This document shows positions 1-64,000 of a stretch of DNA of 64,000 nucleotides, piece after piece. Position 1 is the first letter of the stretch, and each line of letters begins with the position of its first letter. This stretch comes from Bradyrhizobium sp. S69 (GTDB lineage: Bacteria > Pseudomonadota > Alphaproteobacteria > Rhizobiales > Xanthobacteraceae): NCBI RefSeq assembly GCF_009766005.1, contig NZ_LMUK01000006.1:62001-126000 (forward strand), written 5' to 3'. Position numbers and translations under genes: made by a program. The notes below the pieces were generated by a model. That model had not been told where the DNA came from. It saw nothing but the letters and a program-made list of their open reading frames with translations, and did not search any database.

Positions 1-961
1 CGTAGTTGACCACGATGGCGCCGAGCGCCGCGCCGATCAGCGTGCCGCGGCCGCCGACGGCGACCCAGATCACGGCCTCGATGGAATTGCCCGGCGCGAA
101 TTCGCCGGGATTGATGATGCCGACCTGCGGCACGTAGAGCGCGCCGGCAACCCCCGCCATGCAGGCCGAGAGCGTGAAGACGAACAGTTTGTAGGATTCG
201 ACGCGGTAACCGAGAAACCGGGTGCGGGATTCGGCGTCGCGCACCGCGATCAAGACCTTGCCGAGCTTCGACGTCACGATCGCACGACAGATCAGGAAGC
301 CGACAATCAGCCCAAGGCAACTCAGCGCGAACAACGCGGCGCGGGTGCCGCCGGCCTGGATGTTGAAGCCGAGGATATCCTTGAAATCGGTCAGGCCGTT
401 GTTGCCGCCAAACCCGAAATCGTTGCGGAAGAAGGCGAGCAGCAACGCATAGGTCATCGCTTGGGTGATGATCGAGAGGTAGACGCCGGTGACGCGCGAG
501 CGGAATGCCAGCCAGCCGAAGCAGAAGGCGAGCAGCCCCGGCGCCACGATCACGATGATGGCGGCGAACCAGAACATATCGAACCCGTACCAGTACCAGG
601 GCAGCTTCGGATAGTTCAGGAACACCATGAAATCCGGCAGTATCGGATTGCCGTAGACGCCGCGGCTGCCGATCTGGCGCATCAGATACATGCCCATGGC
701 GTAGCCGCCGAGCGCGAAGAACGCGCCATGGCCGAGCGAGAGAATGCCGCAATAGCCCCAGATCAGGTCGATCGAGAGCGCCAGGATCGCGTAGCAGACA
801 TATTTGCCGAACAGCGCCACCAGATAGGTCGGCACCTGAAACATGGAGCCCGCCGGCAACAACAGGTTCGACAGCGGGATCAGCACGCCGGCCGCCGCGA
901 CCACGAGCAGGAATACGGTCGCGCTGCGGTCCAGCGAGCGCGTGAGCACATGCGCCATCAT
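1..961 (-). CDS. urtC: Urea ABC transporter permease UrtC (3' end beyond window)
   Basis: This is the second membrane permease of the UrtABCDE urea uptake system. About 320 residues are visible. The protein is hydrophobic, with repeated transmembrane stretches and the LivM-type permease region ('SLGHGAFFALGGYAMG'), then a conserved part near 'VWVAVGGRGTLIGAALGA' close to the window edge. The C-terminus is cut off. The start at 961 gives an ATGA overlap with the urtB stop (a second ATG lies at 958), so urtB and urtC are translationally coupled. The urtD and urtE ATPase genes would be expected beyond the left edge. The family call is firm because of gene order with urtB and urtA. Confidence 0.9.
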   Translation of the reverse strand, partial: MMAHVLTRSLDRSATVFLLVVAAAGVLIPLSNLLLPAGSMFQVPTYLVALFGKYVCYAILALSIDLIWGYCGILSLGHGAFFALGGYAMGMYLMRQIGSRGVYGNPILPDFMVFLNYPKLPWYWYGFDMFWFAAIIVIVAPGLLAFCFGWLAFRSRVTGVYLSIITQAMTYALLLAFFRNDFGFGGNNGLTDFKDILGFNIQAGGTRAALFALSCLGLIVGFLICRAIVTSKLGKVLIAVRDAESRTRFLGYRVESYKLFVFTLSACMAGVAGALYVPQVGIINPGEFAPGNSIEAVIWVAVGGRGTLIGAALGAIVVNY

Positions 962-2571
962 GCTTCCACCGCCCGGCCCTTGAGCGCGAACAGGCCGCGG
1001 GGACGTTTCTGGATGAACAGGATGATCAGCACCAGAATGGCGATCTTGCCCAGCACCGCACCGGCCACCGGCTCCAGGAACTTGTTGGCAATGCCGAGCG
1101 TGAACGCGCCGACCAGCGTGCCCCACAGATTACCGACGCCGCCGAACACCACCACCATGAAGCTGTCGATGATGTAGCTCTGGCCGAGATTGGGGCTGAC
1201 GTTGTCGATCTGCGACAACGCCACGCCGGCGATGCCGGCAATGCCGGAGCCGAGCCCAAATGTCAGCGCATCGACGCGCGAGGTCGCAATCCCCATCGAG
1301 GCCGCCATCCGGCGGTTCTGCGTCACCGCGCGCATCTCGAGCCCCAGCGCGGTGTAGCGCAGCATCGCCAGCAGGATGGCAAAGACCGCCATGGTGAAGC
1401 ACAGAATCCAAAGCCGATTATACGTGATCGAGATCTGTCCGAGTTGGAAGGCGCCGCTCATCCAGGAGGGATTGGCGACCTCCTGGTTGGTGGGACCGAA
1501 CATCGTGCGCACGGCCTGCTGCAATACCAGCGACAGGCCCCAGGTCGCCAGCAAGGTTTCCAGCGGCCGGCCGTAGAGAAAGCGGATAATGGTTCGCTCG
1601 ATCACGACGCCGATGGCGCCGGCGACGATGAAGGCCAGCGGCACCGCGAACACCAGCGAATAATCGAACAATCCGGGAAAGTGGCTGCGGATGGTCTGCT
1701 GCACCACGAAGGTGACGTAGGCGCCGATCATCACCATCTCGCCATGCGCCATGTTGATGACGCCCATCACGCCGAAGGTGATGGCAAGACCGATCGCGGC
1801 CAGCAGCAGCACCGAACCGAGCGACAGGCCGTACCAGGCGTTCTGCACCACCGACCACAGAGCGAGCCGTTGCTGGATCGCCGAGACCGCAGCGGTGGCG
1901 GCATGCGCGACCGCGGGCGGCGCATCCGCCGGCACGTCGGTCAGCATCGCCAGGGCTTCCTGGTCGCCACGCGCCTTGATGGTCGCGATCGCCTCCAGCT
2001 TCTGCTGTTCGGTGGCGTCGTCCTTGAACAACAGGATCGCCGCGCGCGCTTCGGTCAAGGCCTGCTTGGCCGATTTATTGGTTTCTTTCTGCAGCGCGCC
2101 ATCGATCAATGGCAGCATCGCCTCGTCGTGGCCCTTGTAGACCGATTGCGCGGCCAGGATGCGCTTTTCGGGGTCGGGAGACGACAGTGTCAAGCCGCCA
2201 AGGGCGGCCTCGACGGCGCGGCGCAAATGGTTGTTGAGCCGAACGGCGGCGGCACTGTCGGGAACGCTGGCGACGGCTGCCCCGGTCAAGGCATCGATCG
2301 ACTTGCCGTCGGGCTGCGTCACGTAGATTTTCTTGGCGTCGGGATCGGCCATCAAGCGGCCGTCCTGCAGCGCGCTGATGATCGAAAACGCCAGCGGATT
2401 GCCCGAGGTCGCGATCGCGCCGACGGCATCCTCGCTATCGGAATAATCGTCGTTGGCGAATTTGGCGACCGCGTCCTCGAACGGTCCCGCCATTACCGGG
2501 ACCAGCATCGAAAACAGCATCAATAACGCAAAGGGCACCGCGCGGAATTTTTTTAGAACGTTGCTAAGCAC
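958..2571 (-). CDS. urtB: Urea ABC transporter permease UrtB
   Basis: This inner-membrane permease of the urea ABC transporter has 537 residues. A signal-like hydrophobic N-terminus is followed by an extended soluble region of roughly 200 residues (about 30-235) that is typical of UrtB and absent from ordinary LivH permeases. The LivH-like membrane domain occupies the C-terminal 300 residues and includes 'GLAITFGVMGVINMAHGE' and 'FGLGSGIAGIAGVALSQ'. It lies downstream of urtA across a 77-base gap with a hairpin, and overlaps urtC by four bases. It would form the membrane channel together with UrtC. Confidence 0.95.
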   Translation of the reverse strand: MLSNVLKKFRAVPFALLMLFSMLVPVMAGPFEDAVAKFANDDYSDSEDAVGAIATSGNPLAFSIISALQDGRLMADPDAKKIYVTQPDGKSIDALTGAAVASVPDSAAAVRLNNHLRRAVEAALGGLTLSSPDPEKRILAAQSVYKGHDEAMLPLIDGALQKETNKSAKQALTEARAAILLFKDDATEQQKLEAIATIKARGDQEALAMLTDVPADAPPAVAHAATAAVSAIQQRLALWSVVQNAWYGLSLGSVLLLAAIGLAITFGVMGVINMAHGEMVMIGAYVTFVVQQTIRSHFPGLFDYSLVFAVPLAFIVAGAIGVVIERTIIRFLYGRPLETLLATWGLSLVLQQAVRTMFGPTNQEVANPSWMSGAFQLGQISITYNRLWILCFTMAVFAILLAMLRYTALGLEMRAVTQNRRMAASMGIATSRVDALTFGLGSGIAGIAGVALSQIDNVSPNLGQSYIIDSFMVVVFGGVGNLWGTLVGAFTLGIANKFLEPVAGAVLGKIAILVLIILFIQKRPRGLFALKGRAVEA

Positions 2572-2591
2572 TGGACGACCCCGGCATAGGC

Positions 2592-2622
2592 AAAAGGAAG
2601 GCGGCGGACATCGCCGCCTTCC
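2592..2622 (-). terminator. Hairpin between urtA and urtB (attenuator-type)
   Basis: A perfect 11-bp stem (2596-2606 with 2612-2622) and a 5-base loop lies between the urtA stop and the urtB start. On the - strand it is followed by TTTT. It looks like a weak intrinsic terminator or 3' stabiliser, common after abundant binding-protein genes, that would leave urtA more highly expressed than urtBC. Its effect is inference. Confidence 0.7.
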
Positions 2623-2648
2623 GTCGTTGCTCGATGTTCAGGATCCGG

Positions 2649-3971
2649 TCAGGACCCCTGACCGCCGCACTTGTTGGTCTTGGTGCTGTAGTTACCGCAC
2701 TTCTTGCCGACCCAATCACCGACCAGGTCCTTGGAGTCCGGCAGTTCCTTCGACCAGGCGTCGCCGGCAACGAGGCCCGGCGTCTTCCACACCACGTCGA
2801 ACTGGCCATTGCCTTTGATTTCGCCAATGAACACCGGCTTGGTGATGTGATGGTTGGGAAGCACCTCGGCCACGCCACCGGTCAGATTCGGCGTCTTGGT
2901 GCCCGGCAACGCGTCGATCACCTTGTCGGCGTCAACCGACTTGGCTTTTTCGACCGCCTTCACCCACATGTTGAAGCCGATATAGGTGGCTTCCATCGGG
3001 TCGTTGGTGGTGCGCTTCGGGTTCTTGGTGTAGGCCTGCCACTCCTTGATGAACTTCTCGTTGGCCGGCGTCTTGATCGATTCGAAATAGTTCCAGGCCG
3101 CGAGATGGCCAAGTAGCGGCTTGGTATCGATGCCGGCGAGTTCTTCCTCGCCCACCGAGAACGCGACAACCGGAATATCGGTCGCCTTGATGCCCTGGTT
3201 GCCGAGCTCCTTGTAGAAGGGAACGTTGGCGTCGCCGTTGATGGTCGAGACCACAGCGGTCTTCTTGCCGGCCGAGCCGAACTTCTTGATGTCGGCGACG
3301 ATGGTCTGCCAATCGGAATGGCCGAACGGCGTGTAGTTGATCATGATGTCTTCCTGGGCGACACCCTTGGACTTCAGATAGGCTTCCAGGATCTTGTTGG
3401 TGGTGCGCGGATAGACGTAGTCGGTGCCGGCCAGCACCCAGCGCTTCACCTTTTCTTCCTTCATCAGATAGTCGACCGCAGGGATCGCCTGCTGGTTCGG
3501 CGCAGCACCCGTGTAGAACACGTTGCGCTCGCTCTCTTCGCCTTCGTACTGCACGGGGTAGAACAAGATCGAATTCAGTTCCTTGAACACCGGCAACACG
3601 GATTTGCGCGACACCGAGGTCCAGCAGCCGAACACCACGGAAACCTTGTCCTTGGTGATCAACTCGCGGGCCTTTTCGGCGAACAGCGGCCAGTTCGACG
3701 CGGGATCGACCACGACGGCTTCGAGCTTCTTGCCGAGAACGCCGCCCTTCTTGTTCTGCTCATCGATCATGAACAGGACGGTGTCCTTTAGCGTGGTTTC
3801 GCTGATGGCCATGGTGCCCGAGAGCGAGTGCAGCACGCCGACTTTGATGGTGTCGTCGTCGGCCCTGGCCGAGGTAAATCCGGACAAGCCCAAAACCAGC
3901 CCGGCGGCAGCCGCCAGCCAGCGACGACGGCTGTGGGACGTCGCTATATCGTGAGTCGATTGAGTAAGCAT
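2649..3971 (-). CDS. urtA: Urea ABC transporter substrate-binding protein UrtA
   Basis: This 440-residue periplasmic binding protein captures urea for the Urt permease. The N-terminus carries a Tat-like twin-arginine segment ('SRRRWLAAAAG') and a hydrophobic stretch with probable cleavage near residue 37 (after 'TSARA'). The mature start 'DDDTIKVGVLHSLSGTMA' and the region 'VFGCWTSVSRKSVLPVF' are hallmark UrtA/FmdD sequences. ATG at 3971 follows a GGGAG ribosome site at a good distance. It is the first gene of the operon and has a sigma-54 promoter about 75 bases upstream, which fits nitrogen-limitation control. Confidence 0.96.
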   Translation of the reverse strand: MLTQSTHDIATSHSRRRWLAAAAGLVLGLSGFTSARADDDTIKVGVLHSLSGTMAISETTLKDTVLFMIDEQNKKGGVLGKKLEAVVVDPASNWPLFAEKARELITKDKVSVVFGCWTSVSRKSVLPVFKELNSILFYPVQYEGEESERNVFYTGAAPNQQAIPAVDYLMKEEKVKRWVLAGTDYVYPRTTNKILEAYLKSKGVAQEDIMINYTPFGHSDWQTIVADIKKFGSAGKKTAVVSTINGDANVPFYKELGNQGIKATDIPVVAFSVGEEELAGIDTKPLLGHLAAWNYFESIKTPANEKFIKEWQAYTKNPKRTTNDPMEATYIGFNMWVKAVEKAKSVDADKVIDALPGTKTPNLTGGVAEVLPNHHITKPVFIGEIKGNGQFDVVWKTPGLVAGDAWSKELPDSKDLVGDWVGKKCGNYSTKTNKCGGQGS

Positions 3972-4520
3972 GAGGTGTCATCTCCCTGACGCAGTCGTTT
4001 AAACGCTGCGAAACGGCCCCGCGGCCGCCTGCGCTTAACGGAATCGCAAGAACCGTGCCATGCTCCGAGGAGCACCTAAGTATATGGCAGGTTTAATCAA
4101 TTTCGATCAGCGCCACAAAACGGCCGACATCTCTGCCTAATTTTTAGACCGAATAATTGTATTCCTTTTTAGCAGCGCGCCTAATTCTCGTGCAAATATG
4201 ACAAGATGTCTAAATTTTCGGCAGCGTTATTCTGCGCGCGGGATCCATCGCTCACCCCTGAATCTGTTAGCGAATTTGCCTGCCTCTTAACTGCGCCGGC
4301 GGATCGTTGCACGATTCACCTTGAAAGCGCCGCGTTCGTGTTCCATATGAGCACCACGACCCAGGGAATCACCGGGTCATCGCGAGCCGCGTGTTCTGAG
4401 CCCGTCCAACGGTTTCTGGCTTGCCCCTTCAGCTAACCAAAACCGACGCCCCAAACACGCGGGTGTCTCAGACACCCTCGCGCGCTCCTGGCTGACAATG
4501 CCGGGCGCCTGCCTTTTATA
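3972..4520. other. Divergent intergenic region urtA / helicase
   Basis: This 549-base gap holds the urtA sigma-54 promoter and an AT-rich stretch at about 4080-4240, markedly lower in GC than the neighbouring genes. That fits upstream activator binding and the helicase promoter. No credible gene is seen; the short frame at 4206-4436 has no ribosome site and no recognisable sequence. Confidence 0.6.
4046..4060 (-). promoter_or_regulatory. Sigma-54 (RpoN) promoter of urtA
   Basis: Read on the - strand the site is TGGCAC-GGTTC-TTGC, an exact match to the -24/-12 consensus TGGCAC-N5-TTGC. The predicted transcript would start near 4034, giving a leader of about 60 bases before the urtA ATG. Sigma-54 control through NtrC is established for urea and ammonium uptake genes in many proteobacteria. 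I did not find a convincing paired NtrC site upstream. Confidence 0.85.
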
Positions 4521-5978
4521 ATGGAAAGAACCATCCTTTTGACCTCCTTTCAGGACTTCGGCCTCGCCGAACCCATTTCGCGTGCGCTCAAAGAAGAGAA
4601 CTACGTCACCCCCACGCCGATCCAGGCGCAGACCATCCCCATCGCATTGACCGGCCGCGACGTCGTCGGCATCGCCCAGACCGGCACCGGCAAGACCGCG
4701 GCCTTTGCGCTGCCGATCCTGCATCGCATTCTGGAGAACCGCATCAAGCCGCAGCCGAAAGCCTGCCGCGTGCTGGTGCTCTCGCCCACCCGTGAATTGT
4801 CGGGACAGATTCTCGAGAGCTTCAACGCCTATGGCCGTCACATGCGCCTCAGCTCGACGCTGGCGATTGGCGGCGTGCCGATGGGCCGCCAGGTCCGTTC
4901 GGTGATGCAAGGCGTCGAAGTCATGGTGGCCACGCCCGGCCGCCTGCTCGATCTCGTGCAAAGCAACGGCCTGAAACTCGGACAGGTCGAGTTCCTCGTG
5001 CTCGACGAAGCCGATCGCATGCTGGACATGGGCTTCATCAACGACATCCGGAAGATCGTCGGCAAATTGCCGATCAAGCGGCAGACGCTGTTCTTCTCGG
5101 CGACCATGCCGAAGGATATCGCCGAATTGGCCGAAGCGATGCTGCGTGACCCGGCCCGCGTCGCGGTGACCCCGGTCGCCTCGACGGTCGAGCGCATTAC
5201 CCAGCGCATCATCCAGGTCGACCATTCCGCCAAGCCGACCTTGCTGGCGCAACTGCTCAAGCAGGAACCGGTCGATCGCGCGCTGATCTTCACCCGCACC
5301 AAGCATGGCGCGGACAAGGTGGTGAAAGGCCTCGCCAAGGCCGGCATCACCGCCGACGCCATTCACGGCAACAAGTCGCAGAACCATCGCGAGCGCGTGC
5401 TGGCGGCGTTCCGCTCCGGCCAGATCCGCACGCTGGTCGCCACCGACATCGCGGCCCGCGGCATCGACGTCGATGGCATCAGCCATGTGGTGAATTTCGA
5501 TCTTCCGAACATCCCCGAGACCTATGTCCACCGCATCGGCCGCACCGCGCGCGCCGGCGCCGAGGGCGTTGCGATCTCGCTGGTCGCCGGCGGCGAGGAA
5601 CTGGCGTATCTGCGCGATATCGAAAAACTGATCCGCATCACGCTTCCGAAGGAAGACCGCCGCACGCCGGGCCATCGCGATACGGCGCCCGCGCCGACGC
5701 AACATCGTGGCGCAAGGTCCGCCCCGCGCGCCCATGCGGGCCGGGCAAATGAAGCGGCCCCGGGATCAAAAGGTCCTCGCCGCCGGCCTCGTCCCGGTGG
5801 TAACAATGGTGCTCCGCAATCCAACCGGCACGAGGCCAACCGGCAGGAACCGATCCGTCCGTCGCATGGCGGCGCCAAAACCGAAGGCCAAAGGGCTGAG
5901 AGCATGCAGGGCGTCGCTTTCCTGCATCGCGAAAGCCGTCCGAATACCCGTCCCAACCGTACCCAACGGCCACGCTAA
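4521..5978 (+). CDS. DEAD-box ATP-dependent RNA helicase, RhlE-like
   Basis: This superfamily 2 RNA helicase unwinds or remodels RNA and is often linked to ribosome assembly or cold adaptation. It has 485 residues: a Q-motif region 'TPTPIQAQTIP' (about 31-40), Walker A AQTGTGKT (52-59), DEAD (162-165), SAT (193-195) and HRIGRTAR (about 336-343). After about residue 385 comes a low-complexity basic tail rich in Arg, Pro, Gly and Asn, typical of RNA-binding extensions. The start is uncertain: TTG at 4539, giving 'LTSFQDFGL', sits behind GGAAAG and matches relatives as well as ATG 4521 does. The IF-1 gene follows after 24 bases. Confidence 0.93.
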   Translation: MERTILLTSFQDFGLAEPISRALKEENYVTPTPIQAQTIPIALTGRDVVGIAQTGTGKTAAFALPILHRILENRIKPQPKACRVLVLSPTRELSGQILESFNAYGRHMRLSSTLAIGGVPMGRQVRSVMQGVEVMVATPGRLLDLVQSNGLKLGQVEFLVLDEADRMLDMGFINDIRKIVGKLPIKRQTLFFSATMPKDIAELAEAMLRDPARVAVTPVASTVERITQRIIQVDHSAKPTLLAQLLKQEPVDRALIFTRTKHGADKVVKGLAKAGITADAIHGNKSQNHRERVLAAFRSGQIRTLVATDIAARGIDVDGISHVVNFDLPNIPETYVHRIGRTARAGAEGVAISLVAGGEELAYLRDIEKLIRITLPKEDRRTPGHRDTAPAPTQHRGARSAPRAHAGRANEAAPGSKGPRRRPRPGGNNGAPQSNRHEANRQEPIRPSHGGAKTEGQRAESMQGVAFLHRESRPNTRPNRTQRPR

Positions 5979-6002
5979 CCGCTGATCGATCTGGAGATAA
6001 CC

Positions 6003-6284
6003 ATGGCTAAAGAAGAGCTGATCCAGTTCGAAGGACTGGTCACCGAAATCCTGCCCGACGCGCGTTACCGCGTGCAACTCGACGCCGGGCACGAGATCGT
6101 CGCCTACACCGCCGGCAAGATGAAGAAGAACCGGATCAAGACGTTGGCCGGCGACCGGGTGACGATCGAGATGTCGCCCTACGACCTGGAGAAGGGCCGC
6201 CTGATATTCCGCCACAAGGACGAGCGGCCGGGTGGCGGCGCCCCGCGAGGCGCACCGCCGCGCGGCCAGTTCCGCCGCCGCTAA
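6003..6284 (+). CDS. infA: Translation initiation factor IF-1 with Arg/Gly-rich tail
   Basis: IF-1 is an S1/OB-fold protein that binds the ribosomal A site during initiation and can melt RNA structure. Residues 1-72 cover the whole family ('[20 protein letters not shown]', then '[17 protein letters not shown]' and '[14 protein letters not shown]'). The protein has 93 residues, about 20 more than usual. The extra tail, '[20 protein letters not shown]', is RG-rich like the helicase tail next door. A GGAG ribosome site precedes ATG. It follows the helicase closely, so co-transcription is likely. It may be a second IF-1 rather than the housekeeping copy; that is inference. Confidence 0.93.
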
Positions 6285-6307
6285 ACCTGTCGCGTAAGCC
6301 CCCGACA

Positions 6308-6336
6308 CCGCGGATGACACCTTCGTGTCGCCGCGG
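6308..6336. promoter_or_regulatory. GC-rich hairpin after infA
   Basis: CCGCGG (6308-6313) pairs with CCGCGG (6331-6336), and inside it GACAC pairs with GTGTC around a CTTC loop. No T run follows on the + strand, so it is not a classical terminator. It could protect the infA 3' end. The remaining 230 bases to cspA hold no gene and would contain the cspA promoter and leader. Confidence 0.5.
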
Positions 6337-6565
6337 GCCGGCGGGCTATCGCAGCTGCGAAATCGGCGAAGCAAAAAATCGCGCACCTCAGGATTGTTTT
6401 GAAGGCCCGCTTCGCATAGGATACCCCATCGATTTTCGGCCGGACGACATTAGCTATCCACCGGTACAGCCGGTTTAGACGCTGACGACCCTTCCAAAAA
6501 TTCGATCTCACCAGCCCATCGCAAGTGGGCTACTACTATATCTATCTTGAGAAGGGACTACCCCC

Positions 6566-6778
6566 GTGAGCATGGGAACCGTGAAGTGGTTTAACGCGAC
6601 CAAGGGCTTCGGCTTCATTCAACCGGACGATGGTGGCAACGACGTGTTCGTGCACATCAGCGCGGTAGAGCGCGCCGGCCTTGGAACGCTGCGTGAAGGC
6701 CAGAAGATCTCCTACGAGATCGTGGCAGATCGCCGCTCTGGCAAGTCGTCGGCCGACAATCTGCGCGCCGCCGGCTAA
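6566..6778 (+). CDS. cspA: Cold-shock protein, CspA family
   Basis: This 70-residue single-domain OB-fold nucleic-acid chaperone carries both RNA-binding motifs, RNP1 'KGFGFI' and RNP2 'DVFVHI'. It would bind single-stranded RNA or DNA and keep transcripts unstructured. I chose the GTG start at 6566 because GAGAAGGGA ends about 8 bases upstream; the in-frame ATG at 6572 is too far from it. A strong intrinsic terminator follows. Position next to a DEAD-box helicase and IF-1 suggests a joint role in translation of structured RNA. Alphaproteobacteria usually have several paralogs, and I cannot say which this is. Confidence 0.95.
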
Positions 6779-6855
6779 GCGAATTGCGTCTGGCCTGGCT
6801 CGCGCATGCGAGCGGCCGCGACGTTCACTTCGCGCCATAGACCGACATCAAATAA

Positions 6856-6891
6856 GAAAGGCCGTGCTATCAGCGCGGCCTTTCGTTTTTT
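6856..6891 (+). terminator. Intrinsic terminator of cspA
   Basis: A 12-bp stem (6856-6867 with 6873-6884, one G-T pair) and a 5-base loop is followed by G and six T. It sits 77 bases after the cspA stop and just before the convergent pilus gene at 6913, so it may work in both directions. Confidence 0.9.
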
Positions 6892-6912
6892 GGTCGGTTT
6901 GATTTTTGAACG

Positions 6913-7566
6913 TCACCCCGGACAGGGGGGTATCGGGCCCGAGGTCGGCGTCGGATACCATACGCATTGCGACTGGCGCGGCCGCGTGTAGGCGACATCG
7001 GTCAGCGTGATGCCCAGGTTTGTCATCACCCCGTAAGCCACCGCGGGTTTGTAGAGATAACAGACCTGACTGTAGATCAAATACGTGCCGCTGACCAAAA
7101 GGGCCGGCGGGACCGACGGCACAACTGTACCGGCCGTAAGCACCACACTTTGCGGGCACGTGGCCGCGCCTTGCTGAAACACGGTACTCCATTCCACCCG
7201 CGCCTTCAGCGTGGTCGGATCGACATACAATTCGGTAATCACGGCCGTCATCGGATTATTGGTCGAGGTGCACGGCGGCGGCCCGGCGTACGGATACATG
7301 ATCGCGCAGCCGGCGGTAAAGAAATTGCTCAGATCGTTAGTCGCCACCGAGATCGATTGCGACGTCACATCGGAAAGCGTCCGCGCGATCAGCGTGACCT
7401 TGCGGTCCACCGCCACCGCGGACGAAAACTCGACCGTTCCGAAGAACAGCATCAGCATGATCGGAACGATCATCGCGAATTCGATCGCGGCGACGCCTCG
7501 GCGATCCCTGAGCAGTTTGAATGGGGAACGCCGTGCCCGGCGCCACATCTTCGACATCGGCTTCAT
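6913..7566 (-). CDS. TadE-like pseudopilin / pilus assembly protein
   Basis: This 217-residue protein has the TadE signature: a basic N-terminus, then 'RGVAAIEFAMIVPIMLMLFF' at about residues 23-42, where the Gly/Ala-Ile-Glu-Phe junction resembles a type IV prepilin site processed by the CpaA/TadV peptidase. The rest is a predicted extracytoplasmic domain with Cys residues. TadE-like proteins are minor pilus components needed for Flp pilus assembly. It follows the second TadE-like gene after 9 bases, so the two form one transcription unit pointing away from the main cluster. Confidence 0.85.
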   Translation of the reverse strand: MKPMSKMWRRARRSPFKLLRDRRGVAAIEFAMIVPIMLMLFFGTVEFSSAVAVDRKVTLIARTLSDVTSQSISVATNDLSNFFTAGCAIMYPYAGPPPCTSTNNPMTAVITELYVDPTTLKARVEWSTVFQQGAATCPQSVVLTAGTVVPSVPPALLVSGTYLIYSQVCYLYKPAVAYGVMTNLGITLTDVAYTRPRQSQCVWYPTPTSGPIPPCPG

Positions 7567-7575
7567 GGTGCTGCC

Positions 7576-8166
7576 CTAGTAAGGTTCGTTTTTGAACACG
7601 GAGGTCGCGACCAGCAGCCGCTGGTTGCCCGTCAAATTCGAGATGTTGTAGCCAAGGCCGGTAACGAACAGCGGCCATTGATAGAACAATCTCACAACGA
7701 CAATATCGCCGGGCCCGCCGGTTTTGTATTGCATGTTGTTGTTGAAAGTGCCGGCCACGATCTGGTTGTTGATGGTCAGGCTGGTGAACGCCGGATAGTT
7801 CTCGACGTCGATGAAGATGCCGTTGGCGCCAGGGGGGCAGGTGCCGAACAGCAGCGCCGGAATCTGGGTGCAGACATAGGTCTGGAACTCGCTCTGGGTG
7901 CAGGGCGCGGCGGCGCAGGCCGCCACCCCATTGATCATCACCTGACCGCTCTGCGCCTGACCGGTCTCAATCAGACGCGCGGAATCCTGGGTGATGGTTT
8001 CCAGCACCTGGCTGGCAAAGAAGATGATGGCGGTTTCGATGATCGCAAACAGCAGCGCGAAAAATATCGGCGCCACCAACGCGAACTCAACCGCGGCGGA
8101 GGCCCGGCGGCTGCGACGGAACCGGCGCAATATTCCGGCGGAGGCAAATGGAGCTGCGGACGACAT
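7576..8166 (-). CDS. TadE-like pseudopilin / pilus assembly protein (second)
   Basis: This 196-residue protein has a basic N-terminus followed by 'ASAAVEFALVAPIFFALLFA', the same TadE-type membrane anchor with Glu near the predicted prepilin cleavage site. The C-terminal part is predicted to lie outside the cytoplasm and contains several Cys residues ('VAACAAAPC', 'TYVCTQ', 'FGTCPPG') that could form disulfides. I chose ATG 8166 because AAGGA lies 6-7 bases upstream; the longer frame to 8208 has no such site. It pairs with the downstream TadE-like gene in the order seen in many alphaproteobacterial tad loci. Confidence 0.85.
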   Translation of the reverse strand: MSSAAPFASAGILRRFRRSRRASAAVEFALVAPIFFALLFAIIETAIIFFASQVLETITQDSARLIETGQAQSGQVMINGVAACAAAPCTQSEFQTYVCTQIPALLFGTCPPGANGIFIDVENYPAFTSLTINNQIVAGTFNNNMQYKTGGPGDIVVVRLFYQWPLFVTGLGYNISNLTGNQRLLVATSVFKNEPY

Positions 8167-8296
8167 TGAGGATTCCTTGCAGCGGCGGTAATGATCTGCC
8201 CGCAACAATTACCTCAAACTGATTGTTGAAGTGTTTCGCCACACCGAAGAAGCGTGACCCGTGAAATAAACTGCGCCTTAACCATTTTCAGGGCTA

Positions 8297-8407
8297 TAGC
8301 GTTTTCGAGCCGACGGGTCGCCCGAATGCGCGCCCGATGACCGGCTCCGCCGGTTCGCGTGATAGAGAGCGCGTCAAACAAGGCCCTGGATCCCGATCGA
8401 TCGGCAT
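8297..8407. repeat. Family F dispersed repeat, copy 1
   Basis: The stretch begins GTTTTCGAGC and continues with CCGGTTCGC, GCGTCAA and a palindromic ATCCCGATCGAT-type end. The same ordered blocks recur at 19307-19403. This copy is degenerate and has an insertion between the first two blocks. It lies upstream of the TadE pair, between two - strand genes. I associate this sequence with dispersed intergenic repeats in Bradyrhizobium-type genomes. Confidence 0.6.
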
Positions 8408-8434
8408 GCCGTTCGGCAAAGCTTGGTCGCAACC

Positions 8435-8938
8435 TTAGTTGTTCGACTTGCCGGCGCCTGCACCGCTCGCCTGGCTCGAGAGCGAGCCGGCCTGATCCAT
8501 CGCCGACTTGAAATAGCCCTCGCCGTCGCCCAGCGTAACCCGCTTCTGGCAAATCGGCATGCAGCTATAGGATTCGCGGTCGACGCCGCGGTAGATCGTG
8601 ACGACCTTGTCGGTCGGGCCTTCCACTTGAATGACGCGGTCCACCAGCACCTCGCCAGCGCGGTCCATGGCGATGAAATTGGTCGCGCCGTATCCCTTGC
8701 CGGTGACGACGATCATCCCGCCGGTTTGCAGCGTTACGTCGGCGATCAGCGGGTTTCCGACAACGATGGTCGAAACGCGGGCGGGAAGCTTGACGAGCTT
8801 TGCCTGGTCGACGTTGACGTCGATGGCGTCAGCCGCCGGTTCGGCCAAGGCGATCGCGGGCCACACGAGAATTCCCAACGCCAGCGCGCGGAAACCGGAA
8901 ACCGCGCGGGTGCGCGTACGCAGATACTTGAACGACAT
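8435..8938 (-). CDS. Secreted protein with CpaC/RcpA N-terminal domain only
   Basis: This 167-residue protein has a signal peptide (about 1-32, ending 'WPAIALA') and then the pilus-assembly secretin N-terminal domain: 'KLVKLPARVSTIVVGNPLIA' and 'VVTGKGYGATNFIAMDR'. It corresponds to the first domain of CpaC, encoded at 12313, but has no secretin domain. A Cys pair ('SCMPIC') and a Ser/Gly-rich tail follow. It probably sits in the periplasm near the Flp pilus secretin; its exact role is unknown to me. The start at 8938 is chosen because the signal peptide begins there; the frame remains open further upstream without a ribosome site. Confidence 0.8.
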   Translation of the reverse strand: MSFKYLRTRTRAVSGFRALALGILVWPAIALAEPAADAIDVNVDQAKLVKLPARVSTIVVGNPLIADVTLQTGGMIVVTGKGYGATNFIAMDRAGEVLVDRVIQVEGPTDKVVTIYRGVDRESYSCMPICQKRVTLGDGEGYFKSAMDQAGSLSSQASGAGAGKSNN

Positions 8939-9121
8939 ACTATACCCCGGGGCGTTGACTAGCCGGCTAAAGCGATACGCAGCGGAGCCGGCGCCCGACG
9001 CGGCAAATCTGCCGTTAATTAGTGAACGAACTGCAAACGTCGGAGCGAAACTGGGCCAGGACGCCGCGGCTCCTGCCGCGTCCCGGAGCGAAGTCGGCAC
9101 CGCTTTGCATGGCCATCACGG

Positions 9122-9985
9122 TTACGCGGATTGCGTGGACTTCACCGCCGCAGAAAGGTGCCGGAACGGGTAAGCCAATTGGCCACCGATCGCCGTCGGG
9201 ATCGCCTGATCGCCGTCGACGCCGTAGACCTTGGGGAGTTCGTTTTCCGGCATCCGGAAGGTTCCAAACAGGATATCCCAGAGCGGAAAGGTTCCGGCAA
9301 AGTTGGTATTGCCACCCTCCTCAAGCAACGTGTGATGCCAACGGTGGAACACCGGCGTGGCCAGCACATATTTGAACGGGCCGAGCGACCAGTTCAGATT
9401 GGCGTGGACGAAGGCCGAATGGAACGTCGTGAACGGCCCGACCCAGAGCATGATGTCGGGCGAGATTCCCGCCAGCAGCAATATCACGTCGACCGCGATG
9501 GTCCCGATCACCAGATTTACCGGGTGGAAGCGCGCCGCCGAGATCCACTCCAGATCTTCAGACGAATGATGGATCGCATGATACTTCCAGAACCCACTGC
9601 CATGAAACATCCGGTGCAGCCAATACAGCATGAAATCGGACGCCACCAGGAACAGGATGCCCTGGAGCCACAGCGGCAACTCCGAGAGCGGGCCATGGCC
9701 GTGGTCGTAAAAGGCGATCAGATCGTCGGCGCCGTGAATTCCGAAGAGGTATCCGGCGCCGAGCACCATGAGCCCGATGCGGAACACGCGTGCGAATACC
9801 GGAACGAAAAGCCAGTAGCAGGCGTCGGTGACGAGTTCGCGCTTGCGCCACCATGGCGCTCCCGGGTTGCAGGCCCAGAAGTTCGTGAGCAGCGCGAACA
9901 CCACAGCCAGCACGATCGTGATCGGAATCACCTTGGCAATCGTATGGCCAAACACTCCGACGACTTCCAAGGGCAAATTCGACAT
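9122..9985 (-). CDS. Sterol desaturase / fatty acid hydroxylase family membrane protein
   Basis: This 287-residue integral membrane di-iron oxygenase has all three histidine clusters of the superfamily: HRMFH (124-128), HAIHH (136-140) and HRWHH (214-218), plus an FHSAFVHANL segment (188-197). Several hydrophobic segments flank them. Such enzymes hydroxylate or desaturate lipids, sterols, carotenoids or hopanoid-like substrates; the substrate here cannot be told from sequence. It sits inside the tad locus on the - strand, back to back with flp. Whether it has anything to do with pili is open. Confidence 0.88.
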   Translation of the reverse strand: MSNLPLEVVGVFGHTIAKVIPITIVLAVVFALLTNFWACNPGAPWWRKRELVTDACYWLFVPVFARVFRIGLMVLGAGYLFGIHGADDLIAFYDHGHGPLSELPLWLQGILFLVASDFMLYWLHRMFHGSGFWKYHAIHHSSEDLEWISAARFHPVNLVIGTIAVDVILLLAGISPDIMLWVGPFTTFHSAFVHANLNWSLGPFKYVLATPVFHRWHHTLLEEGGNTNFAGTFPLWDILFGTFRMPENELPKVYGVDGDQAIPTAIGGQLAYPFRHLSAAVKSTQSA

Positions 9986-10302
9986 GACCGCCTCATCTGA
10001 TTGCGGTCTTAACGGTTACCCGTCGTTGTTTAAGGAGCCATGAACGAGACCATGCGGGGGACCTGTCAGGCGTGCACGCGGGCCCAATACAATGACGCAC
10101 GCATGCTCTCATCGCATTGTAACAAAACTCTTAATTCCAAATTTACTGTGCCGAAGAACTGCCGGTTCCACCCATATTTGCGCGATCGAATTAACTGCGT
10201 CGCAATTGTCGCACCTTACGGTACCGCCATGGTCACGGTGCTGAGAACGCCGGCGAGACCAAACGTTAGTTCGACCAGCCACGTGTACACATGGAGTTAG
10301 TT
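9986..10302. other. Divergent promoter region hydroxylase / flp
   Basis: About 317 bases between two divergent genes. A CtrA-like box TTAA-N7-TTTA lies at 10131-10145 and another TTAA at 10191. A short frame at 10040-10300 has an AAGGAG directly before its ATG but poor codon usage for this genome and no recognisable sequence. I regard this as the flp leader and promoter rather than a gene. Confidence 0.5.
10131..10145. promoter_or_regulatory. Candidate CtrA box upstream of flp
   Basis: TTAA-TTCCAAA-TTTA matches 7 of 8 fixed positions of the TTAA-N7-TTAA CtrA consensus. CtrA controls the pilin gene pilA in Caulobacter. The match is short and the AT content here is locally high, so it is only suggestive. 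Confidence 0.3.
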
Positions 10303-10467
10303 ATGAAGAACCTGATTGCGCGTTTCGTGAAGGACCAGTCCGGCGCCACCGCCATCGAATACGGCCTGATCGCCGCGGGCATTGCGCTCGCGATCATCAC
10401 CACCGTCAACACCCTCGGCACCAACCTGAACGGCAAGTTCACCTCGATCAACACCGGCTTGCGCTAA
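10303..10467 (+). CDS. flp: Flp/Fap-type major pilin
   Basis: This is the 54-residue structural subunit of the Tad (type IVc) pilus. It has a short basic leader 'MKNLIARFVKDQSG', then 'ATAIEYGLIAAGIALAIITT', with the Glu-Tyr pair characteristic of Flp pilins just after the predicted CpaA cleavage site (Gly-Ala). A GGAG ribosome site lies 6 bases before ATG. A strong terminator begins 21 bases after the stop, so the pilin can be expressed at a much higher level than the assembly genes. It is short, as expected for the family. Confidence 0.95.
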   Translation: MKNLIARFVKDQSGATAIEYGLIAAGIALAIITTVNTLGTNLNGKFTSINTGLR

Positions 10468-10488
10468 TCGTCGGTTACCGACAACCGG

Positions 10489-10523
10489 CAAAGGCCCCGG
10501 ATGTTCCGGGGCCTTTGTTTTTT
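10489..10523 (+). terminator. Intrinsic terminator of flp
   Basis: A perfect 12-bp stem (10489-10500 with 10506-10517) with a 5-base loop is followed by six T. It separates flp from the cpa assembly genes and explains how pilin can be made in excess. Confidence 0.93.
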
Positions 10524-10543
10524 CCCGATGACGATGGCGTACC

Positions 10544-10687
10544 ATGCGTAAACCCGATGCCGTCTCTGCCGCGGCCAGCAAGACTGTGGCCGCCGGTTAT
10601 CGCGGCGATGCGCCCGCCGAACTGGTCTGCCTGGCGCTGGTGCTGGCGATCGTTGCGCTCGCGTTGCGGATTGCCGCGGTCTGGTGA
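10544..10687 (+). CDS. Possible 47-aa single-pass membrane protein
   Basis: The open frame lies between flp and cpaA. It encodes a polar N-terminus ('MRKPDAVSAAASKTVAAGYR'), then a hydrophobic segment 'LVCLALVLAIVALALRIAAV' that would span the membrane, ending in Trp. Codon usage fits the genome (strong G/C at third positions). The ribosome site is weak. I recognise no family. Its place suggests a small pilus accessory protein, but a chance frame is possible. Confidence 0.4.
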   Translation: MRKPDAVSAAASKTVAAGYRGDAPAELVCLALVLAIVALALRIAAVW

Positions 10688-10807
10688 TCCGCCCAACGAT
10701 CCTTTCTCCTCGATTGTTGATCGCTGCGTTTCCCGATTGTTCATTTCTGCTCATTATGCTCGGGCGACGCTCCGACCTCCTGTCCGCAGCACGGGCGATA
10801 TACTCCC

Positions 10808-11332
10808 ATGATCCTCGACATCGCGCGGTTACTGCTGTTTCCGGCCCTGATGGCGTTCGCGGCCGCGAGCGACCTTCTCACCATGACGATTTCCAACCGG
10901 GTGTCGCTGGCACTGGCCGCGGGTTTCCTGATTCTGGCTTTGCTCAGCGGCATGGGATTTTACGACATCCTTTCGCATCTGGGGGCCGGCTTCGGCGTGC
11001 TGACGGTGGCTTTCGCGTGTTTTGCGATGGGCTGGATCGGCGGCGGGGATGCCAAGCTCGCGGCGGCCACCGCGCTGTGGTTCGGCTTCGGTCACCTGAT
11101 GAACTATCTGGTTTATGCCTCGCTGCTCGGCGGCGTCCTGACGCTGCTATTGCTCCAGTTCCGGCAATGGCCGCTGCCCTATGCTTTGTGTCGCCAGACC
11201 TGGCTGCTCAGGCTGCACGCCAAGGACAGTGGAATTCCTTACGGCATCGCACTCGCGATCGGTGCCTTGATGATTTATCCGCAGACCGAGTGGATCATGG
11301 CGATCGATCTCGCCCACCTCGCCATGCGCTGA
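10808..11332 (+). CDS. cpaA: Prepilin peptidase CpaA/TadV (A24 family)
   Basis: This inner-membrane aspartic protease removes the leader of Flp pilin and TadE-like pseudopilins. It has 174 residues, several transmembrane segments, and the two catalytic Asp motifs: 'AASDLLTMTISN' (about 18-29) and 'GWIGGGDAKLAAA' (GGGD). It lacks the cytoplasmic methylase domain of large PilD-type peptidases, as usual for the Tad type. It starts the assembly gene series, followed after 160 bases by cpaB. Confidence 0.93.
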   Translation: MILDIARLLLFPALMAFAAASDLLTMTISNRVSLALAAGFLILALLSGMGFYDILSHLGAGFGVLTVAFACFAMGWIGGGDAKLAAATALWFGFGHLMNYLVYASLLGGVLTLLLLQFRQWPLPYALCRQTWLLRLHAKDSGIPYGIALAIGALMIYPQTEWIMAIDLAHLAMR

Positions 11333-11335
11333 TCG

Positions 11336-11471
11336 CGCCTTAAGTAAACGCCGGGTAAATATCCGACAACCCTGAGTAAACTCGGCGTTAAGGCGATTTA
11401 GATACGCCTCATTAACCATGCTTTGACGAATAGCTGGTCAACTCCCGTCACCGCGACGGAAGCGTCGCGGT
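11336..11471 (+). promoter_or_regulatory. cpaB leader with CtrA-like box and two inverted repeats
   Basis: Three elements lie between cpaA and cpaB. First, an imperfect inverted repeat has outer arms CGCCTTAA (11336-11343) and TTAAGGCG (11388-11395). Second, TTAA-CCATGCT-TTGA (11412-11426) is a 7-of-8 match to the CtrA consensus and contains TTAACCAT. Third, a perfect 9-bp hairpin (11450-11458 with 11463-11471, loop GAAG) ends just before the cpaB start. Together they suggest a separate promoter for cpaB onward. The regulator is inference. Confidence 0.45.
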
Positions 11472-11492
11472 GTAATGTGGAAAGTGAAGCGT

Positions 11493-12296
11493 ATGAATAC
11501 GGCACGCATTGTCGTCCTGACCATCGCCGTCGGTGCCGGCGGCATTGCCGCGTACCTTGCGAGTGGTTCCGACAATAGCAAGCCACCCCCGTCCGAACCG
11601 GTCGTGCAACTGCCGACCGTGGACGTTCTCGTTGCGAAATCCGACATCGGCCTCGGCCAATCGGTCAAGCCGGAGAACCTGCAGTGGCAGACCTGGCCGG
11701 CGGCGACCGCCAGCAACAGCTTCATCCGCCGCAACGAACGGCCGGACGCAACAACCCAGATTACAGGCTCGATCGCGCGCGCCCCCTTCATCACCGGCGA
11801 GCCGATCCGCGAGCAGAAGCTGGTGAAGGCCGACGGGTCGGGCTTCATGGCGGCAATCCTGCCGACCGGCATGCGTGCCGTGTCCACCGAAATCTCGCCG
11901 GAAACCGCCGCCGGCGGCTTTATCCTGCCCAACGACCGCGTCGACGTCATTCTTTCGAAGCATGAGAAGAATCCGGACAGTCACGCCGGCATGACCGACA
12001 TCGTCAACTCGGAAATCATCCTGACCAACATTCGCGTTCTCGCGATCGACCAGGCGCCGAAGGAAAAAGACGGCCAGAACGCCGTGGTCGGCAGGACGGT
12101 GACCCTCGAATTGAAGCCCGAGCAGACCGAAACGCTCGCCCGCGCGCGCCAGAGCGGCACGCTGTCGCTGGCGTTGCGCAGCATCGCCGACGTCAACATC
12201 GTCGAAAGCAAGGCCGAGGACCAGAGCCGCAAGCGCAGCGATAGCGTCAACGTTATTCGCTACGGCGTATCAACCCCGACGACGACCCAGAAGTGA
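11493..12296 (+). CDS. cpaB: Flp pilus assembly protein CpaB/RcpC
   Basis: This 267-residue protein has one N-terminal membrane anchor ('ARIVVLTIAVGAGGIAAYLA') and a SAF/RcpC-type domain: 'VLVAKSDIGLGQSVKPENLQ' (about 44-63), followed by 'GEPIREQKLV' and 'MRAVSTEISPETAAGGFILP'. CpaB is a periplasmic partner of the CpaC secretin. I use ATG 11493 because GGAAAGTGAAG precedes it and relatives begin 'MNTARIVVL'; the upstream ATG at 11475 lies directly behind the hairpin. cpaC follows after 16 bases. Confidence 0.93.
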   Translation: MNTARIVVLTIAVGAGGIAAYLASGSDNSKPPPSEPVVQLPTVDVLVAKSDIGLGQSVKPENLQWQTWPAATASNSFIRRNERPDATTQITGSIARAPFITGEPIREQKLVKADGSGFMAAILPTGMRAVSTEISPETAAGGFILPNDRVDVILSKHEKNPDSHAGMTDIVNSEIILTNIRVLAIDQAPKEKDGQNAVVGRTVTLELKPEQTETLARARQSGTLSLALRSIADVNIVESKAEDQSRKRSDSVNVIRYGVSTPTTTQK

Positions 12297-12312
12297 TTAA
12301 AGGACGCTCGAT

Positions 12313-13794
12313 ATGAAATGCAGGGGAAATCGGCAGCTGATACGGACCTTGACGGTCCGCGCCCTGTCGTTCTCGGCCGTCGCGGCGTTGACCCTCAATC
12401 CGGTCTTGACCCCGGTTGTAGCGGCCGACTATCGCGCCGCGGCACCGGTCGCGTCGGCTGCACCGGCTCCGGTCGATGGGATGAATGCGCGCTTCCTGCC
12501 GCTCGGCATCGGCAAGTCGATCGTCATCGACCTGCCGCGCGACATCAAGGATGTGCTGGTCGCCGATCCCAAGATCGCGAACGCCGTCGTCCGCTCCGCG
12601 CAGCGCGCCTATATCATCGGCGCGACCGTCGGTCAGACCAATATCGTGTTCTTCGATTCCGCCGGCCAGCAAATTGCCGCCTATGACATCGCCGTCACGC
12701 GCGATCTCAACGGCATCCGCGCCGCCTTGAAGCAGACGATGCCAAACTCCGACATTCGGATCGAGGGCCTCGGCGACGGCGTGATGCTGTCCGGCTCGGC
12801 GGCCACCCCGATCGAGGCGCAACAGGCGGGCGATCTCGCCGCGCGACTGGTCGGCGGCGCCGACAAGGTCGTCAATTCGATCGCGGTTCGCGGCAAAGAT
12901 CAGGTCATGCTGCGGGTGACGGTCGCCGAAGTGCAACGCTCGATCATCAAGCAGATGGGCATCGATCTCACCGCCAATCTGAGCTACGGCACCTCGGCCG
13001 TAACCTTCAACAACTCGAACCCGTTCACCGCGAACAATGGATCGCTGGTTTCCGGCAACTCCCTGGCGACATCGTTGGGTGGCGGCTCCACTCCGTCGGT
13101 GACGGCGACCTTGCGGGCGATGGAAAGCGCCGGCGTGGTCCGCACCCTGGCCGAACCCAACCTGACCGCGATCTCGGGCGAGTCCGCGACCTTCATCGCT
13201 GGCGGTGAATTCCCGATTCCGACCGGCGTAACCTGCCAAACGACGGCCGCAGGCTCGGTCGGGCAATGCTCCCCGTCGATCGCGTTCAAGAAATTCGGCG
13301 TCTCGCTCAATTTCACGCCGATCGTACTGACCGAGGGCCGCATCAGCCTGCACGTGATGTCGGAAGTATCCGAAGTTTCTACCGACAATTCGATCAACAT
13401 CAGCGGCATTTCGGTTCCTTCGGTCAAAACCCGCCGCGCTGAAACGACGCTGGAGATTCCGTCGGGCGGAGCGATGGCGATGGCCGGCTTGATCCAGCAA
13501 CAGACCAAGCAGGCGATCAACGGACTGCCCGGCCTGGCGACATTGCCGGTGCTCGGAGCACTGTTCCGCAGCACCGATTTCGCCAACAACCAGACCGATC
13601 TGATGGTGATCGTGACGCCGCTAATCGTTCGGTCCGTCGCACCGAAGGATCTGTCGCGTCCGGATGACGGATTTGCTCCGGCTTCCGATCCGCAGGCGGA
13701 CCTTCTCGGCAGCATCAACCGCATCTATGGCGCCCCGGGCCGCACCGATCCGGCACAGAATTATCGCGGCACCTACGGCTTTATCACGGACTGA
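12313..13794 (+). CDS. cpaC: Outer-membrane secretin CpaC/RcpA of the Tad pilus
   Basis: This 493-residue secretin forms the outer-membrane pore for the Flp pilus. It has a signal peptide (ending near 'VLTPVVAADYR', about residue 40), a pilus-assembly N-domain ('LPRDIKDVLVADPKIANAVV'), a BON-like segment ('GDGVMLSGSAATPIEAQQAG') and the secretin domain ('AEPNLTAISGESATFIAGGE' through 'LPGLATLPVLGALFRSTDF'). Gene order with cpaB and cpaD confirms the assignment. The separate protein at 8435-8938 duplicates only its first domain. Confidence 0.95.
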   Translation: MKCRGNRQLIRTLTVRALSFSAVAALTLNPVLTPVVAADYRAAAPVASAAPAPVDGMNARFLPLGIGKSIVIDLPRDIKDVLVADPKIANAVVRSAQRAYIIGATVGQTNIVFFDSAGQQIAAYDIAVTRDLNGIRAALKQTMPNSDIRIEGLGDGVMLSGSAATPIEAQQAGDLAARLVGGADKVVNSIAVRGKDQVMLRVTVAEVQRSIIKQMGIDLTANLSYGTSAVTFNNSNPFTANNGSLVSGNSLATSLGGGSTPSVTATLRAMESAGVVRTLAEPNLTAISGESATFIAGGEFPIPTGVTCQTTAAGSVGQCSPSIAFKKFGVSLNFTPIVLTEGRISLHVMSEVSEVSTDNSINISGISVPSVKTRRAETTLEIPSGGAMAMAGLIQQQTKQAINGLPGLATLPVLGALFRSTDFANNQTDLMVIVTPLIVRSVAPKDLSRPDDGFAPASDPQADLLGSINRIYGAPGRTDPAQNYRGTYGFITD

Positions 13795-13815
13795 GACGGG
13801 ACAGGGACGAAGACG

Positions 13816-14556
13816 ATGACAATGAGAGTACCCGTCGATCGCAAGCGCGTCTTCCGCATGGCCGGAACGCTTATCGGCCTTGCCGTCGTGCTGGGAGCGT
13901 GCACCCATACCGGCGACGAAGTGACGACGGCGAGCATTCCCGAAGACTACCGCCTGCGCCATCCGATCGCGATTCAGGAAGCCAACCAGTCGGTCGTGAT
14001 CTTCGTCGGCCGTGCCCGCGGAGGTCTTTCCGCGGATCAGCGGGCCGACGTGATGGGCCTCGCGCAGGCCTGGCTTCATGAAGCAACCGGCCCGATCACC
14101 GCCGACGTGCCGATCGACACGCCAAACGCAGCCGCGGCCTCCGACGCGTTCCGCGAGGTCCAGGCGCTGCTCGGGGCGGCCGGTGTGCCGCCGCGCGGCA
14201 TCACCCTGCACCGTTATCATCCGAGCGACCCACGCCAGATGGCGGCGATCCGGCTCAACTATCCGAAAATCTCCGCGACCGCCGGACCCTGTGGCCTGTG
14301 GCCCGAGGATCTCGGCTCCTCGATCCATGACAAGAGCTACCGCGAAAACAAGTCCTGGTACAATCTCGGCTGTTCCAACCAACACAACATGGCCGTGATG
14401 GCCGACAATCCGGCGGATCTCGTGCAGCCGCGGCCCGAAACCCCCGCCTACGTCGTGCGCCGCACGGAAGCCTTCGAGAAGTATCGCAAGGGCACCGTGA
14501 CGACGACCACTTATCCGGAAGCCGACAAGGCTAAACTCAGCGATACAGGCAAATGA
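13816..14556 (+). CDS. cpaD: Tad pilus lipoprotein CpaD
   Basis: This 246-residue lipoprotein has a basic N-terminus, a hydrophobic segment and the lipobox VLGAC (Cys29). The mature part contains the CpaD pattern 'LNYPKISATAGPCGLWPEDL' and 'NLGCSNQHNMAVMADNPADL'. CpaD helps localise or stabilise the CpaC secretin in the outer membrane. Its stop overlaps the cpaE start (ATGA). Confidence 0.93.
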   Translation: MTMRVPVDRKRVFRMAGTLIGLAVVLGACTHTGDEVTTASIPEDYRLRHPIAIQEANQSVVIFVGRARGGLSADQRADVMGLAQAWLHEATGPITADVPIDTPNAAAASDAFREVQALLGAAGVPPRGITLHRYHPSDPRQMAAIRLNYPKISATAGPCGLWPEDLGSSIHDKSYRENKSWYNLGCSNQHNMAVMADNPADLVQPRPETPAYVVRRTEAFEKYRKGTVTTTTYPEADKAKLSDTGK

Positions 14557-15821
14557 TCAGCTACGCCCGTCAAAATCCCGAAGACCCGTCGGACGCCACC
14601 GCGCCCCCCATGGACGATCACATTGCGCCTGCGCCGCGGGTGTCGGTGCAGGCGTTTTGCGAGACGGTGGAAACCGCAGCCGCCGTGCAATCGGCCGGCG
14701 AGGATCGCAGGCTCGGCAAGGCGCATCTCAAGATCCAGATGGGCGGCATGGCGGCCGCTATCGAGGCCTATCGTACCGCGCCGACGCCGAACGTGATCAT
14801 CCTGGAGACCGAAGGCCGCAACGATATCCTGGCCGGCCTCGACCAGCTCGCCACCGTGTGCGATTCCGGCACCCGCGTCATCGTCATCGGCAAGCTCAAC
14901 GATGTCACGCTCTATCGCGAGCTGGTGCGTCGCGGCGTCAGCGACTATGTGATCGCACCGGTCGGCGCCATCGACGTGGTGCGTTCGGTTTGCGGGCTGT
15001 TCTCGGCGCCGGAGGCCAAGGCGGTCGGCCGCATCATCGCCATCGTCGGAGCCAAGGGCGGCGTCGGCGCTTCCACCGTCGCCCACAACGTGGCCTGGGC
15101 GATCGCGCGCGATCTCGCGCTGGATTCCGTCGTCGCCGACCTCGACCTGGCGTTCGGCACCGCCGGCCTCGACTACAACCAGGATCCGCCGCAAGGCATC
15201 GCCGACGCCGTGTTCTCGCCCGATCGCGTCGACACCGCGTTTATCGACCGCCTGCTGTCGAAGTGCACCGACCATCTCAGCCTGCTGGCCGCGCCGGCCT
15301 CGCTGGAGCGGGTCTACGACTTCGGCGCCGACGCCTTCGATTCGATCTTCGACACACTGCGCGCGACGATGCCCTGCATCGTGCTCGACGTTCCCCATCA
15401 ATGGTCGGGATGGACCAGGCGCGCCTTGGTCGCCGCGGACGATATCCTGATCGTCGCGGCGCCCGACCTCGCCAATCTCCGCAACACCAAGAACATGTTC
15501 GACCTGTTGCGGGCGTCGCGGCCCAACGACCGGATGCCGCTGTATTGTCTCAACCAGGTCGGCGTGCCGAAGCGGCCGGAGATCAATGCCAGCGAGTTCG
15601 CCAAGGCGATCGAGAGCCAGCCGATCGCGACGCTTCCGTTCGACCCGCAAATGTTCGGTTCGGCGGCCAATAACGGCCAGATGATCGCGGAAATCTCCGC
15701 CAACCATCGCACCACCGAGATGTTTCTTCAAATCGCGCAGCGGCTGACCGGCCGTGGCGAGACCAAAAAGCCGCGCGGCTCGTTCCTGTCGCCCCTGATC
15801 GAGAAGCTGCGGGCCAAGTAA
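14553..15821 (+). CDS. cpaE: Pilus assembly ATPase CpaE/TadZ (MinD/ParA-like)
   Basis: This 422-residue localisation factor of the Tad pilus has an N-terminal receiver-like domain (about 30-155) without an obvious phosphorylation Asp, and a MinD-type P-loop domain with 'IVGAKGGVGASTVAHNVAWA' (deviant Walker A KGGVGAST, about 168-175) and 'DLDLAFGTAGLDYNQDPP'. TadZ proteins mark the cell site where the pilus machine is built. ATG overlaps the cpaD stop by four bases; cpaF follows after 22 bases. Confidence 0.94.
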   Translation: MISYARQNPEDPSDATAPPMDDHIAPAPRVSVQAFCETVETAAAVQSAGEDRRLGKAHLKIQMGGMAAAIEAYRTAPTPNVIILETEGRNDILAGLDQLATVCDSGTRVIVIGKLNDVTLYRELVRRGVSDYVIAPVGAIDVVRSVCGLFSAPEAKAVGRIIAIVGAKGGVGASTVAHNVAWAIARDLALDSVVADLDLAFGTAGLDYNQDPPQGIADAVFSPDRVDTAFIDRLLSKCTDHLSLLAAPASLERVYDFGADAFDSIFDTLRATMPCIVLDVPHQWSGWTRRALVAADDILIVAAPDLANLRNTKNMFDLLRASRPNDRMPLYCLNQVGVPKRPEINASEFAKAIESQPIATLPFDPQMFGSAANNGQMIAEISANHRTTEMFLQIAQRLTGRGETKKPRGSFLSPLIEKLRAK

Positions 15822-15843
15822 CTCACCCGCATGGAGTACCGTC

Positions 15844-17316
15844 GTGTTTGGTAAGCGTAGCGGAACAGAAAACGATTCGCGGCCGACGAAGTCCGCCGGC
15901 GGCGTGCTGGAGCAATCTTCCAGCGCGCCCGCCGCTGCGTCGCGCGATGCGCCACCGCCGGCCGTTTCCTCGCCACCGCTGGCGCCGGCCAGAGCGGCAC
16001 CGCCCGCGCCGTCGATGGACGCGCGGCGCTCGGATAGTTATTACCAGGTCAAGGCGACGATCTTCGGCGCCTTGATCGAAGCCATCGATCTCGCCCAGCT
16101 CGCCAAGCTCGACGGCGAATCGGCGCGCGAGGAAATCCGCGATATCGTCAACGAGATCATCGCGATCAAGAATATCGTGATGTCGATCGCCGAGCAGGAG
16201 GAACTGCTCGACGACATCTGCAACGACGTTCTCGGATACGGACCGCTGGAGCCGCTGCTGTCGCGCGACGACATCTCGGACATCATGGTCAACGGCGCCG
16301 GCACGGTATTTATCGAAGTTGCCGGCAGAATTCAGCGCACCGGAATCCGTTTCCGCGACAACCAGCAACTGCTCAACATCTGTCAACGCATCGTCAGCCA
16401 GGTCGGCCGCCGCGTCGATGAATCCTCTCCGATCTGCGACGCGCGCCTCGCCGACGGCTCCCGTGTCAACGCCATCGTTCCGCCGCTGGCGATCGACGGG
16501 CCGGCGCTCACGATCCGCAAATTCAAGAAGGACAAGCTGACCCTCGACCAGCTGGTCAAGTTCGGCGCGATCACGCAGGAAGGCGCGGAAATCTTGCAGA
16601 TCATCGGGCGCTGCCGCGCCAATGTGCTGATCTCGGGCGGTACCGGTTCCGGCAAGACGACGCTGCTGAATTGCCTCACCAACTATATCGACGAGGACGA
16701 GCGCATCATCACCTGCGAGGACGCGGCCGAACTTCAGCTACAGCAGCCGCATGTGGTGCGCCTTGAAACCCGCCCGCCCAATATCGAAGGCGAAGGCCAG
16801 GTCACCATGCGCGAACTGGTCCGCAACTGCCTGCGTATGCGCCCTGAGCGTATCATCGTCGGCGAAGTCCGCGGACCGGAAGCGTTCGACCTGTTGCAGG
16901 CCATGAACACCGGTCACGACGGCTCGATGGGGACGCTGCACGCCAATAATCCACGCGAAGCCCTGTCACGCTGCGAATCCATGATCACGATGGGTGGATT
17001 TTCGCTGCCGTCGCGAACCATTCGCGAGATGATCTGCGCCTCGATCGACGTCGTGGTTCAGGCCGCCCGCCTGCGCGACGGCTCCCGCCGCATCACCCAC
17101 ATCACCGAGGTGATGGGCATGGAAGGCGATACCATCATCACCCAGGACCTGTTCGTCTACGACCTGGTCGGCGAGGACGCCAACGGCAACATTCTGGGAC
17201 GGCATCGCTCGACCGGGATCGGACGACCCCGCTTCTGGGATCGCGCGCGGTATTACGGCGAAGAGAAGCGGCTTGCCGCAGCGCTCGACGCTGCCGAAGT
17301 CGCGCCACCGAACTAA
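15844..17316 (+). CDS. cpaF: Pilus assembly/secretion ATPase CpaF/TadA
   Basis: This 490-residue hexameric motor ATPase of the type II/IV secretion family drives both pilus extension and retraction in Tad systems. A Pro/Ala-rich low-complexity N-terminus (about 15-60) precedes the conserved domain '[20 protein letters not shown]'. Walker A is GGTGSGKT (265-272); the Asp and His boxes '[19 protein letters not shown]' and '[18 protein letters not shown]' follow. The start is GTG at 15844. It lies between cpaE and tadB. Confidence 0.96.
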
Positions 17317-17328
17317 AGGGAGCAGGCC

Positions 17329-18303
17329 ATGCACGTCCAAACGCTCGCACTGGCTTTCCTGGCCGCCACCGCCATCGGCGGCCTGGCGTGGGTTTTTCTG
17401 TATCCGGTTCTGTCGGGACAGAACAAGGCCGATTCTCGCCGGGCATCGATCGCAAAATCGGCGCCTGCCGCACGCCAGGCTGACAAGAGCCAGCGCTCGC
17501 GTCGCGAACAGATCGAAGGATCGATGAGGGATCTCGAGGCGCGCCGCCTGAAGGAAAAGAAGGTCCCGCTTGGCACCCGGCTAACCCAGGCCGGCCTGGA
17601 CTGGACGCCTCAGAAGTTCATGATCGTTTCCGCGGTGACGGGAGCGGTGTTCTTTGCCGGGGCGATGATGTTCGGCGGCGGACTGCTCGCAGCCGTCGGC
17701 ATGGGCTTCGCCGGGGGATTCGGCCTGCCGCGCTGGGCGTTGAATTACCTGAAGAAGCGCCGGGAAAAGCAATTCCTGAAAGCGCTGCCGGATGCCGTCG
17801 ACGTAATCGTTCGCGGCATCAAGGCGGGCCTGCCGCTGTTCGAATCGATCAAGGTCGTCGCAGCCGATGCACCTGAGCCGCTGAGGAGCGAGTTCCTCGC
17901 CATTATCGAAACCCAAGCGATCGGCATGCCGCTCGGCGAGGCCTGCACGCGACTGTACGAACGGATGCCGCTGCCGGAAGCGAACTTCTTCGGTATCGTG
18001 ATCGCGATCCAGCAGAAGTCCGGCGGCAACCTGTCCGAAGCGCTGGGCAACTTGTCCAAGGTGCTGCGCGATCGCAAGAAGATGGCAGAGAAGATCCAGG
18101 CGATGTCGATGGAAGCCAAGGCTTCCGCGAGCATCATCGGTGCGCTGCCGCCGATCGTCATGATTCTCGTCTACATCACGACGCCGCAATATATTTCGAT
18201 ACTGTGGACGCATCCGACCGGTCAATTGATGCTGGTCGGCTGCGTGCTCTGGATGGCCACGGGCATCTTCGTAATGAAGAGAATGATCAATTTCGACTTC
18301 TGA
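17329..18303 (+). CDS. tadB: Tad pilus inner-membrane platform protein TadB
   Basis: This 324-residue protein has the type II secretion F domain. It has an N-terminal membrane segment, a basic region ('QRSRREQIEGSMRDLEARRL'), two further membrane segments near residues 100-130, the GspF-like helical domain ('ALPDAVDVIVRGIKAGLPL') and C-terminal membrane segments. It forms the inner-membrane platform with TadC and contacts CpaF. It follows cpaF after 12 bases, and tadC after 9. Confidence 0.95.
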   Translation: MHVQTLALAFLAATAIGGLAWVFLYPVLSGQNKADSRRASIAKSAPAARQADKSQRSRREQIEGSMRDLEARRLKEKKVPLGTRLTQAGLDWTPQKFMIVSAVTGAVFFAGAMMFGGGLLAAVGMGFAGGFGLPRWALNYLKKRREKQFLKALPDAVDVIVRGIKAGLPLFESIKVVAADAPEPLRSEFLAIIETQAIGMPLGEACTRLYERMPLPEANFFGIVIAIQQKSGGNLSEALGNLSKVLRDRKKMAEKIQAMSMEAKASASIIGALPPIVMILVYITTPQYISILWTHPTGQLMLVGCVLWMATGIFVMKRMINFDF

Positions 18304-18312
18304 CGGTGCAGC

Positions 18313-19287
18313 ATGCTTGATTTACTGGTCGACAAGATCCACGACGCGCACTTCATGACGATGCTGCTCGCCGCCATCGCCGCCAGCGCGACGGCGTATA
18401 CGCTGGTGATGCCGATGTTCGCGGGCGAAGGGCTCGCCAAGCGCATGAAGGCGGTCGCGAGCGAGCGCGAGCGGATCCGGCAGCGCGAGCGCGACCGCAT
18501 GACCAAGAACGAAAAGGTGTCGCTGCGCCAAGCGCCGAAACAGCTCGTCTCCAGGGTGGTGGAAGACTTCAATCTCGGAAAATGGCTGGCCCAGGAAGTC
18601 GCACGCGAGAAGCTCATGCAGGCCGGCTATCGCGGCCAGGCGCCCTATATCACTTTCCTGTTCTTCCGGCTGGTGACGCCGATCCTGCTCTTCTTCGCGG
18701 CAATCCTGTATGTGTTCCTGATCTCGCACATGACCTATTCATGGTCGATCAAGATCGGCATGTGCATCCTCGCGGCCTATCTGGGCTTGCAGGCGCCGAT
18801 GCTGTTCCTGAAGAACGCGATCTCAAAGCGCCAGCTCTCGATCAAGCGCGCCTTTCCCGACGCGCTCGATCTGCTGCTGATCTGCATCGAATCCGGCATG
18901 TCGGTCGAAACCGCCTTCCGCAAGGTCAGCGTCGAGATCGTGACCCAATCGGTCGCGCTGTCGGAGGAATTCACGCTGACCACCGCTGAACTCTCTTATC
19001 TCCAGGACCGCAAGGTCGCGTACGAAAACCTGGCCAAGCGCACCGGGCTAGAAGGCGTGAAATCTGTCTGTCTGGCCTTGCAGCAGGCCGAGCGCTACGG
19101 AACGCCGCTCGGTCACAGCCTGCGCGTCATGGCGCAGGAAAACCGCGACATGCGCATGAACGAAGCCGAGAAGAAGGCCGCGGCGCTGCCGCCGAAGCTG
19201 ACGGTGCCGATGATCCTGTTCTTCCTGCCGGTGCTGTTCGTCGTCATCCTCGGGCCGACCGGCATCAAGATCGCGGCGATGCAATGA
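18313..19287 (+). CDS. tadC: Tad pilus inner-membrane platform protein TadC
   Basis: This second F-domain platform protein has 324 residues, the same length as TadB. Membrane segments lie at the N-terminus, around residues 115-165 and at the C-terminus ('VPMILFFLPVLFVVILGPTG'); the F domain includes 'AFPDALDLLLICIESGMSVE'. TadC is the last gene of the + strand pilus run. A family F repeat with a strong hairpin follows and may end the transcript. Confidence 0.95.
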   Translation: MLDLLVDKIHDAHFMTMLLAAIAASATAYTLVMPMFAGEGLAKRMKAVASERERIRQRERDRMTKNEKVSLRQAPKQLVSRVVEDFNLGKWLAQEVAREKLMQAGYRGQAPYITFLFFRLVTPILLFFAAILYVFLISHMTYSWSIKIGMCILAAYLGLQAPMLFLKNAISKRQLSIKRAFPDALDLLLICIESGMSVETAFRKVSVEIVTQSVALSEEFTLTTAELSYLQDRKVAYENLAKRTGLEGVKSVCLALQQAERYGTPLGHSLRVMAQENRDMRMNEAEKKAAALPPKLTVPMILFFLPVLFVVILGPTGIKIAAMQ

Positions 19288-19306
19288 GCGGGGCGGCGCA
19301 GGTTCA

Positions 19307-19403
19307 TAACGTTTTCGAGCGAAGTGGGCACCGGTTCGCATGAAGAAAACGCGTCAAAACAAAAGACTGGAGCCCTGTTCCGATTCAATCGGAACAGGGC
19401 TCT
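19307..19403. repeat. Family F dispersed repeat, copy 2, with hairpin
   Basis: GTTTTCGAGC, CCGGTTCGC, GCGTCAA and then a 14-bp-plus hairpin (19370-19385 with 19387-19402) occur in the same order as at 8297-8407. The hairpin lies about 80 bases after tadC and may act as a 3' end signal between the convergent tadC and tadD, although no long T run follows. Confidence 0.7.
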
Positions 19404-19506
19404 CGGACCGCTATCGGCCAGCGCAAGGTTAGAGCACCGACGGCCGCGATCACCGGATGACGCGGCTCAGCGCAGGGCGATGATGGCTTCTGGCACTTGG
19501 AAGCGG

Positions 19507-20328
19507 TCAGTCCGGAGCGTTGAGAGACGCCATCGGGACTTTGCCGGAAGCGGAGCGCGGATTGTCCTTGCGGCTCAGCATCTGCTTCAGATAGGCGACA
19601 TTCGCCGCCGCCTGATCGGACGGCAGATCGGCCTTCACGATGCTTTCGGCTTCGGCGAAACGGCCCTGTAGGCCGACCACCAGCCCCAGATTCTGCCGCA
19701 CCCGCGCATCGGCGCGGCCGCTGGCATAGGCCTTGCGGAGCGTCTCTTCCGCCTTCGGCAAGTCCCTGGACAAAACATAGGAGAGGCCGAGATTGGACAG
19801 CACCGACGGTTCGTCGGGCACGATCCTCAAGGCGCTGGCGTAATAATCGCGGGCTTCGTCATGACGGCCGAGCTGATCGAGCACGGTTCCTTGCACCGAG
19901 AGGATCCGCCAGTCGGGATTGTCGGGCGTATGCGCGCGGGTCAGCACGTCGAACGACGCTTGGAAATTACCGTTATCGGCCAGCGACCGGCCGAAAGCCG
20001 CGAGCAGCGCCTTGTTGCCGGGATGGGCGATCGAGGCCTGTTCGAGCACGGCGGCGGCCTGCGATCGCTGCCCGGTGGCGCGCAGGGCCTGGCCATAGGC
20101 CAAGGCAGCATCGGCATCCTTGGGATTGGCGCGGTAGCGCTCGCCAGAAACCTCCACGGCGCGCCGCGGATCGGCGTCGGGGCTGGCTTCGGATTTCGGC
20201 ATCAGCGACCCCGTGACATCGGACGTGGTCTGGCAACCGCAAAGCCCGACGGCGAAAATCGCCGCGACGGCCGCGGAAGCAAGATGCCGGGCGAGGCTGG
20301 ACTGCGCGAGGCTGGACTGCTGACGCAT
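19507..20328 (-). CDS. tadD: TadD-like TPR lipoprotein
   Basis: This 273-residue lipoprotein has a hydrophobic N-terminus and the lipobox GLCGC (Cys about 33). The rest is mostly tetratricopeptide repeats ('DADAALAYGQALRATGQRSQ', 'GNKALLAAFGRSLADNGNFQ', 'DEPSVLSNLGLSYVLSRDLP'). TadD acts as a pilotin or scaffold for Tad secretin assembly. ATG 20328 is chosen because the signal sequence begins there. The gene is convergent with tadC. Confidence 0.88.
   Translation of the reverse strand: MRQQSSLAQSSLARHLASAAVAAIFAVGLCGCQTTSDVTGSLMPKSEASPDADPRRAVEVSGERYRANPKDADAALAYGQALRATGQRSQAAAVLEQASIAHPGNKALLAAFGRSLADNGNFQASFDVLTRAHTPDNPDWRILSVQGTVLDQLGRHDEARDYYASALRIVPDEPSVLSNLGLSYVLSRDLPKAEETLRKAYASGRADARVRQNLGLVVGLQGRFAEAESIVKADLPSDQAAANVAYLKQMLSRKDNPRSASGKVPMASLNAPD
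20291..20320. repeat. Perfect 15-bp tandem duplication in tadD signal region
   Basis: GCGAGGCTGGACTGC occurs twice without a gap and encodes a repeated five-residue block (Q-S-S-L-A, twice) just before the hydrophobic core of the TadD signal peptide. It is in frame, so it lengthens the n-region by five residues. Confidence 0.85.
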
Positions 20329-20537
20329 GGCACTTAAACTCACGAGATCAGGCGGGATTGATCGAGCCGAACGCGCCCAGCAATAAAGTGTTAACCCTAA
20401 CGCCCAGTTAAAATGCGCCTTATGGAACCCTTCAGATCGATCGAACAGGATGGCCCCATGCTGCGAAATCTCTTCCACCCGGCCGCGTTGGCCGCTTTAA
20501 CTGATCGGGCCCCGTTCGAGTGAAGACCGAGAAGAAC

Positions 20538-21920
20538 ATGCATTCAGCATTCGAGACCGCACCGGCCGCTCCAGCCATCCCGATTATTTTCGCGACCAAA
20601 ACCACCTGGGACGCGATCCGCGACGCTCTTCCCGCGCCTGCCCGGCAGTTTGCGCTGGCCAATGATTTTGCGGCGAAGCCCGGAAAATGCCTGACCTTGC
20701 CGGCCGCCGACGGGCAGATCGCCCAGGTCATTTTTGGCCTTGAGGACGAGGCCAGCAAATCCCGCGACCTGTTCCGGCCGGGATCGTTGCCAGGCCTGCT
20801 GCCGCCGGGGACCTATCGCTTTGCCAATGCGCCGCACGACACGCGGCTTGCCACACTAGCTTTTGCGCTCGGCAGCTACCGGTTCGGCCGCTACCGCACG
20901 GCGGAGACGTCCGACGTCAGGCTGGTGCCGCCCGATGGCGTCGACATCGCCGATATCACGCGGATGGCGGAAGCGGCATCCCTCGCCCGCGACCTCATCA
21001 ACACGCCGTCGAACGATATGGGACCGGAGGAACTGGCGCAGGCGGCGCAACATCTGGCAGAGCGCTTCGACGCCGGCTTCACTTGCATCACCGGCGACGA
21101 TCTCACGCGGCAGAACTTTCCGCTGATCCATGCCGTCGGCATGGCCTCGACGCGAGCGCCGCGCCTGATCGATTTCAACTGGGGCGATCCTTCGCATCCC
21201 AAGGTCACGCTGGTCGGCAAGGGCGTCTGCTTCGACACCGGCGGGCTCGACCTGAAACCTTCCGGCGGCATGCTGATCATGAAGAAGGACATGGGGGGCG
21301 CTGCCAATGTGCTGGCGTTGGCGCTGATGGTGATGGACGCCAGGCTGAAGGTGCGGCTCAGGGTGCTGATTCCCGCGGTCGAAAATGCGGTGGCCGGCAA
21401 CGCGTTTCGCCCGCTGGATGTCTTTACCTCGCGCAAGGGCCTGACGGTCGAGATCGGCAACACCGATGCCGAAGGACGGCTGGTGCTGGCCGACGCGCTG
21501 GCGCTCGCCGATGAAGAAAAGCCCGATCTGCTGATCGATCTCGGCACCCTGACGGGCGCGGCGCGGGTGGCGCTCGGGCCCGATTTACCGCCCTTTTACA
21601 CCAACGATGAGACGCTGGCGCTGCAGGTTGCGGCCCACGCGAAACAGGAGAACGATCCGTTGTGGCGATTGCCGCTGTGGCCTCCTTACGATTCCTGGCT
21701 CGATTCCAAGGTCGCCAACCTCAACAACGCGCCGTCGGGCGGGTTCGCCGGCTCCATCACCTGCGCGCTGTTCCTGCAACGCTTCGTCGAGGCCGCGAAG
21801 AGCTGGCTGCATGTCGACATCTACGGCTGGACACCGACGGCGAAGCCGGCGCGGCCCGAGGGCGGCGAATGCCAGGCCGCCCGCGCGATCTACAAATTGT
21901 TGAGTGAACGCTATGGATGA
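20538..21920 (+). CDS. M17 leucyl aminopeptidase family protein
   Basis: This cytosolic metallo-aminopeptidase has 460 residues. The C-terminal catalytic domain has the metal/active-site region 'GKGVCFDTGGLDLKPSGGML' and the family signature NTDAEGRLVLAD. It is close to the usual length for PepB/LAP-like relatives. GTG at 20520 would add six residues but has no ribosome site; ATG 20538 follows GAGAAG closely. It overlaps the NlpC/P60 gene by eight bases, so the two are made together, perhaps for processing of cell-wall-derived peptides. Confidence 0.92.
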   Translation: MHSAFETAPAAPAIPIIFATKTTWDAIRDALPAPARQFALANDFAAKPGKCLTLPAADGQIAQVIFGLEDEASKSRDLFRPGSLPGLLPPGTYRFANAPHDTRLATLAFALGSYRFGRYRTAETSDVRLVPPDGVDIADITRMAEAASLARDLINTPSNDMGPEELAQAAQHLAERFDAGFTCITGDDLTRQNFPLIHAVGMASTRAPRLIDFNWGDPSHPKVTLVGKGVCFDTGGLDLKPSGGMLIMKKDMGGAANVLALALMVMDARLKVRLRVLIPAVENAVAGNAFRPLDVFTSRKGLTVEIGNTDAEGRLVLADALALADEEKPDLLIDLGTLTGAARVALGPDLPPFYTNDETLALQVAAHAKQENDPLWRLPLWPPYDSWLDSKVANLNNAPSGGFAGSITCALFLQRFVEAAKSWLHVDIYGWTPTAKPARPEGGECQAARAIYKLLSERYG

Positions 21921-22755
21921 CCCGCGCCTGACGCCGGCGCGGCCCGACCTCGCCGCGAAATATCTCGAAGGCAAGGTCACGGCGGCACGTTTTGTCAGCG
22001 GCGAGACCTTCGAAATCGTCGATGCGATTGCACCGCTGCGGGAAAGGCCATCCGGCGACGCCGGGCTCCTGACCCAGGCGCTCAAAGGCGAGCAGGTGAC
22101 GATCTACGACCGCAACGGCGAAGGCTGGGCCTGGGGGCAACTCAACCGCGACGGCTATGTTGGCTGGCTTCCGGATTCGGCGCTGGCGAAACCCAATGCC
22201 GCACCAACGCACAAGGTCATCGCGATCCGGACATTTGCGTTTCCCGGCCCCTCGATCAAACTGCCGCCGTTGGACACGCTGGTGATGGATTCGTGGCTGA
22301 CCGTGACGCGTGAGGACGGCGCTTTCGCCGTCACGCGCGAAGGCTGGTATCTGCCGCGCCAGCATCTCGGCCAGCTCGATGGCTTCGAGAAGGACTTTGT
22401 CGAAATCGCCGAACGCTTCGTCGGCACGCCCTATCTGTGGGGCGGCAAGACTAGCCTCGGGATCGATTGTTCCGGCCTGGTCCAGATCTCATTGAACGCG
22501 GTGGGCACCGGCTGCCCGCGCGACAGCGACATGCAGCAGGACGGCCTCGGCCGGGCGCTCGATCAGGCGGAATCAAAACAATTGCAGCGCGGCGATTTGA
22601 TCTTCTGGAAGGGCCATGTCGCGATCGTGCGCGATGCCGACAGCATCGTTCATGCCAACGCGCATCACATGGCGACCGCGATTGAAAACACCCGCGACGC
22701 GATCGCCCGCATCAAGGCCGCCGGCAGCGAGGTTATTTCGATCAAGCGGATGTAG
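21913..22755 (+). CDS. NlpC/P60 family peptidase with SH3-like domains
   Basis: This 280-residue protein has N-terminal SH3b-type domains (about 30-150; 'GDAGLLTQALKGEQVTIYDR' and 'WGQLNRDGYVGWLPDSAL') and a C-terminal NlpC/P60 domain with Cys186 in 'GIDCSGLVQ', His235 in 'WKGHVAIV' and a third polar position near 'HANAHH'. Such enzymes cleave gamma-D-glutamyl-meso-diaminopimelate bonds in muropeptides. No signal peptide is seen, so a cytoplasmic peptidoglycan-recycling role is likely. Its start lies inside the end of the aminopeptidase gene. Confidence 0.9.
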   Translation: MDDPRLTPARPDLAAKYLEGKVTAARFVSGETFEIVDAIAPLRERPSGDAGLLTQALKGEQVTIYDRNGEGWAWGQLNRDGYVGWLPDSALAKPNAAPTHKVIAIRTFAFPGPSIKLPPLDTLVMDSWLTVTREDGAFAVTREGWYLPRQHLGQLDGFEKDFVEIAERFVGTPYLWGGKTSLGIDCSGLVQISLNAVGTGCPRDSDMQQDGLGRALDQAESKQLQRGDLIFWKGHVAIVRDADSIVHANAHHMATAIENTRDAIARIKAAGSEVISIKRM

Positions 22756-22777
22756 CTGAACGCCTTCCGCTCAAGTT

Positions 22778-22888
22778 CGTCATGCCCGGGCAGAAGCGCG
22801 TCTTCGCGCTAGATGTCCCGGGCATCCACGTCTTTACGCTGCTGCAGTCAGGAAGACGTGGATGGCCGGGTCAAGCCCGGCCATGACG
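22778..22888. repeat. Family B inverted-repeat element, copy 1
   Basis: Outer ends CGTCATGCCCGGG and CCCGGCCATGACG, inner arms CATCCACGTCTT and AAGACGTGGATG. It fills the gap between the convergent NlpC/P60 and yejF genes. Copies 2 and 3 are at 44401 and 45696. Confidence 0.85.
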
Positions 22889-22903
22889 AAAACGAATTGG
22901 GGT

Positions 22904-24541
22904 TCAGTCCGCCACCACGCCGCCAGCCGCGGCTTCCAACCGGAACGCGGCGGCGAACAGCGCGCGGGTGTAGTCGCTCTTCGGATTCTTGAACAGTTCC
23001 GCCGCCGCGCCCTCCTCCACCACCTTGCCGTGACGCATCACGATCAGATGGCTTGCCAATGAGGCGACCACGCGCAAATCGTGTGAAATGAACAGGTAGG
23101 TCAGGTCGCGCTTGCGCTGCAGTTCGCGCAACAGATCGACCATCTGCGCCTGCAGCAGCATATCCAGCGCGCTGGTCGGCTCGTCCAGCACCACGAAATG
23201 CGGCTCCAGCACCACCGCTCGCGCGATACTGATGCGCTGACGCTGGCCGCCGGAGAATTCATGCGGATAGCGAAACCGTGTCGCCGGATCGAGGCCAACG
23301 TCTTTCAGCGCCTTGATCACGCGCGCTTCGCGTTCGGATTCCGAGAGCGCGCGCTGATGCACGGTCAGACCCTCCGCGATGATGTCGCCGACCGACATTC
23401 GCGGGCTCAGCGCACCGAACGGATCCTGAAACACGATCTGCATGTCCCGACGGAACGGCCGCATCGCCTGGAAGCGCAGGCCCTGGATGTCCTTGCCGAG
23501 AAACACGATCGGCCCGTCGGACGAGATCAGCCGCAGCAACGCCAGGCCCAGCGTGGTCTTGCCGGAGCCGGATTCACCGACGACGCCGAGCGTCTCGCCC
23601 TGTCGCACCGAGAGGCTGACGCCATCGACCGCCTTGATATGCCCGACCGTCTTGCGCAGCAGACCGCGCTTGATCGGAAACCAGACCTTCAAACCGTCGG
23701 TCGAAATCACGACCGGAGATTCCGGGCGAGGCGGCGCCGGATCGGGCTTCGGCTCGGCTGCGAGCAAAGCGCTTGTATAGGGATGTTGCGGCGCGGTGAA
23801 GACCTGTTCGACCGGCCCCTGCTCGACGATCTTGCCGCCATTCATGACGCAGACGACATCAGCGATGCGGCGGACGATGCCGAGATCATGGGTAATGAAC
23901 AGCAGGCTCATGCCGAGCCGCGCGCGAATTTCCGCCAGCAGCGTCAGAATCTGCGCCTGGACGGTGACGTCGAGCGCGGTGGTGGGCTCGTCGGCAATCA
24001 GGAGATCCGGCTCGTTGGCGAGCGCCATCGCGATCATGACCCGCTGCCGCTGGCCGCCGGACAATTGATGCGGATAGCTCGAAAGCCGCGTTTCCGGGTC
24101 GGGAATACCGACCTGGGTCAACAGCTCGAGCGTTCGCGCCCGCGCCATCGCGCCGCGAACCCCGCTGTGCAGCTGCAATATCTCGCCGATCTGGGACTCG
24201 ATCGTATGCAGCGGATTGAGCGAGGTCATCGGCTCCTGGAAGATGATCGAAATGTCGTTGCCGCGAATGCCGCGAATCTCGCGCTCCGACATCGTAAGCA
24301 GTTCGTGGCCCTTGAAGTGGATGCTGCCGGTGGGATGCGACGCGGTCGGATACGGCAACAGCTTCAGAATCGACAGCGCGCTGACCGATTTTCCGGAACC
24401 GGATTCGCCGACCAGCGCCACGCACTCGCCGCGCTTGATCTCAAAGGAAATCCGGTCGACCGCCAGCGACGTGCCGCTCGGTTGGTGAAACGCCACCGAC
24501 AAATCGCGGACGTGAAGCAGAGGCTGATTGATGGCGTCCAT
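22904..24541 (-). CDS. yejF: Peptide ABC transporter, double ATPase YejF
   Basis: This 545-residue protein fuses two ATP-binding domains. Domain 1 has '[14 protein letters not shown]' (P-loop) and '[20 protein letters not shown]'; domain 2 has '[14 protein letters not shown]' and '[15 protein letters not shown]'. Both carry Walker B DEPT. Such a double ATPase is characteristic of YejF/GsiA-type oligopeptide importers. It is the last gene of a - strand operon with two binding proteins, yejB and yejE. In E. coli YejABEF imports peptides including microcin C; the substrate here is not known. Confidence 0.95.
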
Positions 24542-24552
24542 GCGGCGGGTCC

Positions 24553-25731
24553 CTACCGGAACGTCTTGCGCGGATCGAAGGCGTCGCGCGCGGCTTCGCC
24601 GATGAAAATCAACAGCGACAGCATGATCGCAACCGCGAAAAAGCCGGTGAAGCCAAGCCAGGGCGCCTGCACATTGGCCTTGGCCTGCGACAGCAACTCG
24701 CCGAGCGAGGGCGAGCCCGGGGGCAGACCGAAGCCGAGGAAATCCAGCGCGGTCAGCGTCATCACCGACGAGGAGACGATGAACGGCAGGAATGTCATGG
24801 TCGCCACCATCGCGTTCGGCAGCAAATGCCGGAACATGATCACGGCATTGGACACGCCGAGCGCCCGCGCTGCCTGGATGTATTCAAAGTTACGTCCGCG
24901 CAGAAACTCCGCCCGCACCAGTCCAACCAGCGATACCCAAGAGAACAGCAGCAGGATGCCGAGCAGGACAAAGAAGCCCGGCACCAGCACCGACGACAGG
25001 ATCAGCAGCAGATACAGCGAAGGTATAGCGGTCCACACCTCGATCACGCGCTGGAAGGTCAAATCGATCCAGCCGCCGAAATAGCCCTGAACGCCGCCGG
25101 CGGCGATGCCGATGATCGACGAGATGATGGTGAGCGCGAGACCGAACAGGACCGAAATTCGAAAGCCGTAGATCAGGCGCGCGACGACGTCGCGGCCCTG
25201 GTCGTCGGTGCCGAGCCAATTATACTCCAGATCGCGGCAGCCCTTGAGGCCTTTCTTCTGCACCACGTCCTTGCACTCGGCTTCGGTCAGCATCCAGGTC
25301 GGCTTCGACGGGGCCGGTGTCGGCAAATCGAGATTGTGCGTATCGTAAGAATAGCGGATCAGCGGCCAGACGATGCTGCCACCCTTTTCCGCGATCAGCT
25401 TCTGTAGATAGGGATCGCGATAATCCGCTGCAGTCTGGAAATCGCCGCCGAACGTGGTCTCGGGATAGGTGACGAAAGCCGGAAAATACAAATGGCCATC
25501 GTACTTGATCAGGAATGGACGATCATTGGCGATCAGTTCGGCAAACAACGAGACAAAGAACAGAAGAAGAAATATCCAGAACGACCAATAGCCGCGGCGA
25601 TTCGATTTGAAATTCTGCCAGCGCCGCCGGTTGAGCGGTGACGGGCTGAAGCGATGGCGCGTCATCGGCACGGCTTCACCGAGCGGCGATTGCGTCGTGG
25701 TTTCGACCGGCGGTGGGGCGATCAGGGTCAT
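24553..25731 (-). CDS. yejE: Peptide ABC transporter permease YejE
   Basis: This 392-residue permease of the DppC/YejE type has a first membrane segment near residue 50 ('RRGYWSFWIFLLLFFVSLF'), a long periplasmic loop with 'YPETTFGGDF' and 'EYNWLGTDDQGRDVVARLIY', and the inner-membrane core with the EAA-type loop 'YIQAARALGVSNAVIMFRHL'. I use ATG 25731, which overlaps the yejB stop by one base (TGATG); the longer frame reads back into yejB. It pairs with YejB. Confidence 0.94.
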   Translation of the reverse strand: MTLIAPPPVETTTQSPLGEAVPMTRHRFSPSPLNRRRWQNFKSNRRGYWSFWIFLLLFFVSLFAELIANDRPFLIKYDGHLYFPAFVTYPETTFGGDFQTAADYRDPYLQKLIAEKGGSIVWPLIRYSYDTHNLDLPTPAPSKPTWMLTEAECKDVVQKKGLKGCRDLEYNWLGTDDQGRDVVARLIYGFRISVLFGLALTIISSIIGIAAGGVQGYFGGWIDLTFQRVIEVWTAIPSLYLLLILSSVLVPGFFVLLGILLLFSWVSLVGLVRAEFLRGRNFEYIQAARALGVSNAVIMFRHLLPNAMVATMTFLPFIVSSSVMTLTALDFLGFGLPPGSPSLGELLSQAKANVQAPWLGFTGFFAVAIMLSLLIFIGEAARDAFDPRKTFR

Positions 25732-26840
25732 CAGACCTCCCGCGCCTCGAAATCGATCCGCGGATCGATCCACATATAGGCCAGATCCGAGATCAGATTG
25801 ACCACCAGACCCACCAGCGAAAAGATGAACAGCGTTCCAAACACCACCGGATAGTCGCGGTTCAGCACGCTTTCGAAACCGAGCAGGCCGAGCCCATCCA
25901 GCGAGAAAATGGTCTCGATCAGCAGCGAGCCGGAAAAGAACGCGTGGATGAAGGCGCCCGGGAAACCGGCGATCACGATCAGCATGGCGTTGCGGAAGAC
26001 GTGATTGTAGAGTACCTGGCGTTGGCTGCAGCCCTTGGCACGCGCGGTCATCACATATTGCTTGCGGATTTCATCGAGAAACGAGTTCTTGGTCAGCAGC
26101 GTCATGGTGGCGAAGGCGCCGAGCGCCATCGCGATCAGCGGCAGCGTGATGTGCCAGAAATAATCCAGGATCTTCCAGTACCAGGGGAATTGCGACCAGC
26201 CGTCTGAGGTCAGGCCACGCAGCGGGAAGATGTTGAAGAACGAGCCGCCGGCGAACAGGATGATCAAAAGGATCGCGAACAGGAAGCCTGGGATAGCAAA
26301 TCCGACGATGATGATGGCCGACGTCCAGGTGTCGAACTTGGAGCCGTCCTGCACCGCCTTGCGGATCCCGAGCGGGATAGAGATCAGATAGGTCAAGAGC
26401 GTCATCCAGATCCCGAGCGACATCGAGACCGGCAATTTCTCCTTGATCAACTGCAAGACGGTGGTATCGCGAAAATAGCTTTTGCCGAAATCGAAGCGCG
26501 AGAAGTTCCACACCATCAGCGCGAAGCGCTCCGGCGCCGGCTTGTCGAAGCCGAACTGCTTTTCGAGGCTCTTGATGAAATCGGGATCGAGCCCCTGCGC
26601 GCCGCGATACTTCGAACTGGCGCCGCCACCGGAAAAATTGCCGGGCTGGCCGCGCGGGCTGAAATCGCCACCGCCGCCGGAAACCCGCGAGGTGCCGCCG
26701 GTGTCGGCGCCGTTGAGCTGCGCGATCACGCGTTCCACCGGGCCGCCGGGGGCGAACTGCACCACCACGAACGACACGAACAATATTCCGAGCAGCGTCG
26801 GGATCATCAGCAAAATGCGGCGGGCGATATAGGCGCTCAT
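25731..26840 (-). CDS. yejB: Peptide ABC transporter permease YejB
   Basis: This 369-residue permease of the DppB/YejB type starts with membrane segment 'RILLMIPTLLGILFVSFVVV'. A periplasmic loop follows with a Gly/Ser-rich insertion ('RVSGGGGDFSPRGQPGNFSG', about 53-72) typical of the YejB branch, then the permease core with 'VMTARAKGCSQRQVLYNHVF'. It sits between the first binding protein (3-base gap) and yejE (1-base overlap). Confidence 0.95.
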   Translation of the reverse strand: MSAYIARRILLMIPTLLGILFVSFVVVQFAPGGPVERVIAQLNGADTGGTSRVSGGGGDFSPRGQPGNFSGGGASSKYRGAQGLDPDFIKSLEKQFGFDKPAPERFALMVWNFSRFDFGKSYFRDTTVLQLIKEKLPVSMSLGIWMTLLTYLISIPLGIRKAVQDGSKFDTWTSAIIIVGFAIPGFLFAILLIILFAGGSFFNIFPLRGLTSDGWSQFPWYWKILDYFWHITLPLIAMALGAFATMTLLTKNSFLDEIRKQYVMTARAKGCSQRQVLYNHVFRNAMLIVIAGFPGAFIHAFFSGSLLIETIFSLDGLGLLGFESVLNRDYPVVFGTLFIFSLVGLVVNLISDLAYMWIDPRIDFEAREV

Positions 26841-26843
26841 GAG

Positions 26844-28709
26844 CTACTTCGCCTGTTCGGATTTGGCGGCCTTGGCGGCGTCGTACCACCAATTTTCCGG
26901 CGCACCGACACCCCCCGAATATTTCGGCGGCTTGTCGGGGTGATTGAACACGTCCCAATAGGCAATCGGGTGCGTCGCGCGGAACCATTGCGGCACCCAA
27001 TAGCGGCCGGCCCGGAACACCCGGTCCAGCGCACGACATGCATTGGTCAGATCCACCCGCGTCTCGGCACTCATGGCCCTTGCGACCAGTGCGTCGATCG
27101 CTGGGCTAGCAACACCGGCCAGATTGTATGAGCCCTTGGTGGCCGCCGCCTGCGATGTAAAGTACGGCCGCAGGCTGTCGCCCGGCGTCGCCGACATGCT
27201 CAAGCGCTCGACCGTCACATCGAAATCAAAATCTTCCACGCGCGCGCGGTACTGCACGGCGTCGATCAATCGGATGCTGGCGTCGATCCCGAGCTGTCCG
27301 AGATTCTTGATGAAGGTGGCGTGATGCGGCTGAAATGCCGGCTCATCGAGCAGGAATTCGACCGTGAAGGCCTCGCCGTTCGGCAATAGCCGTTTGCCGT
27401 CCTTGATGACACATCCGGCGTCGTTGAGCAGTTGCACCGCTTTGCGCAACAAGGCCCGGTCCTGACCCGACCCGTCCGATACCGGCGGCACATAAGGTTC
27501 GCCGAATACTTCGTCGGGGACCTGGCCGCGAAACGGCTCGAGCAGCTTGAGTTCTTCCGGCGATGGCGCCCCGACCGCCACCATGTCCGAATTCTGAAAC
27601 GGCGAGCAGGTGCGCGCATAGGCGCCGTACATCACGGTCTTGTTGGTCCATTCGAAGTCAAAGGCGTTGCCGAGGGCTTCCCGCACCCTTGGATCCCTAA
27701 ACTTGTCGCGACGGGTGTTGAAGAACCAGCCTTGTCCACCCGACGGCGTTTGGTCCGGCAAGGTCTCGCGCTTGACGCGGCCATCCTTGACCGCCGGGAA
27801 ATCATAGCGTGTCGCCCAGATGCGCGCGGTGAACTCCTCGCGGTACAGATAGCTCCTTCCGCTGAAACCCTCGAACGCGACATCGCGGTCGCGATAAAAC
27901 TCATAGCGTACGGTATCGAAATTGTAGCTGCCGCGGTTCACCGGGAGGTCGGCGGCCCACCAGTCCTTGACCCGTTCATATTCAATGTAGCGGTTGGCCT
28001 CGAATTTGCCGACCTTGTACGGCCCCGATCCCAGCGGCGTATCGAGGGTCGATTCCTCGAATGACCGCGTCGCATAATAGGCCTTGGAGAAGATCGGCAG
28101 GCCCGCGACATAGAGCGGCACGTCGCGGGCGCGCTTTTCCGCGAAGCTGACGACAACGGTCGCGTCATCGGCCGCTTCGGCCTTCAGCATGTCGCGCAAC
28201 TGAACCATGATCAGCGGATGACCCTTTTCCTTCAGCGCGGTCAGCGAGAACGCGACATCCTGCGCGGTCAGCTTCGAGCCGTCGTGAAATCGGGCCTCGG
28301 GCCGGATGGTGAAACGGTAAACCAGTTTGTCCGGCGATATCCGCACCGACTTCGCCGCGAGACCATACATCGCATCCGGCTCGTCACTCGCGCGCACCAT
28401 CAGCGCCGCGAAGGTCATATCCATACCCTGCGCGCCCTCGCCCTTGAGGATGTAGGCGTTGAGCGAACTGAACGTGAAATACGACTGGTTGTAGGCGCGA
28501 CTGGAAGGTATCAGCGAAAACAGCCCGCCCTTCGGCGCGTCGATATTCACATAATCGAGATGCTGAAAGTCCGCCGGATATTTCAGATCGCCGAATGCCG
28601 AGATGCCGTGGATGTCCGAGCCGGTATCGGCCGCCGCCGACCGAAAACCCACAGCGCTGATCGCACCGACCCCGACACCGAGCAGGTGCCGGCGCGAGAG
28701 CTGCATCAT
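26844..28709 (-). CDS. yejA: Extracellular solute-binding protein, YejA-like (proximal)
   Basis: This 621-residue periplasmic binding protein of the peptide/nickel family (SBP_bac_5) is predicted to be exported by Tat: 'QLSRRHLLGVGVGAISAVGF'. The mature protein has the YejA-type opening 'HGISAFGDLKYPADFQHLDY' followed by 'NIDAPKGG'. ATG at 28709 (or the adjacent 28706) is chosen because the signal begins there; the frame is open for 60 further codons that overlap the upstream gene. It is immediately upstream of yejB. It is paralogous to the next gene, which opens with the same ...GDIKYPADF...YVNPDAPKGG pattern. Confidence 0.93.
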   Translation of the reverse strand: MMQLSRRHLLGVGVGAISAVGFRSAAADTGSDIHGISAFGDLKYPADFQHLDYVNIDAPKGGLFSLIPSSRAYNQSYFTFSSLNAYILKGEGAQGMDMTFAALMVRASDEPDAMYGLAAKSVRISPDKLVYRFTIRPEARFHDGSKLTAQDVAFSLTALKEKGHPLIMVQLRDMLKAEAADDATVVVSFAEKRARDVPLYVAGLPIFSKAYYATRSFEESTLDTPLGSGPYKVGKFEANRYIEYERVKDWWAADLPVNRGSYNFDTVRYEFYRDRDVAFEGFSGRSYLYREEFTARIWATRYDFPAVKDGRVKRETLPDQTPSGGQGWFFNTRRDKFRDPRVREALGNAFDFEWTNKTVMYGAYARTCSPFQNSDMVAVGAPSPEELKLLEPFRGQVPDEVFGEPYVPPVSDGSGQDRALLRKAVQLLNDAGCVIKDGKRLLPNGEAFTVEFLLDEPAFQPHHATFIKNLGQLGIDASIRLIDAVQYRARVEDFDFDVTVERLSMSATPGDSLRPYFTSQAAATKGSYNLAGVASPAIDALVARAMSAETRVDLTNACRALDRVFRAGRYWVPQWFRATHPIAYWDVFNHPDKPPKYSGGVGAPENWWYDAAKAAKSEQAK

Positions 28710-28723
28710 GCCTGCGGAAACCC

Positions 28724-30628
28724 TCAAGATCGCTTGCCGATCTTGGCTGCCTTGTCGGCGTCGAACCACCACAGCGACGGCAATCCGCCGCGGCCGTATT
28801 TCGGCAGAGGGTCGGCATGGTTGAAGCGGTCCCAGATCGCGTAGCGCGCAAACCCGTAGGTGAATTGCGGGACGACGTAGAAATTCCACAACAGGACGCG
28901 ATCGAGCGCCCGCGTCGCAGCGACGAGGCCGGCACGATCCTTGGCGAAGATGATCTTGTCGATGAGTTGATCCACGGCCGGATTCTTGATGCCGATGGTG
29001 TTTTTCGAGCCCGGCTGGTCCGCGCTCTGCGAGCTCCAGAATTCCCGCTGCTCGTTGCCGGGCGACAGCGACTGTCCCCAGACGTCGGTGATGATGTCGA
29101 AGTCGAAGTTACGCAGCCGGTTCTCGTATTGCGCATCGTCCACGACGCGGATCGATGTCGTAACGCCGATACGCTCGAGCGACGGCTTGTAGAACAGCGA
29201 TATCCGCTCACTCGATGGATCCTGGACCAGAATCTCGACGGTCACCGGTTTTTCCGCCGGATCGACCAGCTTGCCGTCCTTGATCGTGTAGTTCGCCTCC
29301 TTCAGCAGCCTCATTGCCTCGCGCAGATTCGCGCGTACCGCCTCGGGGTTGCCGCCAACCGGATTGGAATATGTCGTCGTGAAGAGTTCCGCCGGCACCT
29401 TGTCGCGCACGGTCTCCAGGATCTGGAGTTCTTCGCCCTGCGGCAGTCCCGACGAGGCCAGCTCCGTGCCGTCGAAGTAGCTGTTGATGCGCTTGTACTG
29501 CCCATAAAACAGCTGCTTGTTCATTTCCTCGAAGTCGAACGCAAAATTGAAGGCGCGGCGCAGCCGGGCATCCTTGAATTGCTCCCGGCGCAGATTGAGC
29601 ACGAAGCCCTGCATCCGCCCGGAATCGTTGATCGGGAACTCCTGCTTGGCGACGCGCTTGTCGGCGATCGCCGGAAAATCATAGGCCGTCGCCCATTGCT
29701 TGGCCGAATTCTCGACGATCCAGTCGGCCTGGTCGGCCTTGAAGGCTTCGAGCGCAACCAGATTGTCGCGGAAAAACTCAAAGCGCAGTTCGTCGAAATT
29801 GTTCTGGCCGATCTGGCTCGGCAGGCTTGCGCCCCAATAGTCCTTGACCCGCTCCAGCCGGATCGATCTGGCGGCGACGAATTCCTTGATGCGGTAGGGG
29901 CCGGAACCGAGCGGCGGCTCCAGCGTCGTTGCCGAGATGTCGCGCTTTTTGCCGTTGGCGTCGGTGCCTTCCCACCAATGCTTGGGCAACACGACCAACT
30001 CACCGACGATGGTCGGCAATTCGCGATTGCCGGGGCTCTCGAAGGTGAACTTTATGTCGCGATCGCCGATCTTTTCGGTTTTGACGACGTGACGATAATA
30101 CGAGGCGTAGAACGGACTGTTTTTCTTGAGTACCTCGAGCGAGAAAATCACGTCCTCGGGCGTGACCGGCTTGCCGTCATGCCAGTGGGCTTCCTTGCGA
30201 AGACGGTAGGTGACCCAGGCGAAATCGTCGGGATGCGAGGCGGCCTCCGCCAGCAGGCCGTATTCCGTGGTGACTTCGTCCAGCGAACGGCTCATCAGGG
30301 TTTCATTGATCATCGCGGCGGCCGGAGCCAGCGAGCCCTTGATGCCGGCAATAGCGATGTTGAAATTGTCGAACGTACCGATCGATATTTGACGCGCCAC
30401 GCCGCCCTTGGGGGCATCCGGATTGACGTAATCGAAACGCTTGAAATCGGCGGGATATTTGATGTCGCCGAACAGCGACAAAGCGTGCCGCCAGGCCGGC
30501 TCGCCGGCCGCCGTCTGGGCGCGGGCCTCACCGATCAGGGAAGCGCCAGCCGCCATCCCAATGCTCGGAGCGATCGCGGCGAAGGCGCCGCTTTGCAAAA
30601 GATGTCGCCGGGTAATTGCCAAATGCAT
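28724..30628 (-). CDS. Extracellular solute-binding protein, YejA-like (distal)
   Basis: This 634-residue paralog of the neighbouring YejA-like protein is the first gene of the operon. It has a Tat-like signal ('AITRRHLLQSGAFAAIAP') and the mature segment 'LFGDIKYPADFKRFDYVNPD'. ATG 30628 follows AGGAATT; the frame stays open 43 codons upstream without support. The gap to the second binding protein is only 14 bases. Two binding proteins feeding one YejBEF permease suggest a wider peptide range; divergence between them is clear but no frame damage is visible. Confidence 0.93.
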   Translation of the reverse strand: MHLAITRRHLLQSGAFAAIAPSIGMAAGASLIGEARAQTAAGEPAWRHALSLFGDIKYPADFKRFDYVNPDAPKGGVARQISIGTFDNFNIAIAGIKGSLAPAAAMINETLMSRSLDEVTTEYGLLAEAASHPDDFAWVTYRLRKEAHWHDGKPVTPEDVIFSLEVLKKNSPFYASYYRHVVKTEKIGDRDIKFTFESPGNRELPTIVGELVVLPKHWWEGTDANGKKRDISATTLEPPLGSGPYRIKEFVAARSIRLERVKDYWGASLPSQIGQNNFDELRFEFFRDNLVALEAFKADQADWIVENSAKQWATAYDFPAIADKRVAKQEFPINDSGRMQGFVLNLRREQFKDARLRRAFNFAFDFEEMNKQLFYGQYKRINSYFDGTELASSGLPQGEELQILETVRDKVPAELFTTTYSNPVGGNPEAVRANLREAMRLLKEANYTIKDGKLVDPAEKPVTVEILVQDPSSERISLFYKPSLERIGVTTSIRVVDDAQYENRLRNFDFDIITDVWGQSLSPGNEQREFWSSQSADQPGSKNTIGIKNPAVDQLIDKIIFAKDRAGLVAATRALDRVLLWNFYVVPQFTYGFARYAIWDRFNHADPLPKYGRGGLPSLWWFDADKAAKIGKRS

Positions 30629-30777
30629 AATTCCTGCTGGACCTGGAAGCGCTAGTAAGACGGTAATATACGGCAACGTTTCGACAAAATACGTTGCTTT
30701 TTCCTCATGAAAGCGCCCGGCGAAGCGATCCGCTGCGGCCAAACGCCCCGATAACAAACCCGCGAGCCCTCGACATG

Positions 30778-30802
30778 AAAACGGCCGGGCAATGCCCGGC
30801 CG
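30778..30802 (-). terminator. Intrinsic terminator of the cytochrome c gene
   Basis: A perfect 9-bp GC stem (30782-30790 with 30794-30802) with a 3-base loop is followed on the - strand by TTTT. It lies 63 bases past the cytochrome stop and upstream of the yej operon, so it insulates the two. Confidence 0.8.
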
Positions 30803-30865
30803 GTGATGGCGCGAAATTCCATGTCACGATGACGGGGCGTTAGCTGGCCGCCATCGCTTGATCCA

Positions 30866-31414
30866 TCACTTGGCCGCGGTCGGCAGCGGAACCGGACTAT
30901 CCGCCAGCGTGTGCAGATAATCGATCACGTCGGCGCGCTCGCTGTCCTTCTGGATGCCGGCAAAGCCCATCGCGGTGCCCGGGACGAAACCCTTCGGGTT
31001 ATTGATGAACTGGTTGAGGTCGTCATAGGTCCAGGTGCCGCCCTTGCCCTTCATGGCGGCGGAGAAATTGAAGCCGCGGCCTTCACCCTTCTTGTCGCCG
31101 ACGATCCCGTAGAGATTGGGGCCGACGCGGTTCGGGCCGTCCTTTTCGAAGGTATGGCAGGCGCCACATTTCTTGGCAGCAGCCGCGCCCTTCTCGACCG
31201 AGGCGGTCTGCAGCAGCTTCTCGATCGGTTCGGAAGGCGCCGGTGCAGCTTCCTTGCCGCCGGCCGGAGCCTCTTCCTTGACCGCGATTTCGAAGCCCGG
31301 CTTTGCCAGCTTCGGCGGGGAGAACAGCGCCCCGGCAGCGAAACTCGTCGACAGGATAACGAGGCAGGTGGCCAGAACGGCACCCATGATTTTATTGGTT
31401 TCGAAGGAGTCCAT
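30866..31414 (-). CDS. cycM: Membrane-anchored c-type cytochrome, CycM-like
   Basis: This 182-residue cytochrome has an uncleaved N-terminal membrane anchor (about 10-30), an Ala/Pro/Glu-rich linker (about 40-65) and a class I cytochrome c domain. Haem attachment is CGACH (83-87); the axial Met is probably Met149 in 'PGTAMGFAGI'. In Bradyrhizobium CycM carries electrons from the bc1 complex to the aa3-type oxidase. No oxidase gene is nearby, as is usual for cycM. kdsB is divergent. Confidence 0.9.
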   Translation of the reverse strand: MDSFETNKIMGAVLATCLVILSTSFAAGALFSPPKLAKPGFEIAVKEEAPAGGKEAAPAPSEPIEKLLQTASVEKGAAAAKKCGACHTFEKDGPNRVGPNLYGIVGDKKGEGRGFNFSAAMKGKGGTWTYDDLNQFINNPKGFVPGTAMGFAGIQKDSERADVIDYLHTLADSPVPLPTAAK

Positions 31415-31652
31415 TTCGGATCAGGCTCCAAGCCTTAAAGCTAAGGCTTACCTGCAGTAAGCCTCAAAGGTCGACTTCAGGCCGGCGAGAAGCGGCCGCG
31501 GATGGGCCTCAGGAATCATGCTTTCGCACCGCACCCGAGTGGCTTTGAGATATCGGTTTGCCCGCGCTCTGGCAACCCGTATAAATGGGCCGGCTTTTGA
31601 CCAATCCCCATCATTTCCCGCCTGTTATCAACCGGGTCCAGATCTCATCCCG

Positions 31653-32393
31653 ATGACCGAAACCCGTACCTTGGTGCTGATCCCCGCCCGCATGGCCGCC
31701 ACCCGGCTGCCTGGCAAGCCGCTGTTGGACATTGCCGGCCTGCCGATGATCGTCCACGTGCTGCGCAGCGCCGAAGCCGCGCAAATCGGCCGTGTCGCGG
31801 TCGCCACCGACACCCTGGAGATCGCCGAGGTGGTGAAATCCCATGGCGGCGAGGCCGTCATGACCCGCGCCGACCACCCGTCCGGGTCGGACCGCAGCTA
31901 TGAGGCGCTGTGCAAGCTCGACCCGGAAAGCAAGATCGAGATCGTGGTCAATCTGCAGGGCGATTTCCCGACCATCCGCCCCGATAACATCAGGAGCGTG
32001 CTGACCCCCTTGGCCGACCCCGCGGTCGATATCTCGACTTTGGCCGCCGAAATCCACACCGAGGAGGAAAGCAGCAACCCGAACGTGGTCAAGGTGATCG
32101 GCTCGACCGTCAGTGCGGGGCGGATGCGCGCGCTGTACTTCACCCGCGCCACGGCGCCCTGGGGCGACGGGCCGCGCTACCATCACATCGGCCTTTATGC
32201 CTATCGCCGCCCGGCACTGGAGCGCTATGTCCGGCTGCCGCCCTCGGAGCTGGAGCTGCGCGAGAAGCTCGAACAATTGCGGGCGATCGAGGCCGGGATG
32301 CGGATCGATGTCGCCATCGTGGCAACGGTGCCGCGCGGGGTCGATACGCCGCCCGATCTGGAAACCGCCCGCGGCATACTGGCCAAACGATAG
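31653..32393 (+). CDS. kdsB: 3-deoxy-manno-octulosonate cytidylyltransferase (CMP-KDO synthetase)
   Basis: This 246-residue enzyme activates KDO with CTP for lipopolysaccharide core synthesis. The N-terminal nucleotide-binding motif is '[20 protein letters not shown]'; '[17 protein letters not shown]' and '[18 protein letters not shown]' are conserved family segments. The usual QGDEP metal-site motif reads QGDFP here: the Asp is kept and the Glu is replaced. ATG 31653 gives the standard length; the ribosome site is weak. pheA follows after 43 bases. Confidence 0.93.
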
Positions 32394-32436
32394 ACGGCTG
32401 CTACAAGGCGCCATCACGACGAACATGACGACGAGC

Positions 32437-33297
32437 ATGACCAAGACCATGAAAATTGCATTCCAGGGCGAGCCGGGCGCCAATTCCCATATCGCCATCG
32501 CCGCCGCCTATCCCGACGCCGAACCGCTTCCCTGCGCGACCTTCGAGGATGCGCTGGCCGCGATCTCCTCGGGCGAGGCGGATCTGGGCATGATCCCGAT
32601 CGAAAACTCGGTCGCCGGCCGGGTCGCCGATATCCATCATCTGCTGCCGCAGTCCGGCCTGTTCATCGTCGGCGAATGGTTCGAGCCGATCCATCACCAG
32701 TTGATGGCGCCGCGCGGCGCCAAGCTTGCCGACATCAAGACCGTCGAGAGCCATGTCCACGCGCTCGGGCAATGCCGCCGCATCATCCGCAAGCTCGGCA
32801 TCAGGCCGATCGTCTCCGGCGACACCGCCGGAAGCGCCCGCATCGTCGCCGAGCGCGGTGACAAGAGCTGCGCCTCGATCGCTTCCAGGCTCGCGGCCGA
32901 CATCTACGGCCTCGATATCCTGGCCGGGGACGTCGAGGACGAGACCCACAACACCACCCGTTTCGTGGTGCTGGCGCGCGAACCGAAATGGGCCGCGCAG
33001 GGCTCGGGGCCGCTGGTCACCACCTTTGTATTCCGGGTGCGCAATTTGCCCGCCGCGCTCTACAAGGCGCTGGGCGGCTTTGCCACCAATAGCGTCAACA
33101 TGACCAAGCTCGAAAGCTACATGGTCGACGGCGAATTCTCCGCGACGCAATTCTACGCCGACGTCGACGGCCATCCCGACGACAAGAACCTCGCTTTCGC
33201 GCTGGAGGAATTGAAATTCTTCTCCCGCGAATTGCGTATCGTCGGCGTCTATCCGGGCCATCCGTTCCGAGCGACGTTCAGCGAGACGAAGGAATAG
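32437..33297 (+). CDS. pheA: Prephenate dehydratase
   Basis: This monofunctional enzyme converts prephenate to phenylpyruvate in phenylalanine synthesis. It has 286 residues: a catalytic PDT domain (about 1-180; 'KIAFQGEPGANSHIAIAAAY', 'MIPIENSVAGRVADIHHLLP', 'THNTTRFVVLAREP') and a C-terminal regulatory ACT domain ('TTFVFRVRNLPAALYKALGG', 'NMTKLESYMVDGEF'). Three in-frame ATGs (32425, 32437, 32449) are possible; I use the middle one. No chorismate mutase domain is present. Confidence 0.94.
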   Translation: MTKTMKIAFQGEPGANSHIAIAAAYPDAEPLPCATFEDALAAISSGEADLGMIPIENSVAGRVADIHHLLPQSGLFIVGEWFEPIHHQLMAPRGAKLADIKTVESHVHALGQCRRIIRKLGIRPIVSGDTAGSARIVAERGDKSCASIASRLAADIYGLDILAGDVEDETHNTTRFVVLAREPKWAAQGSGPLVTTFVFRVRNLPAALYKALGGFATNSVNMTKLESYMVDGEFSATQFYADVDGHPDDKNLAFALEELKFFSRELRIVGVYPGHPFRATFSETKE

Positions 33298-33320
33298 GGT
33301 TTTCACGCGACCTATCCGTT

Positions 33321-33440
33321 CGTCGTCCCGGCGAAGGCCGGGACCCACAATCCCTGGCGTGCGTTGCTAAGCAAGGCCTCGGCCACATCGTGCAAACGGG
33401 AATCCGCGCCGTATGGGTCCCGGCCTTCGCCGGGACGACG
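33321..33440. repeat. Family A inverted-repeat element, copy 1
   Basis: The arms 33321-33347 and 33414-33440 are perfectly complementary over 27 bases. The left arm begins CGTCGTCCCGGCGAAGGCC. The loop of 66 bases includes TGGCGTGCGTT and CCGCGCCGTA, blocks also present in copy 2 at 47029. It fills the gap between convergent pheA and the oxidoreductase gene. Confidence 0.9.
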
Positions 33441-33464
33441 ATAGTTTGTTGACGCCTTCGTTGT

Positions 33465-34484
33465 TCAAGCCGCAGCCTTCTTCCCCAGCCCGAACGCGTC
33501 CGCCAGCAAGCTGTACGATTTCTTGCGGGCGTCGTGATCGTACACGGCGGTGATGATCATCAGCTCATCGGCCTTGCTGGCGTTGATCAGCGGCTGCAGT
33601 TTTGTCATCACGGTCGCGGGGCTGCCGACGAAGAACCGCGAGCGATTACGCGCGATCGAGGCCCGTTCGGCGTCGGTGTAGGGATAGGCCAGCGCCTCTT
33701 CCACGCTCGGCAGCGGCGTATACTGGCCGCGGTCGCGGCGCAGGCGGTTGAGCTCCATCGACGCTGCAAGCCGCTCCGCCTCCGCATCGGTTTCGGCGGC
33801 GACCACCGCGACCGCCAGGATGCCGTGCGGCGTCGCGCGCCAGCCCGACGGCTTGAAACGCGTATGATAATTGATCAGCGCATCGACCGCGTCGTGGGAC
33901 GCAAAATGATGCGCGAAGGCAAAGCCCATCCCGACCTGGGCCGCCAGTTCCGAGCTGTAATCGCTGGAGCCGAGCAGCCAGATCGGCGGCAGCGGCACGT
34001 CGTCGGGCATCGCCACAACTTTGTTGTAGGGATGGTCGGGCGGAAAATCCCGCGTCTCCCACAAGGTCAATTCATGCAGCCGCTCGAGGAAATCATCGCC
34101 CTCGCGGCGATCGAGCCGGCTGCGTAACGCGTGGGCGGTGGCGCCGTCGGTGCCCGGCGCGCGGCCGAGCCCGAGATCGATCCGGCCCGGAAACAGCGCT
34201 TCCAGCATCTTGAAGCGTTCCGCCACCATCAGCGGCGCGTGGTTGGGCAGCATCACGCCGCCGGAGCCAACCCGGATATGGCTGGTCACCGCCGCGATCT
34301 GCCCGATCATGATGTCGGGCGCGGGGCTCGCGACCGACGCAAGGTTGTGATGCTCGGCCAGCCAATATCGGAGATAGCCGAGCTGATCGACATGGCGCGC
34401 CAGATCGATGCTGTTGCGCAGCGCCGTGGCGGGCTTGGTGCCGGTGGTGACGACGGAGAGGTCGAGGACTGAAAGCGGAATCAT
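33465..34484 (-). CDS. LLM-class (luciferase-like) flavin-dependent oxidoreductase
   Basis: This 339-residue TIM-barrel protein of the bacterial luciferase-like family starts with '[20 protein letters not shown]' and '[20 protein letters not shown]', and has '[20 protein letters not shown]', the conserved LGLGR block of the MsnO8/YhbW-type group. Such enzymes use reduced flavin (FMNH2 or F420) to oxidise small organic molecules; the substrate here cannot be inferred. It is monocistronic and convergent with pheA across a family A repeat. Confidence 0.9.
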
Positions 34485-34879
34485 CGCGATAAACTAGTGC
34501 GCCACGTCCGGCCCACAAAGGGCCCTCGCGCGCAGATCAGGCGCGCATCGCATGGGCCCGCGAATGGCAGGCCAAGCCGACCCAGGTGGGCTGGATATAA
34601 GGTATACATCAAAAATCCGATCTGCCCATCACTTCAAGAAACTCTTGCTCGGAGCAAAATTAGCCCATAAATTACTGAAATTACGTACATTTCTATCTGA
34701 ATTTTCAAAGCCATTTCTGCCCACCTTGTCATATCAATCGATCTCATATTAAATGTTTCACGGAGTAATTGGGCAATTTCCCATCATCGATGGGCTGTTT
34801 AAAAGGTCCGATTTCGCTTATTTTGGCTTGAGAGCAAAGCCCGGCATCGTTGCGGGCTTGAGTGGGAGTTCGCCGTGCG
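34485..34879. other. AT-rich intergenic region upstream of metF
   Basis: About 395 bases, notably AT-rich at 34600-34760. It contains TGAATTTTCA, the palindrome CCCATCATCGATGGG, and a short hairpin AAGCCCG/CGGGCTT (34837-34843 with 34853-34859) just before the metF start. It would hold the metF promoter. I looked for SAM- or SAH-type riboswitch features and found none that I could defend. Confidence 0.45.
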
Positions 34880-35794
34880 ATGAGCGATATGACACCCCCT
34901 GCGCCCGATGGGCGCCTTGCGTTGAAATCGCCCGCGATCTCGTTTGAGTTTTTTCCGCCGAAGACCGCGGAAATGGAGCGCGGCCTGTGGGACACCATCA
35001 ACCGGCTCGCGCCATTGTCGCCCAATTTCGTCTCGGTGACCTACGGCGCCGGCGGCTCGACCCGCGAACGCACCCATTCGACCATCGCCCGCATCCTCGC
35101 CGAGACCAACCTGGTCCCGGCCGCGCATCTCACCTGCGTCAACGCCCCGCGCGGCGAGATCGATGACGTGGTGGCACAATATCACGACGTCGGTGTTCGC
35201 CATATCGTCGCCCTGCGCGGCGATCCCACCACCGGGATCGGCACCAGCTATGTCGCGCATCCCGACGGCTACAAGACCTCGGCCGAACTCGTCGCCAGCA
35301 TCAAGAAGCGCTATCCCGACATCGAGGTCTCGGTCTCGGCCTATCCGGAAAAGCATCCGGAGAGCCCCGACTTCGACGCCGACATCGACGTCCTCAAGGC
35401 CAAGGTCGATGCCGGCGCGGCGCGCGCCATTACACAAGTGTTCTTCGACAACGATCTCTACTTCCGTTATCTCGATCGGGTGCGGGCGCGCGGCATCGAT
35501 ATTCCGGTCGTGCCCGGCATCATGCCGATGCACAATTTCAAGCAGGCCCGCAATTTCGTCACGCGCGCCGGCACCACGGTGCCGTCGTGGCTGGCGGAAA
35601 AATTCGACGGGCTCGACGACGATGCCGACACCCGCAAACTGGTGGCGGCGACGGTTGCCGCCGGCCAGGTGCAGAAACTGGCAAAACACGGCGTCGACAC
35701 CTTTCACTTCTACACCATGAACCGCGCGGATCTCGTGTTCGCCATCAGCCATTTGCTGGGCATTCGCCCGCAGGGCGCACAGAAAGCCGCTTGA
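34880..35794 (+). CDS. metF: 5,10-methylenetetrahydrofolate reductase
   Basis: This 304-residue flavoprotein reduces methylene-THF to methyl-THF, the methyl donor for MetH next door. The TIM-barrel landmarks are 'SFEFFPPKTAEMERGLW', 'VSVTYGAGGSTRERTHS', 'HLTCVN', 'ALRGDP' and 'ITQVFFDNDLYFRYLDRVRA'. ATG 34880 ('MSDMTPPAPDGR') is preferred to GTG 34862. The stop is 3 bases from the metH start, so the pair is one operon for the methyl cycle. Confidence 0.95.
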   Translation: MSDMTPPAPDGRLALKSPAISFEFFPPKTAEMERGLWDTINRLAPLSPNFVSVTYGAGGSTRERTHSTIARILAETNLVPAAHLTCVNAPRGEIDDVVAQYHDVGVRHIVALRGDPTTGIGTSYVAHPDGYKTSAELVASIKKRYPDIEVSVSAYPEKHPESPDFDADIDVLKAKVDAGAARAITQVFFDNDLYFRYLDRVRARGIDIPVVPGIMPMHNFKQARNFVTRAGTTVPSWLAEKFDGLDDDADTRKLVAATVAAGQVQKLAKHGVDTFHFYTMNRADLVFAISHLLGIRPQGAQKAA

Positions 35795-35797
35795 TCG

Positions 35798-39685
<3,888 letters not shown>

Positions 39686-39692
39686 TCGCTTC

Positions 39693-39845
39693 ACCCTCCC
39701 CTGGAGGGGGAGGGTCGGCTCGCATTGAGCGCAGCGAAATGCGAGACGGGGTGGGGTGGCGACGTAACGCACGAAGCGCCGCTATTCCAACTCGCCCCAC
39801 CCCACCCCGCCGCTTCGCGTCGACCCTCCCCCTCCAGGGGAGGGT
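39693..39845. repeat. Family D inverted-repeat element, copy 1
   Basis: ACCCTCCCCTGGAGGGGGAG at the left pairs with CTCCCCCTCCAGGGGAGGGT at the right; inner blocks GGGGTGGGG and CCCCACCCC also pair, as do GCGAAATGCGAGACG and CGCCGCTTCGCG in part. It begins 8 bases after metH and could end that transcript. It is a variant of the elements at 43412 and 50108. Confidence 0.8.
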
Positions 39846-39945
39846 AAGAAAAACACAACTCCGCGATCTCGCGACACACTGCGCCCGAGTTTTGCAAATT
39901 CATCGGCCCTCCAAAAAAGAGGGCGCAGGCGACCCTCAAGAGAGG

Positions 39946-40405
39946 GCGCAGGGAAGACCGGGTGCGCGCTGCACCCGCGGTCTCATGTGCAAATGGAGAT
40001 AGCAAAACGCACATGAGCATACAGGTTCAGCGGAAACACTCCGGCCTTCCCTGCGCAATAGTTTTACAGCTTATATCGTACTCTCCCCGGCGAGACCTTG
40101 GCTTGTTTGTCACCGTCATTCCCAAGAAGCGTGAGCTCCTTGCGAATTTGACACCGGCCATTGGGGCGTCAGGACCACACGACTTTGCCGTCCGCGAACG
40201 CTTGCGATCGTCTTTCGCAAACTCCGCGTCCATCGCATCCAACCCGCGCGTTTCGTGACGTGCGCAACGCCCCTCTCGTCGGGTGGGACGCACGTAATAC
40301 GCAACTGAGTTGGGTCAAAAACCAAGCGGAATATTTTTTACGAAGGGGCTGGACAGGATTCCGCGTGCGAAGGTGATTTGCCCGTCGGGCAAAAATCAGC
40401 GCAGC
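39946..40405. repeat. Large dispersed element (family G), probably degenerate
   Basis: The left part is a structured block: GCGCAGGGAAGACCGG (39946-39961) pairs with CCGGCCTTCCCTGCGC (40041-40056) with one mismatch, and inside it CTCATGTGC (39982-39990) pairs with GCACATGAG (40009-40017). The right part runs to GATTTGCCCGTCGGGC near 40376. I recognise the order of these blocks from a widespread, non-coding repeat in Bradyrhizobium-type genomes, here in reverse orientation. Several short frames cross it; none looks like a gene. Confidence 0.6.
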
Positions 40406-40472
40406 CGTCATCCTGAGGTGCGCGCTTTTGCGCGCCTCGAAGGATGCTGTTCAGCACGGTGCTTGCGGCCAT
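40406..40472. repeat. Family C element, half copy
   Basis: CGTCATCCTGAGGTGCGCGC, then CCTCGAAGGATG and GTTCAGCACGGTGCTTGCGG, match the left half of the full copies at 58325 and 61319. The right half is missing: the sequence changes after GGCCAT. It lies against the end of the family G block. Confidence 0.8.
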
Positions 40473-40576
40473 CCCGGGGATAACGGTTCCATTAGCTCGC
40501 GGCCTATCCACTTGGATTCTGACGGAATGTGATTCACCCCACAGTCGTCCGCGTCAAAATCCCCTATGCAATCCGC

Positions 40577-41002
40577 ATGAAAAATCACCTTGCACCGCTC
40601 CTCTTCGCATTCATCCTGTCGCTCGCCGGTGCCGCCGCCGCGCACGCCGAGGACGAGATCCCCGGCTTCCAATCGCCGTCGAAAAACATCGCCTGCATGT
40701 ATTCCGAGTATGACGGACACAAGTCGCTTCGCTGCGATGTCGGCGACAAGTCCTGGCGACTGCCGAAGCCGGCGAGTTGCGAACAGGAGTGGGGCAACTC
40801 CTTCGAGGTCGACGCCAAAGGCCCGGCCGGCCCCAGTTGCACCGGCGACACCCAGATCGGCCAGCCGCTACGGGTATTGCCCTACGGCGAAGTCTGGCAG
40901 CGCGGCGGCATCACCTGCAAATCGGAAGAAGCCGGTGTCACCTGCTTCAATGCGGATCGGCGCGGGTTCGCGTTGTCGCGGTCGAAGCAGGAGGTGTTTT
41001 GA
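40577..41002 (+). CDS. Small secreted protein, FxSPSxNIxC type (DUF6636-like)
   Basis: This 141-residue protein has a clear signal peptide (cleavage after 'AAAAHA', about residue 24). The mature protein begins near 'EIPGFQSPSKNIACMYSEYD' and has six Cys residues, suggesting disulfides. The 'FQSPSKNIAC' and 'GITCKSEEAGVTCFN' patterns resemble small exported proteins of unknown function that I recall as DUF6636; I am not certain of the number. ATG 40577 is set by the signal peptide. It stands alone among repeats, so context gives no hint. Confidence 0.75.
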   Translation: MKNHLAPLLFAFILSLAGAAAAHAEDEIPGFQSPSKNIACMYSEYDGHKSLRCDVGDKSWRLPKPASCEQEWGNSFEVDAKGPAGPSCTGDTQIGQPLRVLPYGEVWQRGGITCKSEEAGVTCFNADRRGFALSRSKQEVF

Positions 41003-41018
41003 AATCAGACTTATCGTT

Positions 41019-41106
41019 CGTCATTGCGAGGAGCACTTGCGACGAAGCAATCCAGCTCTCGCTTGTGATGCTGGATTGCTTCGTCGCTCCGCTCCTCGCA
41101 ATGACG
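41019..41106. repeat. Family E inverted-repeat element
   Basis: CGTCATTGCGAGGAGC at the left pairs with GCTCCTCGCAATGACG at the right; inner arms GCGACGAAGCAATCCAG and CTGGATTGCTTCGTCGC also pair. It lies 17 bases after the small secreted protein gene. Confidence 0.88.
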
Positions 41107-41115
41107 GACCCAAAA

Positions 41116-41154
41116 GCAAGACGTGGATCACCGGGGTAAGCCCGGTGATGACGG
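41116..41154. repeat. Family B element, half copy
   Basis: CAAGACGTGGATCACCGG and CCCGGTGATGACGG match the right half of family B. It directly follows the family E element, so the two form a composite in the gap before the convergent acetyltransferase. Confidence 0.7.
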
Positions 41155-41210
41155 TGACTTCGTTGCACCAATCTCATTGCTAGAGCATCGAGCCCCCGCC
41201 GCTCACCTGA

Positions 41211-41795
41211 TCATCGGCACATGGCTGCGGCGGTCCGTGGGACGGCGCCGTCGAGGCGCGGGTCGTTGTCGATTTCGACCTGGCGCCGGAACGGACGAAA
41301 GCCCGCGCGTTGATAGAAGGCCAGCGCCGCCGGATGATCGAGCGTGCAGGTGTGCAGCCAGACGCGCGTGACCTGCGGCGACCACGCGAGCTCCAGCGTG
41401 CGGTTCATCATCCAGCTGCCGGCGCCGCTACCGATCAGTTTTGCCGTCACACCGAAGGAAACGATTTCGCATTGACCTGGAACGCGAAAATCGAGCTCAA
41501 CCAGGCCTTCGTCGTGGCCATCTTGCGCCAGCGCATATACCCCGACCAGGGGCGATTGAATGATCGCCAGCAGTCCGGCATCCGGCATTCCCGCACGCGA
41601 CAGCCAGAGCCACTTCTCACCGACGCGGCGATAGAGATCGCGAAACCAGTCGAGGCCTGGCGTCTCGACCTTGCGCAAGGTCCGGGGGCCCGCACGCTCC
41701 CGAACAGGGTCTGCGCGCTCGGTCATCTCCAGGTGCGTGATGACGGTGACGATCTTGCCGGCGGGAATGTCGAAAGTGCCGTCGGTTAAGGTCAT
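41211..41795 (-). CDS. GNAT family N-acetyltransferase
   Basis: This 194-residue protein has the GNAT fold: an N-terminal strand-helix region with '[20 protein letters not shown]', a beta core '[20 protein letters not shown]', the acetyl-CoA binding loop '[20 protein letters not shown]' (a variant of Q/RxxGxG/A) and the terminal motif '[20 protein letters not shown]'. The substrate is unknown. Its start overlaps the glpK stop by four bases (ATGA), so it is translated with glpK; a role in acetylating a small molecule or a protein is equally possible. Confidence 0.88.
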
Positions 41796-43300
41796 CTACC
41801 CTCCCCCTCATCGCTCGCCAGCACGCCCTTCACAGCCCGCGCCCAGCCGGCCAGCTTTCGCTCGCGCGTGGCCTGGCTCATGTTGGGCTTGAAGCGATGC
41901 TCCAGTCGCCAGTTGTCGGCGAATTTTGACGGCTCGGGATAGACGCCGGCGGCGAGACCCGCGAGGTAGGCGGCGCCGAGGGCCGTGGTTTCCTGGATCA
42001 TCGGACGATCGACCGGGGCGTCGAGCAGGTCGGCGAGGCGCTGCATGGTCCAGTCCGACGCGGCCATGCCGCCGTCGACCCGCAGCACGATGTTGGCGGC
42101 CTTGGCGCCGGGCCAGTCGGCGCGCATCGCGGCCCATAGATCAAAGGTCTGGTAGCAGACGCTTTCGAGCGCGGCATGCGCGAACTCTGCCGGTCCGGTG
42201 TTGCGGGTCAGCCCGAACAGCGCGCCGCGCACGCGGGGATTCCAGTAGGGCGCGCCGAGGCCGACAAAGGCCGGCACCAGATACACGCTTTGGGTGGAAT
42301 CGGACTGGTCGGCGAGCGGGCCGGTTTCGGAAGCGTGCTTGATGATGCCGAGGCCGTCGCGCAGCCATTGCACCGACGAGCCCGCGACGAAGATCGAGCC
42401 TTCGAGGGCGTAGGTGCGCTGTCCGTTCAACTGGTAGGCAATCGTGGTCAAGAGCTTGTTCTTGGAGGCCACCGGCGTGGTGCCGGTGTTGAGCAAAGCA
42501 AAGCAGCCGGTGCCGTAGGTCGACTTGATCATGCCGGGTGAAAAACAGGCCTGCCCGATGGTCGCGGCCTGCTGGTCGCCGGCGATGCCGGAGATCGCGA
42601 TCGCGCCGCCGAACAACTCCGGTACGCTCTCGCCGAAATGGTGCGAGGAATCCTTGACCTCCGGCAGCATCGAGCGCGGCACCCGCAGGATCTTCAACAG
42701 CTCGTCATCCCATTGGCCAGTGTGGATGTTGAACAGCAGCGTGCGCGAGGCGTTGGTGGCGTCGGTGGCGTGCACCTTGCCGCCGGAGAGCCGCCACAAC
42801 AGATAGCAATCGACGGTGCCGAACATCAGTTCGCCGCGCTCGGCCCGCGCCCGCGCGCCGGGGACGTGATCGAGGATCCAGGCGACCTTGGTGCCGGAGA
42901 AATACGGATCGATGATCAGGCCGGTTTTGGCCGAGATCGCCGGCTCGTGGCCTTCGGCTTTCAGCTTGGCGCAGATGTCCGCGGTGCGGCGGTCCTGCCA
43001 GACGATGGCGCGATGCACGGCCCGGCCGGTGGCGCGGTCCCAGACCACAGTGGTTTCGCGCTGGTTGGTGATGCCGATCGCGGCGATGTCTTTCGCGGTG
43101 ACGCCGGCCTTCTTCAGCGCCTCGCGGCAGACCGCGACCGTCGAGGTCCAGATGTCCTCCGGCTCATGCTCGACCCAGCCCGAGGCCGGAAAATGCTGCG
43201 GGAATTCCTGTTGCGCGGTGGCCGCGATCGAAATGTCGCTGCGAAACACGATGGCGCGCGAGGACGTGGTGCCCTGATCGATGGCCAGCACAAAGGACAT
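41792..43300 (-). CDS. glpK: Glycerol kinase
   Basis: This 502-residue FGGY-family kinase phosphorylates glycerol to glycerol-3-phosphate. The N-terminal phosphate-binding motif is '[16 protein letters not shown]'; '[20 protein letters not shown]' and '[20 protein letters not shown]' are typical, and the C-terminal '[20 protein letters not shown]' matches the FGGY signature region. Length is standard. Neither a facilitator (glpF) nor a dehydrogenase (glpD) is adjacent; the downstream partner is the GNAT gene. Confidence 0.96.
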
Positions 43301-43411
43301 GATGGTGGTTCCTGGCGTTGCTTCCCGGAGGATTTATTGAGGCGGTGTTGTGCGAAGGCAAGCGGATTGGAGAAGGTTCGTCAATATCGGACGCGCGGCG
43401 CGCACGGTGCG

Positions 43412-43578
43412 CTCCCCTCCCCCTTGCGGGGAGGGGTCGGGGGTGGGGTCAACGGGCAAGGCCTACTTGAGCGCAGCGCGACTCAAAAGATACATTTGGA
43501 TTCGAGTCGGTACGAAGTTTCGATTCTCCGTGCGTGGAGACCCCCACCCCCGACCCCTCCCCGCAAGGGGGAGGGGAG
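43412..43578. repeat. Family D inverted-repeat element, copy 2
   Basis: The arms 43412-43448 and 43542-43578 are perfectly complementary over 37 bases; the left begins CTCCCCTCCCCCTTGCGGGG. The internal part contains TTGAGCGCAGCGCGACTC and its partial complement. It fills the gap between the SDR stop and the glpK start. Confidence 0.92.
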
Positions 43579-43581
43579 AAA

Positions 43582-44355
43582 TCACACCGACGCGGTCGTG
43601 ACGCCGCCGTCGACGACGATGGTCTGGCCGGTCATGAAGCTCGAGGCGTCCGAAGACAGGTAGGCGACCGCGCCGGCGATTTCGTCGGGTTCGCCGATCC
43701 GGCGCAGCGGTGTGGTGGCGCAGCGGCGTTTCAATCGCTCTTCGTCTTCCCACAGCGCACGGGCGAAATCGGTCTTGACCAGGCCGGGTGCCACGCAATT
43801 GACGCGCACGCCCTTGGGGCCCCATTCGCCGGCGAGGCTGCGGCACAGCGAGAAATCCGCGGCCTTGGAAATCCCGTAGGCGCCGATCACGGTCGAGCCG
43901 CGCAAGCCGCCGATCGAGGAGACGATCACCACCGAGCCGGTGCCGCGTTCCGCCATTTGCGGGATCGCCTGCGCGCACAGCCAGATGTTGCTCTTGACGT
44001 TACTGCCCATGATCTTGTCGAAGGCCTCATCGGTGATGTCGAGCAGCGGGCCGTAATAGGGATTGACCGCGGCGTTGCAGACCAGGATGTCGACCTTGCC
44101 GTAATGTTTGGTCGCGCCCGCGATCAGCGCCTGCACGTCGGCCTGCCGCGAGATGTTGCAGGGGATCACATGGGCGTCGCCGCCGGATTTCCTGATGCCG
44201 TCGGCGACGACCTCGCAGGCATCGGCCTTGCGGCTGGAGATCACCACCTTGGCGCCGAGTTTTGCCAGCAACTCCGCCGAAGAACGGCCGATGCCGCGGC
44301 TCGAGCCGGTGATGACCGCGACTTTTCCAGTGAGATCGAACGGGGTGTTTTTCAC
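43582..44355 (-). CDS. Short-chain dehydrogenase/reductase, last gene of pim cluster
   Basis: This 257-residue classical SDR has the cofactor loop 'AVITGSSRGIGRSSAELLAK', NAAVNPYYG, a Ser in 'VIVSSIGGLRGS' and the catalytic Tyr/Lys in 'YGISKAADF'. It probably acts on a hydroxyacyl or keto substrate. I chose GTG 44355 because GGAGC lies about 8-10 bases upstream; the frame stays open to 44427 only because it runs into a family B repeat. It follows pimD after 163 bases in the same direction, in the position of pimE, but I cannot equate it with PimE. Confidence 0.88.
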   Translation of the reverse strand: MKNTPFDLTGKVAVITGSSRGIGRSSAELLAKLGAKVVISSRKADACEVVADGIRKSGGDAHVIPCNISRQADVQALIAGATKHYGKVDILVCNAAVNPYYGPLLDITDEAFDKIMGSNVKSNIWLCAQAIPQMAERGTGSVVIVSSIGGLRGSTVIGAYGISKAADFSLCRSLAGEWGPKGVRVNCVAPGLVKTDFARALWEDEERLKRRCATTPLRRIGEPDEIAGAVAYLSSDASSFMTGQTIVVDGGVTTASV

Positions 44356-44400
44356 GACGGGTGCTCCGTTTTTTGTTTTGATCGTCCGTTGTTTTTCTCT

Positions 44401-44484
44401 CGTCATGCCCGGCCTTGTGCCGGGCATCCACGTCTTTCTTTGGCGCCAAAGACGTGGATGGCCGGGACGAGCCCGGCCATGACG
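44401..44484. repeat. Family B inverted-repeat element, copy 2
   Basis: CGTCATGCCCGGCC...CATCCACGTCTTTC at the left and AAAGACGTGGATGGCCGGG...ATGACG at the right. It lies in the pimD/SDR gap. Confidence 0.9.
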
Positions 44485-44518
44485 GTTATGGTGATTCGGC
44501 GCCGTGCGTCACCGTTGG

Positions 44519-45661
44519 CTACACCAGCCCGCCGGCGTCGGTGACGCGACGCAGGTGATAATCGGTATCGCCAAACGTGTTCTCGATCATGGTCAGCCGC
44601 TTGAAGTAGTGGCCGATCTTGGCTTCCTGGGTCATGCCGATGCCGCCATGGAGCTGGATCGACTGCTGACCAACGAATTTTGCCGATTTGCCGATCTGCA
44701 CCTTCGCCGCCGCGACCGCGGTGGCGCGCTCCCGCGCGTTGTCGAACTCGGACGCCATGGTCGCAAACATCGACATCGAGCGGGCCTGCTCGACCGCGAC
44801 GAACATGTCGGCGGCGCGATGCTGCAAGGTCTGGAAGCTGCCGATCGCCACGCCGAATTGCTTTCGCGTTTTGAGATATTCGACGGTGGATTTCAGCGAT
44901 TCATCCATCGCGCCGACCGCCTCGGCACAGAGCGCACAGCGGGCCTCATCGACCACGCGCTCGATCAGCGGCAGGCCGTTCTCGGGATCGCCGATCGCAG
45001 CGTCGCTGCCGACCTCGACACCGGTCAACGTAATGTCGGCGGCATGCAGGCCGTCCTGGGTGGGATAGCCTTTCCGGGCGATGCCCTTGGCGTTGCCGGG
45101 CACCAGGAACACGCCGATGCCGCTGGAATCGCGCTGGCCGCCTTTGGTGCGCGCGGTGACCACCAGCACGTCGGCGCTCTCGCCGTTGAGCACGACGAAT
45201 TTCTCGCCGTCGATCACCCAGCCGTCGCCCTTTCTCTTGGCGGTGGTCGAGACATCGCCGAGGTCGTAGCGCGAATTCTTTTCGAGCTGCGCAAAGGCAA
45301 AGGTCTTGCTGCCGTCGATGATGCCGGGAATGTAAGCTGCCTTCTGCTCGGCCGAGCCGCCATGGCGCAGGAAACCACCGCCAAGGATCACGGTTGCCAG
45401 ATACGGCTCCAGCACCAGCGCCTTGCCGAGCGCCTCCATCACGATCATGGTCTCGACGCCGCCGGCGCCGAAGCCGCCATCGTCCTCGGAGAACGGCAGG
45501 CCCAGCAGGCCCTGTTCGGCGAGCTTGCCCCAGAGCGTTTTGCTCCAGCCGCCCTTCTCCGCCATGTATTTCTTGCGTTGATCGAAATCGTAGGAATCGG
45601 TCAACAGCCCGTCGACGCTCTCCTTGAGAAGCCGCTGCTCCTCGGACAAATCAAAATCCAT
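44519..45661 (-). CDS. pimD: Pimeloyl-CoA dehydrogenase small subunit (acyl-CoA dehydrogenase)
   Basis: This 380-residue acyl-CoA dehydrogenase family protein starts 'MDFDLSEEQRLLKESVDGLL'. The middle domain reads 'FAFAQLEKNSRYDL' and the C-terminal helical domain 'QQSIQLHGGIGMTQEAKIGH'. The position of the usual catalytic Glu near the C-terminus is not recognisable, which suits a non-catalytic partner in a heterotetramer. It follows pimC. In R. palustris PimC and PimD are paired subunits of the dehydrogenase for pimeloyl-CoA and related dicarboxyl-CoAs. The assignment rests on gene order and family. Confidence 0.85.
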   Translation of the reverse strand: MDFDLSEEQRLLKESVDGLLTDSYDFDQRKKYMAEKGGWSKTLWGKLAEQGLLGLPFSEDDGGFGAGGVETMIVMEALGKALVLEPYLATVILGGGFLRHGGSAEQKAAYIPGIIDGSKTFAFAQLEKNSRYDLGDVSTTAKRKGDGWVIDGEKFVVLNGESADVLVVTARTKGGQRDSSGIGVFLVPGNAKGIARKGYPTQDGLHAADITLTGVEVGSDAAIGDPENGLPLIERVVDEARCALCAEAVGAMDESLKSTVEYLKTRKQFGVAIGSFQTLQHRAADMFVAVEQARSMSMFATMASEFDNARERATAVAAAKVQIGKSAKFVGQQSIQLHGGIGMTQEAKIGHYFKRLTMIENTFGDTDYHLRRVTDAGGLV

Positions 45662-45695
45662 GTTGTTACTTCTCCCCGACTATCTAAAATTTTCT

Positions 45696-45777
45696 CGTCA
45701 TGGCCGGGCTTGTCCCGGCCATCCACGTCTTGACGCAAAGCAAGACGTGGATGCCCGGCACAAGGCCGGGCATGACG
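45696..45777. repeat. Family B inverted-repeat element, copy 3 (reversed)
   Basis: CGTCATGGCCGGGC...CATCCACGTCTTG and CAAGACGTGGATGCCCGG...CATGACG. Relative to copy 2 the GCCGGG and CCCGGC arms are swapped, so it is inserted in the opposite direction. It lies in the pimC/pimD gap. Confidence 0.9.
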
Positions 45778-45806
45778 AACAGGTGCGTGGTCGCTTCAGG
45801 CGACAA

Positions 45807-46997
45807 TCACAACCCCAGCACCGCCTTGGTGATGATGTTGCGCTGGATCTCGTTGGAGCCGCCGTAGATCGAAACCTTGCGGTTGTTGAAATAGCTCGGC
45901 GCGATCTGCGCGGTCCAGTCCATCGATTCGTTCGAGCCCTCGTCGCCATGCTCGTCGAACGGGGCCGCGAACGGGCCGATCACTTCCATCAAAAGTTCGG
46001 TGGTGGCCTGCTGGATTTCCGAGCCCTTGATCTTGAGCACTGAAGAAGCCGGGTTGGGCTTGCCCTTGCCGTGCTTGCCTTCGTCGGCGACGACGCGCAA
46101 CTGGGTCAATTCGAGCGCCTTCAGCTCGATCTCGACCGCGGCGAGCTTTTCGCGGAAACCCTGGTCCTGCATCACCGGCTTGCCGCCGGATTCCACCTTG
46201 GACGCGAGGTCCTTGATGCGGCGGATCCGTTCCTTGGAGACGCCGACCCGGGCGATGCCGGTACGCTCATTGCCGAGCAGGAATTTGGCGTAATCCCAGC
46301 CCTTGTTTTCCTCGCCGATCAAATTCTCGACCGGCACCTCGACGTCGTCGAAGAACACTTCGTTGACCTCAACGCCGCCGTCGATGGTCTGGATCGGCCG
46401 CACCGTGACGCCCTTCGACTTCATGTCGAACACGATGAAGGAGATACCCATCTGCTTCTTCGCGCTAGTATCGGTGCGGCACAGGCAGAAGATCATGTCG
46501 GCGTATTGCGCCAGCGTGGTCCAGGTCTTCTGGCCGTTGATGATGTATTTGTCGCCCTTGCGCTCGGCCTTGGTTTTCAGCGAGGCCAGATCGGATCCCG
46601 AACCCGGCTCGGAGAAGCCCTGGCACCACCAGTCGTCGACACTGGCGATCCGCGGCAGGTACTGCTTTTTCTGGGTCTCGTTGCCGAAGGTGTAGATGAC
46701 AGGGCCGACCATGCTGACGCCAAAGGCGAGCGGTGCCGGCGCCGGATGCATCTGCAATTCCTCATTGAAGATGTAGTGCTGCACGGAGGTCCAGCCGGTG
46801 CCGCCATATTCCTTGGGCCAGTGCGAGACGCCCCAGCCCTTCTTGTTGAGGATGCGCCACCAGGTGACCATCTCGTCCTTGGAGAGATGACGCCCCTCCT
46901 GCAATTTCTGCCGCGTCGCCGGCGGCACGTTATCCCGAAAGAAGGTCCGCACCTCTTCGCGAAACGCCACTTCGTCCTTGCTGAAGCTGAGATCCAT
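45807..46997 (-). CDS. pimC: Pimeloyl-CoA dehydrogenase large subunit (acyl-CoA dehydrogenase)
   Basis: This 396-residue acyl-CoA dehydrogenase has 'MDLSFSKDEVAFREEVRTFF' at the N-terminus, the flavin/substrate segment 'QGFSEPGSGSDLASLKTKAE' and 'YIINGQKTWTTLAQYADMIF', and ends 'SIYGGSNEIQRNIITKAVLG'. The IYxGS-type C-terminal motif has Gly where medium-chain enzymes have the catalytic Glu, so the base must come from elsewhere. Gene order with pimB and pimD supports the large-subunit role in dicarboxyl-CoA oxidation. Confidence 0.87.
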   Translation of the reverse strand: MDLSFSKDEVAFREEVRTFFRDNVPPATRQKLQEGRHLSKDEMVTWWRILNKKGWGVSHWPKEYGGTGWTSVQHYIFNEELQMHPAPAPLAFGVSMVGPVIYTFGNETQKKQYLPRIASVDDWWCQGFSEPGSGSDLASLKTKAERKGDKYIINGQKTWTTLAQYADMIFCLCRTDTSAKKQMGISFIVFDMKSKGVTVRPIQTIDGGVEVNEVFFDDVEVPVENLIGEENKGWDYAKFLLGNERTGIARVGVSKERIRRIKDLASKVESGGKPVMQDQGFREKLAAVEIELKALELTQLRVVADEGKHGKGKPNPASSVLKIKGSEIQQATTELLMEVIGPFAAPFDEHGDEGSNESMDWTAQIAPSYFNNRKVSIYGGSNEIQRNIITKAVLGL

Positions 46998-47028
46998 CGG
47001 ATCCTCCTAGAGTGAATTAATTTTCTTT

Positions 47029-47151
47029 CGTCGTCCCGGCGAACGCCGGGACCCATAACCCCTGGCGTTCGCGGAAAGTAAAAGGCCTCAAACACATTGC
47101 CTAAACGCAGACTCCGCGCCGTATGGGTCCCGGCTCAAGGCCGGGACGACG
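47029..47151. repeat. Family A inverted-repeat element, copy 2
   Basis: The left arm begins CGTCGTCCCGGCGAACGCC (47029-47055) and the right arm ends CCGGGACGACG (47124-47151). Loop blocks CCCTGGCGTTCG and CCGCGCCGTA match copy 1. It lies in the pimB/pimC gap. Confidence 0.88.
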
Positions 47152-47188
47152 ATTGTTGATGCCCGGCCTTCGCCGGAATGACAGCGCT

Positions 47189-48376
47189 TTACTGCAACAC
47201 CTCGAACAAACCCGCCGCGCCCATGCCGCCGCCGACGCACATGGTGACGACCGCGTATTTCGCCTTGCGGCGGCGGCCTTCGATCAGCGCGTGACCGGTC
47301 AGCCGCGCGCCCGACATGCCGTAGGGGTGGCCGACCGAAATGGCGCCGCCATCGACGTTGATCTTCTCCGGATCGATGCCGAGCTTGTCGCGGCAATACA
47401 GCACCTGCACCGCGAAGGCTTCGTTCAGCTCCCACAGATCGATGTCGTCGATCTTCAGGCCATGACGCTTGAGCAGGCGCGGCACCGCGAACACCGGGCC
47501 GATGCCCATTTCGTCGGGCTCGCAGCCGGCGGAAACAAAACCGCGGAAGATGCCGAGCGGCTGCAAGCCGCGCTTCGAGGCTTCCTTGTCGCTCATGATC
47601 ACCGAGGCGCTGGCGCCGTCCGACAACTGGCTGGCATTGCCCGCGGTAATGGTGAAGCCGTCGCCACGCACCGGCTTCAGGCCGGCGAGGCCTTCGGCGG
47701 TGGTCTCGGGACGCGGGCCCTCGTCCTTGGACAGCGTGATGTCCTTGAAGGAAACTTCGCCGGTGGCCTTGTCGGTGACGCCCATCTTGGTGGTGATCGG
47801 GGCCAGTTCGTCGTTGAACTTGCCGCCCTGTTGGGCTGCCGCGGTGCGGCGCTGGCTCTCCAGCGAATATTCGTCCTGGCGCTCGCGCGAAATGCCGTAG
47901 CGCTTGGACACGATTTCGGCGGTGTCGATCATCGGCATGTAGACATCGCCCTTGATCAGCAGGAGCGCCGGATCCTGGGTGTGGAACTTGTTGGCGTGAT
48001 CGTTCTGCACCAGGCTGATCGATTCGCCGCCGCCGCCGACCGCGATCTCGACGCCGTCGAAGATCACCGAACGCGCCGCGAGCGCGATCGCCTGCAAGCC
48101 CGAGGCGCATTGCCGGTCGATGGTGGTGCCGCCGACCGTGACGGGAAGCCCTGCGCGCAACAACGCCTTGCGGGCGATGTTGCCGCCGGTCGATCCCTGC
48201 TGGAGGGCCGCGCCCATCACCACGTCTTCGACTTCCTTGGGATCGACCTTGGCGCGGGCGACCGCCTCGCCGATGGCATGGCCCAACAACGTGGCACCTT
48301 CGGTGGCGTTGAGCGCGCCGCGATAGGCCTTGCCGATCGGGGTGCGGGCGGTGGAAACGATAACGGCGTCGGTCAT
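47189..48376 (-). CDS. pimB: Acetyl-CoA acyltransferase (beta-ketothiolase)
   Basis: This 395-residue thiolase cleaves 3-ketoacyl-CoA with CoA. The nucleophile is Cys90 in '[16 protein letters not shown]'; the His loop is '[18 protein letters not shown]' and the second Cys is in '[16 protein letters not shown]'. Length is standard. The start overlaps the pimA stop by four bases (ATGA). It would catalyse the last step of dicarboxyl-CoA beta-oxidation. Confidence 0.92.
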
Positions 48377-50067
48377 AGGCGACCTCCTGTTGCGAGTTGT
48401 TGTTGGGGTTGGACGGATGGCGGTGTTGGTTTCTGCTGGCTGCGCAGTTCGTGGCGCGACAGCTTGCCGACCGGGGTGCGCGGCAATTCGTCGACGAAAT
48501 CGAGCGCCGCCGGAATTTCGTGCTTGCCGAGCTTGCCGGTGAGGAAAGCCTTGAGTTCTTCCAGCGCGAACGGTTGTGCGCCGGCGCGCAATTTGACGAA
48601 GGCCTTGGCCGCCTCACCGCGGTAATCGTCGGGAATGCCGATCACGATCACCTCTTGCACCGCCGGGTGGGTGTAGATCGCCTGCTCAATCATCTGCGGA
48701 TAAACATTGAAGCCGCCGGAGATGATCATGTCCTTCTTGCGATCGACCAGGAAGAAATAGCCGTCGGCATCCATGTAGCCGATATCGCCGGTGAGGAAGC
48801 GGTCGCCGACAAAGGCCTCCGCGGTTTCCTTCGCCCGGTTCCAGTAGCCCTTGGTCACGTTCGGACCACGAATCCGGATTTCACCGACCTCGCCCACCGG
48901 CATGATTTGCTTCGGGTCGTCCAGCGAGACCACGTCGAGTTCGATGCCGGGCAGCATCAGCCCGATCGAGCCCGGTTTGTCCGGGCCTTCCGCCGGATGA
49001 CCGGTGCCGGGCGAGCAGGTCTCGGTCATGCCCCAGCCGCTCTTGAGCTTCATCTTGGTCTTGCGCTCGAAGATGCGTGCGACTTCCACCGGCAGCGGCG
49101 CGCCGCCCGATCCGGCAAGCGCCAGCGAGGAAAGGTCGCGGCTTTCGAGATCCGGCAGGGCCGCGATCGCGATCCACATCGTGGGAACGCCGGGGAAGGC
49201 GGTCGCGCGCTTGACCTCGATGTCGCGCATCACCGCCTCGACCTCGAAGCGCTGGTGCAGCGAGATCAGGTCGCCGGCCTCGAGACTCCGCAGCAGGATC
49301 ACGGTCAGCGCATAGATATGAAACAGCGGCAGCACGCAGATCACGCGCTCGATCGTGTTGCGCTCGGCGCGGCTCTTCTTGCCCCAGACGTCGTAGATCG
49401 ACACCGCCGCCGTCAGATTGCCATGGCTGAGCATCGCGCCTTTGGGCAGTCCGGTGGTGCCGCCGGTATATTGCAGCAGCGCGACGTCATCGACATCGAT
49501 CGCCGGCCATCGCTCCGGCTTGGCCGCGCCCGCGGCGAATTGGCTGAAGGTCACGATCGCGGGATTATCCGGCAGCGCCGTTTGTGGCGTGCCGACCTTG
49601 CCCCAATGGTCGTCCTCGCACACGATCAGCCGGTCGAGCAGGCCCTTGTCGAGGAACTTTAAGGCCGTCGGCAGCAGCCCCGAGAGATTGGAAGTGACCA
49701 GCACGCGCGCGCCGGAATCCGACAGCTTGTGCGACAGCGCGATCTCGCCGTCGAGCGGCGACAGATGCACCACGCGCGCACCGGCCTTCAGCGCACCGAA
49801 GAAATTGACCGGATGATCCGGCGTGTTGCCGAGAAACAGCGCGACCGATTGGTCCCGGCCATAGCCGGCGCGCAGCAAGGCCGCCGCCGCGGTCTCGGCC
49901 AAAGCGGCCAGTTCGCCGTAGCTGATCGCCCGGTCGCGAAATTCAATCGCCGGCCGCGCGGCGTAGGACGCTGCCGCGGTCGACAGCAGATCCGGCAGCG
50001 TCCCGCGCGCGATCGCATCGTCCCAACGGACGCCTTCCGGATAGAACTGTTCGCCGGGATGGGTCAT
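48373..50067 (-). CDS. pimA: Acyl-CoA ligase (pimeloyl-CoA / dicarboxylic acid type)
   Basis: This 564-residue ANL-superfamily ligase activates a carboxylic acid with ATP and CoA. The AMP-binding P-loop is '[20 protein letters not shown]', the second motif '[20 protein letters not shown]', and the hinge to the C-terminal domain is '[20 protein letters not shown]'. The catalytic Lys region 'GKLSRHELR' is at the end. Gene order next to pimF and pimB supports PimA, which in R. palustris prefers C6-C14 di- and monocarboxylic acids as I recall. Confidence 0.9.
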
Positions 50068-50107
50068 GGATGATCTTCACACAGTGAGGCGAGCGCGGCG
50101 TTGTGTA

Positions 50108-50207
50108 CTCCCCTCCCCCTTGCGGGGAGGGGTCGGGGGTGGGGGTCTCCAAGCACTGAGCTTGTGGTACCCCCCACCCCGACCCTCCCCCGCAAGGGGG
50201 GAGGGAG
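50108..50207. repeat. Family D inverted-repeat element, copy 3
   Basis: The left arm 50108-50146 begins CTCCCCTCCCCCTTGCGGGG and the right arm 50169-50207 is its near-perfect complement, with a short loop. It lies in the pimF/pimA gap. Confidence 0.92.
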
Positions 50208-50239
50208 CAGAGAGACCGCGCCCATCGCGCTAACTTCCA

Positions 50240-52333
<2,094 letters not shown>

Positions 52334-52385
52334 GATACTCTCCTTGGATGATCTTGTTCTTGATCTATTTCGATCGATTTCGCAC

Positions 52386-52404
52386 TGCGGAATTTAATTC
52401 CACA
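52386..52404. promoter_or_regulatory. Near-perfect palindromic operator, candidate IclR site
   Basis: GGAATT-T-AATTCC (52389-52401) is a perfect palindrome, and with flanks TGC...ACA it extends to 19 bases with a single mismatched pair. It lies in the 132-base divergent gap between pimF and the IclR gene. Shape and sequence resemble known IclR-family operators of the GGAAAT-N-ATTTCC kind. Confidence 0.65.
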
Positions 52405-52465
52405 TCTTGACATGGAGGGTTATTTTGAAGCACGTCGCTTGTCAACGAAGTCCGCATGGCAGGAA

Positions 52466-53332
52466 ATGAAGCGTCCAGGCAAGAGAGTGGCGACCGATCG
52501 CAGCTTCGTCGTCGCGCTTTCCCGCGGCCTTGATGTGTTGCGCGCATTTCATCCCAACGACGGGCTTCTTGGCAATCAAGAGATCGCGGCCCGTACCAAC
52601 TTGCCAAAGCCGACCGTTTCCCGGCTGACCTATACTTTGACCAAGCTCGGTTATCTTACACCGGTTCCACGGTTCGAGAAGTATCAACTGGCGCCATCAG
52701 CGATGTCGCTGGGGTATGCCGCGCTTGCAAACCTCGGCGTTCGGCATTTGTCCGAATCCTACCGGGATCAGGTCATGCGCGCGACCGGCGGCGCCGTCGC
52801 GGTCGGGGGCCGCGACCGCCTCAGCATGATTTATTTCGGCCAAAGCCGCAGCGAGCTGACACTGGGCGTTCAACTGGACGTCGGCTCGCGAATTCCGATT
52901 GCAACCACCGCGATGGGCCGGGCGTTTATTTGGGCATTGCCGAACGAGGAGCGTGCCTCATTATTGCGCGAACTGCGTGAGCACTATGGCAGCCGCTGGC
53001 CGCGGATGCGCGACGGCATCGAGCGCTCCGGCGAAACCGTGGCGAAATACGGCTTTGCGATCTCGGCCGGCGAGTGGCAGGACGACGTCGCCGCCGTCGG
53101 CGTCGCTCTGAAGCTCACCGACGGAACGGGACCCTACGCCTTCAATTGTGGCGCACCGGCATTCCGTTTTACGGAAGATCGATTGCGCGGCGATATTGGA
53201 CCTCGCCTCGTGGCGATGGTAAGGAACATCGAAGCGGCGCTGGGCAGCGTGCCGGCACAATCAAAAAAACCAGAAAACAAAAAGGTTAAAGCAGGAGGGA
53301 AGGTTGCACGTGTGGTCGAGGGGATCAGATAA
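52466..53332 (+). CDS. IclR-family transcriptional regulator of the pim region
   Basis: This 288-residue protein has an N-terminal winged helix-turn-helix ('NQEIAARTNLPKPTVSRLTY', then 'LTKLGYLTPVPRFEKYQL') and the IclR effector domain ('SRIPIATTAMGRAFIWALPN', 'YGFAISAGEWQDDVAAVGVA'). A Lys-rich tail ends the protein. The start is uncertain: ATG 52412 would add 18 residues but sits directly after the palindrome without a ribosome site. Divergent from pimF and upstream of the liv genes, so it probably controls one or both in response to a carboxylic acid or CoA ester. Confidence 0.9.
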   Translation: MKRPGKRVATDRSFVVALSRGLDVLRAFHPNDGLLGNQEIAARTNLPKPTVSRLTYTLTKLGYLTPVPRFEKYQLAPSAMSLGYAALANLGVRHLSESYRDQVMRATGGAVAVGGRDRLSMIYFGQSRSELTLGVQLDVGSRIPIATTAMGRAFIWALPNEERASLLRELREHYGSRWPRMRDGIERSGETVAKYGFAISAGEWQDDVAAVGVALKLTDGTGPYAFNCGAPAFRFTEDRLRGDIGPRLVAMVRNIEAALGSVPAQSKKPENKKVKAGGKVARVVEGIR

Positions 53333-53401
53333 CCAGCATCGTGATGACCGGCGAACGGGTTTGCGCGGTCATTGCCGCCGAGCATCGTTGGGCGGCACGC
53401 C

Positions 53402-54211
53402 ATGATGCAGGCACAGCTCGCGCAGGTACCGGCCGGATCGGCCGCTCCCCTGCTCGCGGTTCGCGACGTCAGCGTCGTGTTCGGCGGCATCGTCGCGTTG
53501 AACGGCGTGTCCTTTGACATGCACCAGGGCCAGATTCTCGGCCTGATCGGGCCGAACGGCGCCGGCAAGACCACCCTCTTTAATTGCCTCTCCAGGCTCT
53601 ACCAGCCGAGCGCCGGCGACATCCTGATGGACGGCGAGAGCATCCTGAAGCGACCGCCGCACCGGATCGCCGAAATCGGCATCGGCCGCACCTTCCAGAA
53701 CGTCGCGTTGTTCGCCAATCTGTCGGTGCTCGACAACGTCCGGGTCGGCACCCACGCCCGCACCAACAGCGACATCGTCAGCGACTCGCTGCGACTGCCC
53801 TGGGTGCGTCGCGGCGAGGCCAACCTCAACAAGCACGTGCACGAGATCCTCGGCTATCTCGACCTCGAGGACGTCGCCCATGTCACGGTTTCAGGCCTGC
53901 CGTTCGGCACCCAGAAGCGCGTCGAACTGGCGCGCGCGCTGGCGGCCGATCCCAAGATCCTGCTGCTCGACGAACCGGCCGGCGGCCTCAACCATGAGGA
54001 AGTCTATGTGCTCGGCGACCTCATTCGCAAAATTCGCGACGAGCGCAAGATGACGGTGCTGCTGGTCGAGCATCACATGGGCCTCGTGATGTCGATCGCC
54101 GACCATGTGGTGGCGTTGAACTTCGGCAAGAAGCTCGCCGAGGGAACGCCGGCGCAGGTGCAATCCGACCCCGCCGTCATCAAGGCCTATCTGGGGAGCA
54201 AGGACCAATGA
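53402..54211 (+). CDS. livG: Branched-chain-type ABC transporter ATPase LivG
   Basis: This 269-residue ATP-binding protein of the LivG group has Walker A GPNGAGKT in 'GLIGPNGAGKTTLFNCLSRL', the Q-loop 'IGRTFQNVALFANLSVLDNV', and Walker B 'ILLLDEPAGGLNHEE'. The ABC signature is degenerate: 'VSGLPFGTQKRVELARAL' in place of LSGGQ, as is usual for LivG. ATG 53402 (another at 53405) is used. The stop overlaps livF by four bases. Confidence 0.95.
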   Translation: MMQAQLAQVPAGSAAPLLAVRDVSVVFGGIVALNGVSFDMHQGQILGLIGPNGAGKTTLFNCLSRLYQPSAGDILMDGESILKRPPHRIAEIGIGRTFQNVALFANLSVLDNVRVGTHARTNSDIVSDSLRLPWVRRGEANLNKHVHEILGYLDLEDVAHVTVSGLPFGTQKRVELARALAADPKILLLDEPAGGLNHEEVYVLGDLIRKIRDERKMTVLLVEHHMGLVMSIADHVVALNFGKKLAEGTPAQVQSDPAVIKAYLGSKDQ

Positions 54212-54921
54212 CGGCGATGCTCAACGTCAGGGATCTGCGCGCCTATTACGGCCAGGTCCAGGCGCTTCACGGCCTCGAATTCGACCTCAACGAGGGCAGC
54301 CTGACCACGCTGCTCGGCGCCAACGGCGCCGGCAAGACCACCACCCTGCGCGCGATCTGCAACATGGTGCGCTCGACCGGCTCGATCGAATTCGAGGGCA
54401 AGCCGCTGTCAGGGCGTTCGACCGAAAACATCGTGCGGCTGGGGATTGCCCATGTGCCGCAGGGCCGTGGCACCTTCACCACCATGACGGTCGAGGAAAA
54501 CCTGCAGCTCGGCGCCATCACGCGGAAAGATTCCGCTGCGATCGTGTCCGACATCGAGCGCATGTACGACCATTTTCCGGTGCTCAAGCAGCGCCACACC
54601 CAGCAGGCCGGCACGCTCTCGGGCGGCGAACAGCAGATGCTCGCGGTCGCCCGCGCGCTGATGCTGCGCCCCCGGCTGATGTTGCTCGACGAACCGTCAT
54701 TCGGCCTCGCGCCGCTGATCGTCCGCGACCTGTTCCGCATCCTCAGCAAGATCAACCGCGAGGACAAGGTCTCGATCCTGGTGGTGGAACAGAACGCGCA
54801 ACTGGCGCTGGAGCTTGCCGACAAGGCCTATGTCATCGAGACTGGCCGCATCGTGATGTCGGGCAGCGCCAGCGAAATAGCGAACAACGAAGACGTCCGT
54901 AAATCCTATCTGGGTTATTGA
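54208..54921 (+). CDS. livF: Branched-chain-type ABC transporter ATPase LivF
   Basis: This 237-residue second ATPase has Walker A GANGAGKT, the Q-loop 'LGIAHVPQGRGTFTTMTVEE', the signature 'TLSGGEQQMLAVARALMLRP' and Walker B 'LMLLDEPSFGLAPLIV'. It starts inside the livG stop codon (ATGA) and forms a heterodimer with LivG. Confidence 0.95.
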   Translation: MTAMLNVRDLRAYYGQVQALHGLEFDLNEGSLTTLLGANGAGKTTTLRAICNMVRSTGSIEFEGKPLSGRSTENIVRLGIAHVPQGRGTFTTMTVEENLQLGAITRKDSAAIVSDIERMYDHFPVLKQRHTQQAGTLSGGEQQMLAVARALMLRPRLMLLDEPSFGLAPLIVRDLFRILSKINREDKVSILVVEQNAQLALELADKAYVIETGRIVMSGSASEIANNEDVRKSYLGY

Positions 54922-54933
54922 GAGAACGCGGTC

Positions 54934-55812
54934 ATGGAGCTCTTTACCAACCAAGTCCTGGCTGGCATCGCCACCGGCGCGATCTATGCCTGCATGGCGC
55001 TCGCCGTGGTCATGATCTACCAGGCGATCGATCATCTCAATTTCGCGCAAGGCGAAATGGCGATGTTCTCGACCTTCATCGCCTGGCAGTTGATGCAATG
55101 GGGGGTACCCTATTGGGGCGCCTTCTTGCTTACGCTGGCATTTTCCTTCGCCGGCGGCATCGCGATCGAGCGGCTGTTGTTCAAGCCGCTGGCGAAAGCG
55201 CCGATCCTGACCAACGTCGCCGGCTTCATCGCGCTATATGCCATCATCAACAGCTTCGCCGGCCTGATCTGGGACTTCACGATCAAGCAATTTCCGACCC
55301 CGTTCGGCTCCTCGCCGTTTCTCGGCAGCCAGCTGATCTCGACCCATCAGGCCGGCATGATCGGCGTGACGATGATATTGCTCGTCCTGCTGTTCTTCTT
55401 CTTCCGCTTCACCCGGATCGGACTTGCGATGCGCGCCGCCGCGGCGATGCCTGAATCGGCCCGGCTGGTCGGCATCAATACCTCATGGATGATCGCGCTC
55501 GGCTGGGGCATGGCGGCTGCGATCGGCTCGATCGCCGGCATGATGATCGCGCCTGTGGTGTTCCTCGAGCCGAACATGATGCTGGGTGTCCTGATTTATG
55601 GATTTGCCGCCGCCGTGCTCGGCGGCCTGACCAGCCCGTTCGGCGCGGTGGTCGGTGGATTCCTGGTCGGCATCTTCGAAAATCTCGCCGGGACCTACAT
55701 TCCCGGCATCGGCAATGAATTGAAGCTGCCGATCGCGCTGGCGCTGATCATCGTCGTATTGGTCGTCAAACCGGCGGGCCTGTTCGGCCGGCCCATCGTG
55801 AAGCGAGTTTGA
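54934..55812 (+). CDS. livH: Branched-chain-type ABC transporter permease LivH
   Basis: This 292-residue inner-membrane permease has 'LAGIATGAIYACMALAVVMI' and the conserved 'IDHLNFAQGEMAMFSTFIAW' at the N-terminus, and the cytoplasmic loop 'GLAMRAAAAMPESARLVGIN'. About eight membrane segments are apparent. livM follows after a single base. Confidence 0.95.
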   Translation: MELFTNQVLAGIATGAIYACMALAVVMIYQAIDHLNFAQGEMAMFSTFIAWQLMQWGVPYWGAFLLTLAFSFAGGIAIERLLFKPLAKAPILTNVAGFIALYAIINSFAGLIWDFTIKQFPTPFGSSPFLGSQLISTHQAGMIGVTMILLVLLFFFFRFTRIGLAMRAAAAMPESARLVGINTSWMIALGWGMAAAIGSIAGMMIAPVVFLEPNMMLGVLIYGFAAAVLGGLTSPFGAVVGGFLVGIFENLAGTYIPGIGNELKLPIALALIIVVLVVKPAGLFGRPIVKRV

Positions 55813-55813
55813 T

Positions 55814-56860
55814 ATGAGCACAGTCCAGGAAGTCGTCACCGAAGCGCCGGCGATCGAGGCCGTTCCCAAGAAGGCCATGACGCTCGGCTACGGGACATCG
55901 TTGGCGGTGCTGGCGCTGCTGATCTTGGTGCCACTGTTCGTCAAGAACTTCATCATCTTCCAGTTGACGATGCTCTTGATCTACGCGCTCGCGGTGATGG
56001 CGCTGAACATCCTGACCGGCGGCAGCGGGCAATTCTCGCTGGGCCAAAGCGCGTTCTACGCGGTCGGCGCCTACACCTCGGCGATCCTGATGGAACACGG
56101 CAATATCAACTACGCGCTGACCTTGCCGGTCTCCGGCATCGTCTGCTTCGGCTTCGGATATCTGTTCGGCAAGCCGGCGCTGCGGCTGTCCGGCGTCTAT
56201 CTGGCACTGGCGACCTTTGCTCTCGCCACCGCGATGCCGCAGCTGCTCAAGCTCGGGGTGTTCGAGCCCTGGACCGGCGGCGTGCAGGGCCTGGTGGTGA
56301 CCAAGCCCGACGCGCCGTCTTTCGTCTCTTCGATATGGTCGGTTTTTTCCGGCCGGGCGATGTCGCAGGACATGTGGCTGTATTACTTCACGCTCGCGGT
56401 CTCGATCGGGATCTATGTCGCGTCGGTCAATCTGCTGCGGTCGCGCTCGGGCCGCGCCTTCATGGCGATCCGCGACAACGAGATCGCGGCGTCGGCGATG
56501 GGCGTCGATGTCGCGCTGTACAAGACGCTGGCGTTCGGCGTCTCGGCCGGCATCACCGGCGTCGCGGGCGCGCTGGGTGCCATCGCGGTGCAGTTCGTCG
56601 CGCCCGACAGCTACACCATCACGCTGGCGATCTCGCTGTTTCTCGGCATGGTGGTCGGCGGCGTCGGATGGTTGCCCGGGTCGATCGTGGGTTCGGCGTT
56701 CATCATCTTCGTCCCCAACATCGCGGAGGGAATCTCCAAGGGGCTGTCCGGCGCAGTGTTCGGCATCCTTTTGTTCGTCGTCATCTTCCTGGTGCCGCAC
56801 GGAGCACGGCAGGTTGCGGTGATTGCCCAGCAATTGATCGGCAAACTCAGGAAGAGCTAG
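55814..56860 (+). CDS. livM: Branched-chain-type ABC transporter permease LivM
   Basis: This 348-residue permease partner of LivH carries an N-terminal cytoplasmic extension of about 30 residues, then membrane segments with 'GGSGQFSLGQSAFYAVGAYT', the loop 'RSGRAFMAIRDNEIAASAMG' and 'GMVVGGVGWLPGSIVGSAFI'. It is the last membrane component; two binding-protein genes follow. Confidence 0.95.
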   Translation: MSTVQEVVTEAPAIEAVPKKAMTLGYGTSLAVLALLILVPLFVKNFIIFQLTMLLIYALAVMALNILTGGSGQFSLGQSAFYAVGAYTSAILMEHGNINYALTLPVSGIVCFGFGYLFGKPALRLSGVYLALATFALATAMPQLLKLGVFEPWTGGVQGLVVTKPDAPSFVSSIWSVFSGRAMSQDMWLYYFTLAVSIGIYVASVNLLRSRSGRAFMAIRDNEIAASAMGVDVALYKTLAFGVSAGITGVAGALGAIAVQFVAPDSYTITLAISLFLGMVVGGVGWLPGSIVGSAFIIFVPNIAEGISKGLSGAVFGILLFVVIFLVPHGARQVAVIAQQLIGKLRKS

Positions 56861-56873
56861 AAACGGCGTTTGC

Positions 56874-56948
56874 CGTCATCGCGAGCCACCGCGCCGCGCG
56901 AGCCAATGGGCCGTGGCAACGCGGGCCTAACGGTTGCTCGCCATGACG
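56874..56948. repeat. Family E-like inverted repeat, variant
   Basis: CGTCATCGCGAGCCACC at the left pairs imperfectly with GGTTGCTCGCCATGACG at the right. The outer ends match family E but the inner arms differ. It lies 14 bases after livM. Confidence 0.65.
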
Positions 56949-56976
56949 AGGACAATTTCGGCGCGGGTTCGGCTCA

Positions 56977-57023
56977 GAAGTTCTCTTCACGGGCTCGCGA
57001 CAGACAGCAACGAAGAGAACTTC
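56977..57023 (+). promoter_or_regulatory. Perfect 12-bp inverted repeat before the first binding protein
   Basis: GAAGTTCTCTTC (56977-56988) and GAAGAGAACTTC (57012-57023) are exact complements with a 23-base loop, ending 21 bases before the start codon. There is no T run. It could be an operator or an RNA structure that raises binding-protein expression over the permease genes. Confidence 0.55.
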
Positions 57024-57044
57024 CGGTCCGTTACCTGAGGAAAC

Positions 57045-58280
57045 ATGATGCTATCTCGACAAAAATTACGTATCGCCGCGTTCTCGACGGCGGTCATCGC
57101 TTTCGCGGCCACCAGCGGTGGTGCACTCGCCCAAAAGAAATACGACACCGGCGCGACCGATACCGAGATCAAGCTCGGCAATATCATGCCCTATAGCGGT
57201 CCGGCGTCGGCCTACGGCGTGATCGGCAAGATCGAAGACGCCTACTTCAAGATGATCAACGAGCAGGGCGGCATCAATGGCCGCAAGATCAATTTCATCA
57301 GCTACGACGACAGCTACAGCCCGCCGAAGGCGGTCGAGCAGGCGCGCAAGCTGGTGGAGAGCGACGAAGTCCTGCTGCTGTTCGGCCCGCTCGGCACACC
57401 GTCGAACTCGGCGATCCAGAAATACGCCAACTCCAAGAAGGTGCCGCAGCTATTCGTTGCGACCGGCGCCACCAAGTTCGGCGACTACAAGGATTTTCCC
57501 TGGACCATGGGCTGGCAGCCGCCCTACCAGAGCGAAGGCCGCATCTACGCGAAATATCTCCTGAAGGAGAAGCCGGACGCCAAGGTCGCGATCATGTACC
57601 AGAACGACGATTTCGGTAAGGATCTGCTGAAGGGCCTCAAGGACGGTCTCGGCGACAAGGCGGCGTCGATGATCGTGGCCGAGGAAAGCTACGAGGTTTC
57701 CGAGCCGACCATCGACTCCCACATCGTCAAGCTGAAATCCTCCGGCGCCGACGTCTATTTCAGCATGACCACGCCGAAATTCTCCGCCCAGAGCATCAAG
57801 AAGGTCGCCGAGATCGGCTGGAAGCCGATGTACTTCCAGAGCAATGTCGGCGCCTCCGTCGGCTCGGTGCTGCAGCCGGCCGGCTTTGAGAACGCACAAG
57901 GCATTCTCTCGGCGGCTTACGCCAAGGACGGCGCCGATTCGCAATGGGACAACGACGAGGGCATGAAGAAATTCTACGCCTTCCTCGCCAAATATGCGCC
58001 GGAGGCCAACAAGGCCGACGGCTCCGTGGTGTTCGGCTATGGCCAGGCCCAGACCATGGTTCAGGTGCTGAAGCAGGCCGGCGATGACCTGACCCGCGAG
58101 AACGTCATGAAGCAGGCCGCGAGCCTCAAGGACTTCACGCCCGACACCTTGCTGCCGGGCGTCAAGATCAATACCAGCGCGACCGATTTCTATCCGGTCG
58201 AACAGCTTCAGATGATGCGGTTCAAGGACCAGAAGTGGGAACTGTTCGGCCCCGTCATCAGCGGCGACGTCGGCGGCTAA
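57045..58280 (+). CDS. Liv-type periplasmic binding protein, copy 1
   Basis: This 411-residue type I periplasmic binding protein (LivK/HbpA-like) has a signal peptide ending near residue 30 ('ATSGGALA'), then 'TDTEIKLGNIMPYSGPASAY' and 'ISYDDSYSPPKAVEQARKLV'. It is very similar to the protein at 58680, an evident tandem duplication. Being next to livM it should serve the LivGFHM transporter. Relatives near pim genes in R. palustris are thought to bind organic or fatty acids rather than amino acids; that is recollection plus inference. Confidence 0.92.
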   Translation: MMLSRQKLRIAAFSTAVIAFAATSGGALAQKKYDTGATDTEIKLGNIMPYSGPASAYGVIGKIEDAYFKMINEQGGINGRKINFISYDDSYSPPKAVEQARKLVESDEVLLLFGPLGTPSNSAIQKYANSKKVPQLFVATGATKFGDYKDFPWTMGWQPPYQSEGRIYAKYLLKEKPDAKVAIMYQNDDFGKDLLKGLKDGLGDKAASMIVAEESYEVSEPTIDSHIVKLKSSGADVYFSMTTPKFSAQSIKKVAEIGWKPMYFQSNVGASVGSVLQPAGFENAQGILSAAYAKDGADSQWDNDEGMKKFYAFLAKYAPEANKADGSVVFGYGQAQTMVQVLKQAGDDLTRENVMKQAASLKDFTPDTLLPGVKINTSATDFYPVEQLQMMRFKDQKWELFGPVISGDVGG

Positions 58281-58324
58281 CGCTCACCACTACCCGCTAG
58301 AGCGGCTGTGAAGCTAATCTCGTA

Positions 58325-58435
58325 CGTCATCCTGAGGTGCTCGCCGTCTTCGGCGAGCCTCGAAGGATGGCTGCGGGCACAGCGCTGAACAGCATCCTTC
58401 GAGACGCGGCCAAAAGGCCGCTCCTCAGGATGACG
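58325..58435. repeat. Family C inverted-repeat element, copy 2
   Basis: CGTCATCCTGAGGTGC...CCTCGAAGGATGGCTGCGG at the left and CATCCTTCGAG...CTCCTCAGGATGACG at the right. It lies 44 bases after the first binding protein and before that gene's terminator. Confidence 0.9.
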
Positions 58436-58546
58436 GTTCCGGTGTGTCCCCGCGAGAGCGGGGCGAGGAGCGAAGGGGCGCCAGCGCTGCTCTCCAGCGG
58501 GTTCAAATTAGGTCAGTGACCACGACCTAAACCTCGACTAAATAAC

Positions 58547-58578
58547 GCCCCCTGCGACCTCGTCGCGGGGGGCTTTTT
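58547..58578 (+). terminator. Intrinsic terminator between the two binding-protein genes
   Basis: A 12-bp stem (58547-58558 with 58562-58573, one T-G pair) with a 3-base loop is followed by five T. A second hairpin, TTAGGTC (58508-58514) with GACCTAA (58524-58530), lies just before it. The second binding protein therefore probably has its own promoter between 58579 and 58679. Confidence 0.9.
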
Positions 58579-58679
58579 GTTGATGGGGTTCCCGCAAGGG
58601 TATTGAATGGCCAGAGGGGCGCAACAAGCGATCCCCGTCAAAAAAATCGACACATCACCGCGATCCCAAGGAGATCAAA

Positions 58680-59909
58680 ATGTCCGCACTCCAGTTGCGA
58701 ATGGGAGCCGTGTCGGCTGCCCTCGTGATACTTGCTGCCTCCAGCAGCGCATGCCTTGCCCAGAAACATTACGATTCCGGCGCCACCGATACCGAGATCA
58801 AGATCGGCAACATCATGCCCTACAGCGGACCTGCGTCCGCCTATGGCGTCATCGGCAGGACCGAGGCGGCGTTCTTCAAGAAGATCAACGATGCCGGCGG
58901 CATCAACGGCCGCAAGATCAATTTCGTCAGCTATGACGACGCCTATAGCCCGCCGAAAGCCGTCGAGCAGGCGCGCAAGCTGGTGGAGAGCGACGAGGTG
59001 CTCTTGGTGTTCAATTCGCTGGGGACGCCATCGAACTCGGCGATCCAGAAATACATGAACTCCAAGAAGGTGCCGCAACTGTTCGTCGCTACCGGCGCCA
59101 CCAAATGGAACGACCCGAAGAATTTCCCGTGGACCATGGGATGGCAGCCCAGCTACCAGAGCGAAACGCAGATCTATGCCAAGTACCTTTTGAAGAACAA
59201 ACCCGACGCCAAGATCGCGGTGCTCTATCAGAACGATGATTACGGCAAGGATTATCTGAAAGGCCTCAAGGACGGCCTCGGCGCCAAAGCGGCCTCGATG
59301 ATCGTCGCCGAGGAAAGTTACGAAACCACGGAACCCACGATCGACAACCACATCGTCAAACTCAAATCCAGCGGCGCCGACGTCTTCATGGATATCGCGA
59401 CGCCGAAATTTGCCGCCCAGGCGATCAAGAAGGTCGCCGAGATCGAATGGAAACCGCTGCATCTCCTCAACAACGTCTCGGCATCGGTCGGCAGCGTAAT
59501 CAAGCCCGCGGGCTACCCAAACGCCCAGGACATCATTTCCGCCAATTATCTGAAGGACGCTTCCGACCCGCAGTGGAACGACGATCCCGGCATGAAGGCG
59601 TTCTACGCGTTCATGGCCAAGGATTTCCCGGAAGGCGACAGGCTCGATAATGGCACCGTCGTCGGCTACAGCGTCGCCTCGACGCTGGTCCAGGTGCTGA
59701 CACAATGCGGCGACGACCTCACCCGCGACAACGTCATGAAGCAGGCGGCCAACCTGAAGAACTTCCGGGTCGAAACGCTGCTGCCCGGCATCAAGATCGA
59801 TACCAGCGCGACCGATTTCGCCCCGATCTCCTCGCTTCAGCTGATGAAGTTCAAGGGCGAGCGGTGGGAACTGTTCGGTGACGTCATCAGCGCGGATGTC
59901 GGCGGCTGA
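58680..59909 (+). CDS. Liv-type periplasmic binding protein, copy 2
   Basis: This 409-residue paralog of the previous binding protein has a signal peptide ending near residue 27 ('SSSACLA'), then 'TDTEIKIGNIMPYSGPASAY', identical in nearly all positions to copy 1. Differences cluster in the ligand-region loops (for example 'YFSMTTPKFSAQS' in copy 1 against 'FMDIATPKFAAQA' here), consistent with altered ligand range. A GGAG site precedes ATG. A strong terminator follows. Confidence 0.92.
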   Translation: MSALQLRMGAVSAALVILAASSSACLAQKHYDSGATDTEIKIGNIMPYSGPASAYGVIGRTEAAFFKKINDAGGINGRKINFVSYDDAYSPPKAVEQARKLVESDEVLLVFNSLGTPSNSAIQKYMNSKKVPQLFVATGATKWNDPKNFPWTMGWQPSYQSETQIYAKYLLKNKPDAKIAVLYQNDDYGKDYLKGLKDGLGAKAASMIVAEESYETTEPTIDNHIVKLKSSGADVFMDIATPKFAAQAIKKVAEIEWKPLHLLNNVSASVGSVIKPAGYPNAQDIISANYLKDASDPQWNDDPGMKAFYAFMAKDFPEGDRLDNGTVVGYSVASTLVQVLTQCGDDLTRDNVMKQAANLKNFRVETLLPGIKIDTSATDFAPISSLQLMKFKGERWELFGDVISADVGG

Positions 59910-59939
59910 CGCTGCCGCCGGTTCGCTTGCCAACGGAGG

Positions 59940-59971
59940 CCCCCGCAACCGGTTTGCGGGGGTTTTCTTTT
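59940..59971 (+). terminator. Intrinsic terminator of the second binding-protein gene
   Basis: A perfect 9-bp stem CCCCCGCAA/TTGCGGGGG (59940-59948 with 59954-59962) with a 5-base loop is followed by TTTTCTTTT. Confidence 0.93.
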
Positions 59972-60028
59972 GCCGAAATCGGATGGATAACCGCTGTCCC
60001 GAGTTTCAATCCCCGAGCTTGTGAACCG

Positions 60029-61309
60029 ATGACCGATCGACGTCCCCTCCTGCGCGCCATCTTCGATGCCGCCGTTGCCGCAGCCCATCCCGATGTCGTG
60101 CTGTCGGCGCATTTGCCCAACGCGCCGGTGGGCCGGGTGATCTGTCTTGCCGCCGGCAAGGGCGCCGCCGCCATGGCGGTGGCGGCGGAGCGGCATTATC
60201 TCGACGGCCTCGGGCTGGAGCCATCGCGCCTGATCGGTATCGCCACCACGCGCCACGGCCACGGCCTGCCGACGCGGCGCATCAGGGTGGTCGAGGCCGG
60301 CCATCCGGTGCCCGACGAGGCTGGACTGAAGGGCGCGGCCGACAGCCTGGAACTGGCCGCGACCGCGGACGCCGGCGACCTGCTGCTGGTGCTGCTGACG
60401 GGCGGCGGCTCGGCGAACTGGATCGCGCCGGTTGACGGCGTGTCGTTCGTGCAGAAGCAACAGGTGACGCGGGCGCTGTTGCGCTCGGGGGCGCCGATCG
60501 GCGAGATCAACACCGTGCGCAAGCATTTGTCGCGGATCAAGGGCGGCCGGCTCGCGCGCGCCGGGAAGCGCGCCGAGATCGTGACCTTGGCGATCTCCGA
60601 CGTTCCACGCGACGATCCTTCGGCAATTGCGTCGGGGCCGACGGTGCCCGACCCGACTACGCTTTCGGATGCCCGCGCCATCCTCGCGAAATACGATTTG
60701 ACCGTCGACGACGCCGTCCGCCACGCGCTCGACGACCTCCATAATGAAAGCTGCAAGCCCGGCGATGCGGCCTTCGCGCGCGCGCGGTTCGAGCTGATCG
60801 CGCAGCCGCGGGCCGCGCTCGACGCCGCGATCAAATTGACAAAAGACGCCGGCTACGAGGTCATCGATCTCGGCGCTGACCTGGAGGGCGAAGCCCGCGA
60901 TGTCGCCGCCGATCATGCCCGACTGGCGTTGCAGGCGCGCCGCGACGGCAAGCGCGTCGCGATCCTGTCCGGCGGCGAATTGACCGTGACGGTGCGCGGC
61001 AACGGCCACGGCGGCCCCAACCAGGAATATGCGCTGGCGCTGGCCAGCCTGCTCAAGGACACGCCGAATGTTTCAGCGCTGGCGGCCGATACCGATGGCG
61101 CCGATGGCGGCGCCGGCGACGCCACCGATCCCGCCGGCGCGATGATCGATCAGGCCACCTTTGCCAGAATGAAATCGCTCGGCCTCGATCCCAAGGCCTA
61201 TCTGGAAAACAACGACGCCACCGCGTTCTTTGCCGCGACCGGCGATCTGTTGCTGACAGGGCCGACATTGACCAATGTCAACGACGTCAGGGTGATCCTG
61301 GTGGATTGA
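60029..61309 (+). CDS. Glycerate kinase, MOFRL/GckA type
   Basis: This 426-residue kinase phosphorylates D-glycerate, usually to 2-phosphoglycerate. The N-terminal domain has 'VICLAAGKGAAAMAVAAERH' and 'LLLVLLTGGGSANWIAPVDG'; the C-terminal MOFRL domain has 'ILSGGELTVTVRGNGHGGPN' and 'ALAADTDGADGGAGDATDPA'. ATG 60029 gives the family length; the longer frame upstream crosses the preceding terminator. Glycerate arises in the glyoxylate/serine pathways; no partner genes (gcl, glxR) are adjacent. Confidence 0.92.
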   Translation: MTDRRPLLRAIFDAAVAAAHPDVVLSAHLPNAPVGRVICLAAGKGAAAMAVAAERHYLDGLGLEPSRLIGIATTRHGHGLPTRRIRVVEAGHPVPDEAGLKGAADSLELAATADAGDLLLVLLTGGGSANWIAPVDGVSFVQKQQVTRALLRSGAPIGEINTVRKHLSRIKGGRLARAGKRAEIVTLAISDVPRDDPSAIASGPTVPDPTTLSDARAILAKYDLTVDDAVRHALDDLHNESCKPGDAAFARARFELIAQPRAALDAAIKLTKDAGYEVIDLGADLEGEARDVAADHARLALQARRDGKRVAILSGGELTVTVRGNGHGGPNQEYALALASLLKDTPNVSALAADTDGADGGAGDATDPAGAMIDQATFARMKSLGLDPKAYLENNDATAFFAATGDLLLTGPTLTNVNDVRVILVD

Positions 61310-61318
61310 CACCGGGGA

Positions 61319-61427
61319 CGTCATCCTGAGGAGCGCGTCTTCGCGCGTCTCGAAGGATGGTGTTCAGCTTTGTGCTTGCGACCATCCTTCGAGGCGCGCA
61401 AGAAAGTGCGCGCACCTCAGGATGACG
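61319..61427. repeat. Family C inverted-repeat element, copy 3
   Basis: CGTCATCCTGAGGAGCGCG...CTCGAAGGATGGTGTTCAG at the left and CCATCCTTCGAGGCGCGC...CACCTCAGGATGACG at the right. It exactly fills the gap between the convergent glycerate kinase and marR genes. Confidence 0.9.
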
Positions 61428-61436
61428 GCTTACCGC

Positions 61437-61970
61437 TCAAAACTCCCGTGCGATCGTCGCCAGCATTTCGAGCAGCGCGACGCGGTTGACGGGGCCGAGC
61501 AATTCGTTGAGGCGGGCCTCGTGCTTGGTGGCGACCAGCTTCTTGGCGCGGGCCAGCACGGCCCGGCCCTTGTCGGTGAGCACCAGGATGTGGGAGCGGC
61601 GATCATTAATGGAGCGCATCCGCGCGCACAGATCGCGGCTTTCCAGCCCGTCGAGCATGGTCACGAAATTCGGCCTGAGAATGCCGAGCGTATTGGCGAT
61701 TTCGGTCTGGTTGCGCCCCGGATTATTGTCGAGCAGCAGCAGCACCGAGAATTGCGCGGGGGTCAGTTGCAAGGTCGCCACGCAGCGCAGGAAGTCCTCG
61801 AATACTTTCAACTGCGCCCGCTTGAGCGAGTAGCCGAGCAATTCCGACAATTCGCCCAACTGCAACTCGCCGGCCTCGGCAACACCCTCGGCCCGGTCCT
61901 TGCGGGCGGGGCGCGGGGCCTTTTCGGGGTCGCCGGCAGTCTTCAATGTCGCGCTCTTGGAAACAGTCAT
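61437..61970 (-). CDS. MarR-family transcriptional regulator
   Basis: This 177-residue protein has a charged N-terminal arm (about 1-35) followed by the MarR winged helix: 'LRCVATLQLTPAQFSVLLLL', the recognition region 'NQTEIANTLGILRPNFVTML' and the wing 'SINDRRSHILVLTDKGRAVL'. It is divergent from a Liv-type transporter across 214 bases that contain a nested palindrome. MarR regulators of this group in R. palustris (BadR, CouR) control aromatic acid degradation; the effector here is unknown. Confidence 0.9.
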   Translation of the reverse strand: MTVSKSATLKTAGDPEKAPRPARKDRAEGVAEAGELQLGELSELLGYSLKRAQLKVFEDFLRCVATLQLTPAQFSVLLLLDNNPGRNQTEIANTLGILRPNFVTMLDGLESRDLCARMRSINDRRSHILVLTDKGRAVLARAKKLVATKHEARLNELLGPVNRVALLEMLATIAREF

Positions 61971-62043
61971 CGCTCGCGGTTCGCAATCTCGCTAGATTGA
62001 AGGAACGGACCTGCGCCGCTTTTTCCGGCCCGGGCTTGAGATT

Positions 62044-62077
62044 ATATTTGATAATTGTTATCCACTATATCAAATAT
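62044..62077. promoter_or_regulatory. Nested palindromic operator in the marR/livH gap
   Basis: Outer arms ATATTTGATA (62044-62053) and TATCAAATAT (62068-62077) are perfect complements. Overlapping the left arm is a second perfect palindrome, GATAA-TTG-TTATC (62050-62062). The region is AT-rich within a GC-rich genome and lies upstream of both divergent genes, as expected of a MarR site. Confidence 0.65.
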
Positions 62078-62184
62078 CGGCAGGCTTTTTCAACTGCTGT
62101 TATCGAAGGCACGTTCGGGCGGCCTCAACGGGCGCGGCCGGCGGACGTCTTTCGGGGGATCGCCTGTAGGGGGAGCGTCCGGTC

Positions 62185-63225
62185 TTGAACACGACGATCA
62201 TGCTGTTCCTGGTGCAGGACGGCATTACCAATGGCGCGATCTACGCGTTGCTCGGCCTGGCGCTGGTGCTGGTGTTCGCGGTCACGCGCGTGATCCTGAT
62301 TCCGCAGGGCGAATTCGTCACCTATGGCGCGCTGACCTATGCCTCGCTCTCGGCGGGCCAGTTTCCGGGCACCGCGCGGCTGGCGCTGGCGATGGGGATC
62401 GTGGCGTTCGGTTTTGACATTTATGTCGCCCGAAAGTCGCTGCGCCGGCGTTTGGTCGGCCGCGCCATCATCGTCAATATCGCGCTGCCTGCGATCGTGT
62501 TCGCGCTGACCTATGCGCTTGTCGGCCACCCAAGCGGCATCGCGGTTAACATCGCGCTGTCGCTGGCGATCGTCGCCATGATCGGGCTGTTTCTGTATCG
62601 CATCGCGTTTCAGCCGATCGCGCACACCTCGGTGCTGGTGCTGCTGATCGCCTCGGTCGGCTGCCATCTGGCGATGCAGGGCTTTGGACTGCTGTTCTTC
62701 GGCGCCGAAGGCCAGCGCGGCCCTGCGCTGTCGAACGCGGCCTTCACGCTGGGTCCCCTACGGTTTACCGGCCAGAGCATCGCGGTCTATGTCGTCACCG
62801 CAGCCTTCATCGTCGGTCTGTGGCTGTTTTTCGGCTTTACGCTGACCGGCAAGGCGCTGCGCGCCACCGCGGTCAATCGCCTCGGCGCCCGTCTGGTCGG
62901 AATCCGCACCACCTTGGCGGGGCAGCTCGCCTTCCTGATGGCCGCCTTGATCGGCGCGGTCTCGGGAATCCTGATCGTGCCGATCACCACGCTGTATTAC
63001 GACACCGGATTCCTGATCGGCCTGAAGGGCTTTGTCGCCGCGATCATCGGCGGCCTCGTCAGCTATCCCTTGACCGCGGTCGCAGCCCTCGTCGTCGGCA
63101 TCGTGGAGGCGTTCTCCTCGTTCTACGCCAGCGATTTCAAGGAGGTCATCGTGTTCACGCTGATCCTTCCGGTGCTGGTGTTGCGGTCGCTGGCACAGCC
63201 CGCGGTCGAGGAGGAGAAGGATTGA
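62185..63225 (+). CDS. Liv-type ABC transporter permease (LivH-like), second system
   Basis: This 346-residue permease starts 'TTIMLFLVQDGITNGAIYAL', with 'VTRVILIPQGEFVTYGALTY' and 'GKALRATAVNRLGARLVGIR' as in LivH proteins. I use TTG at 62185 because AGGGGGAG lies about 10 bases upstream; the next ATG (62200) is too far from it. It is longer than the first LivH (292 residues) owing to a central insertion. Divergent from marR. It overlaps the next gene by one base (TGATG). Confidence 0.88.
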   Translation: MNTTIMLFLVQDGITNGAIYALLGLALVLVFAVTRVILIPQGEFVTYGALTYASLSAGQFPGTARLALAMGIVAFGFDIYVARKSLRRRLVGRAIIVNIALPAIVFALTYALVGHPSGIAVNIALSLAIVAMIGLFLYRIAFQPIAHTSVLVLLIASVGCHLAMQGFGLLFFGAEGQRGPALSNAAFTLGPLRFTGQSIAVYVVTAAFIVGLWLFFGFTLTGKALRATAVNRLGARLVGIRTTLAGQLAFLMAALIGAVSGILIVPITTLYYDTGFLIGLKGFVAAIIGGLVSYPLTAVAALVVGIVEAFSSFYASDFKEVIVFTLILPVLVLRSLAQPAVEEEKD

Positions 63226-64000
63226 TGGCGATGCCGCAGCGGTTGCCGATCCTTCTGTTCGCGCTGGTGATGGCGGCGATTCCGTTCGTCCCCGGCATGC
63301 CGCCATTCTGGATCGTGCTGTTGGACAATATCGGCCTGTCGGCGTTGGTGGCGATGGGCCTCGTGCTCTTGACCGGCGTCGGCGGCCTGACCTCGTTCGG
63401 CCAGGCGGCGTTCTGCGGCTTTGGCGCCTACACCACGGCGGTGCTGACCACGACCTACGGCCTGTCGCCATGGCTGACCTTGCCGCTGTCGCTCTTGGTC
63501 AGCGGCATCGCCGCGGTGGTGCTCGGGCTGGTCACGGTGCGGCTGTCCGGCCATTATCTGCCGCTCGGCACCATCGCCTGGGGCATCGGGCTGTTTTATC
63601 TGTTCAGCAAGCTGGAGTTCCTCGGCCGCAATGACGGAATTTCCGGGATCCCGCCGCTGTCGATCGGCTCCCTCAGGATGATCGATCCCGGAACCATCTA
63701 CTTCGCGATCTGGATCGCGGTATTGATCGCGGCACTGCTGACAATGAACCTGCTGGACTCCCGCACCGGCCGCGCGATCCGCGCGCTGCGCCGCGGCCAC
63801 ATCGCTGCCGAGGCGTTCGGGGTGCACGCGCCGCGCGCCAAACTTTTGGTGTTCATCTATGCGGCGGTGCTGGCCGGCCTGTCCGGCTGGCTCTATGCGC
63901 ATTTCGTCCGCGCCGCCAACCCGACACCGTTCGGCGCGCAGGCCGGCATCGAATATCTGTTCGTCGCGGTGGTTGGTGGCGCCGGCTATGTCTGGGGCGG
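63225..64000 (+). CDS. Liv-type ABC transporter permease (LivM-like), partial
   Basis: The start at 63225 shares one base with the preceding stop; GAGGAGAAGG precedes it. About 258 residues are visible: N-terminal membrane segments, then 'GVGGLTSFGQAAFCGFGAYT', the LivM hallmark, and the loop 'SRTGRAIRALRRGHIAAEAF'. The gene runs out of the window, and the ATPase and binding-protein genes of this system are presumably beyond it. Neighbourhood with a MarR regulator suggests an organic or aromatic acid as substrate. Confidence 0.88.
   Translation, partial: MAMPQRLPILLFALVMAAIPFVPGMPPFWIVLLDNIGLSALVAMGLVLLTGVGGLTSFGQAAFCGFGAYTTAVLTTTYGLSPWLTLPLSLLVSGIAAVVLGLVTVRLSGHYLPLGTIAWGIGLFYLFSKLEFLGRNDGISGIPPLSIGSLRMIDPGTIYFAIWIAVLIAALLTMNLLDSRTGRAIRALRRGHIAAEAFGVHAPRAKLLVFIYAAVLAGLSGWLYAHFVRAANPTPFGAQAGIEYLFVAVVGGAGYVWG

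Follow-up and report, generated by a model that had tools for sequence, protein, structure and literature searches.

Possibly exchangeable REP-type hairpins between the genes of the pim operon in Bradyrhizobium and its relatives

At two junctions of the pim operon, pimC/pimD and pimD/SDR, the presence of a repeat element is conserved among relatives of the Bradyrhizobium-Rhodopseudomonas group, whilst the identity of that element is not. The explanation that we prefer, at a probability of about 0.45, is that these are exchangeable intercistronic REP hairpins which are kept at both junctions by selection for a structural role. The window, the whole stretch of DNA that was analysed, is 64,000 nt of Bradyrhizobium sp. 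S69 (GCF_009766005.1, NZ_LMUK01000006.1, positions 62,001-126,000, forward strand). The pim gene names are those of the earlier note on this DNA, the gene assignments given here come from domains (Table 1).

Hairpins of the pim operon

A detector of the einverted type found 13 inverted repeats with a score of at least 45 in the window, compared with 0-3 in 15 Markov-shuffled windows; all 13 fall in gaps between called genes and five are those of the junctions from pim to glpK. The earlier note had placed a long inverted repeat at all five non-overlapping junctions and none at the overlapping pimA/pimB, and the repeat search agrees with it in both respects and in position. Its wider claim, that every junction carries a different hairpin, did not survive, as there are three families only, in the order D, A, B, B, D, and the pimD/SDR hairpin is, as had been proposed, family B with its units in reverse order relative to the pimC/pimD copy. 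The SDR/glpK junction is the last gap and lies outside the pim genes proper. The pimF/pimA gap of 172 nt has an RNA minimum free energy (MFE) of -114.1 kcal/mol (z -3.9) and the SDR/glpK gap of 281 nt one of -140.5 (z -3.1). No match to Rfam was found in the window at gathering scores.

Table 1. Genes and spacer hairpins from pimF to the glpK-like gene (positions in the window)
Feature	Position	Strand	Description	Basis
pimF	50240..52333	-	enoyl-CoA hydratase / 3-hydroxyacyl-CoA dehydrogenase fusion	domains
pimF/pimA spacer hairpin	50108..50207	-	family D, a double palindrome rich in GC; arms of 39 nt, 85% complementary	
pimA	48373..50067	-	AMP-binding acyl-CoA ligase	domains
pimB	47189..48376	-	thiolase; 4-nt overlap with pimA, without hairpin	domains
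pimB/pimC spacer hairpin	47028..47152	-	family A; two perfect 13-nt blocks per arm	
pimC	45807..46997	-	acyl-CoA dehydrogenase	domains
pimC/pimD spacer hairpin	45695..45778	-	family B; 38-nt arms, 89% complementary	
pimD	44519..45661	-	acyl-CoA dehydrogenase	domains
pimD/SDR spacer hairpin	44401..44484	-	family B, two units in opposite order; 37-nt arms, 86% complementary	
SDR	43582..44355	-	short-chain dehydrogenase	domains
SDR/glpK spacer hairpin	43412..43578	-	family D; 37-nt arms, 100% complementary, 93 nt apart	
glpK-like gene	41792..43300	-	FGGY carbohydrate kinase	domains

Nature of the repeats

Both Bradyrhizobium and R. palustris are reported to carry CGTC-1 and CGTC-3 REPs (Di Nocera et al. 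2013, PMC3733652). As far as the accessible parts of that paper go, these REPs share with families A and B the CGTC tag, a stem of 8-9 bp, a loop of 4-5 nt and the CCA tail, as well as being mostly dimers that are intergenic and mostly behind genes. Those parts count families per genome and hold no cross-species comparison of one junction. Family B is a high-copy REP-type palindrome family. At pimC/pimD it forms an outward-facing dimer of CGTC-3 REP units, each with a CGTC tag, a 9-bp stem beginning AT, a 5-nt loop and a CCA tail, and by reading the CGTC-3 definition applies to each half of the hairpins at 45695-45778 and 44401-44484. It also has the many dispersed copies of such REPs, with at least 80 matches in its own genome (each strand of a site counted separately, with scores for 40 of the 136 candidates), and it is in such own-genome match counts that the high-copy status of the families is seen.

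Family A is likely to be a further high-copy REP-type palindrome family. At pimB/pimC it is an outward-facing pair of CGTC-1-like units with a CGTC tag, 8-bp stem and CCA tail and with loops of 4 and 5 nt. In the accessible text of PMC3733652 a CGTC-1 REP has the same tag, stem length and tail with a 4-nt loop and a stem that almost invariably begins AT, whereas the stems of family A begin GT. By reading, a third and decayed unit lies at about 47159-47184, between the pimB/pimC hairpin and the pimB stop codon. Labels made by regular expression mixed family A with family C, thus clusters of 8-mers were used to define families.

Family D recurs in this genome as a double palindrome rich in GC, its wider affiliation unfixed, and its letters CCCTCCCC or GGGGAGGG do not occur in the accessible running text (figures apart) of PMC3733652. 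Terminal inverted repeats (TIRs) of TIRYT transposases were considered for it and rejected, by reading neither strand of the 43412 arm holds GGGG[AT][GC]A[GC], although this motif (GGGGWSAS) is common to some TIRs only. The two Y1_Tnp genes of the genome are not flanked by family D, and within about 1.5 kb on each side of both genes the detector gives just one unrelated 29-nt repeat. No link to a RAYT was found in the genome in a search for the one transposase family Y1_Tnp.

Occupancy of the junctions in relatives

Relatives were gathered around PimC orthologues, with a gap taken as occupied if it matched an element of another locus (8-mer containment of at least 0.2) and as empty if shorter than 60 nt. 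All 77 pimC/pimD gaps and all 60 pimD/SDR gaps, window included, match a known element, which still holds if same-junction elements are excluded, compared with 2/137 coding stretches and 1/69 stretches before pimF as controls. Gaps below 60 nt are absent from these two junctions among the 137 gaps sampled and make up 6/69 at pimF/pimA, 8/48 at pimB/pimC and 16/32 at pimA/pimC. At the latter three junctions occupancy has changed at least 21 times on the tree, with the direction not fixed, and 0 changes in 137 gaps against 21 in 149 has a chance of about 1e-6 under equal rates (calculated by hand, disregarding errors in the tree and the limit of 60 nt). The earlier note had called for the same junctions to be compared in relatives, with absence there counting against a role; elements are present, often of other families.

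Occupied gaps hold in part decayed or half elements. A repeat with a score of at least 28 is missing from 3/77 pimC/pimD gaps (L019, L074, L075) and 2/60 pimD/SDR gaps (L050, L037), and at the same threshold two elements share a gap in 4/77 and 8/60 cases respectively. Among the six short gaps at pimF/pimA, those of L025 and L050 retain part of an element. At junctions with more than one case the elements sit at a median of 6-25 nt behind the stop codon and 33-95 nt before the next start. Gaps above 600 nt (one pimD/SDR gap of 1669 nt and 14/49 SDR/glpK gaps) were left out of the family counts, and pimD/glpK gaps and locus L212, the pimC of which has no pimD beside it, lie outside the analysis.

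The region upstream of the operon behaves differently from these spacers. No repeat with a score of at least 36 occurs in the 150 nt before pimF in any of 68 loci, median identity there is 95-97% in pairs with a divergence below 0.2, and only 30/346 close pairs are unalignable. The long-branched L025 was excluded from this comparison and from that of codon linkage below, and one comparison omitted gaps containing N. In six distant relatives (L210, L213, L214, L216, L218, L219) the pimC/pimD gap is 0-59 nt and free of hairpins, thus the pathway can do without one.

Other gaps of the genome

A 464-kb sample of this genome, made up of 20 pieces of 20 kb and the window, served as the background. 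Repeats sit behind genes, at a score of at least 45 they are found in 16/26 convergent and 2/22 divergent gaps of this sample, and at a score of at least 36 in 24/26 and 3/22. Same-direction gaps of 100-300 nt hold a repeat of score at least 45 in 7/70 cases, compared with 5/5 in pim (chance about 5e-5, calculated by hand and post hoc), and one of score at least 30 in 23/70. The longest streak of occupied gaps of at least 60 nt in 71 same-direction runs is the five of pim, with others reaching two at most; adding a family criterion gives a background of 17/70 and the same streak outcome. A second genome, G021, has a higher background (25/61) and no streak beyond 3; under the streak rule its pim region reaches just 2, since the pimB/pimC gap of 64 nt there holds too little to count. 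Across the set of loci, 193/274 (70%) of pim gaps of 100-300 nt have a repeat of score at least 45 compared with 50/118 other same-direction gaps, the pim figure being lowered because mismatched elements escape detection.

A neighbouring operon with a gap of median 66 nt has a repeat in 1/58 loci. Three comparator junctions were picked because the genome itself has an element there, and the comparator loci kept, with both genes in place, were 18/30, 18/30, 14/30 and 13/23. The AFG1/MDH junction is filled in 15/18, and at the other two a score of at least 45 is reached only in the genome itself (1/14 and 1/13), with 5/14 and 4/13 at a score of at least 30. The suggestion of the earlier note that gaps may simply be the only tolerated landing sites is, in its plain form, a poor fit to the background figures of 7/70, 1/58, 1/14 and 1/13. 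The junction between glpK and the next gene, outside pim, is filled in 20/22 and its spacers are unalignable in 77/109 close pairs; as this junction behaves alike, the filled and switched pattern is not confined to pim.

Turnover of families and spacers

Five families occur at pimC/pimD and six at pimD/SDR by 8-mer clusters, with at least 38 and 29 family changes on the locus tree, close to the shuffled means of 43.4 and 33.5 (SDR/glpK states '?' and 'x', 3/35, being excluded from the turnover count). Across species the sequence of the hairpin at the same junction changes again and again. Even between sister pairs the spacers cannot be aligned in 14/23 cases at pimC/pimD, 9/15 at pimF/pimA and 8/15 at pimD/SDR, one of 24 pairs at pimC/pimD and nine at each other junction having been dropped for missing spacers or genes. 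The coding flanks of switched pairs differ little more than those of other sister pairs (3.3 vs 2.5% at pimC/pimD, 6.6 vs 5.9% at pimF/pimA, 6.0 vs 5.2% at pimD/SDR). Non-homologous spacers thus lie between orthologous and little-changed genes, as in intergenic switching, and the spacers of L049 and L040 are 98% identical, against a third-position divergence of 0.15 and 0.21 in the two genes. Neither the sets of three examined nor the sister pairs show a donor tract in their coding flanks. Linkage of family to adjoining codons, which long recombination tracts should produce, is absent at pimC/pimD; at the other junctions a slight linkage is confined to the first 60 nt of the gene that follows (for instance 0.20 vs 0.28 at pimF/pimA, 0.15 vs 0.20 at pimD/SDR).

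Intergenic switching, or horizontal regulatory transfer, is known from the work with Piggy (PMC5890482). Its accessible parts likewise describe intergenic alleles that lack homology, lie between orthologues which have changed little and conflict with the gene tree. They concern upstream regions inside one species, whereas the present case concerns inner spacers of an operon between species; moreover every allele seen at two junctions carries an element and the region before pimF is little switched among close pairs. Decayed elements beside intact ones point to succession as well, and the family Z spacer of L054 starts like a family C spacer. Among the spacers listed, the family Z pimF/pimA spacers of L049 and L068 hold both consensus sequences of Br-REP1 and Br-REP2, repeats that Hahn et al. 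(2016, PMC5082802) located in B. japonicum 3' UTRs covered by cDNA reads; the accessible parts of that paper do not cover operon junctions or families A, B and D.

Discussion

It is conceivable, at rather less than even odds, that the inner junctions of pim are selected for a long hairpin of any family, with the slot and not the sequence as the conserved trait; unrelated REP families would occupy this slot in turn, and whole spacers would pass between species without the coding sequence beside them. A neutral ratchet is a close rival and is given the same tentative standing: once an element has come between two genes it is seldom deleted exactly, the spacer serves no other function, and active REP families go on inserting there as old copies decay, so that the gap would always be filled by whichever family is active. 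Such a process would fit the high copy number of the families, the gaps with two elements, the succession of decayed and intact copies, the mixed spacer of L054, the short hairpin-free gaps of distant relatives and the pattern at glpK and the next gene, which hints at a general process. However, spacers shrink too (82-311 nt at pimC/pimD among the spacers listed), so deletions happen, and short gaps occur at other junctions, as in L013, L020 and L022 where the first letters of a short pimA/pimC gap, CCGGAAT, resemble those that close a family Z unit, and none is seen at pimC/pimD or pimD/SDR. The difference in occupancy changes between the two groups of junctions argues against equal neutral rates, and divergence per site is lower in stems (0.062) than in loops (0.164) or outside (0.182), although this may reflect conversion between copies, or families and stems being defined by the same pairing. 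Compensatory change was dropped as support: 48 stem pairs changed on both sides, far above expectation under independent change, which uneven rates or misalignment may account for, and 20 of them are still paired, about the chance restoration of a third or slightly more. The preferred explanation and the selected slot were both marked down, and the ratchet slightly up, because this support was lost and because the glpK/next-gene junction has the same pattern.

What the hairpins might do is a separate matter. They are stable as RNA by MFE, yet mismatches of G.T and A.C on the sense strand are equal (236 vs 242 in 247 elements, 71 vs 67 in close pairs), thus nothing points to selection on RNA pairing, and this was rejected as a claim. 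The lack of strand asymmetry would suit a role as DNA, in which hairpins act as cruciforms, supercoiling sinks or sites for gyrase or nucleoid proteins behind genes, and the accessible text of PMC3733652 cites E. coli REPs as targets of gyrase. This is improbable, as the families share only the frequent CGTC tag, which by reading is absent from D, and repeats are rare in divergent gaps, where they should be equally useful. Less probable still is a role as intrinsic terminators or attenuators at which most transcripts would stop after each gene, for which the long GC-rich stems behind stop codons would speak. Of the 16 terminator-like sites of a scan (loops 3-8 only), none falls on an element on the transcribed strand; the bases that follow each stem, read directly, hold no T-run, hence no stem followed by a U-run, and the 3 promoter-like sites listed include none on the minus strand to restart later genes (promoters of the genus may differ).

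Intercistronic REPs occur in operons of E. coli such as malEFG. They reportedly stabilise mRNA (Higgins 1982 and Newbury 1987, as cited in PMC12306157). The pim hairpins resemble them in lying between operon genes near behind the stop codon and differ in that several unrelated families replace each other at one junction, which is known here from sequence. Under the preferred explanation of exchangeable hairpins, the inner pim spacers are filled with high-copy REP-type elements across the Bradyrhizobium-Rhodopseudomonas group, and at pimC/pimD and pimD/SDR selection would keep a hairpin as family and whole spacer vary freely. Exchange would take place either by swapping of the whole spacer without its coding flanks or by insertion of a new element beside an old one that then decays. 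The most likely role, we infer, is that of a stable structure close behind the stop codon which would hold up 3'-5' decay or mark a processing site; segments of one message would then get their own lifetimes and any strong hairpin would suffice. That the hairpins are processing or stability points which set the protein level of each step, as the earlier note suggested, is possible. A hairpin may be wanted at these gaps and which one may be immaterial.

Whether REPs in operons are useful or tolerated parasites is an old open question. Open-access titles and the starts of abstracts yielded no literature on pim junctions or on replacement of hairpin families at one junction. Dozens of natural alleles exist at a single junction of this operon; they are similar in form although their sequences are unrelated, they lie between little-changed genes, and the more conserved region before pimF can serve as a control. 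Transcripts of sister species or swaps of spacers could thus test the usefulness of REPs directly.

The hairpins of the pim operon

On the minus strand of the window, the genes to which the earlier note gave the names pimF, pimA, pimB, pimC and pimD, together with an SDR and a glpK-like kinase, carry the expected Pfam domains. The earlier note's claim of a long inverted repeat in every gap from pimF to glpK was confirmed at the coordinates it proposed, as was its view that pimA and pimB leave no gap, the two overlapping by 4 nt. An independent detector finds 13 long inverted repeats in the window, all 13 in gaps between genes, against 0-3 per shuffled window (15 shuffles); detector and gene caller are home-made and gene starts inferred. 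That each of the five junctions has a different hairpin did not hold, as there are three families only (A, B and D).

Each half of family B has a CGTC tag, a 9-bp stem starting AT, a 5-nt loop and a CCA tail, and judged by sequence this is the published CGTC-3 form of REP (repeated palindrome), reported from Bradyrhizobium and R. palustris in PMC3733652. Family A resembles CGTC-1, except that its stems start GT. In family D, a double palindrome rich in GC, a core of 21 bases is matched exactly 21 times in the S69 genome, a count to which some elements contribute both arms; the family lacks GGGGWSAS, a motif known from described TIRs. Its G-rich arm (Table) is a G-quadruplex-like motif with four G-runs and short loops, thus family D could have alternative folds. 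Several REP families carry the small palindrome GCGCAATTGCGC at the tips of their units, like a tiny palindrome nested in REP loops. Across 1.47 Mb of loci it has 29 places, 23 of them spacers of the pim operon and glpK end, those in pim coming from 21 relatives (for example L052 pimC/pimD, L047 pimB/pimC, L046 pimF/pimA). TGCGCAATTGCGCA has six places in the S69 genome, none within the window.

Coordinates of repeat-bearing convergent gaps and family D arms in the window
Feature	Sequence	Position
Convergent gap		19288-19506
Convergent gap		22756-22903
Convergent gap		33298-33464
Convergent gap		41003-41210
Convergent gap		61310-61436
G-rich arm, family D	GGGGAGGGGTCGGGGGTGGGG	43428-43448
G-rich arm, family D	GGGGAGGGGTCGGGGGTGGGG	50124-50145

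The same junctions in relatives

The comparison with relatives that the earlier note proposed was run on 80 loci around PimC orthologues of 89-94% identity, which are the best PimC matches and not a random sample, with gene ends set by tblastn. Elements were found at the pim junctions, 8-mer matching detecting them in all pimC/pimD (77/77) and pimD/SDR (60/60) gaps (controls 2/137 and 1/69), including five of the 137 where decayed or half elements lack any repeat of score >=28. In gaps of 100-300 nt a repeat of score >=30 is present in 95% at pimF/pimA (n=61), 97% at pimB/pimC (n=38), 93% at pimA/pimC (n=15; loci without pimB between the two), 93% at pimC/pimD (n=71), 92% at pimD/SDR (n=59) and 85% at SDR/glpK (n=27), with 0-20% in shuffled pim gaps depending on junction (one shuffle each); other gaps of these loci give 66% (same-direction, n=119), 80% (convergent, n=54) and 11% (divergent, n=88). 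Direct pimA-pimC neighbourhood, with no pimB in between, occurs in 32 relatives (among L006-L085), so this thiolase is an optional operon member.

In the wider family, pimC/pimD hairpins occur in nine genomes of seven other genera (L201-L209, PimC 78-91% identity) and in L215 and L217. L210, L213, L214, L216, L218 and L219 (PimC 65-75%) have hairpin-free gaps of 0-59 nt, hence the hairpins are dispensable for the pathway; L211 has a 143-nt gap of score <30 and in L212 pimD is not beside pimC.

Turnover of the spacers

The families vary among relatives, both at pimC/pimD (C 24, Z 19, G 16, D17 15, T 3) and at pimD/SDR (N 22, C 13, Z 10, G 10, R 3, D17 2). On a quick locus tree of 6,114 columns, blurred by recombination, they change at least 38 and 29 times respectively, close to the 43.4 and 33.5 of shuffled labels, and neither junction has a gap <60 nt. 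Spacers at pimC/pimD are unalignable in 14 of 23 sister pairs (identity <0.58; 300 pairs of shuffled 150-mers do not exceed 0.54), the 100-nt coding flanks on each side differing at 91/2,800 sites in these against 45/1,800 in alignable pairs. The flanks of a spacer, and the stretch ahead of the start codon, tend to follow its family; linkage of the family with adjoining codons is absent at pimC/pimD and elsewhere slight, beside the start codon only. Non-sisters may have near-identical spacers: L049 and L040 share one at 98%, with third-position differences of 0.15 and 0.21 in their genes. Succession is also visible as two-element gaps and relics.

The 150 nt before pimF hold no repeat of score >=36 in any of 68 loci. 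Their median identity is 95-97% in pairs of <0.2 divergence, 91% at 0.2-0.25 and about 0.5 beyond 0.25, so this region also changes over longer times.

How special is pim

It is apparent that pim is only partly special. At score >=45 repeats occupy 5/5 pim gaps, 7/70 same-direction, 16/26 convergent and 2/22 divergent gaps of 100-300 nt in a 464-kb sample of S69, and pim is the longest row among 71 same-direction runs, the others reaching two at most. Under a wider rule the same-direction background is 17/70 in S69 and higher, 25/61, in 400 kb of another genome, G021, where the longest streak is three in 63 runs and only two in its own pim region. Repeats fill most convergent gaps (5/6 in the window, Table; at score >=36, 24/26 of those of 100-300 nt in the S69 sample) and few divergent ones (3/22).

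Outside pim, the glpK/next-gene junction is pim-like (for example L048:15751-15947), with repeats of score >=30 in 20/22 gaps and 77/109 close pairs unalignable; 30/346 are so at pimF and its divergent neighbour. In a neighbouring operon, where the gap has a median length of 66 nt, a repeat is present in 1/58 loci, and still 81/323 close pairs fall below the alignment cut. The few comparators in genus genomes number four: AT/DadA and SBP/IlvD score >=45 in S69 only (1/14, 1/13), MDH/SucC keeps one alignable structure (0/42 unalignable), and AFG1/MDH is filled in 15/18, yet alignable (1/46 unalignable). Before sucC and away from any REP lies GGTATATGGTAT, part of a near-palindrome and possibly a regulator site (L090:4301-4510; at least six relatives among L108-L137).

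Possible role

In 90 independent same-family pairs (mean four-fold divergence 0.221) differences per site are 0.062 in stems, 0.164 in loops and 0.182 in flanks, a pattern that agrees with selection or with copy-to-copy conversion, or that partly results from how stems and families were defined. Pairing is kept in 20 of 48 stem pairs changed on both sides, not clearly above chance allowing for clustering of such changes. G.T and A.C mismatches are equal in the elements, thus nothing favours RNA over DNA. The elements keep a distance from the stop codon and the next start codon, with no T-run behind them.

A neutral ratchet of refilling, by which the pim spacers simply stay filled, is a somewhat less probable account than a selected role; the strongest point for selection is the number of occupancy changes, at least 21 among the 149 gaps of three junctions against 0/137 at pimC/pimD and pimD/SDR. 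The most likely role, at a probability of roughly 0.45, is that the pim hairpins would serve as interchangeable barriers to decay or as interchangeable processing points.
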